Of a DNA stretch of 64,000 nucleotides, positions 1 through 64,000 are shown one piece after another (position 1 is the first letter of the stretch; each line of letters opens with the position of its first letter). The DNA comes from Fulvimarina manganoxydans. Lineage in GTDB: Bacteria > Pseudomonadota > Alphaproteobacteria > Rhizobiales > Rhizobiaceae. The stretch covers positions 62,001 to 126,000 of the forward strand of contig NZ_FWXR01000013.1 of assembly GCF_900176465.1 (NCBI RefSeq). Reading direction: 5' to 3'. A program made the position numbers and the translations under genes. Under the pieces are notes generated by a model that saw nothing but the letters and a program-made list of their open reading frames with translations, made no database searches and was not told the DNA's origin.

Positions 1-393
1 GACCGCGACGAAGGTCGCGCGGCGTCTCTCCGGCGTCGTTGCGCCAGCCGCCTGGAGCTTTTCCTCGATATTGCGCATGGCCATGGCGAAATCGCGCTCC
101 GGCCCGCCCCAGCGCGCCGAATAGATGCCCGGATCGCCGCCCAGCGCCTCGACGCAGATGCCGGAATCGTCCGAGAGCGCGGCAAGACCCGTCGCCTCCT
201 GGGCGGCTCGCGCCTTGATCTCGGCATTGGCCTCGAAGGTGTCGCCAGTCTCTTCCGGATCGTCGAGCCCTTTATCCTTGGCCGAGGTCACCTCGAAGCC
301 GAAGGGTTCGAAGAGCTCGCGGATTTCCCAGATCTTGCCGCGATTGTGGCTCGCGACGAGAAGGGGGCCGTCTTCCGGTTTCAGGAGCGCCAT
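1..393 (-). CDS. rdgB: XTP/dITP diphosphatase RdgB/HAM1 (partial, C-terminus beyond window)
   Basis: House-cleaning pyrophosphatase that hydrolyses non-canonical purine nucleotides (XTP, dITP, ITP) to monophosphates in the cytoplasm. The first 131 residues are in the window, reading leftwards. The N-terminus has the family nucleotide-binding motif SHNRGK at about residues 15-20, and the [14 protein letters not shown] segment at about residues 73-86 carries the metal-binding and catalytic acidic residues. The ATG at 391-393 lies 3 bp after the rph stop, so the two genes are translationally close and almost certainly one operon, as is common in alphaproteobacteria. The family is about 200 residues long, so roughly a third is missing off the left edge; nothing looks broken. 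Identification is confident. Confidence 0.93.
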
Positions 394-396
394 GGC

Positions 397-1119
397 TCAG
401 CCCTCTCCGAGCACGCGCTGCTGAGCCTCGACCAATTCGCCGACGCCTTTGCGGGCGAGCTTCAGAAGGGTCAGGAACTCTTCTTCGGAGAAGGGGGCGC
501 CTTCGGCCGTGCCCTGAATCTCGATGATGCCGCCGGCGCCGGTCATGACGAAATTGGCGTCGGTCTCGGCGGTCGAATCCTCGGCATAGTCGAGATCGAG
601 CACCGGCTCGTTCTTATAGATGCCGCAGGAGACGGCTGCCACATGACCCTTCAGGACGTTCTTGGTGGAGACCATGCCTCGGGCCTCCATCCATTTGAGG
701 CACTGGGCGAGCGCCACATAACCGCCGGTGATCGCCGCCGTGCGCGTGCCGCCATCGGCCTGGATGACGTCGCAATCCACCGTGATCTGTCGCTCGCCAA
801 GGGCGGTCAGGTCGACGACGGCGCGCAAGGAACGCCCGATCAGGCGCTGGATTTCGAGGGTGCGACCCGACTGCTTGCCGGCAGACGCCTCACGGCGCAT
901 GCGGTCGCCCGTTGCGCGCGGCAGCATGCCGTATTCGGCCGTCACCCAGCCCTTGCCGGAATTTTTCAGGAAAGGCGGGACGCGCTCTTCAAGGCTTGCG
1001 AGGCACATAACCTGCGTCTCGCCGAATTTGACGAGGCAGGACCCCTCGGCATGGCGATTGACGCCGGTCGTGAGCGAGACCTCGCGCATGGCGTCGGCAG
1101 GGCGTTTGGATGGGCGCAT
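397..1119 (-). CDS. rph: Ribonuclease PH
   Basis: Phosphorolytic 3'-5' exoribonuclease that trims tRNA 3' ends. The 240-residue protein matches the usual length (about 238). It begins [14 protein letters not shown] and carries the family signatures [14 protein letters not shown] near residue 25, a [14 protein letters not shown] block near residue 60, the RLIGRSLRA phosphate-binding region and the [15 protein letters not shown] catalytic block near residue 115. The open frame continues upstream to 1593, but the extension does not resemble the family and overlaps the divergent gene, so the ATG at 1117-1119 is chosen. It is followed after 3 bp by rdgB. In many Rhizobiales rph faces hrcA; here the divergent neighbour is the Amt-GGDEF-EAL gene. 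Confidence 0.95.
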
Positions 1120-1336
1120 GAAGGATCCGAGCGTCGTGTGTTCGAAGGGAAGGATTAACCAATCTGGCCGCGCTTCTAACGAGGATAAAGAGGCGATGCA
1201 AAGGCGAAAGCGATAGGGACCTTTCAAAGGCCGCGGCGCCAGCCGACAACCATCAATTATAAGCCGTGTTGCCGTTTTCTCCTTTTTAAGTGTCTTCTGC
1301 TCAAGTTTCCCACAGAGTTTAAAGACGGAGCAGATC

Positions 1337-4300
1337 TTGAAGAGGCTCATCATAGGATCAGGGGCGCTTCTTCTCGCCGAACCGGCGTGGGCCGGATCGG
1401 TGCGGGAGACCTTGTCCGAGCCCGCTTCCATCGCCTGGGTTATCACCGCGGCCGCACTGGTCTTGATGATGCAAGCCGGTTTCATGATGCTCGAAGCCGG
1501 TCTCGTGCGCTCGAAGAATTCGATCAATGTCGCGCAGAAGAACCTTCTCGACTTCGTGTTCGCGGCCCTCGCCTTCGCCATTGTGGGCTTCATGATCGCC
1601 TTCGGCCGCGATGGCGGCTACGGGTTCGGTCTCGATGCCGACAGCTTCCTCTTATCCAATCTCGATCCGTCCGGCATCGCCTTCTTCGCCTTTCAGGTGA
1701 TGTTCTGCGGAACGGCGGCGACCATCCTGTCGGGGGCGACGGCCGAGCGGCTGCGCTTGTCTGTCTATGTGATCGCCTCGGTGGTCGTCGGCGCGCTGAT
1801 CTATCCGGTCTTCGCCCATTGGGCCTGGGGAAATGTTCTGGATCCCAGCGCTTCTGCCTTTCTCGCCAATCGCCATTTCGTCGACTTCGCCGGCTCGACC
1901 GTCGTTCATGCGACGGGCGCCTGGGTCTCGCTGGCCGGCTGTCTGGTCCTCGGGCCCCGGATCGGCCGTTTCGGCGCCGACGGGCGGCCGAACCGTATCG
2001 CCGGCCATTCCACGGTCATCGCGACGGCGGGGACCCTGCTCATCTTCTTTGGCTGGCTCGGCTTCAATGGCGGCTCGACCTTCGAGGCCAATGCCGCGGT
2101 CGGCGGCATCGTGGCGAACACGGTCCTTGCTGGCGCGGCCGGCGGGGCGGTGGGCTATCTTCTGTGCCTCAGAGGCGACGGTGTCACCTATCCCGAATTC
2201 ACCATGTATGGGCTTTTAGGTGGTCTCGTGGCGATTACCGCCGGCTGCCATCTCCTGACGCCGGGAGGCGCGATCCTGATCGGCGCGCTCGGCGGCGGCG
2301 CCGCGATTGGGACCAATGCGTTCATCGAAAGGCGCTTTCGGATCGATGATGCTCTCGGCGTTATCGGTATTCACGGTGTGGCGGGCGTCGTCGGGACGAT
2401 CGGCCTTGCCTTCGTTGCTCCCTTGGAGAGACTTCCGGCAGGTAGCCGCCTGGACCAGTTCGACATTCAGGCCATCGGCTCGCTGGTCAATTTCATCTGG
2501 GTCTTCTGCGCCTCTTATATCCTCTTCCGGGTGCTCGACGCCATTCGGCCGATCCGCGTGAGCGCGGCGGACGAAGAGCGCGGGCTCAATCAGACCGAGC
2601 ATGCCTCGGCCATCGGGCTCGGCGGCATGGAGCAGACGCTCGAGCGCATCGTGCATGGCACGGCCGATCTCGGGGCGCGGCTACCGGTCCTGGTCGGCGA
2701 GGAAACCGAGCGGCTCACCCGCCTCTTCAACAGCTTTCTCGACAATCTGGAAACCAACGAGCTTCAGCATCGCTCGCTCGAAGAAGCGCGCCGCGCCTCC
2801 CAGGAGGCCGAGCGGCTGGCCACGCTGGCCGATGCGGCCTCGGAAGGCATCCTGCTTCTGGCAGAGGGCCGGATCCGCGATGCCAATCCGGCAGCCCAGC
2901 GTCTCCTGCGGATCGATGCGTCGCCCGAATTTCACCCCCATATCATGGAATTCGTCGCGTCGGCCGATCGCTCGCGTTTCGCCGACGCTTTGCAGACGAT
3001 CGCCGACGAGCCTTTCCAGGTCGAGATGCAATGCGAGGGCGCAGCGTTCCCGGTCGAAGTGAAGCTGAAATCCATCATGTTCCGCGGCATGCAGATGATG
3101 ATCGTCGCATTGACCGATCTCAGCGCGCGTCTGGCTGCCGAGGAGCGCATCCGCTTCATCGCGCTCCATGACGGGCTGACGGGACTGCCAAACCGCATGT
3201 TGTTCGGCCAGACCCTCGACGAGACGCTGGCGGGACTGAGGGACGACGGCCCGTTGAGCGCTCTTTTGCTCATCGATCTCGATCGTTTCAAAGCGATCAA
3301 CGATCTTTACGGCCATCCCGCCGGAGACGCGCTTCTTGCGGCCGTGTCCGCGCGCCTGAAACAGGCTGTCGGCAGCAAGGGTCTGGCGGCCCGCTGTGGC
3401 GGTGACGAATTCGCGATCATCCTGCGGGATATCAGCTTCGCGAACCAGGCCACGGATTTCGCCATGCGCCTTCTTCAGTCGCTGCGCGAGCCGGTCGATC
3501 TCGGCAATGGCGTGCGCATCAATCCGGGCGCCAGCATCGGTGTGGCCATTCTGCCGAGGGACGGTCGCGAATCCAGTATCGTCACCTCACGGGCCGATAC
3601 CGCGCTCTATTATGCAAAGCGCCAAGGCCGGAACACCTATAAGGTCTTCGCGCCGGGCATGGATGCCGAAGAGCAGACCCGGCTCGAATTGGAAGAGGGA
3701 TTGGCGCATGCGATCGCCCGCGACGAACTCCTCGTTCTCTATCAGCCGCGGATCGATCTCTTCCAGCGCAGCGTCGTGTCCTATGAAGCGCTCATCCGCT
3801 GGCGCCATCCGAGCCGGGGGCTGATCAGCCCTGCAACCTTCATTCCGATCGCCGAGCAATCGGGCCGGATCGCGGAGATCGGCGAATGGGTGATGCGCCA
3901 AGCTTGCCGCCAAGCGGTCGCAAGCTTTGGCGAGGCGAGCGTCAGCGTCAATGTCAGTGCGTTGCAGTTCCGGGCCAAGGGCTTCGTCGAGACCGTAATG
4001 CGCATTCTCGACGAGACCGGCCTTCGCCCGGAGCGCCTGGAGATCGAACTGACCGAAAGCGCGCTCGTCGACGACAGGGACCAGGCCCTCGGCATTCTGC
4101 GCCATCTGAAGAAACTCGGCGTGCGTGTCTCGCTCGACGATTTCGGCACCGGCTATTCCTCGCTCAGCTATCTGCGCGTCTTCCCCTTCGACGCTTTGAA
4201 GATTGACCGGTCCTTCGTCCGCGACATCGAGAGCGGCGATGGGTCGCTGGCGATTCTCGAAGCGGTCCTGCGCCTCGGTCGCGCCATGCGTCTCCGGGTG

Positions 4301-4474
4301 GTCGCCGAAGGTGTCGAGACCGCCGCCCAACTCGACATTTTGCAACGACTGCGGTGCGACGAGGTCCAGGGCTATCTCTTCGCCAAGCCCGCCGAACCAG
4401 AAGCGCTGGCGAATTTCGACCCGGTGACGGTGTTCGATACGGGCAGAAGCGTCGGGCCTTCGCGCGCGGCGTGA
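1337..4474 (+). CDS. Ammonium transporter (Amt) fused to PAS, GGDEF and EAL domains
   Basis: A 1045-residue fusion. Residues 1-20 look like the cleavable signal peptide of proteobacterial AmtB; about 25-400 form the multi-pass Amt channel with [15 protein letters not shown] (first pore His near 189) and [11 protein letters not shown] (second pore His near 344). A linker and PAS-like segment (about 490-590) lead to a GGDEF domain starting at [10 protein letters not shown] near 610 with intact GGDEF near 688-692, then an EAL domain with EAL near 816, [15 protein letters not shown] and KIDRSFV all present. Both cyclase and phosphodiesterase sites therefore look intact; I see no RxxD inhibitory site before GGDEF. 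The likely role is coupling ammonium binding or flux to cyclic-di-GMP turnover (inference). Start is TTG, with GGAG 6 nt upstream. No glnK lies beside it. Confidence 0.93.
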
Positions 4475-4643
4475 TTGGACACTTACGCGAGGCTATCGAT
4501 CACTCGCTGCCGGGTCGGCCGACGCAAGGTCACGTCGAGCGGTGGTTGCCTCTCGATCCTTTCGGCACCGTCGCGCCCCATGTGAACGCGGATGTGATCA
4601 CGCCAACCGGCTTGCGCTCGGCGGGGAATTGCGCCAGCTTATT

Positions 4644-4662
4644 GCAAATCATTCTCATTTGC
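4644..4662. promoter_or_regulatory. Fur-family (Mur/Zur-like) operator candidate before sitABCD
   Basis: A 19 bp dyad, GCAAAT-7 nt-ATTTGC, ends 17 nt before the start codon of the metal-binding protein gene and just before its Shine-Dalgarno region. Its size and layout fit Fur-superfamily boxes, and in alphaproteobacteria the Mn regulator Mur commonly represses sit operons. Aligned with the classical 19 bp Fur consensus about 12 positions match. Whether Mur, Zur or Fur binds is inference. Confidence 0.55.
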
Positions 4663-4679
4663 GGAAAGGCGGTGTTGGA

Positions 4680-5657
4680 ATGCTGTGGTCGGCGGATGGT
4701 AAAGGGCGGAAGCGGCAAGCTTTGCCAGGCTCGATTCCTCGCGCGCGCCTCCGCCAGTGGGTTTCCCGTTCGCTCGTTGGTCTCACCGCTGTGTTCGCCT
4801 TTGCTTTTGGTGCAAGCGCCGGGGCAAAGGCGCAGGACGAACCCATAAAAGCCGTGACGAGCTTCACCGTCATCGCCGACATGGCGCGCAACGTGGCGGG
4901 CGAGGCGGCCGATGTCATCTCCATCACCAAGCCCGGCGCCGAGATCCACAATTACCAGCCGACGCCGCGCGATCTCGTCGGAGCACAAGGGGCCGATCTC
5001 GTTTTCCATAACGGGCTCAATCTCGAACTCTGGTTCGAGCGCTTCCTGCAGAATCTGGGCGGGGCGCAAAGCGTCGTCGTCTCCGACGGGGTGGAGCCGA
5101 TCTCGATCACCCAAGGACCTTACGACGGTAAACCCAACCCCCATGCCTGGATGTCGCCCGACAATGCGATGATCTATGTCGACAACATTCGCGATGCCTT
5201 CATCAAGGCCGATCCTCAGAACGAGGAGACGTATCGGTCCAATGCCGAGGCTTATAAGGGCGAGATCGCAGCGGCGATCGAGCCGATCCGTGCGGAACTC
5301 GCCGCGATACCGGAGGAGCGTCGCTGGCTGGTGACGAGCGAAGGGGCGTTCTCCTATCTGGCGAGAGATTTCGGCCTGAAGGAGCTCTATCTCTGGCCGA
5401 TCAATGCCGATGCGCAGGGAACGCCCCAGCAGGTGCGCGCGGTGATCGACGAAATGGCCGCGAGCGATATTCCGTGCATCTTCTCCGAAAGCACGGTGTC
5501 CTCCAAGCCGGCCGAGCAGGTCGCCCGCGAGACGGGCGCGACCTATGGCGGCGTCCTTTACGTGGACTCTTTGAGCGATGAAGGCGGGGCGGTCCCGACC
5601 TATATCGATCTTCTGAAAGTGACGGCGAATACAATTGCGGAGTGCCTTGTCCCATGA
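4680..5657 (+). CDS. sitA: Metal ABC transporter, periplasmic binding protein (SitA/ZnuA family)
   Basis: Cluster 9 solute-binding protein that captures Mn(II) or Zn(II) (possibly Fe) in the periplasm for the SitBCD importer. The 325-residue product has a basic N-terminus and a signal peptide ending near AGAKAQ (about residue 43). Candidate metal ligands are in family positions: His in EIHNYQPTP near residue 91, His in PHAWMSPDN near 157, Glu in SESTVSSKP near 270 and Asp in YVDSLS near 296. There is no His-rich loop of the ZnuA type, and this favours manganese over zinc (inference). ATG 4680 is chosen over an upstream in-frame start at 4542 because it follows GGAAAGG and gives a normal signal peptide. 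It overlaps the ATPase gene by 4 bp and starts an operon of four. Confidence 0.9.
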
Positions 5658-6586
5658 CCATGATGATGGGCTCGACCGACGCCAAACATCGCGCGCGCCG
5701 GCCCGTTCGCGAGCCGCCGGCACAGGTCTCCGGGCTCTCCGTTCGCGATGCGACTGTCACCTATCGCAACGGCCATACGGCGCTGGAGTCGGCGAGTTTC
5801 GATATTCCGCGCGGCAGCATCACCGCGCTGGTCGGCGTCAATGGCAGCGGCAAGTCGACCCTTTTCAAGGCCATTATGGGCTTTGTCGGCCTCGCCAAAG
5901 GCGAGATCAGCATTCTTGACGGCAGCGTTTCGGCGGCGCTGAAGGCCAATGCCGTCGCCTATGTCCCTCAGAGCGAGGATGTCGACTGGAACTTCCCGGT
6001 TCTCGTCGAGGATGTCGTGATGATGGGGCGTTATGGCCGGATGGGCGTCTTCCGCCGGCCCTCACCCAGCGATCGACAGGCTGTGGCGGAGGCGCTCGAA
6101 CGGGTGGCGATGACGCCCTTCGCCAAAAGGCAGATCGGCGAACTCTCCGGCGGCCAGAAGAAGCGGGTCTTTCTGGCGCGTGCGCTCGCCCAGGAAGGGC
6201 AGGTCATTCTGCTCGACGAGCCCTTTACCGGGGTCGACGTGAAGACGGAAGCGGCGATCATCGACCTTTTGAAGGCGCTTCGGGACGAAGGCCGGGTGAT
6301 GCTGGTCTCCACCCATAATCTCGGCTCGGTCCCCGAATTCTGCGACCGCGCCGTCCTTCTCAATCGCACGGTCCTGGCCGCCGGCCCGACCGATACGGTC
6401 TTCACCCGCGCCAATCTGGAACGCACCTTCGGCGGCGTCTTGCGCCATTTCGATTTCGCCAGCGGGCAGGGGGAGAGTGGTCGACCAACCTGTGTCCTGA
6501 CCGACGACGAACGGCCTTTCGTGATCTATGGCGAGGGTAAGGGCGACGAGGAGCGGGCAGAACCGCTGACGGAAGCACGTCGATGA
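5654..6586 (+). CDS. sitB: Metal ABC transporter, ATP-binding protein (SitB)
   Basis: Cytoplasmic ATPase of the SitABCD metal importer. The 310-residue protein carries Walker [10 protein letters not shown] near residue 60, a Q-loop region [12 protein letters not shown], the signature LSGGQKKR near 163, Walker B VILLDEP near 184 and the switch His in VSTHNLG. A C-terminal tail of about 50 residues beyond the ATPase core is acidic and not recognisable. The ATG at 5654 overlaps the sitA stop as ATGA; a GTG 12 bp upstream is possible but less likely. The downstream permease starts in another 4 bp overlap, so translation is coupled throughout. Confidence 0.93.
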
Positions 6587-7473
6587 CGGCACTCCTCGAA
6601 CCCTTCGCCTATCAATATATGCTCAACGCCATGGGCGTCTCGGCGCTGGTCGGCGCGACCTGCGCCTTCCTCTCGGCCTATCTGATGCTGAAAGGCTGGT
6701 CGCTGATCGGCGACGCGCTGTCCCATTCGATCGTGCCGGGGGTCGCCGGCGCCTATATGCTAGGTCTGCCCTTTGCCTTCGGCGCCTTTCTCTCCGGCGG
6801 CTTGGCGGCCGGCGCCATGCTCTTCCTCAATGGCCGCACGAAGCTGCGCGAAGACGCGATCATCGGGCTGATCTTCACCTCCTTCTTCGGCCTCGGCCTC
6901 TTCATGATCTCCCTGTCGCCGACCTCGGTGAACGTGCAGACGATCATTCTCGGCAATATCCTTGCCGTGACGCCCGCCGACACGCTGCAACTCGTCCTCA
7001 TCGCCGCCGTCTCGCTCACCATCCTCGGAGCGAAATGGAAGGACCTGATGGTGACCTTCTTCGACGAGAACCATGCCCGCACGATCGGCATCGATCCGCG
7101 CTTGATGAAGCTCGTCTTCTTCACCCTTCTCGCCGCCTCGACGGTCGCGGCGCTTCAGACGGTCGGTGCCTTTCTCGTCATCGCCATGGTGGTGACGCCC
7201 GGCGCGACGGCCTATCTCCTCACCGATCGCTTTCCGAGGCTCATCGCGCTCTCGGTCGCGATCGGAGCGGGAACGAGTTTTGCCGGCGCCTATGCCAGCT
7301 ATTTCCTCGACGGGGCGACGGGCGGCGTCATCATCTGCCTGCAGACGCTGATCTTCCTCGCAGCCTTCGTCTTTGCGCCCAAGCACGGCATTCTGGCCGG
7401 CAAACGGCGGGCGCGGCAGGCGCTCGCCGAGGCATCCAGCCTCGGTCATCCGGTTTCGGAGACGGGGGCATGA
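6583..7473 (+). CDS. sitC: Metal ABC transporter, permease (SitC)
   Basis: One of two homologous integral-membrane subunits of the importer. The 296-residue protein is hydrophobic, with about eight predicted membrane spans and the cluster 9 permease motif [17 protein letters not shown] near residues 38-55, plus [19 protein letters not shown] near 195-215. It begins at ATG 6583, overlapping the sitB stop by 4 bp, and its own stop overlaps the sitD start in the same way. Two distinct permease genes (C and D) are typical of Sit-type rather than Znu-type systems, which usually have one. Confidence 0.93.
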
Positions 7474-8327
7474 GCCACGACGATCTCCTTCTCCCCTTCG
7501 CCTTTCCCTTCATGCGCGACGCGTTCCTGATCGCCGGGCTCGTCGCCGTGCCGACCGCGCTCTTGTCCTGTTTTCTGGTGCTGAAGGGCTGGTCGCTGAT
7601 GGGCGATGCGATCTCCCATGCCGTCCTGCCCGGCATCGTCATCGCCTATATTCTCGGCCTGCCACTGGCGCTCGGCGCCTTTGCCGCCGGCATGACCTGC
7701 GCCACCGCCGTCGGCTATCTCTCGGCCAATAGCCGGGTGAAGGAAGACACAGTGATGGGCATCGTCTTTTCCGGCATGTTCGGCTTCGGCCTCGTTCTCT
7801 ACACGAAGATTTCGTCCGAGGTGCATCTCGACCATATCCTCTTCGGAGACATGCTCGGCATCCTGCCTTTCGATCTCATCCAGGCCGCCGTCATCGGGTG
7901 TGTCACGACGGGTCTCATCGCTGCCAAATGGCGCGATCTTCTGCTGCACGCCTTCGATCCGGCGCAGGCGCGGGCGATCGGCCTGCCGGTTCGGCTGATG
8001 CATTATGGCTTGCTGGCGGTGCTGTCGCTCACCATCGTTGCGGCCCTGAAAGCGACCGGCATCATCCTCACCATCGCCCTTCTGATCGCCCCCGGCGCGA
8101 TCGCCTTCCTCCTCACGAAGCGCTTTTCCACCATGCTTCTGACCGCCGTCGCGATCTCGCTCGGTTGTTCGCTCCTCGGCGTCTATGCGAGCTTCTTCAT
8201 CGACAGCGCCCCGGCCCCCACCATCGTCCTTCTCATGAGCGCCTGTTTCGTCACCGCCTTCTTCATCTCCGGCGCCAGGGCCAGGGCGGCCTCGCGCAGG
8301 ACGGGAGCGGAGATGGCGGCGAAATAG
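7470..8327 (+). CDS. sitD: Metal ABC transporter, second permease (SitD)
   Basis: Second membrane subunit of the importer, 285 residues, clearly homologous to SitC: GWSLMGDAISHAVLPGI near residue 38 and ATGIILTIALLIAPGAIAFLL near residue 200 repeat the same motifs. Start ATG 7470 overlaps the sitC stop in an ATGA. The gene is the last of the sitABCD operon and converges with the ABC-F gene, whose stop is only 34 bp away. I see no obvious U-tract terminator in that short gap. Confidence 0.93.
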   Translation: MSHDDLLLPFAFPFMRDAFLIAGLVAVPTALLSCFLVLKGWSLMGDAISHAVLPGIVIAYILGLPLALGAFAAGMTCATAVGYLSANSRVKEDTVMGIVFSGMFGFGLVLYTKISSEVHLDHILFGDMLGILPFDLIQAAVIGCVTTGLIAAKWRDLLLHAFDPAQARAIGLPVRLMHYGLLAVLSLTIVAALKATGIILTIALLIAPGAIAFLLTKRFSTMLLTAVAISLGCSLLGVYASFFIDSAPAPTIVLLMSACFVTAFFISGARARAASRRTGAEMAAK

Positions 8328-8361
8328 AAGAGGTGGCGGAGCGTGGACGCGGCAAACGCGC

Positions 8362-10179
8362 CTACGCCTCCATCTCCGCCTTCAGCATTTCGAGCTCCAG
8401 CCATTCGTCCTCAGCCTTGGCGAGGGCCGAGCGGTCCTGGTCGATGGCTTTGGCGAGGGCGTTGAAGCGGTCGGGGTTTTTGGCAAAGAGGGCCGGGTCG
8501 GCCATTTCGGCTTCGGCCTTTGCGATCGACGCTTCCAGGCGGGCGATCTCCTTGGGCAGGTTTTCGAGCGCGAATTTCTGTTTGAAGGAGAGTTTGGCGG
8601 AGGGAGCCGAGCGCCTCGCGCCGTCGCCATCGGCGGATTTCGCCGCCTCTTTCGGCTTTGCCGAGGCGGGTTTCGCCGCCTTCTGGGCATCGCGCTTCTG
8701 GGCAACCATGTCGGAATAGCCGCCGGCATATTCGAGCCATTTCCCGTCGCCGACCGGGTTGAAGATGCTCGTCACCGTGCGGTCGAGAAAGTCGCGATCA
8801 TGGCTGACGAGGATCACCGTGCCGGGGTAATTTGCGACGAGCTCTTCCAGGAGATCCAGCGTCTCCATGTCGAGATCGTTGGTCGGCTCGTCGAGAACCA
8901 GGAGATTGGCGGGCGTCGCCAGCGTCTTGGCGAGAAGAAGGCGCGCACGCTCGCCGCCGGAGAGATCGCCGACGGGGGTGCGGATCTGTTCCGGGGAGAA
9001 GAGAAAGTCCTTCAGATAGCCCGCCACATGGCGCATCTCGCCATTGACGATCACCTGATCGCCCCGCCCGTCGGTCAGGGCCTCAGTCACCGTGTCGGTG
9101 TCCTTCAGCGCAGCGCGCTTCTGGTCGAGAAAGGCAAGATCGAGATTGGTGCCGAGGCGCACGCGCCCGGAATCGGGCTTCGTCTCGCCGATCAGGATTT
9201 TCAGAAGCGTCGTCTTGCCCGCCCCGTTCGGCCCGACGAGGCCGATGCGGTCGCCGCGACCGATCCGGGCGGAGAAGTCCTGGACGAGAATCCGCTCGCC
9301 ATAGGCCTTGACGACGTTTTCGGCTTCGATGACGAGCTTGCCGCTCTCGCGCGTCTCGCCGGCGGCCATGACCACCTGGCCGGTGGCCCGGCGCGCGTCG
9401 CGGCGCTGCTGGCGAAGATCGTGAAGGCCGGCGAGACGCCGCTGATTGCGGGTGCGCCGGGCGGTCACGCCATAGCGCAGCCAATGCTCCTCGCGCACGA
9501 TCTTGCGGTCGAGCTTCTGAAGGTCGCGCTCTTCCTCTTCCAGAAGCTTGTCGCGCCAGGCCTCGAAGCTTCCAAAGCCTTCGTCGATGCGCTTGACCGC
9601 GCCGCGATCGAGCCAGACGGTGGCGCGGCTGACGGTTTCCAGAAAGCGGCGATCGTGGCTGATCGTCACGATCGCGCTCTTCATGGAAGCCAGTTCACCC
9701 TCCAGCCATTCGATCGTCGGAAGATCGAGATGGTTGGTCGGCTCGTCGAGAAGGATGATGTCCGGCTCTGGCGCGAGGGTGCGGGCAAGCGCCGCGCGCC
9801 GCGCCTCGCCGCCCGACAGATTGGCCGGCTCCGCCGCTTCCGAAAGGCCAAGGGCTGCAAGGCACAGATCGACGCGATAGGGATCGTCCGCCGGGCCGAG
9901 GCCCGAGCGCACATAATCGCCGACGGTGCGAAAATCCCCGAAATCGGGCTCCTGGGGCAGATAGCGCAGGGTCGTGCCGGGCTTGAGGAAAACCTCGCCG
10001 CCATCCGGTTCGATCTGACCGGCGGCGATCTTCAAAAGCGTCGACTTGCCGGAGCCGTTGCGCCCGACCAGCGCGACGCGATCGCCCGGCAGGACGTTCA
10101 GCTCGCAATCGGTGAGAAGGGGCGTGCCGCCGAAGGTCAGGCGCACGCCGTCGAGACGGAGAAGCGGAGGGGGTGCCAT
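8362..10179 (-). CDS. uup: ABC-F family ATPase, Uup type
   Basis: Soluble tandem ATPase of the ABC-F family; Uup-group members bind ribosomes or branched DNA and are not transporters. The 605-residue protein has two ATPase halves: Walker A GRNGSGKST near residue 40 and LSGGEARR near 121, Walker B IILLDEPTNHLD near 142; then GPNGAGKTT near 318, LSGGERAR near 430, and LLVLDEPTNDLD near 452. A charged linker and the C-terminal coiled coil (about 540-605, with LPKEIARLEASIAKAEAEM) are the hallmark of Uup. VGDGKWLEYAGGYSDM before the tail also fits Uup. It is monocistronic, converging with sitD. Confidence 0.92.
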   Translation of the reverse strand: MAPPPLLRLDGVRLTFGGTPLLTDCELNVLPGDRVALVGRNGSGKSTLLKIAAGQIEPDGGEVFLKPGTTLRYLPQEPDFGDFRTVGDYVRSGLGPADDPYRVDLCLAALGLSEAAEPANLSGGEARRAALARTLAPEPDIILLDEPTNHLDLPTIEWLEGELASMKSAIVTISHDRRFLETVSRATVWLDRGAVKRIDEGFGSFEAWRDKLLEEEERDLQKLDRKIVREEHWLRYGVTARRTRNQRRLAGLHDLRQQRRDARRATGQVVMAAGETRESGKLVIEAENVVKAYGERILVQDFSARIGRGDRIGLVGPNGAGKTTLLKILIGETKPDSGRVRLGTNLDLAFLDQKRAALKDTDTVTEALTDGRGDQVIVNGEMRHVAGYLKDFLFSPEQIRTPVGDLSGGERARLLLAKTLATPANLLVLDEPTNDLDMETLDLLEELVANYPGTVILVSHDRDFLDRTVTSIFNPVGDGKWLEYAGGYSDMVAQKRDAQKAAKPASAKPKEAAKSADGDGARRSAPSAKLSFKQKFALENLPKEIARLEASIAKAEAEMADPALFAKNPDRFNALAKAIDQDRSALAKAEDEWLELEMLKAEMEA

Positions 10180-10308
10180 AAGCCGCTCTTTAGCGATTGT
10201 CAGGCCGTCACGGAAGAGGAAACGAGCCTTGCCCGGCCGGCGGCGCTAAAAGGCGCGCCCACAGCCGGGCAAAGCTTCAACGCGTGACGCAGAAGAACGG
10301 CGAAGCCT

Positions 10309-12840
10309 CTATGAGAGCTTCACCGCCCTCAGGCGCAGGGCGTTGCCGATCACCGAGACCGAGGAGAGGCTCATCGCGGCTGCCGCGATCATTGGCGAGA
10401 GGAGGAGGCCGAAGACCGGATAGAGGATGCCGGCCGCGATCGGCACGCCCACCGTGTTGTAGGCGAAGGCGAAGAAGAGATTCTGCTTGATGTTGCGGAT
10501 CGTTGCCTCTGCGAGCTTGCGGGCCCGGACAATGCCGTGCAGATCGCCTTTCACCAGGGTCATGCCGGCGCTTTCGACCGCGACATCGGCGCCGGTGCCC
10601 ATGGCGATCCCCACATCGGCGGCCGCGAGCGCCGGCGCGTCATTGATGCCGTCTCCGGCCACGGCCACACTTGCGCCGCCGCGCCTCAACGCCTCGACAA
10701 GGGCCTGCTTGTCTTCCGGCGACAGGCCGGCGCGCACCTCGTCGATCCCCAGCGTCTTGGCGACGGCCCTCGCCGTGCGCTCATTGTCGCCGGTCGCCAT
10801 GACGATGCGGATGCCGCTGTCATGGAGCGTGCGGATCGCGTCTCGCGCCGTTCCCTTGACCGGATCGGCGACCGCCACGAGCCCGGCGAGCCGGCCCTCC
10901 AGGGAGACATACATCGCCGTCTTGCCCGCCGCCTGATATTCGGCCGCCGTATCGTCGAGCGCTGCGGCATCGATGCCTTCGGCCTCCATCATCGCGCGAT
11001 TGCCGAGCGCCACTCTTTGCCCGTCAACGGTGCCCGTAACGCCCTTTCCGGTGAGCGAATCGAAATCGCTCGCCTCGCCGAGTTCATGGCCGCGCTCGCG
11101 GGCGCCGTTGACGATCGCTTCGGCCAAAGGATGTTCGGAGCCTTTTTCGAGCGTTGCGGCCGCGCGAAGGATCGAGCCCTCTTCGACGTCTCCATGGGCA
11201 AGAACGTCGGTGAGCTTCGGCCGACCCTCGGTCAGCGTGCCGGTCTTGTCGACGATCAGCGTGTCGATCTTGGAAAACCGCTCCAAGGCTTCGGCCTCCT
11301 TGATGAGGACACCAGCCGAGGCGCCGCGTCCGGTCGCGGTCATGATCGACATGGGTGTTGCGAGACCGAGCGCGCAGGGGCAGGCGATGATCAGCACCGA
11401 GACGGCCGCGATCAAGGCATGGGCGAGCGCCGGCGCGGGGCCGGCAAAGGCCCAGACGAGGAAGGCGAGGATCGCGACGCCGACGACCACGGGGACGAAG
11501 GTGCCGGCGACCCGGTCGGCCAGCCCCTGGATCGGCGCGCGCGACCGCTGGGCTTTCGCGACCATGTCGACGATGCGCGAGAGCGTGGTGTCCTCACCGA
11601 CCGCTCCGGCTTCCATGACGAAGGAGCCGGACTTGTTCAAAGTGCCGCCGGTCACCGTCTCGCCTTTGGTCTTTTCGACGGGCACCGGCTCGCCGGTGAT
11701 CATCGATTCGTCGATGGATGAGCGCCCCTCGACGAGGGTGCCATCGACCGGCACGCTTTCGCCGGGGCGCACGCGCAGGCGATCGCCGGTCTTCAGGCTG
11801 ACGAGTTCCACATCCTCTTCCTCTCCGTCGGGCCTGAGGCGGCGCGCGGTCTTGGGGGCGAGATCCATCAAGGCGCGGATTGCGGAACCCGTGCGCTCTC
11901 GCGCCTTCAATTCGAGCACCTGGCCGACGAAGATCAGCGCGACGATGACGACCGACGCCTCGAAATAGACAGGCACCGTGCCGTTTTCGCGGAAGGAAGC
12001 GGGGAAGATGCCGGGAAAGAGCGTCGCGACGACGCTGGTCCCATAGGCTGCGCCGACGCCGATGGCGATCAGCGTCCACATATTGGGCGAGCGATTGACG
12101 ATCGAGGCCCAGCCGCGCTTGAAGAAGGGCAGGGCGGCCCAGAGGACGACCGGCGTCGCGAGGACGAATTCGGTCCAGATCGCCGCGCGCTCGCCGATCC
12201 ATTGGCGAATCGGCAGCCCGACCATCGGCCCCATGGTGAGGATGAGCAGCGGCACGGCGCAGGCGACCGACACCCAAAGCCGATGGGTGAAGTCGACGAG
12301 CTCGGGATTGGGGCCTTCCGCACCGGTCGGAACGCCCATCGGCTCGAGCGCCATGCCGCATTTGGGACAGTCGCCGGGATGATCCTGGACGATCTCGGGA
12401 TGCATGGGGCAGGTATATTGCGTGCCCGCCGACGCGGGTTCGGGCGCAGGGCGATCGCCCAGGAAGGTATTCGGCTCCGCCTCGAAGCGCTCCTGGCACC
12501 GCGCCGAGCAGAAGAAGAAGCGCTCACCTTCATGTTTCGACATATGTTTCGCATCGATCCGCTCGACGCTCATGCCGCAGACCGGGTCCTTGGTCGTCAG
12601 AAAGCGCTCGGGTTCCTTCGTGAACTTGGTCGCGCAGCTCTCCGAACAAAAATGCACCGTCCGGCCCTCGAATTGGCGCGTCGGCTTGCCCTTGGCCGGG
12701 TCGACCGTCATCCCGCAGACCGGATCACGATGAAAGGGGTGCGTCTTCTGAGGCCGATCAGCGCCGGAGCAGCATCCGCCGCTCGCGTCGTGGCCATGCC
12801 CATGATCGGTGTGATTGGCATGGTCTCCACGATCGGGCAT
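10309..12840 (-). CDS. copA: Cu(I)-exporting P1B-type ATPase with two YHS domains and a heavy-metal binding domain
   Basis: Inner-membrane pump exporting Cu(I) to the periplasm. Order in the 843-residue protein: a His/Cys-rich start ([15 protein letters not shown]), two YHS domains each opening DPVCGM (about 39 and 85) with FCSESC and FCSARC, then a Cys-Pro-Met-His-Pro heavy-metal binding domain with PKCGM (about 140-167). The catalytic body has TGEPVP, the ion-binding CPC near residue 488, phosphorylation motif DKTGT near 530, [16 protein letters not shown], and the copper-specific NxxxxxxYN and MSLSSVSV in the last helices. Classical CxxC MTA domains are absent. ATG 12840 is chosen (AGGAGA 7 nt upstream). 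A CueR/HmrR-like promoter lies about 85 bp before the start. Confidence 0.94.
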
Positions 12841-12923
12841 CGGGTTATCTCCTCGGCATCGTCGGGTCCGCACCGCCCTGTCTGAGACTCAAGGCGGGTG
12901 CGCATATCCATAAGCTCGATGTG

Positions 12924-12954
12924 GAGATGGGCCTTCCAGCTGCTGGAAGGTCAA
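12924..12954 (-). promoter_or_regulatory. CueR/HmrR-type copper-responsive promoter of copA
   Basis: On the minus strand a -35 TTGACC (12949-12954) is followed by a 19 bp spacer and a weak -10 CATCTC (12924-12929). The spacer is covered by a perfect 19 bp palindrome, CCTTCCAGC-T-GCTGGAAGG mirrored at 12932-12950. This is the over-long 19 bp spacer and CCTTCC/GGAAGG dyad known for copper-sensing MerR-family activators at copA promoters. The regulator gene is not in this window. Confidence 0.85.
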
Positions 12955-13218
12955 GTCCTTGGGCGTCACGATAGCGGATGGGGCGTTCCGGATGCCCGGA
13001 ACCGGCGACAGGGCGGCCTTGAAATTGGTTCTCGAACGAAAAATAACGCCGGTGCCGTGCTTCCGCGCCTTTGCGGAGCCGTGCAGAGCACATAAGTACC
13101 GCAAACTTCGAGCGGTCCATCCTCGAAAGGGGCCTATATCCGGCAGCCGGTGCCGGACCCCTCGGACCTTGCGCAACACCTGCCCGGCTATGGAGAAATT
13201 CGATTGGAAGCCACAGCG

Positions 13219-14262
13219 ATGGGCGGTGTCGCCAGCGATCCGGTGCCGCTTTGGATCTGGCTCGCGACGATCGGCGGATTCGCCGCGCTCTTTATCTTCG
13301 ACTTCTTTGCCCATGTGCGAAAGGCCCATGAGCCGAGTTTCAAGGAAGCCGCCATCTGGTCGGTCTTCTATATCGTGCTCGCTTGCATCTTCGGTGGCGC
13401 GCTTTGGCTCGTCTGGGACCACACGCACGGTATCGAGTTCTTCGCCGGTTTCATCACCGAGAAGAGCCTTTCGGTCGACAATCTCTTCGTCTTCGTCATC
13501 ATCATGTCGAGCTTCCGCGTGCCGCGCGAGGATCAGCAGAAGGCTCTCCTCATCGGCATCGTGCTGGCGCTCATCATGCGCGGCATCTTCATCGCGGTCG
13601 GCGCGGCGGCGATCGAGCGATTCGCCTGGGTCTTCTACCTCTTCGGCCTCTTCCTTCTTTGGACGGCCTGGAAACTCGCGGTCGAGAGCTTCAGTCACGG
13701 CAAGAAGACCGATGAAGAGTATGAGCCGAATGCTGTGGTAAAATGGTTCGAGCGGACCTTTCCGACGACGCCTGACTATCGCGGCAATGCGATCATGGTG
13801 GTGGAGAATGGGCGGAGGCTTTTCACGCCGATGGCCGTCGTCATCGTCGCACTGGGCATGACCGACCTTCTCTTCGCGCTTGATTCGATCCCGGCGATCT
13901 ACGGCCTGACCGACGCGCCCTATATCGTCTTCACGGCCAACGCCTTCGCGCTGCTCGGCCTTTTGCAGCTCTACTTCCTTCTGGGCGGGCTGCTCGACCG
14001 GCTAGTCTATCTCGGCTTCGGCCTGTCGCTGATCCTCGGCTTCATCGGCGTGAAACTGATCATCCACGCGATGGAGAAGAACACCCTGCCCTTCCTGAAC
14101 GACGGGCAACCGATCGAGGGCCTGCCGCATATCACGACGCCCCTGTCTCTTGGCGTGATCATCGGTATCCTGGTGATCACGACAATCGCCAGCTTGATCC
14201 GCAGCCGTATGACGACGAGCGGTCGGGCCGCCGAGGAGAACGAGGCCACGCCGCGTCATTGA
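13219..14262 (+). CDS. TerC/Alx family integral membrane protein
   Basis: Multi-pass inner-membrane protein of the TerC family, linked in other bacteria to metal (especially Mn) homeostasis, pH or tellurite stress. The 347-residue protein has about nine hydrophobic spans and the family blocks EKSLSVDNLFVFVIIMSSF near residue 75 and MTDLLFALDSIPAIYGLT near 215, whose conserved acidic residues are thought to coordinate metal. Start is uncertain: ATG 13219 has GGAAG 8 nt upstream and fits the family N-terminus; TTG 13204 with GGAG and GTG 13150 are in frame. It is divergent from copA with 378 bp between. I looked for a yybP-ykoY Mn riboswitch upstream and found no convincing match. Confidence 0.85.
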   Translation: MGGVASDPVPLWIWLATIGGFAALFIFDFFAHVRKAHEPSFKEAAIWSVFYIVLACIFGGALWLVWDHTHGIEFFAGFITEKSLSVDNLFVFVIIMSSFRVPREDQQKALLIGIVLALIMRGIFIAVGAAAIERFAWVFYLFGLFLLWTAWKLAVESFSHGKKTDEEYEPNAVVKWFERTFPTTPDYRGNAIMVVENGRRLFTPMAVVIVALGMTDLLFALDSIPAIYGLTDAPYIVFTANAFALLGLLQLYFLLGGLLDRLVYLGFGLSLILGFIGVKLIIHAMEKNTLPFLNDGQPIEGLPHITTPLSLGVIIGILVITTIASLIRSRMTTSGRAAEENEATPRH

Positions 14263-14380
14263 CGTCGCAACGAGCGTGGCTTCACCAGTCCATCGGCCGG
14301 CGGCGGCCGATGGACGCGCATAGGATTGCGGCCCCTCTGGACGAATGGCCGAACGCCAACCCGTGGGAGAACGAGCAGTC

Positions 14381-14770
14381 ATGGCCGAGCACCGAGAGGA
14401 TCGGAGCGATTCGTCGCAGAGCGAGGACGAATGGGCGGCACGGCGTGCGGCCCTCTCGACCAAGCTCGCCGAGCACTCGGCCGAACGGGCCAAACTTGCC
14501 GAAGGGGCCCCACGCGGGCGCGGCGGTATGCAGGGCATGGCCGAAGGTCTGAAGCTGGCAAGCGAATTTGCCGCCGGCATCATCGTCGGCGGCGGCATCG
14601 GCTTCGGGATCGACCGCCTTGCGGGGTCGGCGCCTTTCGGCCTCATCGTCTTTCTGATGCTAGGATTTGCCGCCGGCATCCGCAATGTCCTGCGCACCGT
14701 TGGCCCATCGACAACGCCCAAGACCCCGAGCGAGAGCGCCGGCGCAGAGGAGCCGCGCCGCCCTTCCTGA
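14381..14770 (+). CDS. atpI: F0F1 ATP synthase subunit I (AtpI)
   Basis: Small membrane protein at the head of the F0 operon, thought to help c-ring assembly and in some bacteria Mg uptake. The 129-residue product has a charged N-terminal half, then GLKLASEFAAGIIVGGGIGFGIDRL and a second hydrophobic helix FGLIVFLMLGFAAGIRNV, the two-helix pattern of alphaproteobacterial AtpI, and a polar tail. ATG 14381 has GGGAGA about 10 nt upstream; ATG 14345 in the same frame is an alternative without a good ribosome site. It precedes atpB by 155 bp. Confidence 0.85.
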   Translation: MAEHREDRSDSSQSEDEWAARRAALSTKLAEHSAERAKLAEGAPRGRGGMQGMAEGLKLASEFAAGIIVGGGIGFGIDRLAGSAPFGLIVFLMLGFAAGIRNVLRTVGPSTTPKTPSESAGAEEPRRPS

Positions 14771-14925
14771 CGGCCCAAATGAGCCCGAATGGCCCGATCG
14801 TGACCCACTTGACCGCAAAGTCGCATGGAGAAAGGCACCAGGAGGTGTTGCGAAGCGGAAAACGAGAGGCTATTGGCAGGTCGGCCCGAAAAAGAGCGGA
14901 ATGACTCGTCAAAGGACCTTCAAGT

Positions 14926-15684
14926 TTGGCAACCAATCCGACCGATCCCATTCACCAGTTTGCGATCTCTCGCCTTGTACCGATCGAGATCGGCGGCTTG
15001 GATTTCTCCTTCACCAACTCAACACTGTTCATGGTGTTGACGGTGGGTGTCGCCGCCGCCTTCCTGTATTATTCGACGCGGGGCCGTGGGCTCGTGCCGT
15101 CGAAGCTGCAGTCGATCACCGAGCTGACCTATGAATTTACCGCCAATATGTTGCGGGATTCGGCCGGCACGGCGGGCATGAAATTCTTTCCCTTCGTGTT
15201 CTCCATCTTCACCTTCGTGCTGGTGGCGAACCTTCTGGGCATGATCCCGTTCTTCTTTACCGTGACAAGCCATATCATCGTCACATTCGCGCTTGCCATG
15301 ACGGTGATCTCGGTCGTCGTCGGCTACGGTATCGCCAAGCATGGCCTGTCCTGGTTCAAGGTCTTTATTCCGTCGGGCGTGCCCGGTGCGATCTTGCCTT
15401 TCGTGGTGCTGATCGAGGTGATCTCGTTCCTGTCCCGCCCGGTTTCGCTCTCCGTTCGTCTTTTTGCGAACATGCTTGCTGGCCACATCACGCTGAAGGT
15501 CTTCGCCGGTTTCGTCGTGACCCTGTCATCGCTCGGCGCGGTAGGCGTCATCGGTGCGATCCTGCCGCTTCTCATGACGGTTGCGATCACGGCGCTGGAA
15601 TTCCTGGTCGCCTTTCTGCAGGCCTATGTCTTCGCGGTGCTGACCTGCATGTATCTCAACGACGCGGTGCATCCGCATCATTGA
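14926..15684 (+). CDS. atpB: ATP synthase F0 subunit a
   Basis: Membrane subunit a, which forms the proton half-channels against the c-ring. The 252-residue protein begins at TTG 14926 (AAAGGA 9 nt upstream; the next in-frame ATG is far inside). The essential arginine lies in [17 protein letters not shown] near residue 182, followed by a hydrophobic stretch ending in a conserved [16 protein letters not shown] helix. Length and order (atpI-atpB-atpE-atpF'-atpF) are standard for alphaproteobacteria, where F1 genes lie elsewhere. Confidence 0.96.
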
Positions 15685-15756
15685 TCCCCTTGTCCGCAAA
15701 CGATCTCGAAACGAGACGCGGCACTTATCCTACGATCCATAAGAAGGAGTTTTCCC

Positions 15757-15981
15757 ATGGAAGCTGAAGCTGCACGCTACGTCGGAGCCGGTCTCGCCTG
15801 CTTCGGTATGGGCATGACCGCCCTCGGACTGGGCAACATGTTTGCCAACTATCTCGCCGGCGCCCTGCGCAATCCGTCCGCTGCCGACGGCCAGTTCGGC
15901 CGCCTGATCTTCGGCTTCGCCGTGACGGAAGCCTTGGGCATCTTCTCGCTGCTCATCGCGCTGCTGCTTCTCTTCGTTTGA
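15757..15981 (+). CDS. atpE: ATP synthase F0 subunit c
   Basis: Proteolipid forming the rotating c-ring. The 74-residue hairpin of two hydrophobic helices has the polar loop RNPSAADG near residue 38 and the proton-carrying glutamate in FAVTEALGIFSLL near residue 58. AGAAGGAG lies 7-8 nt before the ATG, the strongest ribosome site in the operon, in keeping with the need for many copies of c per enzyme. A 31 bp perfect hairpin follows the gene. Confidence 0.96.
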   Translation: MEAEAARYVGAGLACFGMGMTALGLGNMFANYLAGALRNPSAADGQFGRLIFGFAVTEALGIFSLLIALLLLFV

Positions 15982-16008
15982 TCGAATAGCAGCTCGAATG
16001 GATCGTTT

Positions 16009-16039
16009 GTCGGCCGGCCGGTTCATCCGGCCGGCCGAC
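16009..16039 (+). promoter_or_regulatory. Strong intercistronic hairpin between atpE and atpF'
   Basis: Perfect 13 bp inverted repeat (GTCGGCCGGCCGG at 16009-16021 and its complement at 16027-16039) around a TTCAT loop, 27 bp after the atpE stop and 23 bp before the atpF' start. There is no U-tract, so a Rho-independent terminator is unlikely. Likely role: protect the 3' end of atpE mRNA or slow read-through so that subunit c is made in excess (inference). Confidence 0.7.
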
Positions 16040-16062
16040 CTGATGACGAGGAGGCTAGACCC

Positions 16063-16674
16063 TTGCTTTTCGTAACCGCCGCAAATGCGCAGGACCACGG
16101 CGCGGATGCCAATCATGCGCCCATTGGAGCCGGCGAGGACGCTGTCCTCCAAGGCGAGGTGGCCCACGGCAGCGAGGGGCATGAAGCCGGCTTCCCGCCG
16201 ATGAATCCCGAATTCTTCCCGTCGCAGATCCTGTGGCTGGCGATCACCTTCGGCATCTTTTACTGGTTGCTGAAGAACACGATCGTGCCGCGTATCGGCG
16301 GGATTCTCGAGAATCGCCGCGATCGGATCGCGCTCGATCTCGAAGCGGCCGAGCGCGCCAAGTCGGATGCCGACGAAGCCCAGGCCGCCTATGAACAGGA
16401 ACTCGCCGAAGCGCGCGAGCGAGCCCACAAGATCGGCCAGGACGCGCGCGATTCGGCTCGCACCGAGGCGGAAGCCGAGCGCAAGAAGCTCGACGCCGAT
16501 CTCGACAGGCGGCTCGAAGAGGCGCAGGCCCGCATTGCCGAGACCAAGGCCAATGCCATGCGCGAGGTCGATGGAATTGCGACCGAGGTGACCGAAGCGA
16601 TCCTGAAGGATGCGATCGGCATCGAGGTGTCGCGCGACGAGGCCGCCGCGGCGGTTTCGGCAAGCCGAGGCTGA
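16063..16674 (+). CDS. atpF': ATP synthase F0 subunit b' (AtpF'/AtpG)
   Basis: Peripheral-stalk subunit b', found in photosynthetic and alphaproteobacterial enzymes that use a b/b' heterodimer. The 203-residue protein has a long polar N-terminus, one membrane helix (QILWLAITFGIFYWLL, about 66-82) and a long Ala/Glu/Arg-rich coiled coil to about residue 180. The polar N-terminus before the helix (about 65 residues) is typical of b' rather than b. Start is TTG at 16063, supported by GAGGAGG about 12 nt upstream. atpF follows after 10 bp. Confidence 0.93.
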   Translation: MLFVTAANAQDHGADANHAPIGAGEDAVLQGEVAHGSEGHEAGFPPMNPEFFPSQILWLAITFGIFYWLLKNTIVPRIGGILENRRDRIALDLEAAERAKSDADEAQAAYEQELAEARERAHKIGQDARDSARTEAEAERKKLDADLDRRLEEAQARIAETKANAMREVDGIATEVTEAILKDAIGIEVSRDEAAAAVSASRG

Positions 16675-16684
16675 GGAGGGCCCT

Positions 16685-17161
16685 ATGGACAATACGTTTT
16701 GGGCAACAGTCGCCCTCGTCCTTTTCTTTGCTCTGATCGTCTATCTGAAAGGCTTTCGCCGCATCAACGCCTCGCTGGATGATCGCGCGAAGCGCATCCA
16801 GACCGAGCTCGAAGAGGCGCGCGAGCTGAAGGAAGAGGCCAAGCAGCAGCTTGCCGAATATCAGCGCCGCCGCCGCGAGGCCGAGCAGGAAGCCAAGGAA
16901 ATCGTCGAGGGCGCCAAGCGCGAATCCCAGGCGATCCTGGCCGATGCCAAGCGCAAGAACGAAGAATTCGTTCAGCGGCGCACGGCCATGGCCGAGCAGA
17001 AGATCGCCCAGGCCGAGACGGACGCGATCGCCGAGGTCCGCTCGACTGCCGTCGATGTCGCCATCGCGGCCGCGACGAAGATCATTGCCGAGCGCAATCA
17101 GAACGGCAATCCTCAGCCGATGTCCGCCTCGATCGATGCGGTTCGCAGCCGCCTGAACTGA
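16685..17161 (+). CDS. atpF: ATP synthase F0 subunit b
   Basis: Peripheral-stalk subunit b. The 158-residue protein has an immediate membrane helix (FWATVALVLFFALIVYL, about 5-22) and then a charged coiled coil. GAGGAGGG is 4 nt before ATG 16685, overlapping the end of atpF'. This is the last gene of the F0 operon and is followed by a clear Rho-independent terminator. Confidence 0.95.
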   Translation: MDNTFWATVALVLFFALIVYLKGFRRINASLDDRAKRIQTELEEARELKEEAKQQLAEYQRRRREAEQEAKEIVEGAKRESQAILADAKRKNEEFVQRRTAMAEQKIAQAETDAIAEVRSTAVDVAIAAATKIIAERNQNGNPQPMSASIDAVRSRLN

Positions 17162-17190
17162 CGCTTCGATCCTTCCGAATTGGACTTATC

Positions 17191-17216
17191 AAAGGCCGCC
17201 CGGTGCGGCCTTTTTT
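17191..17216 (+). terminator. Rho-independent terminator of the F0 operon
   Basis: AAAGGCCGC and its complement GCGGCCTTT form a 9 bp stem with a CCGGT loop, running into a T-tract (17211-17216), 29 bp after the atpF stop. It also separates atpF from the convergent rnhB. Confidence 0.9.
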
Positions 17217-17252
17217 GCGTTGGTTCGTCGATTAGTCCGTCCTCAGGGTCTT

Positions 17253-17987
17253 CTATCTCGCGGTCATGCTTTTCAGCGGCGCGAAACTCATCCGGTGGAG
17301 GGGACTTGGACCGAGGCGCCGAATGGCTTCAAGATGGGTCTTGGTGCCGTAGCCCATATGGGACGTGAAACCGTAGCCAGGATGAAGCTGGTCGGCGCGA
17401 AGCATCATTCGGTCGCGCGTGACCTTCGCGACGATGGAGGCCGCCGCGATCGAGACGCTGAGGCCGTCGCCGCCAATGATGGCACGCGCCTCGCAATTCA
17501 ATCCATCCGGTATATCGCGGCCGTCGACGAGCGCGACCGTCGGGATGATCGACAGGCTATGAAACGCGCGGCGCATGGCAAGGAGGCTTGCCTGGCGGAT
17601 GTCCAGCCGGTCGATCTCGTCTGCCGAGACAGCGGCAACGGCGACGATGGCGGTCTGGAAGAGCGCGTTGCAGAGGCGCTCGCGTTCGTGCGCTTTGATC
17701 CGCTTGGAATCATCGAGGCCATCTGGAATGGCATTTGGGTCCAATATGACGGCTGCGGCAACGACCGGGCCGGCGAGCGGACCTCGGCCGACTTCGTCGA
17801 GCCCCACGACATGTCGGGCACAGCCATCAAGCAGCGCGCGTTCGCGCGAAAAGTCGGGGAGGGGCCGAGGGGCTCTTGCGCGCTTGGGCTTGGAAAAGCT
17901 CGGTGCCTTCTCCGCGATCTCGGAATGGGGTGTTGGAAGAGGAGAATCGGAGGAATGGCGGGTCATTGTGCGGCAAGACTCGCGCAT
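17253..17987 (-). CDS. rnhB: Ribonuclease HII
   Basis: Endonuclease that cuts RNA in RNA/DNA hybrids and at misincorporated ribonucleotides. Catalytic carboxylates are in place: Asp and Glu in GLDEVGRGPLAG near residue 61, Asp in ALVDGRDIP near 155, and Asp in VAKVTRDRMM near 191, where the preceding HPGYGF block also fits. With ATG 17987 the protein is 244 residues; the first 45 or so are a low-complexity extension (SSDSPLPTPHSE) not typical of the family. That start has GGAG 9 nt upstream; ATG 17966 in the same frame lacks one. The start sits inside a long inverted repeat (17941-18000). The frame overhangs the radical SAM gene upstream only if later starts are ignored. Confidence 0.92.
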   Translation of the reverse strand: MRESCRTMTRHSSDSPLPTPHSEIAEKAPSFSKPKRARAPRPLPDFSRERALLDGCARHVVGLDEVGRGPLAGPVVAAAVILDPNAIPDGLDDSKRIKAHERERLCNALFQTAIVAVAAVSADEIDRLDIRQASLLAMRRAFHSLSIIPTVALVDGRDIPDGLNCEARAIIGGDGLSVSIAAASIVAKVTRDRMMLRADQLHPGYGFTSHMGYGTKTHLEAIRRLGPSPLHRMSFAPLKSMTAR

Positions 17988-18000
17988 TCTCCGATTCTCC
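17941..18000 (-). repeat. Long inverted repeat over the rnhB ribosome site and start codon
   Basis: 17941-17957 and 17985-18000 are complementary over 16 bases with a single bulged base; arm core GGAGAATCGGAG. Read on the minus strand, the 5' arm holds the GGAG and the ATG at 17987, the 27 nt loop holds the second ATG, and the 3' arm encodes residues near the N-terminus. In mRNA it would fold over the translation start. Confidence 0.8.
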
Positions 18001-18072
18001 ACAAGGCTTGGCTGCCCGGCGGGGTGGAACCGGCGCGTGCCTTGCCTTGCTTGGCGGGACCCGATGCCTTGC

Positions 18073-19230
18073 TCAGAGCAGGGAGAGCTGAACGCCCGAT
18101 CCGAGCGGCGGCGTGAACAGGTCGGTCCGCAACGGTTGGCGATCGAGATTGAGGCCGAGCCGCTTGGTTGCCAGATCGAAGCGCCGCTTGATCTGATGGG
18201 CGTAGGGACCCGTTCCGCGCATCCGCTTGCCCCACTCGGCGTCGTAGTCCTTGCCATCGCGCATTGAGCGTAGAAGCGAGAGGACGTGACGATAGCGGTC
18301 CGGGTAATGGCGGAGGAGCCAATCCTTGAAGAGCGGCGAGACCTCGAGCGGCAGGCGCAGAAGAACATAGCCTGCCTCCCTCGCACCCGCTGTCGCGGCC
18401 GCCTCCAAAAGGCGCTCGATTTCCGAATCCGTCAGGCCGGGTATGATCGGCGCGGTCATCACCATAGTGGGGATGCCGGCATCGCTCAGCGCTCGGATCG
18501 CATCGAGACGCTTTTCCGGTGTCGCCGCGCGTGGCTCCATGGCGCGGGCGAGACGCCTGTCCATGGTGGTGACGGAGAGCGCGACGCGCGCCAGTCCCTT
18601 CTTCGCCATGCGCGACAGGATGTCGATATCGCGGGTGACCAGCGCCGACTTCGTCACGATGCCGACCGGATGGTTCGCCGCCTCGAGCACTTCCAGGATT
18701 TCGCGCATCAAGCCGTAGCGCTTCTCGATCGGCTGATAGGGATCGGTGTTCGTGCCGATGGCGATCGAGCGGACCTGATAGCCGGGTTTGGCGAGCTCCT
18801 GTTCCAGAAGCTTGGCGGCATTGGGCTTGGCAAAGAGCTTTGCCTCGAAGTCGAGCCCCGGTGAGAGCCCCATATAGGCGTGGCTCGGCCGCGCGAAACA
18901 ATAGACGCAGCCATGTTCACAGCCCCGATAGGGGTTGATGGACCGATCGAAGGAAATGTCGGGCGAGGCGTTGCGCGTGATGATCGTCTTCGGCTTTTCG
19001 ACCTGAACTTCGGTCTTGAAGGCCGGCAGATCTTCCAGGCTGTTCCAGCCATCGTCGAAGGTTGATCGGGCAAAAGGCTCGTATCGCCCCGACGGATTGA
19101 TCCCCGCGCCGCGCCCCCGGCGGCGGGCAAAACCCACCCTGAGGCCCGATTCGTCGATCAGATGATTGGCGATGTCGACGCCGTCCGGCGACGCGAAGGC
19201 GGCGCTATCGGCCCGTGCGATATCCAGCAT
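18073..19230 (-). CDS. PA0069-type radical SAM protein (SplB-like)
   Basis: Radical S-adenosylmethionine enzyme of unassigned substrate. The 385-residue protein has the cluster-binding triad as YRGCEHGCVYCFARPSH, Cys104, Cys108 and Cys111, a CxxxCxxC spacing, followed by the SAM-binding regions typical of spore photoproduct lyase-like proteins (TNTDPYQPIEKR near 161 and VTKSALVTRDID near 192). Proteins of this type occur next to rnhB in many alphaproteobacteria, but their function is not established. The ATG at 19230 gives the family length. It reads leftward toward rnhB with 86 bp between the stop and the rnhB start, so co-transcription is likely. Confidence 0.85.
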   Translation of the reverse strand: MLDIARADSAAFASPDGVDIANHLIDESGLRVGFARRRGRGAGINPSGRYEPFARSTFDDGWNSLEDLPAFKTEVQVEKPKTIITRNASPDISFDRSINPYRGCEHGCVYCFARPSHAYMGLSPGLDFEAKLFAKPNAAKLLEQELAKPGYQVRSIAIGTNTDPYQPIEKRYGLMREILEVLEAANHPVGIVTKSALVTRDIDILSRMAKKGLARVALSVTTMDRRLARAMEPRAATPEKRLDAIRALSDAGIPTMVMTAPIIPGLTDSEIERLLEAAATAGAREAGYVLLRLPLEVSPLFKDWLLRHYPDRYRHVLSLLRSMRDGKDYDAEWGKRMRGTGPYAHQIKRRFDLATKRLGLNLDRQPLRTDLFTPPLGSGVQLSLL

Positions 19231-19351
19231 GGAGCGAACTCCTCGATATCCGAAAGCAATTGTTCACTACATGTTCTAAACCTAAAGAGGGAACAAGACA
19301 AGAACATTTGGGCGATTTGGTCGCGCGCCCGAAACAGGCTATCGAAGGTCC

Positions 19352-19888
19352 ATGCTCAGTGTGTTCATGGACAGTGATCGAGACGATCGGCAATTGGCGG
19401 TGAGTCTCTCCCCGCTGGTCTCGGCCGCCGTCGAGGGGGTCGTGCGCGAGGTCGTGCTTGTCGATCGCGGAGTGGGGGCGGCGGTGCGCGAGGTCGCTGA
19501 CTATTGCGGATGCGCGATCGTGACGCCGGGTGATCTGGAGCATGCCTTCAAGACGGCGCGCTCCGACTGGCTCTTTTTCATGGAGCCAGGCAGTCGGCCG
19601 GAGATCGGTTGGACGAGGACGGTGGCCGATCATATCGAAGCCGTTCGCCAGGGGCGTGCTTCGCCTGAAGCGGCCCGACTGAAGCCGGCCCCCGCCGATC
19701 GACCGGGATTTCTGCGCCGCTTTCGCGATCGCCCCAGCCCTATCGCCCAAGGGCTTCTTCTGAAAAAGCCGCAAGCCGTCGGGCTGGCGAAACAGCGCGG
19801 CGCGCAGCCGCTTGCCGATCTCGCCAAAGGGCTTGCCACCCGTCGTCTCCAGGCGGAAATGCGTGCGAAGTTCGCCCCAGGACCCTAG
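19352..19888 (+). CDS. Small glycosyltransferase-like protein (GT2 N-terminal fold)
   Basis: The 178-residue protein resembles the nucleotide-binding half of family 2 glycosyltransferases as annotated in other Rhizobiales: an opening MLSVFMDSDRDD with VVREVVLVDRG at strand positions and DWLFFMEPGSRPEIGW near residue 75, where a DxD-like motif would be expected but no clear DxD is present. The C-terminal 70 residues are basic. There is no membrane anchor, and half of a normal catalytic domain is absent, so enzymatic activity is uncertain. Its TAG stop is formed by the first three bases of a RIME-like repeat, so the natural C-terminus may have been altered. It is divergent from the radical SAM gene. 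Confidence 0.6.
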   Translation: MLSVFMDSDRDDRQLAVSLSPLVSAAVEGVVREVVLVDRGVGAAVREVADYCGCAIVTPGDLEHAFKTARSDWLFFMEPGSRPEIGWTRTVADHIEAVRQGRASPEAARLKPAPADRPGFLRRFRDRPSPIAQGLLLKKPQAVGLAKQRGAQPLADLAKGLATRRLQAEMRAKFAPGP

Positions 19889-19990
19889 AGCGAAATGCGA
19901 TAAATCGGAATCGTAATTTCGCTCTAAGCCTTTGTTTTGCCGCAAGATGTGATCCGAAAGGTCATGCAACTTTTCGGCATCATGCTCTAG
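19886..19990. repeat. RIME-like intergenic palindromic element, copy A
   Basis: About 105 bp with two stems. Stem 1: TAGAGCGAAAT (19886-19896) pairs with ATTTCGCTCTA (19916-19926). Stem 2: TGAT-CCGAAA and TTTCGG-ATCA around a GGTCATGCAAC-type loop, ending in CTCTAG at 19990. A second copy lies at 36925-37028; differences between the copies are compensated across both stems. The length and two-palindrome layout resemble the RIME family of Rhizobiales intergenic elements. Confidence 0.8.
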
Positions 19991-20036
19991 CCGAGAGGCA
20001 ACGTCCTAGCCAACAGGCGATCGTCCGCTCTCGCGA

Positions 20037-20603
20037 TCAGACCGAGCGTCCGCCGCGACGTAGATGCTCGTCGAGCCGTGGCATGATCTCGACGAAATTG
20101 CAGGGGTGGTGGCGATAGTCGAGCTGGTCGCGCAGAATGTGGTCCCAGCCGTCGCGGCATGCGCCGGGCGAGCCCGGCAGAGCGAAGACGAAGGTGGTGT
20201 CGATCAGGCCGGCGGTGGCGCGCGACTGGATCGTCGAGACGCCGATCTTGTCATAGGAAATACGGTGAAAGACGGCTGAAAAGCCGTCCATGCGCTTGGT
20301 AAAGAGCGGCTCCAAGGCTTCCGGCGTGATGTCCCGGCCGGTGAAGCCGGTGCCGCCGGTGGTGATCACCACGTCGATGTCGTCGCGTGCGACCCATGCC
20401 TTGACGGCGCTTTGGATCGCTTTGGTTTCGTCCTTTGCGATGGCGCGATCGACAAGCTTGTGACCGGCCTCTTCGATACGTTCCTTCAGGACGTCCCCGG
20501 AGCGATCGTCGGCGAGGCTTCGCGTGTCGGATACGGTCAGAACGGCGATACCGACCGGGAGAAAGGGGCGATCGCCCTGCTTGTCGGCAAGCTGGGAGTT
20601 CAT
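20037..20603 (-). CDS. moaB: Molybdenum cofactor biosynthesis protein B (MoaB)
   Basis: MoaB/MogA-family protein acting on molybdopterin in molybdenum cofactor assembly. The 188-residue protein has the fold motifs VGIAVLTVSDTRSLADDRSG near residue 17, VVITTGGTGFTGRDITPEA near 80 (the molybdopterin-binding TGGTG loop) and FALPGSPGACRDGWD near 140. A short C-terminal extension PRLDEHLRRGGRSV is usual in alphaproteobacteria. ATG 20603 follows AGGGGA; the open frame upstream to 20669 is not family-like. No other moa/mob genes are adjacent. It lies downstream of maeB across 285 bp with a strong hairpin. Confidence 0.92.
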   Translation of the reverse strand: MNSQLADKQGDRPFLPVGIAVLTVSDTRSLADDRSGDVLKERIEEAGHKLVDRAIAKDETKAIQSAVKAWVARDDIDVVITTGGTGFTGRDITPEALEPLFTKRMDGFSAVFHRISYDKIGVSTIQSRATAGLIDTTFVFALPGSPGACRDGWDHILRDQLDYRHHPCNFVEIMPRLDEHLRRGGRSV

Positions 20604-20767
20604 GGCGTCTGTGATCCCCTGTTGACGGCGAGACTTGCGACTATCTGCCTCTCTCTCAGGTGGAATCAATCGGCTGATGGCCGTCCACGGAATTTGGTCG
20701 TGCCCATGGTCTCCGCTTTCGACCGGTGGACGTGGCTATCAGCTCGCGTGGCGCCCGAAGGCCGCAA

Positions 20768-20795
20768 CGGCCCGATGCGTTCGCATCTCGGGCCG
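20768..20795. other. Intergenic hairpin between maeB and moaB
   Basis: CGGCCCGA-TGCG pairs with CGCA-(TC)-TCGGGCCG around a short loop, giving an 8 bp plus 4 bp stem. No T-tract follows on either strand, so it is not a standard terminator. It may stop or process the maeB transcript (inference). Confidence 0.5.
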
Positions 20796-20888
20796 CTTGT
20801 ATCAGCCGTCTCGGCGCCGCCTCGGCCCAACAACTTGCCAAGAAGGGCCGCCTGCGCGACGACCCTCCTATTGAGTGAGCCGCCGGGG

Positions 20889-23150
20889 TCAGCCGTAGCT
20901 CGACACCGGTGTCGAGGCGAGCGCCGTGATGTTGAGAAGGCCGCGCACGGTGACGCCGGGCGTCACGATATGGGCGCGGTTGCCCATGCCCATCAGGATC
21001 GGGCCGACCTCCAGGCCTTCCGCCACCGTCTTCAGAAGGTTACGCGCCGCGCCCGCCGCATCGGAATTGGTGAAGATCAGGACATTGGCCTTTCCATTGA
21101 GTCGTCCGCCAGGGAAAAGCCGCTCACGCAGTTCGGGATTGAGCGCGGCATCGCTCTGCATCTCGCCTTCATATTCGAAGTCGAGCGAGCGCTCATCGAG
21201 GATTGCCAATGCCTCACGGGCGATCCGGCCCGAAAGACTGTCGAGATTGCCGAATTGCGATCCCGAACAAAGCGCGATGCGCGGCGTGATGCCGAAGCGA
21301 CGCACATGGCGAGCGGCCGCGATCAGTGTTTCGGCCACCTGTTCGCCGGAAGGCTCGGCATTCACATGGGTGTCGGCGATGAAGAGCGGGCCCTTGTCGA
21401 GAAGGAGAAGGGAGAGGGCGCCGACCGGATGCAGCTCGTCGGTCGACAGGATCTGGCTAACCGTGTCGAGATGCCAGAGATATTGGCCGACCGTGCCGCA
21501 GATCACGCTGTCGGCCTCGCCGCGCCGCACCATGGTGGCGGCGATCGCCGTCGTATTGGTGCGGATCGTGGCGCGCGCCACGTCGGGCGAGACGCCGCGT
21601 CGCTTCATGATCTCATAATAGGTCGTCCAATATTCGCGATAGCGCGCATCGCTTTCGGGATTGACGACCTCGAAGTCGCGTCCCGCGACGATGGACAGGC
21701 CCTCGCGCTCGATGCGCTGGTCGATGACATGGGGCCGGCCGATCAGGATCGGCATCTCCATTGTCTCGTCCATCATGGCCTGCGCGGTGCGCAAAATGCG
21801 CGGCTCTTCCCCCTCGGCAAACACGATGCGGCGCGACACGGTGCGCGCGGCCTCGAAAACCGGGCGCATGACCAGCGCCGAGCGATAGACATGGCTCTGC
21901 AGCGAGCGGGCATAGGTGTCGAGATCGATCTCACGGGTGGCGACGCCGCTTTCCATGGCGGCCTTAGCGACGGCGACCGCCACGGTCGGCAGAAGCCGGG
22001 GATCGAAGGGCTTAGGGATCAGATAGTCCGGGCCGAAGCTCAGCTTCTCGCCCTGATAGGCGGTGCCGAGCTCAGCCGAAGCGGTGACGCGGGCGAGCTT
22101 GGCGATCGCCTCGACGCAGGCGATCTTCATCTCGTCATTGATTTCCCGCGCGCCCACATCCAGCGCGCCTCGAAAGATGAAGGGAAAACACAGGACGTTG
22201 TTGACCTGGTTCGGATAGTCCGAGCGGCCCGTCGCGATGAGCGCGTTGGGCGAAGCCTCCCGCGCCTCTTCCGGCATGATTTCCGGCGTCGGATTGGCGA
22301 GCGCGAAGATGATCGGGCTGTCGGCCATCTTCTTCACCATCTCGGCGGTGAGGAGGCCGGGGCCCGAAACGCCGAGAAAGAGGTCGGCCCCCTCCATGGC
22401 ATCCATGGTGGTGCGCATTTCGGTCTCGCGTGCGAATTCTGCCTTTTCCGCCGAGAGATCGTTGCGAAGCGTATGAACGACGCCCTTGGAATCGAGCATC
22501 GTGATGTTTTCGCGCTTCGCGCCCATCTTGATGAGCATCTTCAGGCAGGCGATGCCCGCAGCGCCGGCGCCCAGCGCGACGATCTTGATGTCTTCGAAGC
22601 TTTTCCCGGCGACGCGCAGCGCATTGGTCGCTGCGGCGGCCGCGACGATCGCCGTGCCGTGCTGATCGTCATGGAAGACCGGGATGTTCATCCGCTCACG
22701 GCAGATGCGTTCGACCAGGAAGCAGTCCGGCGCCTTGATGTCTTCCAGATTGACCGCGCCAAAGGTCGGCTCGAGCTTGCAGACAAGATCGGCGAGCTTT
22801 TCCGGGTCCGACTCGTCCACCTCGATGTCGAAACAATCGATGCCGGCGAATTTCTTAAAGAGGACCGCCTTGCCCTCCATCACCGGCTTGGAGGCCTGGG
22901 CGCCGATATTGCCGAGGCCGAGAACGGCCGTGCCGTTGGAGACGACGGCGACGAGATTGCCCTTGGACGTATAGCGGCGGGCATCGGCCGGGTTCTTCTC
23001 GATTTCGAGACAGGCATTGGCGACGCCGGGCGAATAGGCACGGGACAGGTCGCGAGCCGTCGCCATCGGCTTGGTCGCCCGGATTTCGAGCTTACCGGGC
23101 TTCGGCAGCTCGTGATAGTCGAGTGAGGCCCTGTATTCGTCCTGCGACAT
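20889..23150 (-). CDS. maeB: NADP-dependent malic enzyme with phosphotransacetylase-like C-terminus
   Basis: Oxidative decarboxylation of malate to pyruvate with NAD(P)H production. The 753-residue protein joins a malic enzyme half (about 1-430) and a phosphate acetyltransferase-like half (about 445-750), the MaeB architecture. Visible motifs: RAYSPGVA with the catalytic Tyr near residue 39, the Lys-containing AVLFKKFAG near 97, FHDDQHGTA near 161, and a [10 protein letters not shown] nucleotide-binding loop near 193. The C-terminal domain keeps [16 protein letters not shown] but is generally regulatory (acetyl-CoA sensing) rather than catalytic. It starts 18 bp after the GAPDH-like gene, so both are probably co-transcribed. 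Confidence 0.95.
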
Positions 23151-23168
23151 CGTCTGCTCCCTGCCTTT

Positions 23169-24230
23169 CTACTTGGCGGTTCGATTGGCTCTGTCCGACA
23201 GGGCGAAGGCCATGTCGATCATGCGGTTGGAAAAGCCCCACTCATTGTCGTACCAGCCGAGGAGGCGCGTCATATCAGGTCCGAGAAGGGTTTCCGGCCC
23301 GGCGAGGATCAAGGATTCGGGTCGGGCGCGAAGGTCCGAGGAGACCAGAGGCCGATCGGTCCAGCCGAGAACCGGTGAGGCGCCGACCATATTGCGTAAG
23401 ACATCGACGAAGTCGCTCGGCCTGCTGTCGAGCTTCAGGACGAAATCCACCGCCGAGACGCTGGCGACGGGGACACGGACCGCGCTGATCGTCAGCTTCC
23501 CATCGAGAGAGGGAATGACCTCGCCGAGCGTCTTGGAGGCGCTGGTCGAGGTCGGCACCATAGAAAGGGCGGCGGCTCGGCTTCGCGCGGCGCTTTCGCG
23601 CGGCAAATCCACCGTCGGCTGGCTGCCTGTGTAGCAATGAATCGTGGTCGCATGGGCCGATCGGATGCCGAACCGCTCGTGAAGCGCTTTTAAGAAAGGT
23701 GCGATCGCATGGGTGGTGCAGGAGCCGTTGGATACGATCGGCGTCTCGAGCGGGCCATCGAGCCGGGCCTCGTTCGCACCCATGACGATGGTCGGGCCGG
23801 CGGGTGAGGGGCCTGAGATCAGCACTGCTTTCGCGCCGGCCCGAAGGCCGCGCTCGGCGAATTCGCGGGTCTTTGCAAGACCCGTGCATTCCAAGAGCAC
23901 GTCGACCCCGGTCAGATCGATGCGGGAGATATCCGGCGTGCGGTGAAAGGGAATGACGCGTTCGCCCACCGTCAGGCGGCTCTCGCCAATCTCCACCTTG
24001 CCGGGGAAGGGGCCGAAAACGCTGTCATATTCGAAGAGATAGGCCAGAAGATCGAAGGCGGCGACGTCGTTGACGAGGACGATCTCGACCGGCTCTTCGG
24101 TCCGTTTGGTGGCAAGGATGCGCAGGATGCTGCGGCCGATCCTGCCGAAGCCGTTGAGGGCGATGCGCAGGGGGCGGTCACGCCGAGAGGGCTTCGACAT
24201 GGCTGTTGCTTCGCCCGTGTCTATCGACAT
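23169..24230 (-). CDS. Glyceraldehyde-3-phosphate dehydrogenase-like protein (divergent paralogue)
   Basis: Member of the GAPDH/erythrose-4-phosphate dehydrogenase family, 353 residues. It has the NAD-binding ALNGFGRIGRS near residue 25, the active-site cysteine in SNGSCTTHAIAP near 172 (the usual form is SNASCTTNCLAP), the partner His in TTIHCYTGSQPTVD near 200, and the C-terminal WYDNEWGFSNRMID near 330. The changes around the cysteine suggest a shifted substrate range or an assimilatory isoform rather than the housekeeping enzyme, which usually sits with pgk. Start 24230 has GGAG 9 nt upstream; ATG 24200 is the alternative. It leads into maeB with an 18 bp gap. Confidence 0.82.
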   Translation of the reverse strand: MSIDTGEATAMSKPSRRDRPLRIALNGFGRIGRSILRILATKRTEEPVEIVLVNDVAAFDLLAYLFEYDSVFGPFPGKVEIGESRLTVGERVIPFHRTPDISRIDLTGVDVLLECTGLAKTREFAERGLRAGAKAVLISGPSPAGPTIVMGANEARLDGPLETPIVSNGSCTTHAIAPFLKALHERFGIRSAHATTIHCYTGSQPTVDLPRESAARSRAAALSMVPTSTSASKTLGEVIPSLDGKLTISAVRVPVASVSAVDFVLKLDSRPSDFVDVLRNMVGASPVLGWTDRPLVSSDLRARPESLILAGPETLLGPDMTRLLGWYDNEWGFSNRMIDMAFALSDRANRTAK

Positions 24231-24853
24231 TGGCGGGCTCCACGAACCGAAATCGTCGTTTCAGAACAATCGAGCCGAACGAATAAAAGCTCGACCCGGC
24301 AATTTGCACACAGCAAAGGCGAAGACATCGCGCCTTGCTCCTCCTCCCCTTGGTCGAAAGGTCGATCGCGTCGGCCTTTCATGCGTCCTTAGGACGCGAA
24401 TCATTGGCGCCGGTTCGAAGGCCGGTCAGCGGCGGCACCATGGCATTTCGTCAGCAAGGTGACCAGTCGGCGCAAATGAGGGTCTGCTCGGCACCCGTCG
24501 CATGCCAAAGCGATCATCGAATCTCGCACGACATCGACACAAGGCGCGGCGTTCTGGAAACCAAAAGGTCGCATCTGAAACGACGCGGAACCCCATCCGC
24601 ATTCGCCCGTTTGAAAAGCGAACGACATCAACATCATGCCGGGGTCAGGCGCCTGATAGCGACATGCTGGTTGCCGAATGGGCAGCCCAAATGTCCGACG
24701 GGCAAAGCTGACATGCGCCGCACCGTTGAGGACACCCATCTTCGAGGGAGCCGAAACGGCATCGACGGCCATTTCAAGCTTCGCGCTCCCTCGCCCCTCA
24801 AGGCGTCGAGAGATCAACTGCCCGCCCGGCGAATAGACGACAGGAGGCATATC
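24231..24853. other. Intergenic region without a supported gene (623 bp)
   Basis: Divergent spacer between the GAPDH-like gene and the PfpI gene. Open frames on both strands lack family-like composition and ribosome sites. The plus-strand frame that runs into pfpI from 24335 has no homologous feel before 24854. I see no RNA gene or clear operator. Confidence 0.6.
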
Positions 24854-25417
24854 ATGCCGAAGATTACCGAAGCCAAGATCGCCATTCTCGCCACCGACGG
24901 CTTCGAGCAGGTGGAGCTCACGGAGCCCCTGGAAAAGCTCAAGGAATCGGGCGCGACCGTACACGTGATTTCGACCAAGGAAGGCTCGATCCGGGGCTGG
25001 GATCAGGACCATTGGGACAAGGAAATCCCGGTTGACAAGACCCTGTCCGAGGTTCGCGTCGCCGATTACGACGCGCTCGTCTTGCCGGGCGGCCAGATCA
25101 ACCCGGACGTTCTGCGGGCCGATCCAAAGGTGGTCAGCTTCGTGCGCGAATTCTTCAATTCCAAGAAGCCGCTCGCCGCGATCTGTCACGCGCCCTGGCT
25201 GCTGATCGAAGCGGATGTCGTGCGCGGCCGTGACGTGACGAGCTACAAGTCGATCAAGACCGACGTCGCCAACGCCGGTGGCAACTGGCACGACAAGGAA
25301 GTCGTGGTGCATGAGGGTTTGATCACGTCACGCAATCCGAACGACCTTTCGGCCTTCATCGCCAAGATCGTCGAAGAGGTCGAGGAAGGCCCTCACGCCG
25401 ATCGCAAGGCCGCTTGA
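24854..25417 (+). CDS. DJ-1/PfpI family protein (general stress protein, YhbO/PfpI type)
   Basis: Member of the PfpI branch of the DJ-1 superfamily, linked to protein deglycation or proteolysis under stress. The 187-residue protein has KIAILATDGFEQVELTEP near residue 8, with the conserved Glu, LVLPGGQINPD near 76, and the nucleophile elbow AICHAPWLL near 112 with Cys followed by His. Start ATG 24854 has CAGGAGG 6 nt upstream, which rules out the longer frame from 24335. It is monocistronic with a strong terminator. Confidence 0.92.
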   Translation: MPKITEAKIAILATDGFEQVELTEPLEKLKESGATVHVISTKEGSIRGWDQDHWDKEIPVDKTLSEVRVADYDALVLPGGQINPDVLRADPKVVSFVREFFNSKKPLAAICHAPWLLIEADVVRGRDVTSYKSIKTDVANAGGNWHDKEVVVHEGLITSRNPNDLSAFIAKIVEEVEEGPHADRKAA

Positions 25418-25488
25418 GGCCTGAACGCGACGATCCAAAGGCCGTAAGCATGATCTGTGCGGCTTGAGGACAAATCAGACAATTTCTA

Positions 25489-25516
25489 AGGCCGGCGTTG
25501 ATGCGCCGGCCTTTTT
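25489..25516 (+). terminator. Rho-independent terminator after the PfpI gene
   Basis: AGGCCGGCG (25489-25497) pairs with CGCCGGCCT (25504-25512) around TTGATG, followed by TTTT. It lies 72 bp after the stop codon. Confidence 0.88.
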
Positions 25517-25617
25517 GCTTCGTCTCTAGGACCAGCGGAACTGGTCGAGGACCGTTGCCAGCCATAAAAGTCTTCGTGTATGTGCCGAGGAGACCTTCAG
25601 GCGGGAGATGGATTAAG

Positions 25618-25842
25618 ATGGCGGGCAACCCGAATTACGACACGCAGGCCCCGGCGGATATGGACTATCCGGAACACGAGCGGACCTACAACCTGTTTCT
25701 GTCGATGTTCAAATGGGGCACGATCGGTGTCATCGCCTTGCTGCTCGGCATGATGGTCGGTCTGCTCGGCGGCGGCGGTTTCCTGGGCGGGATTGGGACC
25801 TTCATCCTCGCCCTCGTCATCGGCTATTTCGCGGCGCGCTAA
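25618..25842 (+). CDS. aa3-type cytochrome c oxidase subunit IV-like protein
   Basis: Small single-span membrane protein of the alphaproteobacterial COX4 family. The 74-residue product has a polar start with DMDYPEHERTYNLFLSMFKWGTIG, matching the family H-x3-TY-x2-F-x4-KWG pattern near residue 20-35, and a hydrophobic C-terminus rich in Gly that probably spans the membrane twice, longer than the usual single span. It lies 207 bp before pntAA, a neighbour relationship common in this order. Start ATG 25618 has GGGAG about 11 nt upstream; an in-frame extension from 25498 crosses the terminator and is rejected. Confidence 0.75.
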   Translation: MAGNPNYDTQAPADMDYPEHERTYNLFLSMFKWGTIGVIALLLGMMVGLLGGGGFLGGIGTFILALVIGYFAAR

Positions 25843-26049
25843 AGCGCCGGTCGAAAGGTGGATGCCGGTGTTTCGATGAACCGGCGCGTTGACAAAGACT
25901 TGGAGAGCGCTTGGCGATCCTGATTGATCGCCGGGCGCTCTGAAATGCCATCCGCGGGAATAATCGGGGGCGGGCTCGCAAAGAGCGAGCCCTGCGCCAA
26001 GAGCGCATGGCTCTGACACCAATGAAGCGCTGGGAGGGGCATCGGGCGC

Positions 26050-27198
26050 ATGAAGATTTTCATTCCTCGGGAAGCCGAGGGCGAGCCGCGTGTCGCGGCT
26101 TCACCCGACACGGTCAAGAAGCTCGCGGGCCTCGGGGCCACGATCGTGATCGAAAGCGGGGCGGGTGCCCTCTCTCGAATCACCGACGAGGCCTATGAGG
26201 CGGCCGGCGCGACGATCGGCTCGGCGTCGGACGCCTCCGATGCCGATGTGGTTCTGAAGGTTCGCCGCCCGAGCGCGGACGACGTCGCTACCTATAAGAA
26301 GGGCGCCGTCGTCATCGCGACCATGGACCCATACGGCAATGACGAGGCTTTGAAGACGCTGGCCGAGGCTGGCATTCTCGCCTTTGCCATGGAGCTGATG
26401 CCCCGCATCACCCGCGCCCAGTCGATGGACGTCCTGTCCTCCCAGGCCAATCTCGCCGGCTATCAGGCCGTCATCGACGCCTCCCACACCTTCGATCGCG
26501 CCTTTCCGATGATGATGACCGCCGCCGGGACCGTGCCGGCCGCCCGCGTCTTCGTCATGGGGGCGGGCGTTGCGGGCCTCCAGGCGATCGCGACCGCCAA
26601 ACGCCTTGGCGCCATCGTGACGGCCACCGACGTGCGCCCCGCCTCCAAGGAGCAGGTCGAATCCCTCGGCGGCAAATTCGTCGCGGTCGAGGACGAGGAG
26701 TTCAAGGCGGCCGAAACCTCCGGTGGTTACGCCAAGGAGATGTCGAAGGCGTATCAGGCCAAACAGGCCGAGCTCGTCGCCTCGCATATCGCCAAGCAGG
26801 ATATCGTCATCACCACGGCCCTCATTCCTGGCCGTCCGGCGCCCAAGCTCGTCTCCAAGGCGATGATCGAATCCATGAAGCCGGGTTCGGTCATTGTGGA
26901 TCTTGCCGTCGAACGCGGCGGCAATGTGGAGGGCGCGGTCGCCGGCGAGATCGCCGAGGTCGGCCCGGTGCGCGTCATCGGCCATCGCAATGTGCCCGGC
27001 CGCATCGCGGCGAGCGCCTCGCTGCTCTATTCCAAGAACCTCTCGACCTTCCTCGAAACGATGATCGACAAGGAATCGAAGGGGCTGAAGATCGATTTCG
27101 ACGACGAGTTGGTGAAGGCGACGCTTCTGACGCGGGACGGTAAGGTCGTCCATCCGAATTTCGCGCCCAAAGACGCACCGTCCGGGGAGGATGCCTGA
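26050..27198 (+). CDS. pntAA: NAD(P) transhydrogenase subunit alpha part 1
   Basis: NAD(H)-binding domain I of the proton-translocating transhydrogenase, which makes NADPH from NADH using the proton gradient. The 382-residue protein has the family N-terminus [19 protein letters not shown], the mobile-loop region and the nucleotide fold [23 protein letters not shown] near residue 171 with TATDVRP after it. The conserved RQD-loop equivalent lies near [17 protein letters not shown] (about residue 124). The stop overlaps the pntAB start by 1 base. The split alpha subunit (AA plus AB) is normal in alphaproteobacteria. Confidence 0.95.
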
Positions 27199-27620
27199 TG
27201 GCGAACGAAACCATTGAGACCACGCTCCAGAAGCTTAACGAGGCGGGTGCGGCGATCCGCGACGCGCGCCAGGGCGTCGAGCAGATGATGGGGCAGGGGG
27301 GCGTCGCGGACGCCGCCCATGCGGCGGCCGCCTCCGGCGATCCCTTCGTCTTCCATCTGGCGATCTTCGTCCTCGCCATCTTCGTCGGCTATTACGTTGT
27401 CTGGTCGGTGACGCCCGCGCTTCATACGCCTTTGATGAGCGTCACCAACGCCATCTCCTCCGTCATCGTCGTCGGCGCGCTTCTCTCCGTCGCCCTCTCG
27501 GCTTCTGGGATCGCCACCTTCTTCGGATTCGTCGCTTTGGTGCTGGCCAGCGTCAACATCTTTGGCGGCTTCCTCGTCACGCAGCGCATGCTCGGCATGT
27601 ACAAGAAGAAGCAGAAGTGA
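27198..27620 (+). CDS. pntAB: NAD(P) transhydrogenase subunit alpha part 2
   Basis: Membrane part of the alpha subunit, 140 residues. After a polar N-terminal 50 residues it has four hydrophobic helices, opening with [24 protein letters not shown] and including the conserved [13 protein letters not shown] segment near residue 76. It starts on the last base of the pntAA stop codon and is followed 13 bp later by pntB, so the three subunits form one operon. Confidence 0.95.
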
Positions 27621-27633
27621 GCCGGGAGCCGTG

Positions 27634-29040
27634 ATGATGTCCGAAAGTTTTGCAACCCTTCTTTATTTGATCTCCGGCGTTCTGTTCATCCTGGCGCTTC
27701 GGGGTCTGTCCCATCCAACCACCAGCCGCCAGGGCAATCTCTTCGGCATGGTCGGCATGGGCATCGCCATCCTGACCACTCTGTTCTATGCGGGGGTCTC
27801 CTTCGGCGGGCTGGTCCTGATCGTCCTCGGCCTTGCGATTGGCGGCGGCGCTGGCGCGGTGATCGCCAAGCGCATCCCGATGACGGCGATGCCTCAGCTC
27901 GTCGCCGCGTTTCACTCACTCGTCGGTCTTGCTGCCGTCATGGTGGCCGCTGCCGCGCTCTATGCGCCCGAAGCGATCGGCATCGGCACGGTTGGGGCGA
28001 TCCACGCCCAGGCCCTTGTCGAAATGTCGATCGGCGTCGCGATCGGCGCGATCACCTTCACCGGATCGGTCATCGCCTTCGCCAAACTCGACGGGCGCAT
28101 GAGTGGCAAGCCGATCATCCTGCCGGCCCGGCATCTGATCAACATTGCGCTCGGCATTCTCGTCGTCGTTCTGGTGATCGTCTTCGCCACGACCGAGAGC
28201 CATCTCGCCTTCTGGCTGATCGTTCTCGCCTCGCTCGCCCTCGGTGTTCTCCTGATCGTACCGATCGGCGGCGCCGACATGCCAGTCGTCGTGTCGATGC
28301 TGAATTCCTATTCCGGCTGGGCAGCCGCCGGTATCGGCTTCACCCTGCAGAATCTGGCACTGATCATCACCGGCGCTCTGGTGGGCTCCTCGGGCGCGAT
28401 CCTGTCCTACATCATGTGCAAGGGCATGAACCGTTCCTTCGTCTCGGTCATTCTCGGTGGCTTCGGCGGCGAGAGCGGACCGGCGGGATCTGAGGATCTC
28501 GGCGATCGGACCGTCAAGCAGGGTTCGGCGGACGACGCGGCCTATCTGATGAAGAACGCCTCGCGCGTCATCATCGTGCCGGGCTACGGCATGGCCGTCG
28601 CCCAGGCCCAGCACGCCCTGCGCGAGATGGCCGACACGCTGAAAGAAGAAGGCGTCGAGGTGAAATACGCTATCCATCCGGTGGCAGGCCGTATGCCGGG
28701 CCATATGAATGTGCTCCTGGCCGAGGCGAATGTGCCTTATGACGACGTCTTCGAATTGGAGGATATCAACTCCGAATTCGCCCAGACCGACGTCGCTTTC
28801 GTCATCGGCGCCAATGACGTGACCAATCCGGCGGCGCGGGACGACAAGTCATCGCCCATCTATGGCATGCCCATCCTGAATGTGGACCAGGCCCAGACCT
28901 GTCTCTTCATCAAGCGCTCGCTCGGGTCCGGCTATGCCGGCATCGACAACACCTTGTTCTACAAGGACAACACGATGATGCTCTTTGCCGATGCCAAGAA
29001 GATGGTCGAGGATATCGTCAAGGCACTGGAAAATTCCTGA
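27634..29040 (+). CDS. pntB: NAD(P) transhydrogenase subunit beta
   Basis: Beta subunit with the proton channel and the NADP(H)-binding domain III. The 468-residue protein has about nine membrane helices to residue 290, including FHSLVGLAAVMVA and GADMPVVVSMLNSYSGWAAAGIGF, then the soluble domain with VPGYGMAVAQAQHAL near 310, HPVAGRMPGHMNVLLAEANVPYD near 346, IGANDVTNPAA near 397 and KRSLGSGYAGIDN near 430. Starts at 27634 and 27637 are adjacent ATGs after GGGAG; 27634 is chosen. A terminator follows. Confidence 0.95.
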   Translation: MMSESFATLLYLISGVLFILALRGLSHPTTSRQGNLFGMVGMGIAILTTLFYAGVSFGGLVLIVLGLAIGGGAGAVIAKRIPMTAMPQLVAAFHSLVGLAAVMVAAAALYAPEAIGIGTVGAIHAQALVEMSIGVAIGAITFTGSVIAFAKLDGRMSGKPIILPARHLINIALGILVVVLVIVFATTESHLAFWLIVLASLALGVLLIVPIGGADMPVVVSMLNSYSGWAAAGIGFTLQNLALIITGALVGSSGAILSYIMCKGMNRSFVSVILGGFGGESGPAGSEDLGDRTVKQGSADDAAYLMKNASRVIIVPGYGMAVAQAQHALREMADTLKEEGVEVKYAIHPVAGRMPGHMNVLLAEANVPYDDVFELEDINSEFAQTDVAFVIGANDVTNPAARDDKSSPIYGMPILNVDQAQTCLFIKRSLGSGYAGIDNTLFYKDNTMMLFADAKKMVEDIVKALENS

Positions 29041-29072
29041 TCGCTATCGGTTGCTCAGAGAGCCAGAGACAG

Positions 29073-29108
29073 AGCCCGCCGGAGAACTCCTCCGGCGGGC
29101 TGTCTTTT
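29073..29108 (+). terminator. Rho-independent terminator of the pnt operon
   Basis: GCCCGCCGGAG (29074-29084) pairs with CTCCGGCGGGC (29090-29100) around AACTC, extended by an A-T pair, followed by GTCTTTT. It begins 33 bp after the pntB stop. Confidence 0.88.
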
Positions 29109-29204
29109 GACGTGAAGCGAAACCCGTCTGAGTGTCGGCGCGATACCGGGCCGGATTTCACCTGTCCCGATTTCGTGGACGCATAGGCGCCAGCTGGGCG
29201 TCGC

Positions 29205-29762
29205 TCAGTCGGGGCGCACGACGGTGCCGTCCGGCGTCACCGGCGTTGCCGGCACGGCGACGGGCGCCTGCTGCGCCGGGACCGGGACGGCGGGCTGCAG
29301 GGTCAGCTTGCTGACGCCGATCGCCGCGTTGATACCCTCCTGCGCCGTGACGCTGAGCGGCTGCAGCGTGTAGCTGTCGTTCGAGCCGCCGACGAGGAGA
29401 TTGGCGCCGCCGCCGACAATGGCGGAGGCATCGGCTGTTGCGCCGACATAAGTGCCGGACAGACCGTTCGGCTGATAGGAATCGCCATCAGCCATGACCA
29501 CGGCCCAAGTCATCACGGTGCGGCCGGTCACGCCCACATCGAGGCCGAACGTATCGAGGGTGGCGGCATAGACCTCGCCCGTCTGGCCACTGGCGGGCGT
29601 GAATTCGCAGACAAGGTTTTCGCTCGAGCCGATGATGAAACCGGTCGAGCCTTCGCCGTGGCAGCCGAGCGTACCGACACGCAATTCGGCCTGGGACGGC
29701 GAAATGGCGCCAAGGCTGAGGGCGCCTGCGAGAAGCGTGGTGACGGCAAGTGTACGACGCAT
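29205..29762 (-). CDS. DUF992 family exported protein
   Basis: Small exported protein of unknown function, 185 residues. It has a clear Sec signal peptide (MRRTLAVTTLLAGALSLG, cleavage expected near SQAEL) and the DUF992 features RVGTLGCHGEGSTGFIIGS and ENLVCEFTP, whose two cysteines may form a disulfide. The last 35 residues are a Pro/Val/Ala-rich tail beyond the domain, probably flexible. ATG 29762 has GGAGAG 5 nt upstream, so the four-residue-longer TTG start is not used. Its function is not established. Confidence 0.8.
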   Translation of the reverse strand: MRRTLAVTTLLAGALSLGAISPSQAELRVGTLGCHGEGSTGFIIGSSENLVCEFTPASGQTGEVYAATLDTFGLDVGVTGRTVMTWAVVMADGDSYQPNGLSGTYVGATADASAIVGGGANLLVGGSNDSYTLQPLSVTAQEGINAAIGVSKLTLQPAVPVPAQQAPVAVPATPVTPDGTVVRPD

Positions 29763-30567
29763 GGAACTCTCCAATCGCTACAGATATGCCTGTCCCGAAA
29801 CGGGGCGAGGCGCGAGGGGGCGGGGTCCGGCGGGCCGAGAAGGCGATCTCGCCGACGATTGAGCGATCCGTCCGCTGTCGGCTCGCCGGGATGGCTGGCC
29901 GCCTCTCATGGCGCTGAAACAGACTGACCTCGCTTCCCGTTCCAACACGCTTTATTTCGTCTTTCACGCAGCTGTGTTCGCCGGCTTTCGCTGGCCCTTC
30001 CCAGCCGCAAATCGTTGCGCTTCTCGGTTTGCCGTAACCCTACCGGTCGTGCCGGGCAGCCTGGCGATAGACCGATCGAAGCTGAAGAGCAGCAAGGCAC
30101 AACTCGGCATGAGCCTATCGTCTCCTCATGCCTCCTTCTCGAAAGGAAACCGGCGGTGCGATTTGCCCGGAGGTCTCAACAAACGAGCGTGAACAAAGGT
30201 TTGGTCCGGCAGAGCCGCCGTTTCCGCTCATTTTAAAGATAGTTCTTGTAGGTGATGATGCTGTCGAATGGTCACGAGATAGTGTGACTGAGGTTTCAGT
30301 CCCATCCCAGCATGGTAGCGTTTTCCTCGCCACTTGGCCGTGACGCCTCGGTTCAAACGAAGAATTCGAGCCTTTCCCCCTAAAACTTGAACCGCTATCA
30401 AACGCGGGGTTGACATCAAGTATTGGAAGAATAATACCAGTTGGCATGAAATACCGCAGCGAAGCGGTTACATATCTCTATGCAGGCCAACAAGTGGGAA
30501 TATGTCGCCATAGCGGCATTTCAGATGTGCGCGGCTTGGTTTGCATTCATTCCCGAAGGATGCCGAA
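29763..30567. other. Long intergenic region upstream of mucR (805 bp)
   Basis: Divergent spacer with no convincing gene. Short open frames lack ribosome sites and family resemblance. The part nearest mucR (about 30225-30560) is clearly richer in A and T than its surroundings, a property known for MucR/Ros-bound and autoregulated promoters, which prefer AT-rich target DNA. No specific operator is claimed. Confidence 0.55.
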
Positions 30568-30993
30568 ATGGACCAGATCGAATCGATCGACAACAATGAA
30601 ATGCTGATGGAGCTGACCGCTGAGGTGGTTGCAGCTTATGTCAGCAACAACTCGCTTCCCGTGGCCGAACTGCCGGCGCTCATCTCCGATGTCTACAGCG
30701 CTCTTGGCCGCACCAGCGCGCCTGCGCAGCAGCCCCAGGCCGAGAAGCCCAAGCCGGCCGTGCCGGTGAAGAAGTCGGTCACCGACGACTACATCATCTG
30801 TCTCGAAGACGGTAAGAAGTTCAAGTCGCTGAAGCGGCATCTGATGACCCATTACAATCTGACCCCGGAAGAGTATCGGGAGAAGTGGGATCTGCCGGCC
30901 GACTATCCGATGGTCGCCCCGAACTATGCCGCGGCGCGTTCGCGCCTCGCCAAGCAGATGGGTCTCGGTCACAAGCGCCGTCGCGGCCGCTGA
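30568..30993 (+). CDS. mucR: MucR/Ros family zinc-finger transcriptional regulator
   Basis: Small global regulator that binds AT-rich DNA and silences or activates exopolysaccharide, motility and symbiosis or virulence genes. The 141-residue protein has the usual N-terminal oligomerisation segment (about 10-50), a Pro/Lys linker and the single finger near residues 78-96 in [19 protein letters not shown], then [23 protein letters not shown] and a basic tail. Candidate ligands are Cys78, Asp81, His91 and His95; the second Cys of the classic C-x2-C is Asp and the residue after His95, His in Ros, is Tyr. AAGGA lies 8 nt before ATG 30568. Confidence 0.94.
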
Positions 30994-31441
30994 TCGGCTG
31001 GTCTCGTCGGTGGCGCGCCGTTTGGCTTGCTTCCTCGCGGGTTTCAAGAATGCCCTCGATCCGGACGGATCGATTGCCGGGCGTCATCCGGCGGACCTTC
31101 AATGGTTCGCTCGGGTCGGCGCCCGAAGTTTTTCGAAGGGTATTATCGCTTCGTTGTCAGCTTGGTCAGGCTCTGATGGCGCACCCACGTCGTGACGCAT
31201 CGAGGCGTTGTGGGTTGCGAGAGGCGTTTTCGGGTTTTGGTACGACACGAGGCCCGACGCCAGGCGGTAACTCCATTGCGATGCCGATCGCTGCGCTCTC
31301 TCAATCTTTGATAACGCGCCGGGTTGCCGATAAACCGGCATCCCCTTTTTCGCCCGGCGCTCTAATGTAAGCCGTCAGACCCACAGCCATTCACTGCGGA
31401 CTTGCTCTTGCAAGCGCCGCCTTTCCGGTACCGGACATCCC
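30994..31441. other. Intergenic region between mucR and the MFS gene (448 bp)
   Basis: No gene is supported. A weak terminator-like structure, GCCGGGTT and AAACCGGC around GCCGAT followed by CCCCTTTTT, lies at about 31319-31350, far from the mucR stop. Otherwise I see nothing recognisable. Confidence 0.5.
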
Positions 31442-32701
31442 GTGAAACCCAATCCGACGCCCGTCATGTCCGAGCGGCGCACGAGCCTGATCGGCGGCCT
31501 TCTCGTTGCGATCGGGCCGATCTCGCTGGCGCTCTATACGCCTGCCATGCCGGTCCTGGTCGATGTCTTCGGCGTCACCGAATCGCTGGTGAAATTGACG
31601 CTCACCGCCTATTTCGCCGGTTTCGCCGTCACTCAACTGGTCTGCGGCCCTCTATCGGACGCGCTCGGACGCCGGATCACAACCCTCATCTTCATGGCGA
31701 CCTATCTCGGCGGCTCATTGATCGCCGTGTTGGCGCCCAGTATCGACATGCTGCTTCTCGCCCGGTTGGTGCAGGGTGTCGGCGCCTCGGTGGGCATCGC
31801 GGTGGCGCGCGCGATCGTGCGCGACCAGTTCGAGGGCGAGACCTCCTCGCGCATCATGAACGCCATCGGCATCATTCTGGCGGCCGGCCCAGCCGTTTCG
31901 CCGACGATCGGCGGCCTGTCGTTGGAGGTCGCCGGCTGGCGCGGCCCATTCGCATTGATGGCGTTGTTCGGGATTGCCGTCATCGCCGTGAGCCTTCTCG
32001 CCATGCGCGAGACGATTGTCCCGGACAAGGCGCGTTTGAAGCCTCGCCTCTTCGCCGCGTCCTATCGACGGCTTCTGTCGGATGGTCATTTCGTTACCGC
32101 AAGTCTCACCATGGGCGGCTCGGTCGGCGCGCTTTATACGCTGTCCACCGTTCTGCCCTTCGTTCTCATCAACCGGGCGGGGCTCACCCCGACCGAGTTC
32201 GGCATTGGCATGCTCGGCCAGACCGGGCTGTTCTTTTTCGGCTCGCTGTCGGTGCGGTTCCTGATGGGTCGGGGAATCAGCGCCTATCGACTGGTCTTGC
32301 CGGGCCTCGTCTTCATCGCCATTGCCAGCGGCCTCCTCATCCTCTCCGCCGCAACCCTTCCGCTTTCCTATCTGTCGATCATGGGGCCGGTCGGCATCTA
32401 TGCCTTCGGCATCGCCTTCATCATGCCGGCCATGACCACATCGGCCATGGCGCCTTTCAAGGATGTGGCAGGGGCGGCCGCAGCCATGCTCGGCTTTCTT
32501 CAGATGGGGGCGGGCTTTGCCGGCTCGGCCCTTTGCGCGGCGATCGGCGAGCCGGTCCTTGCCACCGCGATCGTCATTCCGCTTCTCTGCGCGCTGGCGC
32601 TTCTGGCCTATGCGCTCTTCCGCTGGCGCTTCGAGCGGATCGAGGTGGAGCCGCTCGCCCAAGTGCCGGCGCCGCCCATGGCGCGCAGCGGGCAAGGGTG
32701 A
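31442..32701 (+). CDS. MFS transporter, Bcr/CflA drug-resistance subfamily
   Basis: Proton-coupled multidrug exporter of the inner membrane with 12 predicted helices in 419 residues. Early helices show ALYTPAMPVLVDVFGV, AYFAGFAVTQLVCGPLSDALGRR (the G-x3-D-x2-GRR loop motif near residue 70) and LLLARLVQGVGASVGIAVARAIVRD (motif B) near 110, characteristic of the Bcr/CflA group. The start is unclear: GTG 31442 gives the frame shown, ATG 31466 is another choice, and neither has a strong ribosome site. The substrate is unknown. Confidence 0.88.
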   Translation: MKPNPTPVMSERRTSLIGGLLVAIGPISLALYTPAMPVLVDVFGVTESLVKLTLTAYFAGFAVTQLVCGPLSDALGRRITTLIFMATYLGGSLIAVLAPSIDMLLLARLVQGVGASVGIAVARAIVRDQFEGETSSRIMNAIGIILAAGPAVSPTIGGLSLEVAGWRGPFALMALFGIAVIAVSLLAMRETIVPDKARLKPRLFAASYRRLLSDGHFVTASLTMGGSVGALYTLSTVLPFVLINRAGLTPTEFGIGMLGQTGLFFFGSLSVRFLMGRGISAYRLVLPGLVFIAIASGLLILSAATLPLSYLSIMGPVGIYAFGIAFIMPAMTTSAMAPFKDVAGAAAAMLGFLQMGAGFAGSALCAAIGEPVLATAIVIPLLCALALLAYALFRWRFERIEVEPLAQVPAPPMARSGQG

Positions 32702-32795
32702 GGCCTGCGACATCGCACGCGTTGACCTTGGCGCGCTGACGCTAGATCGAGGAGCGAGCCGCGTCCGGAATCTCAATCACCCGTGAAAGGCCGCC

Positions 32796-32984
32796 ATGTC
32801 CGGTTTCCTGACAATCCTTGCCGTCATCGCCATGGCTGCGACGGCCCTCGTCCTCTGCCTCGGCCTTCTGAATCTGATGCGTGGCGGACCTGGAAACACC
32901 TCTCAGAAGCTGATGCGGATGCGCATCCTGTTCCAGGCGATTGCGGTCGTCATTCTGGTCGCCGTCCTCATGCTCGCACGCTAG
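32796..32984 (+). CDS. Twin transmembrane / HIG1-like small protein
   Basis: A 62-residue protein with two hydrophobic helices (about 4-27 and 45-60) joined by a short basic hairpin, LNLMRGGPGNTSQKLMRMRI. This is the layout of HIG1-domain or twin-TM proteins, which in mitochondria and alphaproteobacteria associate with respiratory complexes. It is found directly upstream of the PduO-type adenosyltransferase in many Rhizobiales, and here is 47 bp before it. Its bacterial role is not established. Confidence 0.75.
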   Translation: MSGFLTILAVIAMAATALVLCLGLLNLMRGGPGNTSQKLMRMRILFQAIAVVILVAVLMLAR

Positions 32985-33031
32985 ATGACCGGCAAACTCG
33001 AAACAGGCTGTGACGAGGGGACAGGGACAAG

Positions 33032-33598
33032 ATGGTACGGCTGAACAAGATCTATACGCGCACCGGCGACATGGGCGAGACGGGGCTCGGCAATGGCGAG
33101 CGTCGTTCCAAGGCCGATCTGAGGGTCGAGACCTATGGCACCGTGGATGAGCTGAATGCTGTTCTCGGCCTTGCGCGGCTGCATGCCGAAGGCGAGATGG
33201 ACGAAACCCTCGCCCGTATCCAGAACGAGCTCTTCGATCTCGGAGCCGAACTCGCCACGCCCGAGACCGGCGAGCCGCTCGGCTTCGAACCCTTGAAGGT
33301 CGTTGCCTCGCAGGTCGAGCGGATGGAGGCCGAGATCGACGCCTTCAACGAGCGGCTCGAGCCTTTGAAAAGTTTCGTCCTTCCGGCCGGCTCGCCGCTC
33401 GCCGCCCATCTTCATCTCGCGCGAACCGTCGCCCGACGCGCCGAGCGGCTGATGGTGGCGCTTGCCAAGGTGGAGCCGGTGGCCGAGACCGCGATGCGCT
33501 ATGTCAATCGCCTGTCGGACCTCCTCTTCGTCGCCGCCCGGATCGCCAATGAGGACGGGCGTGCCGATGTTCTGTGGGTGCCCGGCAAGAGCCGTTGA
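33032..33598 (+). CDS. pduO: Cob(I)alamin adenosyltransferase, PduO type
   Basis: Transfers the 5'-deoxyadenosyl group from ATP to cob(I)alamin, forming coenzyme B12. The 188-residue protein has the ATP-binding N-terminus IYTRTGDMGETGLGNGERRSKADLRVETYGTVDELNA and the C-terminal RTVARRAERLMV and YVNRLSDLLFVAARIAN, both diagnostic for PduO. Together with cobS, cobV and cobT elsewhere in the window it fits an organism that makes its own cobalamin. The gene after it is etfB, 310 bp away. Confidence 0.94.
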   Translation: MVRLNKIYTRTGDMGETGLGNGERRSKADLRVETYGTVDELNAVLGLARLHAEGEMDETLARIQNELFDLGAELATPETGEPLGFEPLKVVASQVERMEAEIDAFNERLEPLKSFVLPAGSPLAAHLHLARTVARRAERLMVALAKVEPVAETAMRYVNRLSDLLFVAARIANEDGRADVLWVPGKSR

Positions 33599-33908
33599 GA
33601 CGGGTCGTCGAGCGCGAGCTTTTTCGTCTCGCGTTCCAAGATCGGCCTGAAAGCTGGAATGGGCTTTCGCGCAAGTCGATTTACGCAGACGTCAAAGACT
33701 TGAATTTCAGCGTTCGGAAGGCCAGACAAGCCGAAACGTAGGTGGCAGGACCGTAGCGCGCCGGCCACCTAGAGGATGGATTGAATCCGTCGCCGCGCAG
33801 TTTGCCTTGGTGCCGCACGCCGTCAGCCTCGATCTCGACGGGGCAAAGCCGGTCCGGCGGTCTCAAGTCCTTGCGTCGCGTCATCGGATCCGAAAGGGAG
33901 CGAACCGA
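33599..33908. other. Intergenic region upstream of etfB (310 bp)
   Basis: No gene is supported. It contains an 8 bp inverted repeat, TAGGTGGC (33739-33746) and GCCACCTA (33764-33771), with a 17 bp spacer, possibly an operator or leader hairpin of the etf operon. The following 130 bp hold a frame open into etfB from 33807 but without a ribosome site. Confidence 0.5.
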
Positions 33909-34658
33909 ATGAAGATCCTCGTCGCCGTCAAGCGGGTGGTCGACTACAACGTCAAGATCCGGGTGAAGCCCGATCAGAGCGGTGTCGAACTCGCCAATGT
34001 GAAGATGAGCATGAACCCGTTCGACGAGATCGCGGTCGAAGAGGCGGTTCGCCTGAAGGAAGCCGGTACGGCGACGGAAGTCGTCGCCGTCTCGATCGGC
34101 CCGGCTCAGTCGCTGGATACGATCCGCACCGCGCTGGCCATGGGCGCCGATCGCGGCATCCTGATCAAGACCGAGGACGCGCCGGAGCCGCTCGCCATCG
34201 CCAAGATGCTGAAGAGCATTGCGGAAGAGGAAAAGCCGGACCTCGTCATTCTCGGCAAGCAGGCGATCGACGACGATTCCAATCAGACCGGCCAGATGCT
34301 GGCGGCGCTGACCGGCTGGGGCCAGGGCACCTTCGCCTATAAGATTGCGCCGAGCGAGGGCAAGGTGTCCGTAACGCGCGAGGTCGATGGCGGCCTGCAG
34401 ACGGTGGAGCTCAATCTGCCGGCCGTGGTGACGACCGATCTGCGTCTCAACGAGCCGCGCTATGCTTCGCTGCCCAACATCATGAAGGCCAAGAAGAAGC
34501 CGGTCGCCGAGAAGACGCCCGAGGAGTTGGGTGTCGATACGGCCAAGCGCCTCGAAGTGTTGAAGACCGAAGAGCCGGCCGGACGCGTCGCGGGCGTCAA
34601 GGTCGCCTCGGTCGACGAACTCATCGAGAAGCTGAAGACCGAAGCCGGCGTTCTTTAA
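33909..34658 (+). CDS. etfB: Electron transfer flavoprotein subunit beta
   Basis: Small ETF subunit, which binds AMP and passes electrons from acyl-CoA and other dehydrogenases to ETF:ubiquinone oxidoreductase. The 249-residue protein starts [22 protein letters not shown], with the family signature [18 protein letters not shown] near residue 36 and [19 protein letters not shown] near 116, and the ETF-beta C-terminal block [33 protein letters not shown] precedes ATG 33909. etfA follows after 32 bp. Confidence 0.96.
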
Positions 34659-34690
34659 GGGCGCGAGGGGACGAGAGAGGAAAGACGAAT

Positions 34691-35623
34691 ATGACGACGC
34701 TTCTTCTGGCAGAACACGACAATGCCACCCTGTCCGGCGAGACCGCCAAGGCCTTGACCGCCGCCAAGGCGCTCGGGGCCGAGGTGCATGTGCTCGTCGT
34801 CGGCGAGACTGTCTCGGCCGTGGCTGAGGCCGCGTCCAAGCTCGACGGCGCTGCGAAGGTGCTGACCGCTGAAGGCGGCCATCTCGCTCATCGCCTGGCC
34901 GAGCCGACGGCTGCGCTCATCGTCGCGCTCGCCGAGGCCTATGACGCCTTCGTCGCGCCCGCCACCACGACAGGCAAGAACGTCATGCCGCGCGTCGCAG
35001 CGCTGCTCGATGTCATGCAGGTCTCGGAGGTCATGGCGGTCGAAGCGCCTGATACCTTCAAGCGCCCGATCTATGCCGGCAATGCGGTTCAGACCGTTCG
35101 ATCGACCGACGCCAAGAAGGTGCTGACGATCCGCACCTCAGGCTTCGATGCCGCCGGCGAGGGCGGCTCGGCTGCGATCGAGGCCGTATCGGCCACGGCT
35201 GGCGATCCAGGCGTCTCCAGCTTCGTTTCCGAAGAGCTGGCCAAATCCGAGCGTCCGGACCTGTCGAGCGCCAAGATCGTCGTCTCAGGCGGGCGCGCTC
35301 TCGGCTCGGACGAGAAGTTCAAGGAGGTCATCGTTCCGCTCGCCGAAAAGCTGAACGCCGCGATCGGCGCGAGCCGCGCCGCCGTCGATGCCGGCTATGC
35401 GCCCAATGACTGGCAGGTAGGCCAGACCGGCAAGATCGTCGCCCCGGAGCTCTACATCGCTTGCGGCATTTCTGGCGCGATCCAGCATCTGGCCGGCATG
35501 AAGGATTCCAAGGTGATCGTCGCCATCAACAAGGATGAGGAAGCCCCGATCTTCCAGGTCGCCGATTACGGCCTCGTCGGTGATATCTTCACGCTGGTGC
35601 CGGAACTGACCGAAAAGCTCTAA
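34691..35623 (+). CDS. etfA: Electron transfer flavoprotein subunit alpha
   Basis: FAD-binding ETF subunit, 310 residues. The N-terminal domain is variable; the C-terminal FAD domain carries [15 protein letters not shown] near residue 196, [43 protein letters not shown] near 230-270 and [23 protein letters not shown] near 276, all conserved FAD contacts. It forms an operon with etfB and is followed by a strong hairpin. Confidence 0.96.
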
Positions 35624-35637
35624 ATCGATCGGCAGAG

Positions 35638-35658
35638 CCCCGTTGTGACAGAACGGGG
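35638..35658 (+). terminator. Terminator-like hairpin after etfA
   Basis: CCCCGTT (35638-35644) pairs with AACGGGG (35652-35658) around GTGACAG, 14 bp after the etfA stop. No U-tract follows, so termination would be Rho-assisted or only partial; read-through into hbd is possible. Confidence 0.5.
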
Positions 35659-35815
35659 TGCCTAGGGAGCGATCCCCGAGGCGCATGGCGAGTCAAGAGC
35701 CGCGCAGCTTTGCAAATGCGGCTCAAGCGCCATATGTTGCATCGCAACAACTTGCGGCAACGAAGACGGCTCGAGACCGGCCGTGTCCGGCGAGTGAGGC
35801 AAAAAGGGGGGAGAG

Positions 35816-36691
35816 ATGGAAATCAAGTCGGTCGGGATCATCGGATCGGGGCAAATGGGCTCGGGGATCGCCCATGTGGTGACGCTCGCCGGCATGACGG
35901 CGCGGCTCTACGATGTGAGCGAGGACCGCACCCAAAAGGGCGTTGCTCGGGTCGAGAAGGGGCTCGCGCGCCAGCTATCCTCGGAGAAAATCAGCGAAGC
36001 CGATCGGGACGCGGCCCTGTCGCGGCTCGAAACCTCCACCGATTTGTCGACGCTGAAGGATCTCGACCTCGTCATCGAGGCGGCGACGGAGGAGGAGACG
36101 ATCAAGCGCAAGATCTTCCGGGATGTCTGCCCGCATTTGGCGCCCCATGCGATCCTGGCCTCGAATACCTCCTCCATCTCCATCACTCGGCTCGCTTCGG
36201 CCTCCGACCGGCCCGAACGGTTCATGGGCATCCATTTCATGAATCCGGTTCCGGTCATGAAGCTCGTGGAACTGGTGCGCGGCATCGCGACGGAAGAGGA
36301 AACCTTCGAGGCGGCCCGAACATTCGTGGCCGCTCTCGACAAGACGGTGACGGTCTCGGAGGATTTCCCTGCCTTCATCGTCAATCGCATTCTTCTGCCG
36401 ATGATCAACGAGGCGATCTACACGCTCTATGAGGGTGTCGGCTCGGTCCAATCGATCGACACGGCCATGAAGCTCGGGGCCAATCATCCGATGGGCCCGT
36501 TGCAGCTGGCCGATTTCATCGGCCTCGACACCTGTCTGTCGATCATGCAGGTGCTCCATGACGGGCTTGCCGATTCCAAATATCGGCCTTGCCCGCTCTT
36601 GGTGAAATATGTCGAAGCCGGTTGGCTCGGCCGTAAGGCCGGCCGGGGCTTCTACGACTATCGCGGGGAGGAACCGGTGCCGACGCGCTGA
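35816..36691 (+). CDS. hbd: 3-hydroxybutyryl-CoA dehydrogenase (3-hydroxyacyl-CoA dehydrogenase family)
   Basis: NAD(P)-dependent oxidation/reduction of short 3-hydroxyacyl-CoA, in butyrate or fatty-acid metabolism. The 291-residue protein has SVGIIGSGQMGSGIAHVV near residue 5 (GxGxMG dinucleotide loop), the signature HFMNPVPVMKLVELVRG near residue 138 with the catalytic His, and the C-terminal domain FIVNRILLPMINEAI and GRKAGRGFYDY. Its place after etfBA fits, since ETF takes electrons from the acyl-CoA dehydrogenase of the same pathway. GGGGGGAGAG lies just before the ATG. Confidence 0.95.
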   Translation: MEIKSVGIIGSGQMGSGIAHVVTLAGMTARLYDVSEDRTQKGVARVEKGLARQLSSEKISEADRDAALSRLETSTDLSTLKDLDLVIEAATEEETIKRKIFRDVCPHLAPHAILASNTSSISITRLASASDRPERFMGIHFMNPVPVMKLVELVRGIATEEETFEAARTFVAALDKTVTVSEDFPAFIVNRILLPMINEAIYTLYEGVGSVQSIDTAMKLGANHPMGPLQLADFIGLDTCLSIMQVLHDGLADSKYRPCPLLVKYVEAGWLGRKAGRGFYDYRGEEPVPTR

Positions 36692-36738
36692 GGCGAGGTG
36701 AGACTTGTCGATCCTGTGAAATGTGGCATGCTAGGTCT

Positions 36739-36927
36739 ATGGCCGATCTCAAAATCAAGAGCATAGACGGTTTTGCTGAGCCCATCAGGGACGATGAGAT
36801 AGCATCTGAGCATCGGGCTTGGATGAACGAGCAGATTGCCGAGACCCTTGCGAAAAAAGCGCGAGGGGACATGGGTTATACGCCGCTCGATCATGTTCGC
36901 CGCATATTCAAGCTCGATGCATCTTAG
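36739..36927 (+). CDS. Probable type II antitoxin (orphaned)
   Basis: A 62-residue protein, MADLKIKSIDGFAEPIRDDEI onward, with an ETLAKKARGDMGYTPLDHVRRIFK C-terminus typical of short antitoxins that pair with RelE/ParE toxins. The putative toxin lies 85 bp downstream, but a RIME-like element separates the two and its first three bases (TAG) form this gene's stop codon. The original C-terminus may therefore be lost or altered. Family not certain (ParD/RHH-like or similar). Confidence 0.6.
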   Translation: MADLKIKSIDGFAEPIRDDEIASEHRAWMNEQIAETLAKKARGDMGYTPLDHVRRIFKLDAS

Positions 36928-37028
36928 AGTGAAACGCGACCAAGTTGGGTCGCATATTCACTCTAAGCTCTTGTTTGTCGTAAGCCGTGATCCAAAAAGT
37001 CGATCAACTTTTTGGCGTCTCACTCTAG
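36925..37028. repeat. RIME-like intergenic palindromic element, copy B
   Basis: About 104 bp, aligned end to end with copy A at 19886-19990. Stem 1: TAGAGTGAA pairs with TTCACTCTA, with GCGACC/GGTCGC inside. Stem 2: CCAAAAAGT pairs with ACTTTTTGG. Compared with copy A, C-G became T-A in stem 1 and G-C became A-T in stem 2, both compensated. The element lies between an antitoxin-like gene and a broken ParE-like toxin gene. Confidence 0.82.
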
Positions 37029-37338
37029 GCTTTCCGACGACGCACAAGCTGATTTGCGTGCTTTGCGCGATTATCTTCAATTCGAAAGCCCGCAAGGCTA
37101 TCGACGACTGCTTACGGCAATTTTCGCAGCTTTCGATCAATTGGAGCTTTCCCGCTTCTCGGCCGCGAGGGTAATCTCCGGAACGCGCGAATTGACGGTT
37201 CCAAGGACGCCTTATCGAATCGTCTACAGCCTCCCGGACGCCTAAAATGTGGATGTCGAACGCGTCTTGCATGGCCGATTGAAATATCCGATGGACGAGG
37301 ATGAGAGCGTCGGCGGCAAATCGCAGACAAGCTCGTAG
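37012..37338 (+). pseudogene. ParE/RelE-family toxin remnant
   Basis: A frame reading RLSDDAQADLRALRDYLQFES, AIFAAFDQLELSR, SGTRELTVPRTPYRIVYSL is a ParE-type toxin fold. It has two lesions. The natural start codon is replaced by the end of RIME copy B (the frame begins inside the repeat at a TTG), and an in-frame TAA at 37243-37245 interrupts it. The same frame continues after the TAA as NVDVERVLHGRLKYP, the expected ParE C-terminus with the conserved VLHGR, to a TAG at 37336. The toxin is therefore probably inactive. Confidence 0.75.
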
Positions 37339-37504
37339 TCATCGATCTCTCGCAATCTGGGCACGATGCCCGTAACGGCACGTCTGATCGCGAGATCGTC
37401 GAATGAATGGACGGCAGCCGGCTTTTCGAACATCTTCGGTATCACCCGAAAGGCCGTAGGCTTCGTGCGATCCAATCGGATCGGCCGATGAGACAGCGGG
37501 AATC

Positions 37505-38725
37505 ATGACCTCGATCGAAACACGGCAGGCGCGTTCCGCGCCCTCGACCTTGTCGTCTCGCCTGACGGCGTTTACCCACGCGGTCGACAGGCCGGTCCGG
37601 CGCTTTTCCGCCGCGCAGCTTGCAGGCGTCCCGGCGCCGCTTCTGGCCATTCTGGCCATTCTGGCCGTCAATTTCGGGCTGATCCTTCTCGACGGCCGCC
37701 CCCCGTCTGCGGATGATGCCGAGCAGCTGAGCCAGGCGACCGGTTGGGCTCTCGGCTATAGCGGGGTTCAGCCGCCGGTTCACACCTGGATCGTCATGAG
37801 CTTGCAAAGCCTGTTTGGCGAGGGGCTGACGGCGGTGCTCGCCGCCCGCTGGTTCGTCGTCTCGGCCTTCTTCGTCGCCCTGGCCGGCCTCTGCTGGGCC
37901 CTCGGCTTGAAGGGCGATGCGCTCGGCGCCGGCCTGTTCGGGGCCTTTCTCCTGCCGCAGATCGGCTGGGAGGCCCAACGCACCTTCAGCCACTCCTTGT
38001 CGGCGCTTTTCTTTTCTGTGCTCTTCGTCGCCCTCCTGGTCTGCGCGACGCGGACGAGGCGCCTTTCTCTCTGGGCCGGTCTTGGCGTTGTCGCCGCCTT
38101 CGCCCTCCTGTCGAAATACAACACGGCGCTTCTCATCGGCTGCGCCTTCGTCGCCTTTGCCTCGCTCAGCGATGCGCGCCGGATGATGCCGCGCTTCGGC
38201 CCTGTCGCCTTCATGGCGATGGCGGTTCTGATCCTCGCGGCGCCGGTCTCATGGCTCCTCGATCGGCTCCAGACGCTCGATGACAGCGCCAAGAAATTCG
38301 CTTTCGTCGAGGGCGAGCCCTTGTGGACCGCCGCTTTGGGCCTCGGCAATTACATGCTTGCGATCGCTGCCTATGTGGCTCCGCTCATGCTCGTCGCGCT
38401 TCTGGGGCTTCTATATCTCGAAGGCCGGGGCGGTGTGTCCGTCGCCTTCGCGGCGTTCAGGACGTCGACGGGTATCCGTTTGATTCTGCGCACGATGCTG
38501 CTTGTCTTGTCGATCGGCCTTGTGCTCATCCTCGCCTCGGGCGCGACCGCCGTCGAAACCTACTGGCTGCATCCGGCGCTTGTGATGAGCGCGCCGTTGG
38601 TCGCCTTCGCCCTTGATCGCGCCGATCCCTCTGGCCACGCCAATCGCGTCGTCATCGCCTGGGGCCTCGTTGCGGCGATGGTGACGACGCTCGTCTTCCT
38701 AATTCGCAGCTTTGGGGTCGGTTGA
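37505..38725 (+). CDS. GT39-family (ArnT/PMT-like) glycosyltransferase, short
   Basis: Polytopic membrane glycosyltransferase that would use a polyprenyl-phosphate sugar donor on the periplasmic side. In 406 residues, about ten hydrophobic helices follow a polar start; the first loop carries GRPPSADDAEQLSQATGWALGYSGVQPPVHTW near residue 65, with the DD-type acidic pair and PP motif of the family catalytic loop. FSHSLSALFF and LSKYNTALLIG follow in usual places. Family members are usually 500 or more residues with a C-terminal soluble domain; that part is missing here. The acceptor is unknown (lipid A, O-antigen or glycolipid). Confidence 0.75.
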   Translation: MTSIETRQARSAPSTLSSRLTAFTHAVDRPVRRFSAAQLAGVPAPLLAILAILAVNFGLILLDGRPPSADDAEQLSQATGWALGYSGVQPPVHTWIVMSLQSLFGEGLTAVLAARWFVVSAFFVALAGLCWALGLKGDALGAGLFGAFLLPQIGWEAQRTFSHSLSALFFSVLFVALLVCATRTRRLSLWAGLGVVAAFALLSKYNTALLIGCAFVAFASLSDARRMMPRFGPVAFMAMAVLILAAPVSWLLDRLQTLDDSAKKFAFVEGEPLWTAALGLGNYMLAIAAYVAPLMLVALLGLLYLEGRGGVSVAFAAFRTSTGIRLILRTMLLVLSIGLVLILASGATAVETYWLHPALVMSAPLVAFALDRADPSGHANRVVIAWGLVAAMVTTLVFLIRSFGVG

Positions 38726-38858
38726 TTTGAGTCTGTTCCTCAAGATTTCGTCGTGGCCAAGTGTTTTCGCGAAGAAGCGCATCGTGTAGGCGGTCGGTGG
38801 GCCGTTGGAGGCCCGGCGGCTGGCGATCGAACGGCCGCAAGCGGGGGAGTGAGACGGC

Positions 38859-40166
38859 ATGATGGTCGCGACGGATATCGCCACTCGGGTGTGGAACCAC
38901 ACCTTCAAGCTCGACCCGATCGTGCGCAGCCTGCTCGACACCGACTTCTACAAACTTCTGATGCTGCAGATGGTGCGCGGGCTGCATCCCGAGACGCAAG
39001 TCACCTTCAAGCTGATCAACCGCACGACATCGGTTCGCTTGGCCGAGGTCATCGACGAGGCTGAACTGCGCGCCCAGCTCGATTATGCCCGCTCCTTGCG
39101 CCTCACCAAGCGCGAGATGATCTGGCTCGCCGGCAACAGCTTTTACGGGACGAAGCAGATTTTTCTGCCGGAATTTCTCGACTGGTTCGAGGATTTCCGC
39201 CTACCCGAATATCGGCTCGACGTAGTGGATGGGCAATTCGAGCTGACCTTTTCCGGCCCTTGGACCCACACCATGATGTGGGAGATACCGGCCCTTGCCA
39301 TCGTCAACGAGCTGCGCTCGCGCGCCGCGCTTCGCCATGCCAAGCGATTCGAGCTCGATGTGATCTATGCCCGCGCCAAGGCCAAGATGTGGGAGAAGGT
39401 CGAGCAGCTCCAGAAGCTGCCGAACTTAAGAATCTCCGATTTCGGCACGCGCCGGCGCCACTCCTTCCTCTGGCAGCGCTGGTGCGTGGAAGCCTTGAAG
39501 GAGGGGCTCGGTGATCGCTTCATCGGCACATCCAATGTGCTTCTGGCCATGGAAGCCGATCTCGAAGCGATCGGAACGAACGCCCATGAGCTGCCCATGG
39601 TGCTTGCCGCTTTGGCAGAAGGGGACGAGGCGCTGAAGGCTTCGCCCTATGCCGTTCTCGAAGAGTGGCAGCGCTATTATGGCGGAAATCTTCTCGTCGT
39701 CCTGCCCGACACCTTCGGAACGACGAGCTTCCTGAAATCGGCGCCGCGCTGGATCGCCGACTGGACCGGCTTTCGGCCCGACTCGGCGCCCCCCATCGAA
39801 GGCGGTGAGGAGATCATTGCCTGGTGGGAGCGGATGGGCATCGATCCGAAGGAGAAACTGCTGGTCTTCTCGGACGGGCTCGATTCGGACACGATCGAGG
39901 AGGCCTATCGCCACTTCGAAGGACGGGTGCGCATGAGCTTCGGCTGGGGCACCAATCTCACCAACGACTTCCGAGGTGTCGCCCCGGAGCCGATCCCTGG
40001 CCTCGATCCGATTTCGCTGGTCTGCAAGGTGGCGAACGCCGATGGGCGTCCGGCCGTCAAGCTCTCGGACAATGCGGCCAAGGCGACGGGCGAGGCGGAC
40101 GAAGTCGAGCGCTATCGCCGCGTCTTCGGCGCCCCGAGCTATGCCGAGCGGGCGGTCAGGGTCTAG
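38859..40166 (+). CDS. pncB: Nicotinate phosphoribosyltransferase
   Basis: Salvage enzyme turning nicotinate plus PRPP into nicotinate mononucleotide for NAD synthesis. The 435-residue protein has [12 protein letters not shown] near residue 28, [14 protein letters not shown] near 195, the catalytic His in [15 protein letters not shown] near 246, and the phosphate-binding [10 protein letters not shown] near 350 and [11 protein letters not shown] near 378. Two ATGs lie together at 38859 and 38862. The next genes (antitoxin and zeta-like toxin) belong to a separate module. Confidence 0.95.
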
Positions 40167-40251
40167 GCGGGCGCCGGTCCGTGCCTATGTCCTTATAGCA
40201 AACGACGATGGCATCGCGTATGTTGGGGAGGCGCAAGACGGGTTTCAAAAC

Positions 40252-40470
40252 ATGATGCTTCTCGATAAGTGGCGCGAGAACGAAGACCGCGTTCGGCAAG
40301 CCGGGGCCATCGCGCTCGAGCGGGCGCGCGAGGCCGGGGTTCCGGCTTACTACCGCGATCCTTCGCTGGGAGAGGGAATCGTGAAGGAGATGCCGGACGG
40401 AAACCGCGTCTTGATCGGCGAGGCGGAGGAAGAGAAGTGCATTGCCGCTGCCCTGGCACGGCGTGGCTGA
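40252..40470 (+). CDS. Small putative antitoxin paired with zeta-like toxin
   Basis: A 72-residue acidic protein, MMLLDKWRENEDRVRQAGAI onward, with the ARGVPAYYRDP-type segment (here AGVPAYYRDPSLGEGIV) and KEMPDGNRVLI typical of short genes directly upstream of zeta-like kinases in Rhizobiales. The gene overlaps the toxin start by 8 bp, so they are translationally coupled. Start is weakly supported: two ATGs at 40252/40255 with no clear ribosome site. Antitoxin role is inference from the pairing. Confidence 0.6.
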   Translation: MMLLDKWRENEDRVRQAGAIALERAREAGVPAYYRDPSLGEGIVKEMPDGNRVLIGEAEEEKCIAAALARRG

Positions 40471-41116
40471 GACATCTCGCGGTACCGCTTTTTGCACAAT
40501 CATTGCCGGCCCTAATGGCTCGGGCAAATCGACGATCTATCCTCTGTTGTCTCTCGACGGCGAGTTCGTGAATGCGGACCTCGTCGCTCGGCGCATCGAC
40601 CCGACCAATCCCGAGTCCGTGTCGATCGCGGCAGGGCGCTTGGTGCTCAAGATGATCGACGAGCTCCTCAACGATCGACGCAGTTTTGTCTACGAGACGA
40701 CGCTCAGCAGTCGGCAATCCCTCTCTGTGATGGAAAGGTGCCATGACCTGGGATACGAGGTGGCGCTCGTCTACGTCGCGCTCGACAGTCCAGAGCTCAA
40801 CATTCTTCGTGTGGCGGAGCGGGTGTCCCGTGGTGGACACGACATTCCCGCAGAGGTGATCCGACGTCGCTACAAGACGGCGTTTGTCCGCCTTCCGCAT
40901 GCCCTGCGGCTGGCGGACAACAGTCTCCTGTTCGACAATAGCGGCTTGGAGCCTCGGATGTTGCTGGCTTTGCAGCGCGGTAAGCTCGTGGCCAACCGTC
41001 TCGACGAAGCGATGCCGTCGCATGTCCGTTTGGCGGAAATCGTTGCGCAGGCCCTCGACATAAATATGGATGCGGTCTTCCGGGCCGCCCGGCACCCTGG
41101 ATCCGATCCTAGATGA
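40463..41116 (+). CDS. Zeta-toxin family kinase
   Basis: P-loop kinase resembling zeta toxins, which phosphorylate UDP-activated sugars and block peptidoglycan synthesis. In 217 residues: Walker A IIAGPNGSGKST near residue 13, a substrate-binding FVNADLVARRI near 36 (Asp in the family position), FVYETTLSSRQS near 77 (the second base/Thr region) and ALDSPELNILRVAERVSRGGHDIPAEVIRRRYK with Arg residues for phosphate contacts. GTG 40463 overlaps the end of the antitoxin-like gene. Both look intact. Confidence 0.8.
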   Translation: MAETSRGTAFCTIIAGPNGSGKSTIYPLLSLDGEFVNADLVARRIDPTNPESVSIAAGRLVLKMIDELLNDRRSFVYETTLSSRQSLSVMERCHDLGYEVALVYVALDSPELNILRVAERVSRGGHDIPAEVIRRRYKTAFVRLPHALRLADNSLLFDNSGLEPRMLLALQRGKLVANRLDEAMPSHVRLAEIVAQALDINMDAVFRAARHPGSDPR

Positions 41117-41155
41117 TACCACCGGCCGCCGGTTGAAGCCGGAGACCGCTGATCA

Positions 41156-42148
41156 TTACTTCAGGAAGCTCGAAAAGATCGAGCCGCCACCGCCGCCGAC
41201 GCGGTTGCCCTGGCGATCATAGCCCGGGCGGCGATGCTGCTCGGCCGCATAGGCGTCGGCCGAGATGCGCTGGCCGGTGCGGTAGGAGAAGGTCGAATAG
41301 GTGGCGAACTCGCTCTCTTCCATGGTCGAGACGAGACGCTCGACCTCCTGGGCGTCGCGAGCGTTCTTAGCCGCCACTTCCACCGGCAGCGAGAAGTCCG
41401 GGCAGGGGCCGGTGGCGCTCAACTGCGACACGGTCTCGGCGCTCTGATCGAAGACATAGCGGCGGTCGCAGACGCCCACATTGGGCGGACGCTTGGTGAC
41501 CTCGAAATGGTCGTAGCCCTGCTTCAGATTCTGCCAGAAGGCAAAATGTTCGGAATTGCGATGCCGCGCCATGTTCTCGGGCGTCATCCGGTAGGGATAG
41601 GCCTGGATCTGGAATTCGCGCTGACCGCCTTCGAAGGAATGGCGGGCGAGGGAATAGATTTCCTGAACCTGCTCATCATCCATGGCGTAGCAGCCGGACG
41701 AATTGCAGGAGCCATGGATCATTAGATGGCTGCCCGTGCGCCCATTGGCGCGGTCGAACAGGTTCGGATAGCCCATATTGATGGCGAGGTGATAGTTGGA
41801 ATTTGGGTTCAGCTGGGTCGGCGTCACCGTATAGAAGCCTTCGGGCGCCTGGCGGTCGCCCTCCTTCTTCTTGGGTCCAAGATTGCCCGACCAGGCGCAG
41901 ATCTCGTAGGTCTTCAAAAGGGCGTAGGTGCCGTCGGTCGTCTGTTTCCAGATCTCCAGATCGGACTCTTCCTTGAAGAGGCGGACGAGGATCGGCGAAT
42001 TGACGCCCATCCCTTTGGCCTGGATCGCGCGGACCAGAGCGGTCGGCAGCGGTGCCTCGGCCGGAATGAGATCGTCATATTTGCAGCCGGAAATTCCGAA
42101 CAGGCTGGCAGCCAGCGCGACGGCCGTCATGAATCGGCGCAGTGACAT
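41156..42148 (-). CDS. L,D-transpeptidase (YkuD/YafK-like) lipoprotein
   Basis: Probable peptidoglycan L,D-transpeptidase, or a YafK-type hydrolase releasing Braun lipoprotein. The 330-residue protein has a lipobox (FGISGC, lipidated Cys22), then a YkuD domain from about 50-220 with the catalytic motif MIHGSCNSSGCYAMDD: His145, Cys148 and nucleophile candidate Cys153. A downstream region with a Gly-rich tail (VGGGGGSIF) ends the protein. Start ATG 42148 is chosen over TTG 42154. It is anchored in the cell envelope. Monocistronic; convergent with the zeta-like gene. Confidence 0.85.
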   Translation of the reverse strand: MSLRRFMTAVALAASLFGISGCKYDDLIPAEAPLPTALVRAIQAKGMGVNSPILVRLFKEESDLEIWKQTTDGTYALLKTYEICAWSGNLGPKKKEGDRQAPEGFYTVTPTQLNPNSNYHLAINMGYPNLFDRANGRTGSHLMIHGSCNSSGCYAMDDEQVQEIYSLARHSFEGGQREFQIQAYPYRMTPENMARHRNSEHFAFWQNLKQGYDHFEVTKRPPNVGVCDRRYVFDQSAETVSQLSATGPCPDFSLPVEVAAKNARDAQEVERLVSTMEESEFATYSTFSYRTGQRISADAYAAEQHRRPGYDRQGNRVGGGGGSIFSSFLK

Positions 42149-42501
42149 CCCCAAACGTCCCCATCAGTTGGAACGTGGCCCCGCCTTCCCCTGCGGGTCC
42201 CCGTCCAGCCATCTCGCCGCGCCGCGTGATTCAATCTCTCGCGCAGGCTTCGGCTTCGCGTCCGCTGGCAGCAAGCACCGCCGGGACGCATGTCCCCTCA
42301 TCGTGGCGGCCAAATGTTAAGATTCCGTCAAGACTTCACGAATTCTTAACATATGCGCCGCGAGCGCAGACGATCGTTTCGAAACCAAAACGCTGCCAGT
42401 CTGTCGCCCCATTACAAAATAGAAAGACAGCGGCCGAATTTTGGCAGCTTTCCCAGAGTCACGAAAGATGGCGGGCGTGTCCGGCCCGCCACAGGCCGTC
42501 A
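42149..42501. other. Intergenic region upstream of the L,D-transpeptidase (353 bp)
   Basis: Lies between two minus-strand genes. The middle (42310-42440) is AT-rich for this genome and includes TTAAGATTCCGTCAAGACTTCACGAATTCTTAA-like sequence, in which TTAAGA...TCTTAA form an imperfect dyad (about 42316-42349), a plausible promoter/operator for the transpeptidase. No gene is supported. Confidence 0.45.
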
Positions 42502-43455
42502 TCAAAGATTGCGGCCAATCGCCAGGAACTTCTCGCGGCGCTCGCGCTTGCGTGCCTGCCCGTCGAGGGCGAGCAGCTCCGATAGGCCCCGGCGAATATG
42601 CTCCGCCGCGCGATCGATCGTCGTTTCCGGGTCGCGATGGGCGCCGCCGATCGGCTCCTCCACGATGGCGTCGATGATGCCGAATTCCTTCAGATCCTGG
42701 GCCGTGATCTTCATCGCCTGGGCAACGTCGCGGGCGCGCGTCGCATCGCGCCAGAGAATCGAGGCGCCGGCCTCCGGCGAGATCACCGAATAGATGGCAT
42801 GTTCCAGCATGAAGACCCGGTTGGCGGTGGCGATCGCGATGGCGCCGCCCGAGCCGCCTTCGCCGATGACCAACGAGACGAGGGGCACCGTCAGACCGAG
42901 GCAGGTCTCGATCGACCGGGCGATTGCCTCGGCCTGGCCGCGCTCCTCGGCGCCGATGCCGGGATAGGCGCCGGCCGTGTCGACGAGGGTCAGCACGGGG
43001 ATGTCGAATCGCTCGGCCATCTCCATGATGCGCACGGCCTTGCGGTAGCCTTCCGGGCGGGCCATGCCGAAATTGTGCTTCAGCCGGGTCTGGGTGTCGT
43101 TGCCCTTTTCCTGGCCGATCACCGCGACCGGCTCGCCGTCGAAGCGCCCGAAACCGGCGATGATCGCATAGTCCTCGGCGTAATAGCGATCACCGGCGAG
43201 CGGCACGAAATCGGTGATCAGCCGCTTCACGTAGTCTGAGCAATGGGGCCGGTCGGGGTGGCGGGCGACCTGTGTCTTTTGCCACGGGGACAGCTTTTGA
43301 TAGAGCGCGGCGAGCGCATCCTGCGAGCGCGTCTCCAGCCGGGCGATCTCCTCATGGACGTCGACCGCGTCGTCTTCCCCCTCGATCTTCTTCAGCTCGA
43401 GGATCTGGCCTTCCAGATCGGCGACCGGTTTTTCGAAATCCAGATAGTTGTGCAT
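42502..43455 (-). CDS. accA: Acetyl-CoA carboxylase carboxyltransferase subunit alpha
   Basis: Carboxyltransferase half-subunit that, with AccD, moves carboxyl from biotin to acetyl-CoA for fatty acid synthesis. The 317-residue protein starts MHNYLDFEKPVADLEGQI and has GQEKGNDTQTRLKHNFGMARPEGYRKA near residue 125, LVDTAGAYPGIGAEERGQ near 165 and GEGGSGGAIAI near 205, all family-specific. ATG 43455 fits family starts; the frame extends to an ATG at 43488. xerD is transcribed toward accA 150 bp upstream. Confidence 0.96.
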   Translation of the reverse strand: MHNYLDFEKPVADLEGQILELKKIEGEDDAVDVHEEIARLETRSQDALAALYQKLSPWQKTQVARHPDRPHCSDYVKRLITDFVPLAGDRYYAEDYAIIAGFGRFDGEPVAVIGQEKGNDTQTRLKHNFGMARPEGYRKAVRIMEMAERFDIPVLTLVDTAGAYPGIGAEERGQAEAIARSIETCLGLTVPLVSLVIGEGGSGGAIAIATANRVFMLEHAIYSVISPEAGASILWRDATRARDVAQAMKITAQDLKEFGIIDAIVEEPIGGAHRDPETTIDRAAEHIRRGLSELLALDGQARKRERREKFLAIGRNL

Positions 43456-43605
43456 TCCCGTCCGGCTTGCGCCGCCTTGATGGTTCATCCGTTCGGCGAA
43501 AGATCATGCGCCGTTCAACGCCGCAATCCAGGCCTTCGCCGCTTTCCTCGGCGGGGAGGTGAGGCGGAAAGGGCTCAATTTCAAGCTGCGACGCGGCTTC
43601 TGTTA

Positions 43606-44553
43606 TCAGTCCCGGCCCACCCTCGAAAGGGGATGATGCTCGCTCACCAGCTTATGGAGCCGTTCTTCCAGCACATGGGTATAGATCTGCGTGGTGGAAA
43701 TGTCGGCATGGCCGAGCAGCTCCTGCACAGCCCGAAGGTCGGCTCCATGCTGAAGAAGGTGGCTTGCAAAGGCATGGCGCAGCACGTGGGGCGAGATCTT
43801 GGCCGGCGTGATCGAAGCCCGTGCCGCCAGTGCTTTGAGTTCTCGCCCGAAAAGCTGACGGCTGAGATGGCCGCTCTCCGAATCGGCTGGAAAGAGCCAT
43901 GGCCCTTCCATCGACACCTTGGCCGCGGCAAGCGCCGCGCCATAGGCGTCGAGGGCGGCGCGGGCCGCATCGCCGATCGGCACCATCCGCTCTTTGTTGC
44001 CCTTGCCAACCACCGGGATCACCCGCGAGCGCGAGGTCAGGAGGCTTTTGGGCAGGGATACGAGCTCGGAGACGCGAAGGCCCGTCGCATAGAGAAGCTC
44101 GACCAGAACCCGCAGCCGGACGGCGCGAACCCGCGCGGGCGGGGCGAGAGCCGGGTCGGCCGCTTCCTGTTCGGCGAGATCGAGAAGCCGGTCGACCTCC
44201 GCCTCGCTCATCACCTTGGGCAAGGGCCGGCGCTTGCGCGCGCCCTCCACCGGGCCGGTCGGATCGTCGGCGCGTTGGCCTTCCGCATAGAGAAAACGGA
44301 AGAGCTGGCGCAGCGCCGACAGTTTTCGCGAGCGGGTCGATTCGGAAAAGCCCTGCTTCGCGAGATCGGAGAGAAAGGCGCGGATCGTCTCGCTCGTGGC
44401 GTTGAAGAGCCCGCCCTGGCCGGCGAGGAATTCGGCCGCGCCGTCGAGATCACGTCGATAAGCCTCGATCGTGTTTGTGGCGGCACCCCGCTCGACCGCC
44501 ATCATTTCCAGAAAGGCTTCCACTGCCGCCTGGTCGCGAACCGAGATGCTCAT
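43606..44553 (-). CDS. xerD: Site-specific tyrosine recombinase XerD
   Basis: Resolves chromosome dimers at dif, acting with XerC and FtsK. The 315-residue protein has an N-terminal SAM-like domain and the catalytic core: Arg in [10 protein letters not shown] near 155, Lys in VGKGNKER near 182, [12 protein letters not shown] (His/Arg) near 255, [16 protein letters not shown] with His and the Tyr nucleophile near 290. It follows the small membrane gene with a 4 bp overlap, so the pair is coupled. No dif-like site was recognised nearby. Confidence 0.95.
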
Positions 44554-44771
44554 TGGCTGGTCGCTCCCTCTGGTGCGGCCTCGCTTGCCGGTGGGTCGGC
44601 CGCTGGTGGCATCTCAGGCGGAGCCGGCACCACCTTCAAGGGTGGCAGCTCGACGTCGATCGTCAGCTCCTGGCGGTTCGGCTCGACGAAGTAGACGAGC
44701 GCGGCCATGATGCCGTAGATGATCCCCGCAATGACGGCGAGGGTCGTGAGAAGGCGAAAAAGGGTCGGCAT
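44550..44771 (-). CDS. Small single-span membrane protein upstream of xerD
   Basis: A 73-residue protein with one N-terminal hydrophobic helix ([26 protein letters not shown]) and a periplasmic Pro/Glu-rich tail, [19 protein letters not shown]. Similar short proteins precede xerD in many Rhizobiales. Function unknown. It overlaps the xerD start by 4 bp and is divergent from aroK. Confidence 0.75.
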
Positions 44772-44994
44772 CGCGGCGCCCGGCGATCCTTGCGTCTTGT
44801 TGTGTCCCTCACGATGGAAACGCTCTTAGCGTGCGTTGGCCGAGAGGGAAAGCGTCTGTGAAGGTCATACCCGCCTTGGCTTACTTGTCTCTTTCGCACG
44901 CGCATTGCGGAGTGGTCCTCGTGGCCGAAGAATTCGGCGCCTCCGTTTTGAAGGGGCGATAGGCGTGAGGACGGGCGTTCTGGAGGAGTTGGGA

Positions 44995-45576
44995 ATGGGC
45001 GGTGATGCATCGGCGATCGCGGATGTCGCGCGGCTGCGCGAGCGGCTGGGATCGCGGACCATCGCTCTCGTTGGGCTGATGGGCGCCGGCAAGACGACAG
45101 TCGGGCGGCGCCTCGCCTCGCTTCTCGGCCTCCCTTTTCGCGATTCGGATGTGGAGATCGAAGAGGTTTCGCGGATGACGATCCCGGAGCTGTTCGAGGC
45201 CTATGGCGAGCCGGAATTTCGGGCGCTGGAGGCGCGGGTCGTTCAACGCCTCGCCGTCGAAGGGCCCCAGGTCGTCGGCACCGGCGGCGGCGCCTATATG
45301 AATGGCGAGACGCGCGAGCGGCTGAAATCCACGGCCGTGACCGTCTGGCTGAAGGCCGATCTCGACACGCTGATGGAGCGTGTCTCGCGCCGGAGCAACC
45401 GGCCGCTTCTCAAGACCGCCGATCCGCGAGAGACCATGCGGCGGCTGATCAAGGAGCGATATCCGATCTATGGGCAGGCCGACATCGTAATCGAATCGCG
45501 CAACGTCAAGCGCGAACAGGTGGCGAGCGAGGTCGCCGAAGCCGTGCAAGCCTTTCTCGAAAGGAACGAGCGATGA
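44995..45576 (+). CDS. aroK: Shikimate kinase
   Basis: Phosphorylates shikimate in the aromatic amino acid pathway. The 193-residue protein has P-loop GLMGAGKTTVGRR near residue 26, FRDSDVEIEEVSRMTIPELF near 48 (Asp binding Mg and substrate), EFRALEARVV, GTGGGAYM near 92 and the lid RRSNRPLLK near 130. ATG 44995 has GGAGGAG 6 nt upstream; the longer frame from 44836 is not used. aroB overlaps its stop by 4 bp. Confidence 0.95.
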   Translation: MGGDASAIADVARLRERLGSRTIALVGLMGAGKTTVGRRLASLLGLPFRDSDVEIEEVSRMTIPELFEAYGEPEFRALEARVVQRLAVEGPQVVGTGGGAYMNGETRERLKSTAVTVWLKADLDTLMERVSRRSNRPLLKTADPRETMRRLIKERYPIYGQADIVIESRNVKREQVASEVAEAVQAFLERNER

Positions 45577-46721
45577 ACGAGATGAGCGCAAAGCCGGCCG
45601 GAGCGCCCCTGGAGCGCCGCATTGTCCGGGTCGATCTCGCCGACCGGTCCTATAACATTCTCATCCATCAAGGGCTGATCGACGAGGCGGGCGCGGAAAT
45701 TGCCGCCCGGATGCCGGGCGTGCGTCTGGCCGTCGTCTCGGACGAGACCGTGGCGGGTCTTCATCTGGAACGCCTGTCCCTATCGCTCAAGGCCGCTGGC
45801 ATCGAGCATGTGCCCGTCATCGTGCCGGCGGGCGAGGGCACGAAGTCCTATGACGGGCTGATCCGTGTGGTCGAAGCCGTTATCGAGGCGCGTCTGGAAC
45901 GCGGCGACGCCGTGCTCGCCCTCGGCGGCGGCGTTGTCGGCGATCTCGCCGGCTTTGCGGCCGCCGTGACCCGGCGCGGGATGGGCTTCATCCAGATGCC
46001 GACGAGCCTTCTCGCACAGGTGGATTCCTCGGTCGGTGGCAAGACCGGCATCAATTCGCCTCAGGGCAAGAATCTCGTCGGCGCCTTTCACCAGCCCGCC
46101 TTGGTGCTGGCCGATACGGCGCTGCTCGATACGCTCTCGCCACGGGAATTTGCGGCCGGCTATGCGGAGGTCGTCAAATACGGCCTCATCGATCGGCCGG
46201 ATTTCTTCGAATGGCTCGACGCCAATCGACAATCGGTCTTTGCGGGCGGAACGGCCCGCACCGAGGCGATCGCTCTCTCCTGCGAAGCCAAAGCCGCCGT
46301 CGTGGCGGCCGACGAGCATGAAGGCGGCGTGCGCGCGCTTCTCAATCTCGGCCACACCTTCGGCCATGCTCTGGAAAAGTTCGCCGCCTATGACACGGCC
46401 CGCCTCGTTCATGGCGAGGGCGTGGCGATCGGCATGGCGCTCGCCCATCGCTATTCGGCGACTGAAGGCCTTTGCCCGGAAGGCGACGTTGCGCGTGTCG
46501 AGGCCCATCTGAAGGCCTGCGGCCTGCCGACGCGAATTCAGGATATTCCCGGCAATGCCCCGAGCGTCGAAGCGCTGATGCAGGCGATCAGCCAGGACAA
46601 GAAGGTCGCGCGCGGCAAACTGACCTTCATCCTGACGAGGGGGATCGGGCGCGCCTTCATCGCCCGCGACGTCGATGCAGGCCATATCGCCAACTTCCTG
46701 TCCACGGAACTCGCAGCATGA
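45573..46721 (+). CDS. aroB: 3-dehydroquinate synthase
   Basis: Converts DAHP to 3-dehydroquinate, second step of the shikimate pathway. The 382-residue protein has the NAD-binding ALGGGVVGDLAGFAAA near residue 115, MPTSLLAQVDSSVGGKTGIN near 145, the Zn-binding Glu in YAEVVKYGLI near 195, and LNLGHTFGHALE with Zn His near 255 and HGEGVAIGM near 277. It overlaps aroK upstream and the CNNM gene downstream by 4 bp each. Confidence 0.96.
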   Translation: MNEMSAKPAGAPLERRIVRVDLADRSYNILIHQGLIDEAGAEIAARMPGVRLAVVSDETVAGLHLERLSLSLKAAGIEHVPVIVPAGEGTKSYDGLIRVVEAVIEARLERGDAVLALGGGVVGDLAGFAAAVTRRGMGFIQMPTSLLAQVDSSVGGKTGINSPQGKNLVGAFHQPALVLADTALLDTLSPREFAAGYAEVVKYGLIDRPDFFEWLDANRQSVFAGGTARTEAIALSCEAKAAVVAADEHEGGVRALLNLGHTFGHALEKFAAYDTARLVHGEGVAIGMALAHRYSATEGLCPEGDVARVEAHLKACGLPTRIQDIPGNAPSVEALMQAISQDKKVARGKLTFILTRGIGRAFIARDVDAGHIANFLSTELAA

Positions 46722-48232
46722 GCACGGGGCTCTGGATTCTCCTTTTCGTGGTTTTCGTGCTGATCTGTTGCTCGGCCTTCTTTTCGGGCTCGGAGACGGC
46801 GCTGACGGCGGTCTCCCGCGCGCGTCTCCTGTCCTATGAGAAGAATGGCGACAGCCGGGCGACGGTCGTGCAAACGCTGATCGAGAAGAAGGACCGGCTG
46901 ATCGGCGCTCTTCTCATCGGCAACAATCTCGTCAACATCCTGGCTTCTTCGCTCGCAACGACCGCTTTTCTAGGCCTCTTCGGCGAAGCGGGCGTGGTCT
47001 ATGCGACGATCGGCATGACGATCCTCGTCGTCATTTTCGCCGAAGTCTTGCCCAAATCGGCCGCGATCGCCTCGCCGGACGGCTTTGCTCTCAGGGTCTC
47101 GCGCCCGGTTTCCATCGTCGTCGCCGTGCTCGGACCGCTGACGCGGATCATCAACTGGATCGTGCGGCAGCTTCTCGCTCTGATCGGCGCCGGACGCGAT
47201 TCGTCGGCCTCGCTGCTGACCGCCCATGAGGAGTTGCGCGGCGCCGTCGAAGTGCTTCACCGGGAGGGCTCGCTCGTCAATGCCGACCGAAACCGGCTGG
47301 GCGGTCTCCTCGATCTTCACGAGTTGGAGGTGTCCGACGTGATGGTCCACCGGACGGGCATGCGGCAGGTCAATGCCGAGGACCCGCCGGCCGAGATCGT
47401 CAAGCAGATCCTGGAAAGCCCCTATACCCGCATGCCGGTCTGGCGCAGCCATTACGACAACATCGTCGGTGTGGTGCATGCCAAGGATCTCCTGCGCGCC
47501 CTTCACGAGGTCGACAACGATCCCTCGCGCATCAACATCATGAAGATCTGCGCACGGCCCTGGTTCGTGCCCGAGACGACGACGCTTCAGGACCAGCTCA
47601 ACGCCTTCCTCCGGCGTAAGAGCCATTTCGCCATCGTCGTCGACGAATATGGCGAGGTGGAAGGGCTGATCACGCTCGAAGACATTCTGGAGGAGATCGT
47701 CGGCAATATCGCCGACGAGCACGATGTGGAGATCGAGGGCGTCAAGACCGAGGCCGACGGCTCGGTGGTCGTCGACGGACAGGTGCCGATCCGCGATCTC
47801 AACCGGGCGCTCGACTGGAATCTGCCGGACGAGGAGGCTGTGACGATCGCCGGCCTCGTCATCCACGAGACCGGCACGATCCCCGAGGAGCGTCAGGCCT
47901 TCACCTTCTTCCAGAAGCGCTTCACGGTCCTGAAACGCGAGCGCAACCGCATCGCCAAGCTGCGCATTCGCTCGGCCTCCGTCGTCGTGCCGCCCAAGAA
48001 GGGTGCGCTTGCCGCGCTCGCCATCGGCGCGGCCGCCCAGAGCGATGAATATGAGATGGACGAGGAAGAGGGGCTCGACGAGGAGGTCGCCGCCCTCGCC
48101 GTCGAGGAAGCCCGCCGGGAGGCGGACGAAGCGGTGGAGAGCGACGTGTCGCCCTCACGCGGCGTCCGGGAAGACGGGTTTCTCTCAAGCGAGGATCTCG
48201 GCGAGGATGGTGATCACGAGCGCCACAGGTAA
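46718..48232 (+). CDS. CNNM/HlyC-CorC family transporter with CBS pair
   Basis: Membrane protein of the CorB/CNNM group, linked to Mg (or Co) efflux. In 504 residues: an N-terminal CNNM membrane domain (about 1-185) with AFFSGSETALTAVSRARL near 20 and LLIGNNLVNILASSLATT near 66, a CBS domain pair (about 200-335) and a CorC/HlyC C-terminal domain (about 350-430) with DEYGEVEGLITLEDILEEIVGNI. The last 65 residues are a strongly acidic tail (DEEEGLDEEVAALAVEE) beyond the normal length, possibly a metal sensor. It is the third gene of the aroK-aroB-CNNM operon. Confidence 0.9.
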   Translation: MSTGLWILLFVVFVLICCSAFFSGSETALTAVSRARLLSYEKNGDSRATVVQTLIEKKDRLIGALLIGNNLVNILASSLATTAFLGLFGEAGVVYATIGMTILVVIFAEVLPKSAAIASPDGFALRVSRPVSIVVAVLGPLTRIINWIVRQLLALIGAGRDSSASLLTAHEELRGAVEVLHREGSLVNADRNRLGGLLDLHELEVSDVMVHRTGMRQVNAEDPPAEIVKQILESPYTRMPVWRSHYDNIVGVVHAKDLLRALHEVDNDPSRINIMKICARPWFVPETTTLQDQLNAFLRRKSHFAIVVDEYGEVEGLITLEDILEEIVGNIADEHDVEIEGVKTEADGSVVVDGQVPIRDLNRALDWNLPDEEAVTIAGLVIHETGTIPEERQAFTFFQKRFTVLKRERNRIAKLRIRSASVVVPPKKGALAALAIGAAAQSDEYEMDEEEGLDEEVAALAVEEARREADEAVESDVSPSRGVREDGFLSSEDLGEDGDHERHR

Positions 48233-48412
48233 CGGGCGGAACCGCGTGATGCGCTTTCGAGTATAGGAAGCGTTGGGCGATAGGCATTGACGAGGATTGC
48301 CAAGCATCGCAATCCTGTGGATTGCCGTTCGCTTCAAGAACATTTCCCTGCAAGTCTTCGACGTTGAAGGGAGGGTCTTCGCAGAATTTGTAGTTGTTGA
48401 CAGAGCATCCGT

Positions 48413-48919
48413 ATGGGCTTCGAGATCGAGCGAAAATTCCTGGTCCGCAACGATGGATGGCGCCATGCGGTCCAGCATCGCGTCGTTTTGCGCGATGGTC
48501 TCTTGAGCCATGGCGAGCGCGGCAAGGTCCGCATTCGCCGCCAGGACGACAAGGCCGTGCTCGCCCTCAAGGGGCCCCGCCTCGGCTTTCGCCGCGTCGA
48601 ATATGAATATGCGATCCCGCTCGATGAGGCGGATGAAATCCTGGCCGGTCTGTGTTCCGGGGCGATCGTCGAGAAGATACGCCATTTCGTTCCCCATTGC
48701 GGCCATGTCTGGGAAGTCGATGAATTCGTCGGAACCCTGTCCAATGTGGTCTGGGCGGAGATCGAACTCGAAAGCGAGGACGAGCCGTTCGAACGGCCGG
48801 CTTGGCTCGGCGAGGAAGTCACCGGCGATCCGCGCTTTCGCCATTCGACGCTGCTTCGTCTCGTCGAACGGATCGACGGGCAAGTCGCGATGGAAGATGT
48901 GTTCGCCGCAACTTTGTAA
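48413..48919 (+). CDS. CYTH domain protein (inorganic triphosphatase-like)
   Basis: Small CYTH/TTM protein, 168 residues, hydrolysing inorganic triphosphate or related substrates in characterised relatives. The defining ExExK is present as EIERKF at residues 4-9, followed by RIRRQDDKAVLALKGPR near 42 and EYEYAIPL near 63. The remaining basic and acidic tunnel positions (KIRHFVPH, WEVDEF, AEIELESEDE) line up with the family. ATG 48413 is weakly supported by its ribosome site. It is independent of the CNNM gene, 180 bp upstream. Confidence 0.85.
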   Translation: MGFEIERKFLVRNDGWRHAVQHRVVLRDGLLSHGERGKVRIRRQDDKAVLALKGPRLGFRRVEYEYAIPLDEADEILAGLCSGAIVEKIRHFVPHCGHVWEVDEFVGTLSNVVWAEIELESEDEPFERPAWLGEEVTGDPRFRHSTLLRLVERIDGQVAMEDVFAATL

Positions 48920-48924
48920 GGCCG

Positions 48925-48967
48925 CCGGACGAATGAATGGACCCTAAGGGTCAGTTCATTCGTTCGG
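48925..48967. repeat. Intergenic palindromic repeat, copy 1 (also terminator-like)
   Basis: A 43 bp near-palindrome. Outer arms CCGGACGAATGAA (48925-48937) and TTCATTCGTTCGG (48955-48967) differ by one wobble; inner GACCC-TAA-GGGTC at 48940-48952. It lies between the convergent CYTH and GGDEF genes and shares its centre and CCGGACGAA edge with the element at 60894-60934. Confidence 0.7.
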
Positions 48968-49043
48968 GATGTATGATGCCACGATTCGTCAGCCTGCCGC
49001 CGGTTTCGAGACGAGCGATGACGCGGCCTTCCTGTACGGACGA

Positions 49044-50591
49044 TCAGGCCAAAAGGCGCAGCGAAGGCGCGGTGGCGAACGATGCGGGTTGGGCTCTCAC
49101 GACGCTCAGCGTTTCAGCCTGCAAGGTCTCTGCCCCGGCCAGATATAAGCCTTGGAAGAGGTCTGCACCCGCTGCCTTGGCAAGCAGGAACTGCTCCTGC
49201 GTCTCGATGCCCCCCACGGCGACCGGCAGCCCACAGGCATGGGCGATATTGATGAGTGCCGTGACCAGCACGTTGTGAAGCGGGTCCTGGCCCAGGCGCG
49301 CCACGAGGGAGTGATCAATCTTGATCGCGTCGACCGGGCAAGAGCGCAGATTGGCAAGGCCGGTGTGCTTTCCGGCGAAATTGCCAAGCGCGACCCGCAC
49401 TCCCATCTCTCGCAAGACCTCGACCCGGCGATGAAGATCGCTCCTCGCGGAGAGATCGCCCCCCTCGGTGAACTGCAGGACAAGCCGCTTCGGCGAGATG
49501 CCGGTTTCCTTGATCGCCTCCCGCACGGTCACCACCAGCGTGTCGCGCTTCAGCTGGCTCGCCGAGACGTCGATTGCAAGAAGCGTCCCCGCCATCGAGG
49601 CCATCTGCCGGCAGGCATGACGGATCACCCATTCGCCGAGAAGGTCGATGAGGACGGTGCGCTCGGCGATGGGAATGAACTCGTCGGGCGCGATGGTGCC
49701 ACGCAAAGGGTGCTCCCAGCGCGCCTCGGCTTGATAGCCGCATAGCTGTCCGTCGCCGTGAAAGAAGGGCTGATAGGAAAGGCTGAGCTCATTAAGGAGG
49801 ACCGCCGCGCGCAGCTCCCGCTCGATCGCGCGGGCATATCGATGGTCCCGCATCATGTCTTGAACGAAGAGCGTCGCCTGGGCCCGCCCGTTCCGCTTGG
49901 CCTCATAGAGTGCGAGATCGGCCCGATGGGTGAGCGCGTCGAAACTGGCGCAGCCCTCCTGAACGAGCGCGATCCCGATCGAGGCCGACAGATTCATCGG
50001 CTGCTGGTCGTGCCAGACTGTCTTGCCGAGGCTGCGCAAGAGACGATTGGCGAACTCGACTGGATCGACCGGGCTCTGAGGAATGACCAGCATGGCAAAT
50101 TCGTCGCCGCCCAGTCGCCCGAACAGGCTCCCGGGCGATTGGGCTCTTGCGATGCTCGAGAAATGGCGCAGAGCGAAATCGCCTTTCCCGTGGCCATGGG
50201 CGTCGTTGATCCGCTTGAGATGGTCGAGATCCATCAGAAGCAGAAAGGCCCCGGGCCCGCGATCCGCAAGGAGCTGCGTATCGCAATCGTCGATGAAGGC
50301 CGTGCGGGTCAGCCCGCCTGAGACATTGTCGAAGCGGAAGGCCATGGACTGGAGCCGGGCTTCGGCCGCCCATTTCGCGATGTCGGCGCCGAGCTTGCGG
50401 CTAAGCGCGCCTTGAGCATAGGCGAGGAGACCGCATGCCAGCGAGGTCAGAATGAGGAATGTGCTGGCGGTCCGCTCGGTGTGAAAGGTCGCAATTCCCG
50501 CTCCGGCGCAGGCCACGGCGATGCAGAGCGTCGGCAGGAGAATGCCGAGGTGACTGCCGCGCAGGGGTGCCTGGCCATCGAAACGGGTCAT
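49044..50591 (-). CDS. Membrane GGDEF protein with a degenerate EAL domain
   Basis: Cyclic-di-GMP signalling protein of 515 residues. Two N-terminal hydrophobic helices (about 17-60) lead to a GGDEF domain with intact LGGDEF near 165, consistent with diguanylate cyclase activity. The EAL domain (about 270-500) has lost nearly all catalytic residues: EAL is EAR, the ELTES motif reads FTEGG, the DDFGTG pair reads GNFAGK, and the distal VAEGVE reads VAVGGIE. The domain is predicted to be non-hydrolysing and probably a binding or regulatory module. It is divergent-free and monocistronic. Confidence 0.88.
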   Translation of the reverse strand: MTRFDGQAPLRGSHLGILLPTLCIAVACAGAGIATFHTERTASTFLILTSLACGLLAYAQGALSRKLGADIAKWAAEARLQSMAFRFDNVSGGLTRTAFIDDCDTQLLADRGPGAFLLLMDLDHLKRINDAHGHGKGDFALRHFSSIARAQSPGSLFGRLGGDEFAMLVIPQSPVDPVEFANRLLRSLGKTVWHDQQPMNLSASIGIALVQEGCASFDALTHRADLALYEAKRNGRAQATLFVQDMMRDHRYARAIERELRAAVLLNELSLSYQPFFHGDGQLCGYQAEARWEHPLRGTIAPDEFIPIAERTVLIDLLGEWVIRHACRQMASMAGTLLAIDVSASQLKRDTLVVTVREAIKETGISPKRLVLQFTEGGDLSARSDLHRRVEVLREMGVRVALGNFAGKHTGLANLRSCPVDAIKIDHSLVARLGQDPLHNVLVTALINIAHACGLPVAVGGIETQEQFLLAKAAGADLFQGLYLAGAETLQAETLSVVRAQPASFATAPSLRLLA

Positions 50592-50692
50592 GAACGAAAC
50601 CGGTCCTTGGAATTCGTATGCGTCGAACTCTATCGGCGGATCGTTGAGAATGGGTGAACCGCAAGTCTTTTTTCAGGAAATTCTATGTAATA

Positions 50693-50709
50693 ATGACTTA
50701 GAAAGTCAT
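50693..50709. promoter_or_regulatory. Palindrome upstream of the GGDEF gene
   Basis: Perfect 7-3-7 dyad, ATGACTT-AGA-AAGTCAT, about 100 bp upstream of the start of the degenerate-EAL gene, in an AT-rich stretch (50630-50760). Possible operator; no regulator assigned. Confidence 0.4.
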
Positions 50710-50866
50710 CCATTTATGACGAACGGATGACGTCTCGATGACAAAGAATGTATTCGTCCGCGGATTCTTACGCTGAATCTGATTCGTGATCGACTATCCT
50801 TCGGTCTTCGCGGCGATGCGGTGGGTTGGCTCCGAGCCTCTTTCACATCCGCGACTCTCCATCCCT

Positions 50867-51553
50867 TCACCTGTCCCGGCCGAGAAAAGCCGTCTGCCAA
50901 TGATGGGGAATGGCGAGCGCGAAGAGGGCGAGCGCAAGAGCGAGGAGCGCTGCCACGTAAAGGGAGGCCGGCCCGATCGCAAGCTGGACCAACGTACCAA
51001 TGATCGCTCCCACCAGCATGCCGATCCACGGCGCCAACTGGTACAGAAAGCCGAATTTTCGCTCTCCTGTCATCAAGCGGCCAAGGCCTTTGCCGAAGCG
51101 CGATAAGGCGCCGGTGACGTAAGTGAGGCTGACCGGATAACCCGCGACGGTTTCCAGCGCGGCATTGAGGGCACCCATGGCGAGGATCGTCGGAATCAGA
51201 GTGACGATACTGACACTGTCGGCCCCGATCGCGGCACCGCTGATAAAGAGAAAGGCGCAGACGAGAAAGAGCAGGGGCCAGACCCTGTCTTTCGAAAAGC
51301 GGACGGTGATCACCCCGATCGAATTGCCTGCGACGAAGAGGACCAGAATCGCCGCAAGGCGGATCGCCGCATCGCTCCGGCCCTCGCCGGCCGCGATCGC
51401 CAGCCGGGTCGTATTGCCGCTCATGAAGGAGATGAAGTCGCCGGCGGTCATGAAGCCGATCGCGTCCGTCATGCCGGCAAGGGCCGACAGGAACAGCGCG
51501 AAGCTCGTGCCGACGATCGCGTGGGTCCGCGTGTGCTCGATCTGCGTCGTCAT
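50867..51553 (-). CDS. DUF1275 (YoaK) family membrane protein
   Basis: Integral-membrane protein of unknown function, 228 residues with about six helices. Family motifs are GMTDAIGFMTAGDFISFMSGNTTRLAI near residue 27 and LAMGALNAALETVAGYPVSLTYVTGALSRFGKGL near 118. ATG 51553 is used although its ribosome site is weak; the open frame extends back through bolA. It starts 16 bp after the bolA stop and is probably co-transcribed with it. Confidence 0.85.
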   Translation of the reverse strand: MTTQIEHTRTHAIVGTSFALFLSALAGMTDAIGFMTAGDFISFMSGNTTRLAIAAGEGRSDAAIRLAAILVLFVAGNSIGVITVRFSKDRVWPLLFLVCAFLFISGAAIGADSVSIVTLIPTILAMGALNAALETVAGYPVSLTYVTGALSRFGKGLGRLMTGERKFGFLYQLAPWIGMLVGAIIGTLVQLAIGPASLYVAALLALALALFALAIPHHWQTAFLGRDR

Positions 51554-51569
51554 GATCCGGGCACCCAAA

Positions 51570-51872
51570 TCAGCGTCGTCTCGGCTCGCCCGGTGCGCTT
51601 GCTTCGATCGCGAGGGCATGGACGCCGCTGGAGAGCTCCTCGGCCAGCACCTTGTTGATCGCCCGCTGGCGAGCGACACGGCTCTCGCCCGAAAAGGCTT
51701 CGCTCACCAGACGGACGCGGAAATGGGTCTCGCCGGAGCCATCGAAGGCGGCGTGATGGTCGCTGCCATGATGGTGATGGCCGGCATGGAGATGGCTTTC
51801 GTCGATGACCGCGAGGCTCTCCGGCTTGAAGGCCTCTTCCAGCTTCGCTTCGATCCGCTGTTTCGTGCTCAT
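51570..51872 (-). CDS. bolA: BolA family protein
   Basis: Small regulator or iron-sulphur-related partner of monothiol glutaredoxins, 100 residues. It starts MSTKQRIEAKLEEAF, has an His-rich insert (HLHAGHHHHGSDHH) that could bind metal, then ETHFRVRLVSEAF and SRVARQRAINKVLAEEL, the BolA core with its conserved RHR-type helix. It is divergent from the DnaJ-like gene, a usual bolA-dnaJ-cobS neighbourhood. Confidence 0.93.
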   Translation of the reverse strand: MSTKQRIEAKLEEAFKPESLAVIDESHLHAGHHHHGSDHHAAFDGSGETHFRVRLVSEAFSGESRVARQRAINKVLAEELSSGVHALAIEASAPGEPRRR

Positions 51873-52055
51873 TCGCGCATCCCTTAATTTTTCAATCTTT
51901 CAGGCCTAAGCCACATGATCGCCGTTTCCCTCGTCTCTTATGCGCGGCTTCGCGCCGGAGAGAGGGGACGAGCGATGGTGCGAAGCTTGTCTCAGGCGTT
52001 TTTCCCGCCTGTCAATTCTTGTCCGGCCCCCCTGTGAAACCCATAATCGGCAGCG

Positions 52056-52694
52056 ATGAAACTCGACTCCAAATATTTCGACACGATCCGCGTGAAACGG
52101 CGCGGTAGCGGCACCGGACCCAAACCCAAGCCCGCGACCCCGGAATGCGCCTGGGAAGGCTGCAACGAGCCCGGTGTCCACCGGGCGCCGATGGGGCGCG
52201 ACTACGAAGGCCAGTATCTAAATTTCTGCATCGAGCACGTGCGGCAGTACAATAAGTCGTACAACTACTTTTCCGGGCTCGACGACAAGGATGTGCAGAA
52301 ATATCTGAAGGACTCACTGACCGGCCATCGGCCGACCTGGTCGATGGGCCATAACGGTTCGGTCCCGCCGGGCGCCGCGGCCGGGGCGGCCGGTGCCGGG
52401 GCTGGGCCTGCTCGGGCCCGGCGTGGGCGCGGGCGCGCGAAATTCGACATGTTCGGGGACGACGAGGCGGCGCAGCGCCAGGCTGCTCGGCGCCGGGTGC
52501 GACCTTTGGAGCAAAAGGCGCTCGAAACCCTCAATCTGGAGCAGGGGGCCACTGGCGAGGCCGTGCGCGCGCGGTATAAGGAACTCGTGAAACAGCTTCA
52601 TCCCGACGCCAATGGCGGCGACCGTGGTCATGAGGACCGGTTGCGCGACGTCATTCAGGCCTACAAGCTTTTGAAACAGTCCGGCTTCTGCTAA
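52056..52694 (+). CDS. DnaJ-domain protein (J-domain at C-terminus)
   Basis: Co-chaperone-like protein, 212 residues. The N-terminal half has Cys/His residues (CAWEGCNEPGVHRAP, FCIEHVRQY) in a small zinc-ribbon-like pattern; the middle is a Gly/Ala/Arg-rich linker; the last 60 residues are a J domain with the essential HPD in VKQLHPDANGGD near residue 185. This architecture is the one conserved next to cobS in alphaproteobacteria. Its partner DnaK and target are unknown. Confidence 0.88.
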   Translation: MKLDSKYFDTIRVKRRGSGTGPKPKPATPECAWEGCNEPGVHRAPMGRDYEGQYLNFCIEHVRQYNKSYNYFSGLDDKDVQKYLKDSLTGHRPTWSMGHNGSVPPGAAAGAAGAGAGPARARRGRGRAKFDMFGDDEAAQRQAARRRVRPLEQKALETLNLEQGATGEAVRARYKELVKQLHPDANGGDRGHEDRLRDVIQAYKLLKQSGFC

Positions 52695-52836
52695 CGCCGA
52701 AGGCGACAGGCGGAAGACGGCGCATGTTCGGCCGGGATGAGACCCGACGGTTCCTCGCGCCGTGTTCACGCGACGAAGGACGACAGACATGCCCGCTCGG
52801 ACCCCGCGAAGGCGCTTCGAGGGGCCAGGAGGCACG

Positions 52837-53823
52837 ATGAGTAAAGCGGAACAGGATGTGGCCCCCCTCCCGGACGCCACGATCTCCGTCCGCGAAACCT
52901 TTGGTTTCGAAAGCGATCTGACCGTTCCGGCCTATAAGAACCCGGACCCCCACGTTCCCGAGATCGACCCCGACTACCGGTTCGACAAGCCGACGACGCT
53001 CGCGATCCTGGCCGGTTTTTCGCGCAACAGGCGCGTCATGGTCTCGGGCTATCACGGCACGGGCAAGTCGACCCATATCGAGCAGGTCGCCGCCCGGCTC
53101 AACTGGCCTTGCGTGCGCGTCAATCTCGACAGCCATGTCAGCCGAATCGATCTCGTCGGCAAGGACGCGATCGTGGTGCGCGAGGGCCAGCAGGTCACCG
53201 AATTTCGTGACGGCATCCTGCCCTGGGCCTATCAGCACAATGTCGCGCTCGTCTTCGACGAATACGACGCTGGGCGGCCGGACGTCATGTTCGTCATCCA
53301 GCGCGTCTTGGAATCCTCCGGTCGTCTGACGCTTCTCGATCAGAGCCGCGTTATCCGCCCGCATCCGGCCTTTCGCCTGTTCGCGACCGCCAACACGGTC
53401 GGTCTTGGCGATACGACCGGCCTTTATCACGGCACGCAGCAGATCAATCAGGCGCAGATGGATCGCTGGTCGATTGTCACGACGCTCAACTATCTGCCCC
53501 ATGACAACGAGGTTGAGATCGTCCTGTCCAAGGTGAAGGCGTGGCAGAACGAGAAGGGCCGCCAGACCGTCAGCAAGATGGTGCGCGTTGCCGATCTCAC
53601 TCGCTCGGCCTTCGTCAATGGCGATCTCTCGACGGTGATGAGCCCGAGAACAGTGATCACCTGGGCCGAAAATGCCGAAATCTTCGGCGATGTGGGCATG
53701 GCTTTCCGCCTGACCTTCCTCAACAAATGCGACGACCTGGAGCGCTCTCTGGTGGCTGAGTTCTATCAGCGGGCGTTCGGCGAAGAGCTTGCCGAGAGCG
53801 CGGCCAATCTCGTTCTCGATTGA
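52837..53823 (+). CDS. cobS: Cobaltochelatase subunit CobS
   Basis: AAA+ ATPase subunit of the aerobic CobNST chelatase, which inserts cobalt into hydrogenobyrinate diamide. The 328-residue protein has Walker [10 protein letters not shown] near residue 70, Walker B ALVFDEYD near 138, and sensor regions [19 protein letters not shown] near 180. Its start has AGGAGG 4 nt before ATG 52837; the longer frame from 52762 is rejected. In most Rhizobiales the chelatase cobT subunit follows directly; here a transglutaminase gene follows, so cobT (chelatase) must be elsewhere. Confidence 0.95.
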
Positions 53824-54060
53824 CGAGGTGAGGGGGGCGCCGTCTTGAGCGGCGTCCTCTCGATCACGCCTCCGACCGGGCGCTGGGGAACTGTCTCGGC
53901 CGAGGTGGAGCGCCGACGTTGCATGAGCGGTGCGGTTCGTAGCCAAAGCTCGGCCGCTCGCATTCGGCCTAATTGGTTCGGCCGACTCGCCGAGCGTATT
54001 CTGCGCCCCATTCTCCTGTTGGCCGCTTCCTGACCCTTCAACCGACACGAGACCCGATCC

Positions 54061-54924
54061 ATGACCACGCGCTACCGTTTCGGCTGCGATCTCTCCTATG
54101 AGGTCAAGGTTCCGACCTTCTTCGTCTTCAATGTCGAGGCGGCGCGGATCGAGAACCATCACGATCTTCAGGAAAAGCTCGTCATCTCGCCGGATTACGA
54201 GCGGCGCGTTCATATCGTGCCCGATACCCAGACGCGCTATGTGGCGATCAACGCAGAGCCCGGACCTTTGACGCTGCGCTACGAGGCCGAGGCGAGCCTC
54301 GAGGTTCACCGGGAGGCGCCGGAGGGGATCGGCGAGACGCCGCTCCACCAATTGCCGCTCGACGTCCTGCCCTATCTTCTGCCCTCGCGCTATGTCTCCT
54401 CCGACCGGCTCGCCGACTTCGCCCAGAAGGAATTCGGCCATCTCGATCGCGGTTTTGCGCGGGTGACGGCGATCTGCAACTGGGTCTATGATAATATCGA
54501 TTATCGTCGCGGCTCGTCCAACGAAGTGACGACCGCCGACGAGAGCCTTCTCCTGCGAGCCGGCGTCTGCCGCGACTTCTCCCACATCGCCATCGCCTTC
54601 TGCCGCGCCCTCGACATTCCGGCGCGCTTTGTCAGCGCCTATGCCTTCGGGCTCGTGCCGCCGGACTTCCATGCGGTCTTCGAGGCCTATCTCGATGGAC
54701 GCTGGTGGCTGTTCGATGCAACGCGCCAGGCCCGGCTCGACGGGCTGGTGCGGATCGGTGTCGGGCGGGACGCGGCCGAGATCGCCTTTGCGTCGCCCTT
54801 TGGCGAAATGGAGCCGGGACCCGTCAAGGTCTTCATAGAACGGGCCGACGGCAAAGCCGAGGCGGGCGAGCGGCCGAGCGAGGCGATCGCAACGGATGGC
54901 GTCGCACCGCCGCCGACGGCCTGA
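54061..54924 (+). CDS. Transglutaminase-like family protein
   Basis: Cytoplasmic transglutaminase/protease-fold protein of 287 residues, in the bacterial group with an N-terminal beta domain (about 1-110). The catalytic triad is complete: Cys in RAGVCRDFSHIAIAFCR near residue 167, His in PPDFHAVFEAYL near 204, Asp in WWLFDATR near 220. The tail of about 30 residues is polar and unconserved. Substrate is unknown. It is 237 bp downstream of cobS, perhaps independently transcribed. Confidence 0.85.
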   Translation: MTTRYRFGCDLSYEVKVPTFFVFNVEAARIENHHDLQEKLVISPDYERRVHIVPDTQTRYVAINAEPGPLTLRYEAEASLEVHREAPEGIGETPLHQLPLDVLPYLLPSRYVSSDRLADFAQKEFGHLDRGFARVTAICNWVYDNIDYRRGSSNEVTTADESLLLRAGVCRDFSHIAIAFCRALDIPARFVSAYAFGLVPPDFHAVFEAYLDGRWWLFDATRQARLDGLVRIGVGRDAAEIAFASPFGEMEPGPVKVFIERADGKAEAGERPSEAIATDGVAPPPTA

Positions 54925-55190
54925 AACAACCTTCGGCGGATCAAGCCTGAGAGCCGATCAGGCCCAGCGGCGCCGATGAGCGCTTCCCAGGCCGCGACAC
55001 CTACGACATTCAGATATTTTTTCGCTGACAGGAAAGTGCCGGTCATGGACGCTTCGGCTTCTCCCCACGGGGAAGAAGCCGTTGGCGCTTGCTCCCGGCT
55101 GCTGAGACAACTCCCCGAGGTCATTGTCACGACCACGGTCGGTCGCAATCCCCTACGATTCAAGCTCGTCACAGGGGTCTGTGAATCGTC

Positions 55191-56393
55191 TCAGGCCGCG
55201 ACGGCCGGGTTCTCCGCCAGAAAGGCGCCGATCCGCTCGATTGCCCGCTGAATGTTCTCTTCGGAATTGGCGTAAGAGAGGCGCATATAGCCTTCGCCGA
55301 GTATGCCGAAATCCGGTCCGCCGATCAGCGCGACGCCGGCATCGTCGAGAAGCGCTGAGGCGAGCGGCTTGGCCTTCCATCCGGTCTTGGAAATGTTGGG
55401 AAAGGCGTAAAAGGCGCCTTTTGGGGTGGCGCAGGAGATGTTTTCGAGGCTGTTCATGCCCTTGACGACCAGCTTTCGCCGCCGGTCGAAGGCCGCCATC
55501 ATCGCCTCCACCTCGTCCTGAGGCCCGTCGATCGCCGCAATGCCGGCAAACTGGCTCGGCGCGTTGACGCAGGACCAGCAATTGACCGCAAGCTTCCTCA
55601 CTTTGTCGTAGAGACCGGCGCCCTTGCCCTCGTTCGGCCAGATCGACCAGCCCATGCGCCAGCCGGTCATCGCCCAGGTCTTCGACCAGCCATTGAGGAC
55701 GATAAGGCGATCGCGAAGCTCGGGGAAGGTGAGGAGCGAGGTGTGTGTTTCGCCGTCATAGGTCATGACGTCGTAGATCTCGTCAGAGAGGATCGCGACG
55801 TCGGGGTGCTTTTCGAGACCCTTGACGAGCTTCTCGATCTCGGCGCGCGGGGTCACGCCACCGGTCGGGTTGGCCGGCGAATTGAGGATGAGGAGGCGGG
55901 TCTTATCGGTGATGAGGGATAGCGTCTCTTCGGCCGAGAAGGCAAAGCCGTTCTCCTCGCGGATCGGCACCGGAACCGGTTTGGCGCCGGTGAACTCGAT
56001 CATCGAGCGATAGATCGGAAAGCCTGGATCGGGATAGAGGATTTCCGCGCCCGGTTCTCCGAACATGACGATCGCGGCATACATGGTGGGCTTGCCGCCT
56101 GGCATGATCATGACGTTTTCGGGCGAGACCTCGACGCCGGTGGTCGAGAGCGTGCGGCGCACGACGGCTTCGCGGGTCTGAAGAAGGCCGGTTGCGGGCG
56201 TATAGCCATGATGGCCGTCCCGCAGAGCCTTGATGGCCGCCTCGACGATATGATCCGGGGTTTTGAAATCCGGCTGGCCAATGCCGAGATTGACGATGTC
56301 TCGTCCCTTTTGGGCGAGCGCGGTCGCCCGCGCCAGGACCGCGAAGGCATTCTCTTCGCCCATACGGTCGAAGGCGGAAATCGTATGCAGCAT
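55191..56393 (-). CDS. Pyridoxal phosphate-dependent aminotransferase, class I/II
   Basis: Aspartate/aromatic-type aminotransferase of 400 residues. IVNLGIGQPDFKTPDHI near residue 33, GYTPATGLLQTREAV near 63, NSPANPTGGVTPR near 170, SDEIYDV near 202, and the PLP-lysine in LNGWSKTWAMTGWRMGW near 235 are all present. The substrate cannot be decided from sequence; relatives act on aspartate, prephenate or branched substrates. It follows the SDR gene with an 8 bp gap, so the two likely act on connected steps. Confidence 0.92.
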   Translation of the reverse strand: MLHTISAFDRMGEENAFAVLARATALAQKGRDIVNLGIGQPDFKTPDHIVEAAIKALRDGHHGYTPATGLLQTREAVVRRTLSTTGVEVSPENVMIMPGGKPTMYAAIVMFGEPGAEILYPDPGFPIYRSMIEFTGAKPVPVPIREENGFAFSAEETLSLITDKTRLLILNSPANPTGGVTPRAEIEKLVKGLEKHPDVAILSDEIYDVMTYDGETHTSLLTFPELRDRLIVLNGWSKTWAMTGWRMGWSIWPNEGKGAGLYDKVRKLAVNCWSCVNAPSQFAGIAAIDGPQDEVEAMMAAFDRRRKLVVKGMNSLENISCATPKGAFYAFPNISKTGWKAKPLASALLDDAGVALIGGPDFGILGEGYMRLSYANSEENIQRAIERIGAFLAENPAVAA

Positions 56394-56401
56394 AAAGAGC
56401 C

Positions 56402-57202
56402 TCAGTCCTCGTCGTCGCTGGTCTTCACCGGCATGGTGTAGTTGAGATTCAGTCGGCCGCCGTCGGCATAGACGGTCTGGCCGGTGATATAGCTGGCCTC
56501 GTCCGAGGCGAGGAAGGCCGCGACCGCCGCGATCTCCTTGGGCTCACCGATCCGGCCGAGCGGCGTGCGTGACAGGATCACCCGCTGGGCTTCCGGATCG
56601 TTGGCGACAGAATGGAGCAACTCGGTCATGATCGAGCCTGGGCCGATGGCGTTGACGCGGATGCCATAGGGGGCGAGCGACAGGGACATGACCTTGGTGA
56701 GCTGGGACAGGCCGCCCTTTGAGACCGAATAGCCGACCTGATCGGCCAGCGCGAAGACCGCATTCACCGACGACAGATTGATGATCGTACCGGGCGAGCC
56801 GCCATTCTTGACCTTCTCCACCAGATGGCGCGCCACCGCCTGGCCGCAGAGAAAGGCGCCCTTCAGATTGACGTTGAGGACGCGGTCGAAATCGGATTCT
56901 TCCAACTCCAGAAACTTCGCCTTGTGGACGATACCGGCATTGTTGACGAGGATATCCACATCGCCGAAGGCGTCGAGCGCGGCCGCGACGAGATTGTGGA
57001 CGTCGAGACGCTTGGCGACGTTGCAGGTCACGAAACGCACTTCGCCAAGCTCGCTCAGTTCCTGGGCGGCGGCCTGGCCGGCCTTTTCCTCGATATCGGA
57101 GAGAACGACCTTGGCGCCGTCATGGAGGAAGCGTCTAGCGATGGCATAGCCGATGCCGCGAGCTGCGCCGGTGACGATAGCGACGCGTCCGTCGAGTGCC
57201 AT
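56402..57202 (-). CDS. Short-chain dehydrogenase/reductase
   Basis: Classical SDR, 266 residues: TGAARGIGYA near residue 11 (TGxxxGIG), VNNAGIVHKA near 86, Ser in INLSSVNAVF near 143, and YSVSKGG (Tyr-x3-Lys) near 158. The C-terminus (ADGGRLNLNYTMP) resembles NAD(P)-dependent sugar or 3-hydroxy acid dehydrogenases, and the coenzyme choice is unclear (Asp after VLSD suggests NAD). Transcribed just ahead of the aminotransferase with an 8 bp gap. Confidence 0.9.
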   Translation of the reverse strand: MALDGRVAIVTGAARGIGYAIARRFLHDGAKVVLSDIEEKAGQAAAQELSELGEVRFVTCNVAKRLDVHNLVAAALDAFGDVDILVNNAGIVHKAKFLELEESDFDRVLNVNLKGAFLCGQAVARHLVEKVKNGGSPGTIINLSSVNAVFALADQVGYSVSKGGLSQLTKVMSLSLAPYGIRVNAIGPGSIMTELLHSVANDPEAQRVILSRTPLGRIGEPKEIAAVAAFLASDEASYITGQTVYADGGRLNLNYTMPVKTSDDED

Positions 57203-57301
57203 GGGAGTGCCCTTTCCCGTTGGGGTCCGCCTTGGCGGGTTCCTGTTCGTGGCGATTGCCTACGCCCGCCGCGATATAGGTTCAATCCCCCAAACCGGGC
57301 G

Positions 57302-58075
57302 CTAACCGAGGCATAGGGCGAAAAGAGCGGCGATTTCCGTCAGTTGCTGCGCCGCGCCGAGCGTATCGCCGGTCTGCCCGCCGAGCCGGTTGTGCAGCCA
57401 ACGGCGGAAGGCGAAAAGCATCGCCGCGCCGGCTAGAAGGCTCAAGAGCGCATGGCCAAGCCCTATGCCGAGGCTCGCAAGGACGAAAAGGATCGCGGCC
57501 CCGAGCCAAGCGGTGCGCCAGCCATCTCGTCGGCCCGGCTGGCCGACGCTATCGGCCAATCCGCCAGGATCGGCGGAGGGAAGGCTGGCCCACAGAAGCA
57601 CCATGGCGCCGCGACTGAAAGCGGCCGCGCCGAGGATCGCCAAGGCGGCACCCGATGGGCTGAAAGAGACGAGTTCGGCGATCAGCGCGATGCGCAAGAC
57701 GACAGCAAGGATCAGGGCCAAGGCGCCATAGCTGCCGACGCGGCTGTCCTTCATGATCGCGAGCGCCCGCTCCCGGCCGTGATGGCCGAACAAGCCGTCG
57801 GCGACATCGCCGAGGCCGTCCTCATGGAGTGCTCCGGTGATCAGGATCGTCGCCGCGACGGCCAGGGTTGCGGCGACAAGCGAGGTGAGGCCCGCCCCCG
57901 GGAGGATCGCGAGCAAAAGCGCCGCAGGAAGAGCGGCCACGAGCCCGACCATCGGGAAGCTCAGCACGTCTTTCCCGAGCGGATGAGCCCCTCTCTCGAA
58001 GGCGCGGGCCACCGGCGGCAAGCGGGTCAAAAAGGCGGTCGCGCGCAAAAAGGCTGCAAGGGCAGGTGACATCAT
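57302..58075 (-). CDS. cobV: Adenosylcobinamide-GDP ribazoletransferase (cobalamin synthase, CobV)
   Basis: Integral-membrane enzyme joining adenosylcobinamide-GDP and alpha-ribazole in the last step of cobalamin assembly. The 257-residue protein has the acidic signature HEDGLGDVADGLFG near residue 95 and KDSRVGSYGALAL near 118, with several hydrophobic helices. cobT, which makes alpha-ribazole phosphate, lies about 1.6 kb away in the opposite direction; in many Rhizobiales the two are directly divergent, but here an EamA/MarR cassette separates them. Confidence 0.93.
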   Translation of the reverse strand: MMSPALAAFLRATAFLTRLPPVARAFERGAHPLGKDVLSFPMVGLVAALPAALLLAILPGAGLTSLVAATLAVAATILITGALHEDGLGDVADGLFGHHGRERALAIMKDSRVGSYGALALILAVVLRIALIAELVSFSPSGAALAILGAAAFSRGAMVLLWASLPSADPGGLADSVGQPGRRDGWRTAWLGAAILFVLASLGIGLGHALLSLLAGAAMLFAFRRWLHNRLGGQTGDTLGAAQQLTEIAALFALCLG

Positions 58076-58108
58076 GCCTCGGCTATGAACCGATGGGATC
58101 GGACATGT

Positions 58109-58975
58109 CTATGCCCGATATCCTGTGCGGCTTGTTGCCCGACCCTGTTGGGGACCTGCCCGGCTGGCAATCACCACGCAGGTCACGACGACGACGGCTC
58201 CGACCAGTTGCGGTCCAGTCAAAGACTCGCCGAGGACGAGCCAGCCGAGAAGCACCGCCGTCAGCGGACTGAGAAATCCGAAGCCGGTAACCGCAGAGGG
58301 GCCGAGACGTTCGATGCCGCGAAACCAGAGAAAATAGGTGAGGGCGGCGCCGATGAGGCCCAGCCAGACGAAGCCTGCCATGTTCACGGCGGTCAGCTGC
58401 GGCAGGGCGGGCTCGGCGAGAAGCGCGGCCGGTAGGAGCAGTAGCCCGCCCGCCGTCAGCTGCCAAGCACAAAAGGTGAGAGTGGAGACTGGCGGCTGCC
58501 ATTTGCGGGTCAGGACCACGCCGCAGGCCATGGACAGAGCGCCGCACAGGGCTGCGGCGACCCCGATCGGGTCGAGTTCGGCGCGCGGACCAAGGACGAG
58601 AAGCCCGACGCCGCCAATACCGGCCGTTGCGGCGGCAAGGCCCCGTCGTGTGAGCGGCGAGCCGAGGGCGGCATGGGCGAAAAGCAGGACGATGAGCGGT
58701 TGCACCGCGCCCAGGGTCGCCGCGAGCCCGCCGGGAAGGCGATAGGCGGAGACGAAGAGGGCTGCCCAGAAGATGGCGAAGTTGAGTGCGCCAAGGACAA
58801 GGAGCTTGCCGATCCAATCGAGAGGCGGGACGCGGCGTGTCACCGCCATCAGCAGGAGGCCGGCCGGCAGGGCGCGAAGGCAGGCGTCGGTAAGGGGGTA
58901 GCCGTCCGGCAACATTTGCGAGGTGACGATATAGGTCGATCCCCAAATCGCAGGCGCGCAGGCGGCCAGAGCCAT
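58109..58975 (-). CDS. EamA (DMT) family exporter
   Basis: Drug/metabolite transporter of 288 residues with ten predicted helices and the duplicated EamA fold. Typical features are APAIWGSTYIVTSQMLPDGYPL near residue 8, ALNFAIFWAALFVSAYRLPGGLAATLGAVQPLIVLLFA near 65-95 and IGAALTYFLWFRGIERLGPSAVTGFGFLSPLTAVLLGW near 205-245. The substrate is unknown. It sits divergent from a marR gene, with paired operators between, so it is probably MarR-repressed. The ATG has no obvious ribosome site. Confidence 0.88.
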   Translation of the reverse strand: MALAACAPAIWGSTYIVTSQMLPDGYPLTDACLRALPAGLLLMAVTRRVPPLDWIGKLLVLGALNFAIFWAALFVSAYRLPGGLAATLGAVQPLIVLLFAHAALGSPLTRRGLAAATAGIGGVGLLVLGPRAELDPIGVAAALCGALSMACGVVLTRKWQPPVSTLTFCAWQLTAGGLLLLPAALLAEPALPQLTAVNMAGFVWLGLIGAALTYFLWFRGIERLGPSAVTGFGFLSPLTAVLLGWLVLGESLTGPQLVGAVVVVTCVVIASRAGPQQGRATSRTGYRA

Positions 58976-59005
58976 GTCGGTCGTTCGGGAAATGAGAGCC
59001 TCCAG

Positions 59006-59025
59006 TTATCTTGACGTCGAGATAA
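59006..59025. promoter_or_regulatory. MarR operator candidate, site 1
   Basis: TTATCTTGAC-GTCGAGATAA, a 20 bp dyad with one mismatch, centred 59015/59016, between the divergent EamA and marR genes. It shares the CTTGACGTC core with site 2; centres are 27 bp apart. Confidence 0.75.
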
Positions 59026-59032
59026 ATGGATT

Positions 59033-59052
59033 TTGTCTTGACGTCAAGTTAT
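59033..59052. promoter_or_regulatory. MarR operator candidate, site 2, overlapping the marR promoter
   Basis: Perfect 12 bp core CTTGACGTCAAG (59037-59048). TTGACG (59038-59043) could also be the -35 of marR, with TACCGT 17 bp later (59061-59066). Transcription would start close to the ATG at 59073, so marR mRNA may be leaderless; no Shine-Dalgarno is seen. Confidence 0.7.
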
Positions 59053-59072
59053 CCCGGCCATACCGTCTCCCC

Positions 59073-59588
59073 ATGCCCGATCATGTCGATGCCATCCTCG
59101 TCCAATGGAACCGTGAGCGACCCGATCTCGATGTCGGTCCGATGGGTACATTCGGCCGTCTGAAGCGGCTCAACGACGAGCTCAGCGAAGCAATCGCCCG
59201 CCCCTTCAAGGCTCATGGCCTGACCTCCGCCGGCTTCGATGTGCTCGCGACCTTGCGCCGGTCCGGCGAGCCCTACAGCCTCAGCCCGTCAGCTCTGATC
59301 GCCACGACCATGGTGACGTCGGGCACCATGACCAATCGGCTCGACCGGTTGGAAGAAGCCGGTCTCATCGAGCGCCGGCGCGATCCGCAGGACGGGCGCG
59401 GTTTCCTCGTGGCGCTGACGCCAGCGGGGTTCGAACTGGTCGACCGGGTCGTGAGCGAGCATGTCGCCAATCAGCATCGCTTGATCGCCGGCTTGTCTCC
59501 GGCTTTGCGGGATGGTCTCGATGCCGCTTTGCGGGACTGGCTCGCCTCTTTTGAAACGGGCCGTGGGGACGCAAGCGACAAAGGTTAA
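59073..59588 (+). CDS. MarR-family transcriptional regulator
   Basis: Winged-helix repressor of 171 residues. A recognition-helix region is visible in PSALIATTMVTSGTMTNRLDRLEEAGLIERRRDPQDGRGFLVALT near residues 68-112, the MarR DNA-binding wing; flanking helices dimerise. It is divergent from the EamA transporter and most likely controls it and itself via the two CTTGACGTCAAG sites. ATG 59073 has no ribosome site and probably starts a leaderless message. An upstream extension from 58974 crosses both operators and is rejected. Confidence 0.9.
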   Translation: MPDHVDAILVQWNRERPDLDVGPMGTFGRLKRLNDELSEAIARPFKAHGLTSAGFDVLATLRRSGEPYSLSPSALIATTMVTSGTMTNRLDRLEEAGLIERRRDPQDGRGFLVALTPAGFELVDRVVSEHVANQHRLIAGLSPALRDGLDAALRDWLASFETGRGDASDKG

Positions 59589-59681
59589 GCGGCGCGGCCA
59601 AGGATCGCTTCGCAAGCGGCACACGAATCGCTTATGGAGACGCCCACAGCGCCGAACGCCCACAGCCTGGAAAGAGCCCTC

Positions 59682-60704
59682 ATGTCCACCACCGGTCTTC
59701 CCTTCGACGACATTCGCGACCTGGTCTCCCGGATGCCGGGCCCCGACGGGCGGGCCGTCCATGACAAGCGCCATCGCGAGGGCGATCTCACCAAGCCGGA
59801 CGGCTCTCTCGGCCGGCTCGAGGATCTGTCGGAATGGGTGGCCGCATGGCAAGGCCGCAAGCCTGCCATCACGCGCCCGCTCGTCGCCGTTTTCGCCGGC
59901 ACCCACGGCGTGACCAAGCGGGGCGTCTCGCCTTTCCCCTCCGAGGTCACCCAGCAGATGGTGGCGAATTTCGCGGCCGGCGGTGCGGCGATCAATCAGA
60001 TCTGCGCGACATACGATCTGGGGCTGAAGGTCTACGATCTCGCTCTCGACTATCCAACGGCCGATATCAGCGAGGATGCGGCGATGGACGAGCGCACCTG
60101 CGCGGCGACCATGGCCTTCGGCATGGAGGTTCTGGCCGGCGAGCCCGATCTCCTCTGCCTCGGCGAGATGGGCATTGGTAACACCACTATCGGTGCCGCT
60201 GTCTTTGCCGGCCTTTTCGGCGGGACCGGCGCCGACTGGGTGGGGCCTGGAACCGGCCATGACGCCAAGGGCGTGGCGCTGAAGGCTCAGGTCGTCGACG
60301 AAGCGTTGACCCTTCATGGCAGCCATCTGAAGGATCCGCTCGAAGTCTTGCGCCGGCTGGGTGGCCGGGAGATCGCCGCCATGGCCGGCGCGATCCTGGC
60401 AGGGCGCATGCAGCGGGTGCCGGTCATCATCGATGGCTATGTCGCGACGGCCGCCGCGGCGGTTCTCTTCGCCATGGATCCGCGCGCGCTCGATCACTGC
60501 CTGTTTGGCCATGTCTCGGCCGAGCCGGGCCATATCCGCGCCCTCGAACATATGGGCAAAGTGCCGCTTCTGGCGCTTGGCATGCGGCTCGGCGAGGGAA
60601 CGGGTGCGGCGCTCGCGGCCGGGATCGTCAAGGCAGCCGTCTCCTGCCATACGGGCATGGCGACCTTCGCGGAAGCCGCCGTCTCCCAGCGCGCTCCAGA
60701 CTGA
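59682..60704 (+). CDS. cobT: Nicotinate-nucleotide--dimethylbenzimidazole phosphoribosyltransferase
   Basis: Forms alpha-ribazole phosphate, the lower ligand precursor of cobalamin. The 340-residue protein has KPDGSLGRLEDLSEWVAAW near residue 35, FAGTHGVTKRGVSPFPSEVTQQM near 70, GEMGIGNTTIGAAV near 160 and the C-terminal catalytic Glu in GMRLGEGTGAALA near 306. ATG 59682 follows GGAAAGAG; ATG 59634 in the same frame has no ribosome site. Not to be confused with the cobaltochelatase subunit also called CobT. Confidence 0.94.
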   Translation: MSTTGLPFDDIRDLVSRMPGPDGRAVHDKRHREGDLTKPDGSLGRLEDLSEWVAAWQGRKPAITRPLVAVFAGTHGVTKRGVSPFPSEVTQQMVANFAAGGAAINQICATYDLGLKVYDLALDYPTADISEDAAMDERTCAATMAFGMEVLAGEPDLLCLGEMGIGNTTIGAAVFAGLFGGTGADWVGPGTGHDAKGVALKAQVVDEALTLHGSHLKDPLEVLRRLGGREIAAMAGAILAGRMQRVPVIIDGYVATAAAAVLFAMDPRALDHCLFGHVSAEPGHIRALEHMGKVPLLALGMRLGEGTGAALAAGIVKAAVSCHTGMATFAEAAVSQRAPD

Positions 60705-60738
60705 CGACCCCTCGCCCCCACTTACTGGCGGATCATTA

Positions 60739-60988
60739 AAAGCATCGCTTTCGAGAGGTTCGCCGGCATCACCCGGCTAAGACAGTCAGGCGATCAATCG
60801 GCATCGTCCCATGCTCTCGATTGCCTTGATGCCGCGCCGGGTGGCGCAAAAAGGACCGGCCCGACTTTTTCGCCGGGCGCTCGAGTGGTACTACCGGACG
60901 AACGAATTGACCCCTCGGGTCAAGCCATGTCCGGCGAAGCGCTCAGACGCCGTTCTGGCTGCCAGCGAACATTCGAAAGCGATGCTTT
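60739..60988. repeat. 250 bp intergenic element bounded by perfect 16 bp inverted repeats
   Basis: AAAGCATCGCTTTCGA (60739-60754) and its exact complement TCGAAAGCGATGCTTT (60973-60988). Each end is itself a small palindrome, AAAGC-3 nt-GCTTT. It fills nearly the whole convergent gap between cobT and the GGDEF/EAL gene and contains a second palindromic repeat (60894-60934). No target duplication is evident and it encodes no protein. It may be a miniature mobile element or two 3'-end hairpins. Confidence 0.6.
60894..60934. repeat. Intergenic palindromic repeat, copy 2
   Basis: CCGGAC (60894-60899) pairs with GTCCGG (60929-60934); inside, TTGACCC-CTC-GGGTCAA forms a second 7 bp stem. It shares GGACGAA-GAAT-GACCC-GGGTCA with the element at 48925-48967. 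Confidence 0.65.
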
Positions 60989-61009
60989 CACATGTCCGCC
61001 GGTTTTACT

Positions 61010-62947
61010 CTAAGCGACCTTCCGCTTCGTTGCGGGAACCTTCGGGGCGGCGTGAGCGGCTCGCCGCTCGGCGTGGGTTTCACGCTGCCAAGTGCGAATG
61101 AAGGTCACGACATCAGCGGACGGCATCGGCTTGGCGAAGAGATAGCCCTGCCCATGGGTGCAGCCTGCGGCTCGCGTGGTGGCGAGATCGGCTTCGCTCT
61201 CGATTCCTTCCGCCACGATCAGGGCGCCGAGATCGCGGCCGAGATTGCAGATGGCCCTGACGATCGCCCGGGAATTTCCCGGTTTGGTCATGGCCGAGAC
61301 GAAGGACTTGTCGATCTTGATCTTCTCGAAGGTATGGTCACGCAGATAGCCCATCGACGCATAGCCGGTTCCGAAATCGTCGAGCGCGACAGCCACACCC
61401 ATGGCCTGGAATTCGTTGACGATCTTCTCGGAGTGTACATTGCGCACGAGAACGCTTTCGGTGATTTCGAGCGTCAGGCGCGCCGGATCGATTTCATGGG
61501 TTTCGAGAAGCTGGCCGACCTGGCTCACAAGCATGTCGTCGCCGAGCTGAAGCGCGGACACATTCACCGTCACGCCGATCGACTCGGGCCAATGGCGCAG
61601 ATTGGCCAGCGCCTCGCGCAGAACGAAGCGGCCGATCGGAATGATATCGCCGCTGGCTTCGGCAAGCGCGATGAAATTGTCGGGCCGGATCGGTCCGAAC
61701 TGCGGATGGGTCCATCGCAAAAGGCTCTCGAAATAGGCGATGGAGCCGGTCGACAGATCGATGATCGGCTGGAAGGCCACATGCAGCTGTTCGTCCTCGA
61801 TCGCATAGGCGAGATCGCGCTGGAGGCGCTTTTGCATGGCTGCGTCCTTGAGGAACTCTTCCGTCGCGAAGGCGATCTGCGCGCGGCCCTCGGACTTGGC
61901 CGAATACATGGCGACATCGGCATCGACCAGAAGCTCGTCGATCTGCCGCTCGCTCTGGGACTTCGCGCTGGCGATGCCGATGGAGAGCGAGGCCGTCGCG
62001 CGATCGGGATGATAGAGGCATCGGTCCCGAAACAGCGTCTCGATCGCCTGACAGCGTTCGAGAACGCGCCGGTCGGCGTCCTCCCCCAGCGCGATCAAGG
62101 CGAATTCGTCGCCGCCGATCCGGATCGCATATTCCTGCGGGCCGAGGACCCTGCGCATGCAGTTCGCGATCAGACGCAGGACCGCATCGCCCGCCGAATG
62201 GCCATGATTGTCGTTGATCTCCTTGAACCTGTCGACATCGATCATGGCGACGGCGATCGCCTCGTCGGACAGGCCGGTTTCAATCAATTCCTTGAGTGCG
62301 GTCCGGTTCGGCAGTCCCGTCAGGGCGTCCGTCGCCGCGCGTCGTGTCAGGCGGCGCCGATATTTGAGCAGGAACACCATCATGATGAGGCCGAGCACGC
62401 CCAGGGCGTAGGTCAGGAGCTCGATATGGGCGAGCGACCGGGTCAGCCGCTGGCGCTGTTCCTCCACGACATCGCCCTGCTTGACGTTGGCAATGGTCGC
62501 CGCGCGCCCGAAACTGCTGGCCAGATGCTCGGCAAGCGCGGCGGCTTCGGCCCGGTCCTGCGGATTGGGCGACAGGGTCGCCGCCTCGATCGCCGCCAGC
62601 CCCGTCTGAAGCTTGGCCTTAGCGGCCTTGGCCGGTGCGAAATCGTCGCTTCCGATTTCTGTGGGCAAGGTCGTCAGACGCGTCTTGATGATCGCGATCT
62701 CGCTCCTGATCCGTGAGTCACCGAAGCTGTCGTCCACCAGAACGTCGCGCAGACGCATCAGCTCGATCTGCGCGCGGTTGAAGTCGAAGGCCACGTCATA
62801 GGACGAGACTTCGATCAGATCATGCTGATAGCGCTGGACGAGGACGAGATTGACCGTGGCTTCCGTGGCGATGATCCCGGATGTCAGCAGGATCAAAGCC
62901 AGAAAGGGATCTCGGATCAGCCTGGAAAACCGACGGGACTGCATCAC
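61010..62947 (-). CDS. Periplasmic-sensing GGDEF/EAL protein
   Basis: Bifunctional-type cyclic-di-GMP protein of 645 residues. Helix 1 (about 14-34) and helix 2 (about 174-192) enclose a periplasmic helical sensor of about 135 residues. The GGDEF domain (DALTGLPNR near 208, GGDEF intact in IRIGGDEFAL near 283) and EAL domain (motif as ESL in FESLLRW near 410, [27 protein letters not shown] all intact) could both be active. It starts in a 4 bp overlap with the upstream periplasmic protein gene, so the periplasmic protein is a likely ligand or modulator of the sensor. The Lys/Arg-rich C-terminus extends about 25 residues past EAL. Confidence 0.9.
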   Translation of the reverse strand: MMQSRRFSRLIRDPFLALILLTSGIIATEATVNLVLVQRYQHDLIEVSSYDVAFDFNRAQIELMRLRDVLVDDSFGDSRIRSEIAIIKTRLTTLPTEIGSDDFAPAKAAKAKLQTGLAAIEAATLSPNPQDRAEAAALAEHLASSFGRAATIANVKQGDVVEEQRQRLTRSLAHIELLTYALGVLGLIMMVFLLKYRRRLTRRAATDALTGLPNRTALKELIETGLSDEAIAVAMIDVDRFKEINDNHGHSAGDAVLRLIANCMRRVLGPQEYAIRIGGDEFALIALGEDADRRVLERCQAIETLFRDRCLYHPDRATASLSIGIASAKSQSERQIDELLVDADVAMYSAKSEGRAQIAFATEEFLKDAAMQKRLQRDLAYAIEDEQLHVAFQPIIDLSTGSIAYFESLLRWTHPQFGPIRPDNFIALAEASGDIIPIGRFVLREALANLRHWPESIGVTVNVSALQLGDDMLVSQVGQLLETHEIDPARLTLEITESVLVRNVHSEKIVNEFQAMGVAVALDDFGTGYASMGYLRDHTFEKIKIDKSFVSAMTKPGNSRAIVRAICNLGRDLGALIVAEGIESEADLATTRAAGCTHGQGYLFAKPMPSADVVTFIRTWQRETHAERRAAHAAPKVPATKRKVA

Positions 62948-63453
62948 GCAACTTCAATTTCGACGAGTTGCCAGACGCAGCGCGCATAAGCGGCCTGGAT
63001 CTGCAAGTCGGCGCGTTCGGAGAAGGGAAAGATGACGAAGACCGGTCCCTTGTTGTCGAGGGTCAGGAACGCATCGTTCTCCTTGATCGCGAGAATGCCG
63101 TTGCTCTCCCGAAAGAACTGGGTGGAAACGGCGGCGGCATAGTCATTGAGGGCGATCAGCGTGCAGTCCAGATCGTCACCATCCCCTCGGCCGAGGACTG
63201 CATCCAGATCGGGGCCCTCGAAGCTCGTCGGCTCGGGATGCCATGGCGTGGTGGTAACGATTCGGCGCTGGGGCAGGCGAGCGAGATCGGCCTGTCGAAA
63301 GGTTCGGATGCCGGGTCCGGGCCCTCGGATCGTCAGGGTCATCGGATCTGGATGCGGTTGCGCCTGCGCCATGCGGGCGATACCGACGCTCGGCAGGAGG
63401 CTTCCGGCGAGAAGCCCCATCACGGCGCGGCGGTTCATCATGGCAAGGCGCAT
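62944..63453 (-). CDS. Exported molybdopterin-oxidoreductase-fold protein, partner of GGDEF/EAL protein
   Basis: A 169-residue exported protein with an N-terminal signal of NRRAVMG followed by a hydrophobic stretch ending in ARMAQAQ (Tat-like but not a strict twin-arginine motif). The mature part resembles the core of periplasmic molybdopterin-binding oxidoreductase-like domains, with FEGPDLDAVLGRG near 80, LIALNDYAAAVSTQFF near 98 and GPVFVIFPFSERADL near 134. The conserved cysteine ligand of sulphite-oxidase folds is not evident, so cofactor binding is doubtful. AGAGGAG lies 9 nt before ATG 63453. It overlaps the GGDEF/EAL start by 4 bp. Confidence 0.65.
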   Translation of the reverse strand: MRLAMMNRRAVMGLLAGSLLPSVGIARMAQAQPHPDPMTLTIRGPGPGIRTFRQADLARLPQRRIVTTTPWHPEPTSFEGPDLDAVLGRGDGDDLDCTLIALNDYAAAVSTQFFRESNGILAIKENDAFLTLDNKGPVFVIFPFSERADLQIQAAYARCVWQLVEIEVA

Positions 63454-63717
63454 AATCGGTGCTCCTCTGTTCGACTGCATGCGTTATTTCTAAGAACCCG
63501 CGATTAAGAATCTGCAAAAGCGAAGAACACGATCGTCCAAACGTCGCCTTTGTTGCCTCACCATGGCAAAATACAGGGCAAGACTGATGCGAAATGCTCG
63601 AATTCGATAGAGTCAGGTCATCTTGGCAATCACTTTACCCGAGTTAAAGGATTTTCACCTTTGGGGAAGTGAAGTGCTACTGGAAGATGATTGTCGACGG
63701 ATGCGCTGTCAGCCTGT

Positions 63718-64000
63718 TCATCCCAAGGCTTCGTCGATGAGGGCGGCTTGTGCGGCTGCCGCGAGCCCCTCGTCGCGCGCCTCGCCCTCTACGCGCTCGC
63801 GGCCGATTTCGAGCATGACGGGCACGGCCAGGGGCGAGACGCGGGCAAGCGCCTTGTGGACGATGTGGTGCTTGATACGGGCCAGGAGGTCCGACACGCG
63901 GGCAACGTCGAGCAGCCCCGTCGCCGCATCCGCCCAGGTCGCCTTGAGGAGGATGTGACCCGGCTCGTGGGCCCTGAGGACGTCATAGACGAGGTCGGTC
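63718..64000 (-). CDS. Ligase-associated/Lhr-like DEXH helicase (partial, C-terminal end only)
   Basis: The last 94 codons of a gene running off the right edge. The readable C-terminus, with GHILLKATWADAATGLLD, RVSDLLARIKHHIVHKALARVSPLAVPVMLEIGRERV, matches the end of Lhr-like helicases of the ligase-associated DNA-damage-response group, in which this tail follows the helicase and WYL-like parts. Beginning is outside the window. Associated ligase or nuclease genes cannot be seen here. Confidence 0.75.
   Translation of the reverse strand, partial: TDLVYDVLRAHEPGHILLKATWADAATGLLDVARVSDLLARIKHHIVHKALARVSPLAVPVMLEIGRERVEGEARDEGLAAAAQAALIDEALG

Follow-up and report, generated by a model that had tools for sequence, protein, structure and literature searches.

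The small exported protein and the GGDEF/EAL receptor encoded side by side in Fulvimarina manganoxydans very probably form a pair of the PruR-DcpA type, i.e. a divergent copy of a pterin switch that has been described before. Both genes are located on the minus strand of the window, the stretch of 64,000 nucleotides of contig NZ_FWXR01000013.1 analysed here. A preliminary description of this DNA had regarded the pairing as uncharacterised; it is already described as PruR-DcpA (PMC13259868), and the supposed new pairing is thus placed in a described family. Membership of the small protein in the PruR family, its fold and pocket residues, the linkage of both genes and the intact catalytic motifs of the receptor were observed in the window.

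In Agrobacterium tumefaciens, pruR lies immediately upstream of dcpA, and the periplasmic PruR prefers tetrahydromonapterin; its interaction with the periplasmic part of DcpA leads to a phosphodiesterase bias and less biofilm, and PruA is needed to supply the tetrahydropterin (PMC13259868, which cites Feirer 2015 and Greenwich 2024 as primary papers for the pair). DcpA and PruA are also recounted in PMC6771610. According to PMC13259868, PruR-type systems account for over 5500 unique sequences in the Proteobacteria, with GGDEF/EAL proteins or histidine kinases as partners and up to four systems per genome.

Organisation of the gene pair

The pruR-type gene (62944..63453, minus strand) starts with an ATG at 63453, ends with the stop codon TGA at 62946..62944 and encodes a putative exported pterin-binding protein of 169 aa; translation could alternatively start from the in-frame ATG at 63480 or from Met codons within the gene. 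The dcpA-like gene (61010..62947, minus strand) encodes 645 aa from a start GTG at 62947 to a stop codon that ends at 61010. The sequence confirmed the positions of both open reading frames and their overlap of 4 bases (GTGA, 62944..62947, minus strand) as given in the preliminary description. The minus-strand junction reads GTGATG, i.e. the GTG start of dcpA results in the 4-base overlap and the next ATG in a 1-base overlap. This arrangement is no fixed feature of the pair, because among the 49 PruR-GGDEF/EAL pairs of the family the 4-base form is possible in merely 15; a 1-base overlap is possible in 4 and neither form in 33. The next gene downstream of dcpA is a convergent cobT (59634..60704; Pfam DBI_PRT), and a gene with a DEAD/H-associated domain (Pfam) ends about 260 bases upstream of pruR; pruR and dcpA therefore represent a separate two-gene unit. 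Consensus scans for promoters and terminators around the pair yielded counts no higher than in shuffles.

Assignment of the small protein to the PruR family

The small protein matched 0 families in Pfam and NCBIfam. A phmmer search against the sequences of the PDB retrieved 7kos_A (E 3e-20), 7rkb_A (1.1e-17), 7kp2_A (9.4e-15) and 7kom_A (1.8e-10), which are the PruR proteins of Agrobacterium, Klebsiella, V. cholerae and V. vulnificus, respectively, and represent the 4 distinct PruR sequences in the PDB; the window protein shares 27-36% identity with these solved PruRs. At the level of sequence, the value of 3e-20 for 7kos_A indicates a similarity beyond chance. A profile of alignment A3, which consists of 49 PruRs including the window protein itself and 48 from the named loci (the 80 best of 586 confirmed ones), matched 7kos_A at E 4.1e-57. 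Of the 49 PruRs in A3 (48 of them from the best 80 of 586), 42 matched PF00174 (Oxidored_molyb); the window protein did not and is hence a divergent member. A scan of genome contigs with the single window PruR as query detected no relative. In a search of the genome with PF00174, contigs C25 and C29 yielded further genes of the SUOX family, the window gene not being among the matches. A gene on C29 (G000:C29:88623-89137) was matched as two pieces that overlap; two stop codons interrupt one of them, and the gene is possibly a frameshifted member of the SUOX family.

An AlphaFold2 model of the window PruR calculated with 49 sequences reached a mean pLDDT of 86.4, the signal region being poor. 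In the VIA comparison of this model the top five PDB entries were all PruR proteins (Z 19.6-21.4, rmsd 1.9-2.2 over 132-133 residues). In sequence as in fold, the PruR entries rank ahead of sulfite oxidases and their relatives. The oxidoreductase fold proposed in the preliminary description proved to be right; it is visible through PDB sequences and the predicted structure and not through Pfam or NCBIfam. In A. tumefaciens PruR, residues N102, Y104 and W160 are assigned to pterin binding (PMC13259868). Our alignments revealed that they are kept in the window protein as N103, Y105 and W161, and that Y105 and W161 do not vary among the 49 PruRs of A3 (48 from the best 80 of 586). Sequence and model together identify the small protein as a putative PruR-type periplasmic pterin-binding protein with the predicted SUOX-type fold. 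In a related subgroup of PruRs (L036, L049 and L011) the pterin-site Asn is replaced by Asp (ALDSY vs ALNDY), a replacement for which a change of specificity is considered possible in PMC13259868.

The DcpA-like receptor

Hydropathy analysis of the receptor revealed two hydrophobic stretches (residues about 10-37 and 171-196) with about 130 residues between them, in agreement with the earlier proposal of a periplasmic sensor between two helices. The model of residues 1-205 (mean pLDDT 93.3) is almost all helical and membrane-anchored, the periplasmic helical sensor comprising about residues 38-170; compared with the PDB, the sensor model gave no match at E 0.001 or better. Pfam assigned a GGDEF domain to residues 204-356 (1e-35) and an EAL domain to residues 377-607 (3.4e-66). 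The GGDEF motif is intact at residues 278-282, and the EAL domain contains ESLLR, NVS, EITES, DDFGTG, KID, EGIE and QGY, which we take to be the EAL signature residues. Domains and motifs thus bear out the previous statement that both the cyclase and the phosphodiesterase site are predicted to be intact. The motif RxxD, presumably responsible for product inhibition, is missing and GPQE is found at its place, as located by the spacing that we assume for this motif; its lack was read from the window receptor alone.

The segment FDFNRAQIE of the sensor (F54..E62; 62762..62788, minus strand) represents an FX7E motif as the counterpart of WX7E in the periplasmic domains of DcpA proteins. In alignment A4, comprising 29 receptors, i.e. 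the window protein and 28 of the 42 named GGDEF/EAL partners (loci from the best 80 of 586), E62 is invariant. As the literal W of WX7E is replaced by F54, we designate the receptor DcpA-like rather than DcpA. In PMC13259868, WX7E is assigned to 'the vast majority' of DcpA periplasmic domains, hence not to all of them. Gene linkage, domain order and the aligned sensor group the receptor with the DcpA partners, and by these sequence features it is predicted to work like them.

Partners of PruR across genomes

In the 199 genomes of the family that were searched, 82 contained PruR matches; 106 loci were read from 107 matches, one at a contig edge in G039 being left out. A GGDEF/EAL protein (49 loci) or a histidine kinase (52 loci) is the downstream neighbour of PruR in 101 of the 106. 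A script identified the 49 GGDEF/EAL proteins and 31 kinases, Pfam assigned 20 more kinases and one (L086) was recognised by eye. The five loci outside this partner count (L097, L103, L104, L107 and L110) belong to the weak end of the list, with 39-63 bits. The named loci (the 80 best of 586 confirmed ones) comprise 42 in which the partner is a GGDEF/EAL protein, 33 with a kinase as judged by motif, 3 with no partner and 2 that end too soon, so that a GGDEF/EAL or kinase partner is found in 75 of the 80. The refuting case named in the preliminary description, a small gene that usually occurs without the receptor, did not arise: one of the two kinds of partner stands beside it in 101 of the 106 loci of the family and in 75 of the named ones (the best 80 of 586). 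About half of these partners, however, are kinases and not c-di-GMP receptors (52 of 106 in the family; 33 of 80 among the named loci, the best of 586).

Other output types were considered and rejected. By the first motif script, 25 partners were neither GGDEF proteins nor kinases; 22 of them were scanned, and 21 contained a histidine-kinase ATPase domain (Pfam HATPase_c). One of these 21 (L084) had been counted before, and the member without the domain is taken to be L110. L031 and L036 turned out to be GGDEF/EAL proteins once the correct frames were read, and L103 has no partner. Since the odd partners resolved to histidine kinases or GGDEF/EAL proteins, no new output type was seen. In the genome of F. 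manganoxydans itself, a search with the alignment of the kinase partners led to 33 matches with ordinary kinases, none of which spans the sensor part.

Pteridine reductase and variation of the sensor motif

A PruA-type query was picked from a relative by the motifs TGX3RXG and YX3K, and matches were counted at E 1e-30 or better. Such matches were found in 49 of the 61 genomes searched; in the genomes counted as having a PruA-type reductase they mostly show 46-65% identity (range 35-100%; G015 has just a 35% match). The 61 include three genomes of the genus, the window genome (G000; 98.2% complete, 54 contigs) and two congeners (G022 and G124), and the search detected no PruA-type reductase in any of them. 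In the window genome the top hit among 32 is 29% identical to the query (E 2.1e-21), and none of its 36 PF13561 matches has TGX3RXG in a short-chain dehydrogenase frame. Across this whole genome, the TGX3RXG pattern gave 24 matches vs 38 for the backward control; the one that was opened (L204) was not a dehydrogenase by eye. The FolM model had no match above the cut-off in the window genome, where a pterin-dependent aromatic hydroxylase was also not found. Of the 82 PruR-bearing genomes of the family, 55 have a PruA-type match and 27 have none. We infer that something other than a PruA-type reductase would supply the pterin of the window pair.

At the W position of WX7E, the family GGDEF/EAL partners have W in 22, F in 11, Y in 11 and L in 1 case, with a gap in 4 (n=49); the corresponding numbers for the named GGDEF/EAL partners are W 27, F 12 and Y 3 (n=42; loci from the best 80 of 586). 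F or Y consequently replaces W in 22 of 49 family receptors and in 15 of 42 named ones (loci from the best 80 of 586). Kinase partners kept W in 31 of 31 aligned family rows, 9 of these from PruA-less genomes, vs just 23 of 33 among the named loci (the best 80 of 586), and the motif therefore varies for other reasons too. Aureimonas contributes three of the four best PruR matches and 7 of the 80 named loci (the best 80 of 586), six with F and one (L229) with W; both Jiella loci among these best 80 of 586 have Y at this position. In four PruR-GGDEF/EAL pairs (L092, L100, L106 and L108) the aligned sensor shows a gap where WX7E has its W, and these pairs form a branch of their own.

The genome is PruA-less at 17 of the 22 loci whose receptor has F or Y and at 4 of the 22 whose receptor has W. 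The underlying table leaves out the kinase partners and those 5 of the 49 GGDEF/EAL loci that have none of the residues W, F and Y at this column, and some genomes are represented in it by two loci. On a tree, the alignment for which retained the motif column, we counted only three changes per trait, and the median p for three independent pairs was 1; the window receptor is part of a clade of 12 F/Y loci, 11 of them from PruA-less genomes. Shared ancestry accounts equally well for the association of F/Y receptors with PruA-less genomes. With three changes per trait and the median p of 1 for the three independent pairs, we do not claim that loss of PruA is tied to the replacement of W by F or Y.

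A reading that overlaps with the PruR-DcpA assignment, and that we consider unlikely, is that the pair descends from PruR-DcpA but, as a consequence of the lack of PruA in the lineage, now responds to another ligand or acts independently of any ligand. The lack of a PruA-type reductase in all three genomes of the genus and in 27 of 82 PruR-bearing family genomes speaks for it, as does the enrichment of F/Y receptors in PruA-less genomes (17 of 22 loci against 4 of 22), but the tree with its three changes per trait lends this no independent support and the pocket residues of PruR are kept in the window. Moreover, V. cholerae has two PruR-DcpA pairs and is described as having no PruA, its PruR is depicted with neopterin bound in a figure legend, and the question of the ligand source is raised for this organism too (PMC13259868). 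It is similarly doubtful, and again overlapping with the main assignment, that in a lineage comprising Aureimonas- and Jiella-like bacteria PruR-DcpA would have come to detect pterins obtained from hosts or neighbours and not reduced by the cell itself, or a different pterin, with the loss of PruA and the change from W to F or Y marking this shift. Independently of these proposals, the lineage and the 27 of 82 PruR-bearing family genomes that keep the sensor pair with no PruA-type match offer comparative material for the question which pterin PruR sees.

Proposed mechanism and related systems

On the assignment as a PruR-DcpA-type pair, PruR would be exported and would bind a reduced pterin in a truncated pocket of the sulfite-oxidase fold. 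The pterin-loaded PruR may then dock on the helical sensor that the DcpA-like receptor exposes to the periplasm and bias the receptor between cyclase and phosphodiesterase activity, which would set c-di-GMP and attachment. Pterin binding, periplasmic docking and control of c-di-GMP are here transferred by homology from the A. tumefaciens system and are thus predicted for the window pair. The previous proposal of a ligand-binding exported protein in control of the receptor finds its counterpart in the mechanism published for the family (PMC13259868) and by analogy probably applies; its alternative of an enzyme-like redox reporter was not sustained. Any redox information would, by the same analogy, be the oxidation state of the pterin.

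Like PruR-DcpA of A. tumefaciens (PDB 7KOS/7KOU), the window locus consists of two genes, for an exported SUOX-fold protein and, downstream, a GGDEF/EAL protein with a periplasmic sensor, and the N, Y and W of the pterin site are kept. The systems differ in that the PruRs are 34-36% identical, FX7E replaces WX7E and the window genome has no PruA-type match. The V. cholerae system (PDB 7KP2) is the same pair and is likewise described as lacking a PruA homologue in PMC13259868. In contrast to the window pair it is gammaproteobacterial, and its PruR is 30-32% identical, a comparison that covers the PruR side only. PruR-DTB systems share the same PruR and the same type of periplasmic sensor, but their output is a histidine kinase instead of GGDEF/EAL. 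Periplasmic proteins also gate membrane-bound c-di-GMP enzymes in YfiR-YfiN and NspS-MbaA, with other proteins and ligands than PruR, and the window pair would resemble these systems in the gating principle.

Cysteines and signal sequence of the small protein

The small protein has a length of 169 aa including an N-terminal secretion signal (by inspection), which fits the approximately 170 aa of PruRs. At its N-terminus, inspection revealed a twin-arginine-like signal, MMNRRAVMGLLAGSLL (window 63361..63453). The only cysteines are C97 and C159, residues 1-96 being free of Cys; the alignments did not place the exact equivalent of the molybdenum-ligating Cys, which in the SUOX fold we take to reside in the segment before the FEG motif. 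A redox-active disulfide was considered and rejected, since C97 occurs in the window protein alone among the rows of alignment A2, and C159 occurs in six other rows and is never paired.

It is very improbable that the small protein resembles MsrP/YedY or a sulfite dehydrogenase in being the subunit of an oxidoreductase with molybdenum cofactor and signals the redox chemistry of the periplasm to the receptor: sulfite oxidases, sulfite dehydrogenases and the entries 1xdq/1xdy, which we take to be YedY, do share the fold family with the window model (VIA, Z 8.0-14.6) and the RR signal resembles Tat signals on inspection, but the PruR structures match better (Z 19.6-21.4), and within 169 aa the two cysteines offer none before the FEG motif and include a C97 unique in A2. 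PMC13259868 further describes the PruR family as having Trp instead of the molybdenum-ligating Cys and a pocket that is probably unable to accommodate the cofactor and binds a small pterin.

As a minor observation on the signal regions, an RR pair precedes the hydrophobic stretch, as in Tat signals, in the window PruR and in L230, L232, L239, L240, L245, L246 and L251 (e.g. NRRAVMGLL). By a crude count, RR is present in the signal region of 35 of the 80 named PruRs (the best 80 of 586 confirmed).
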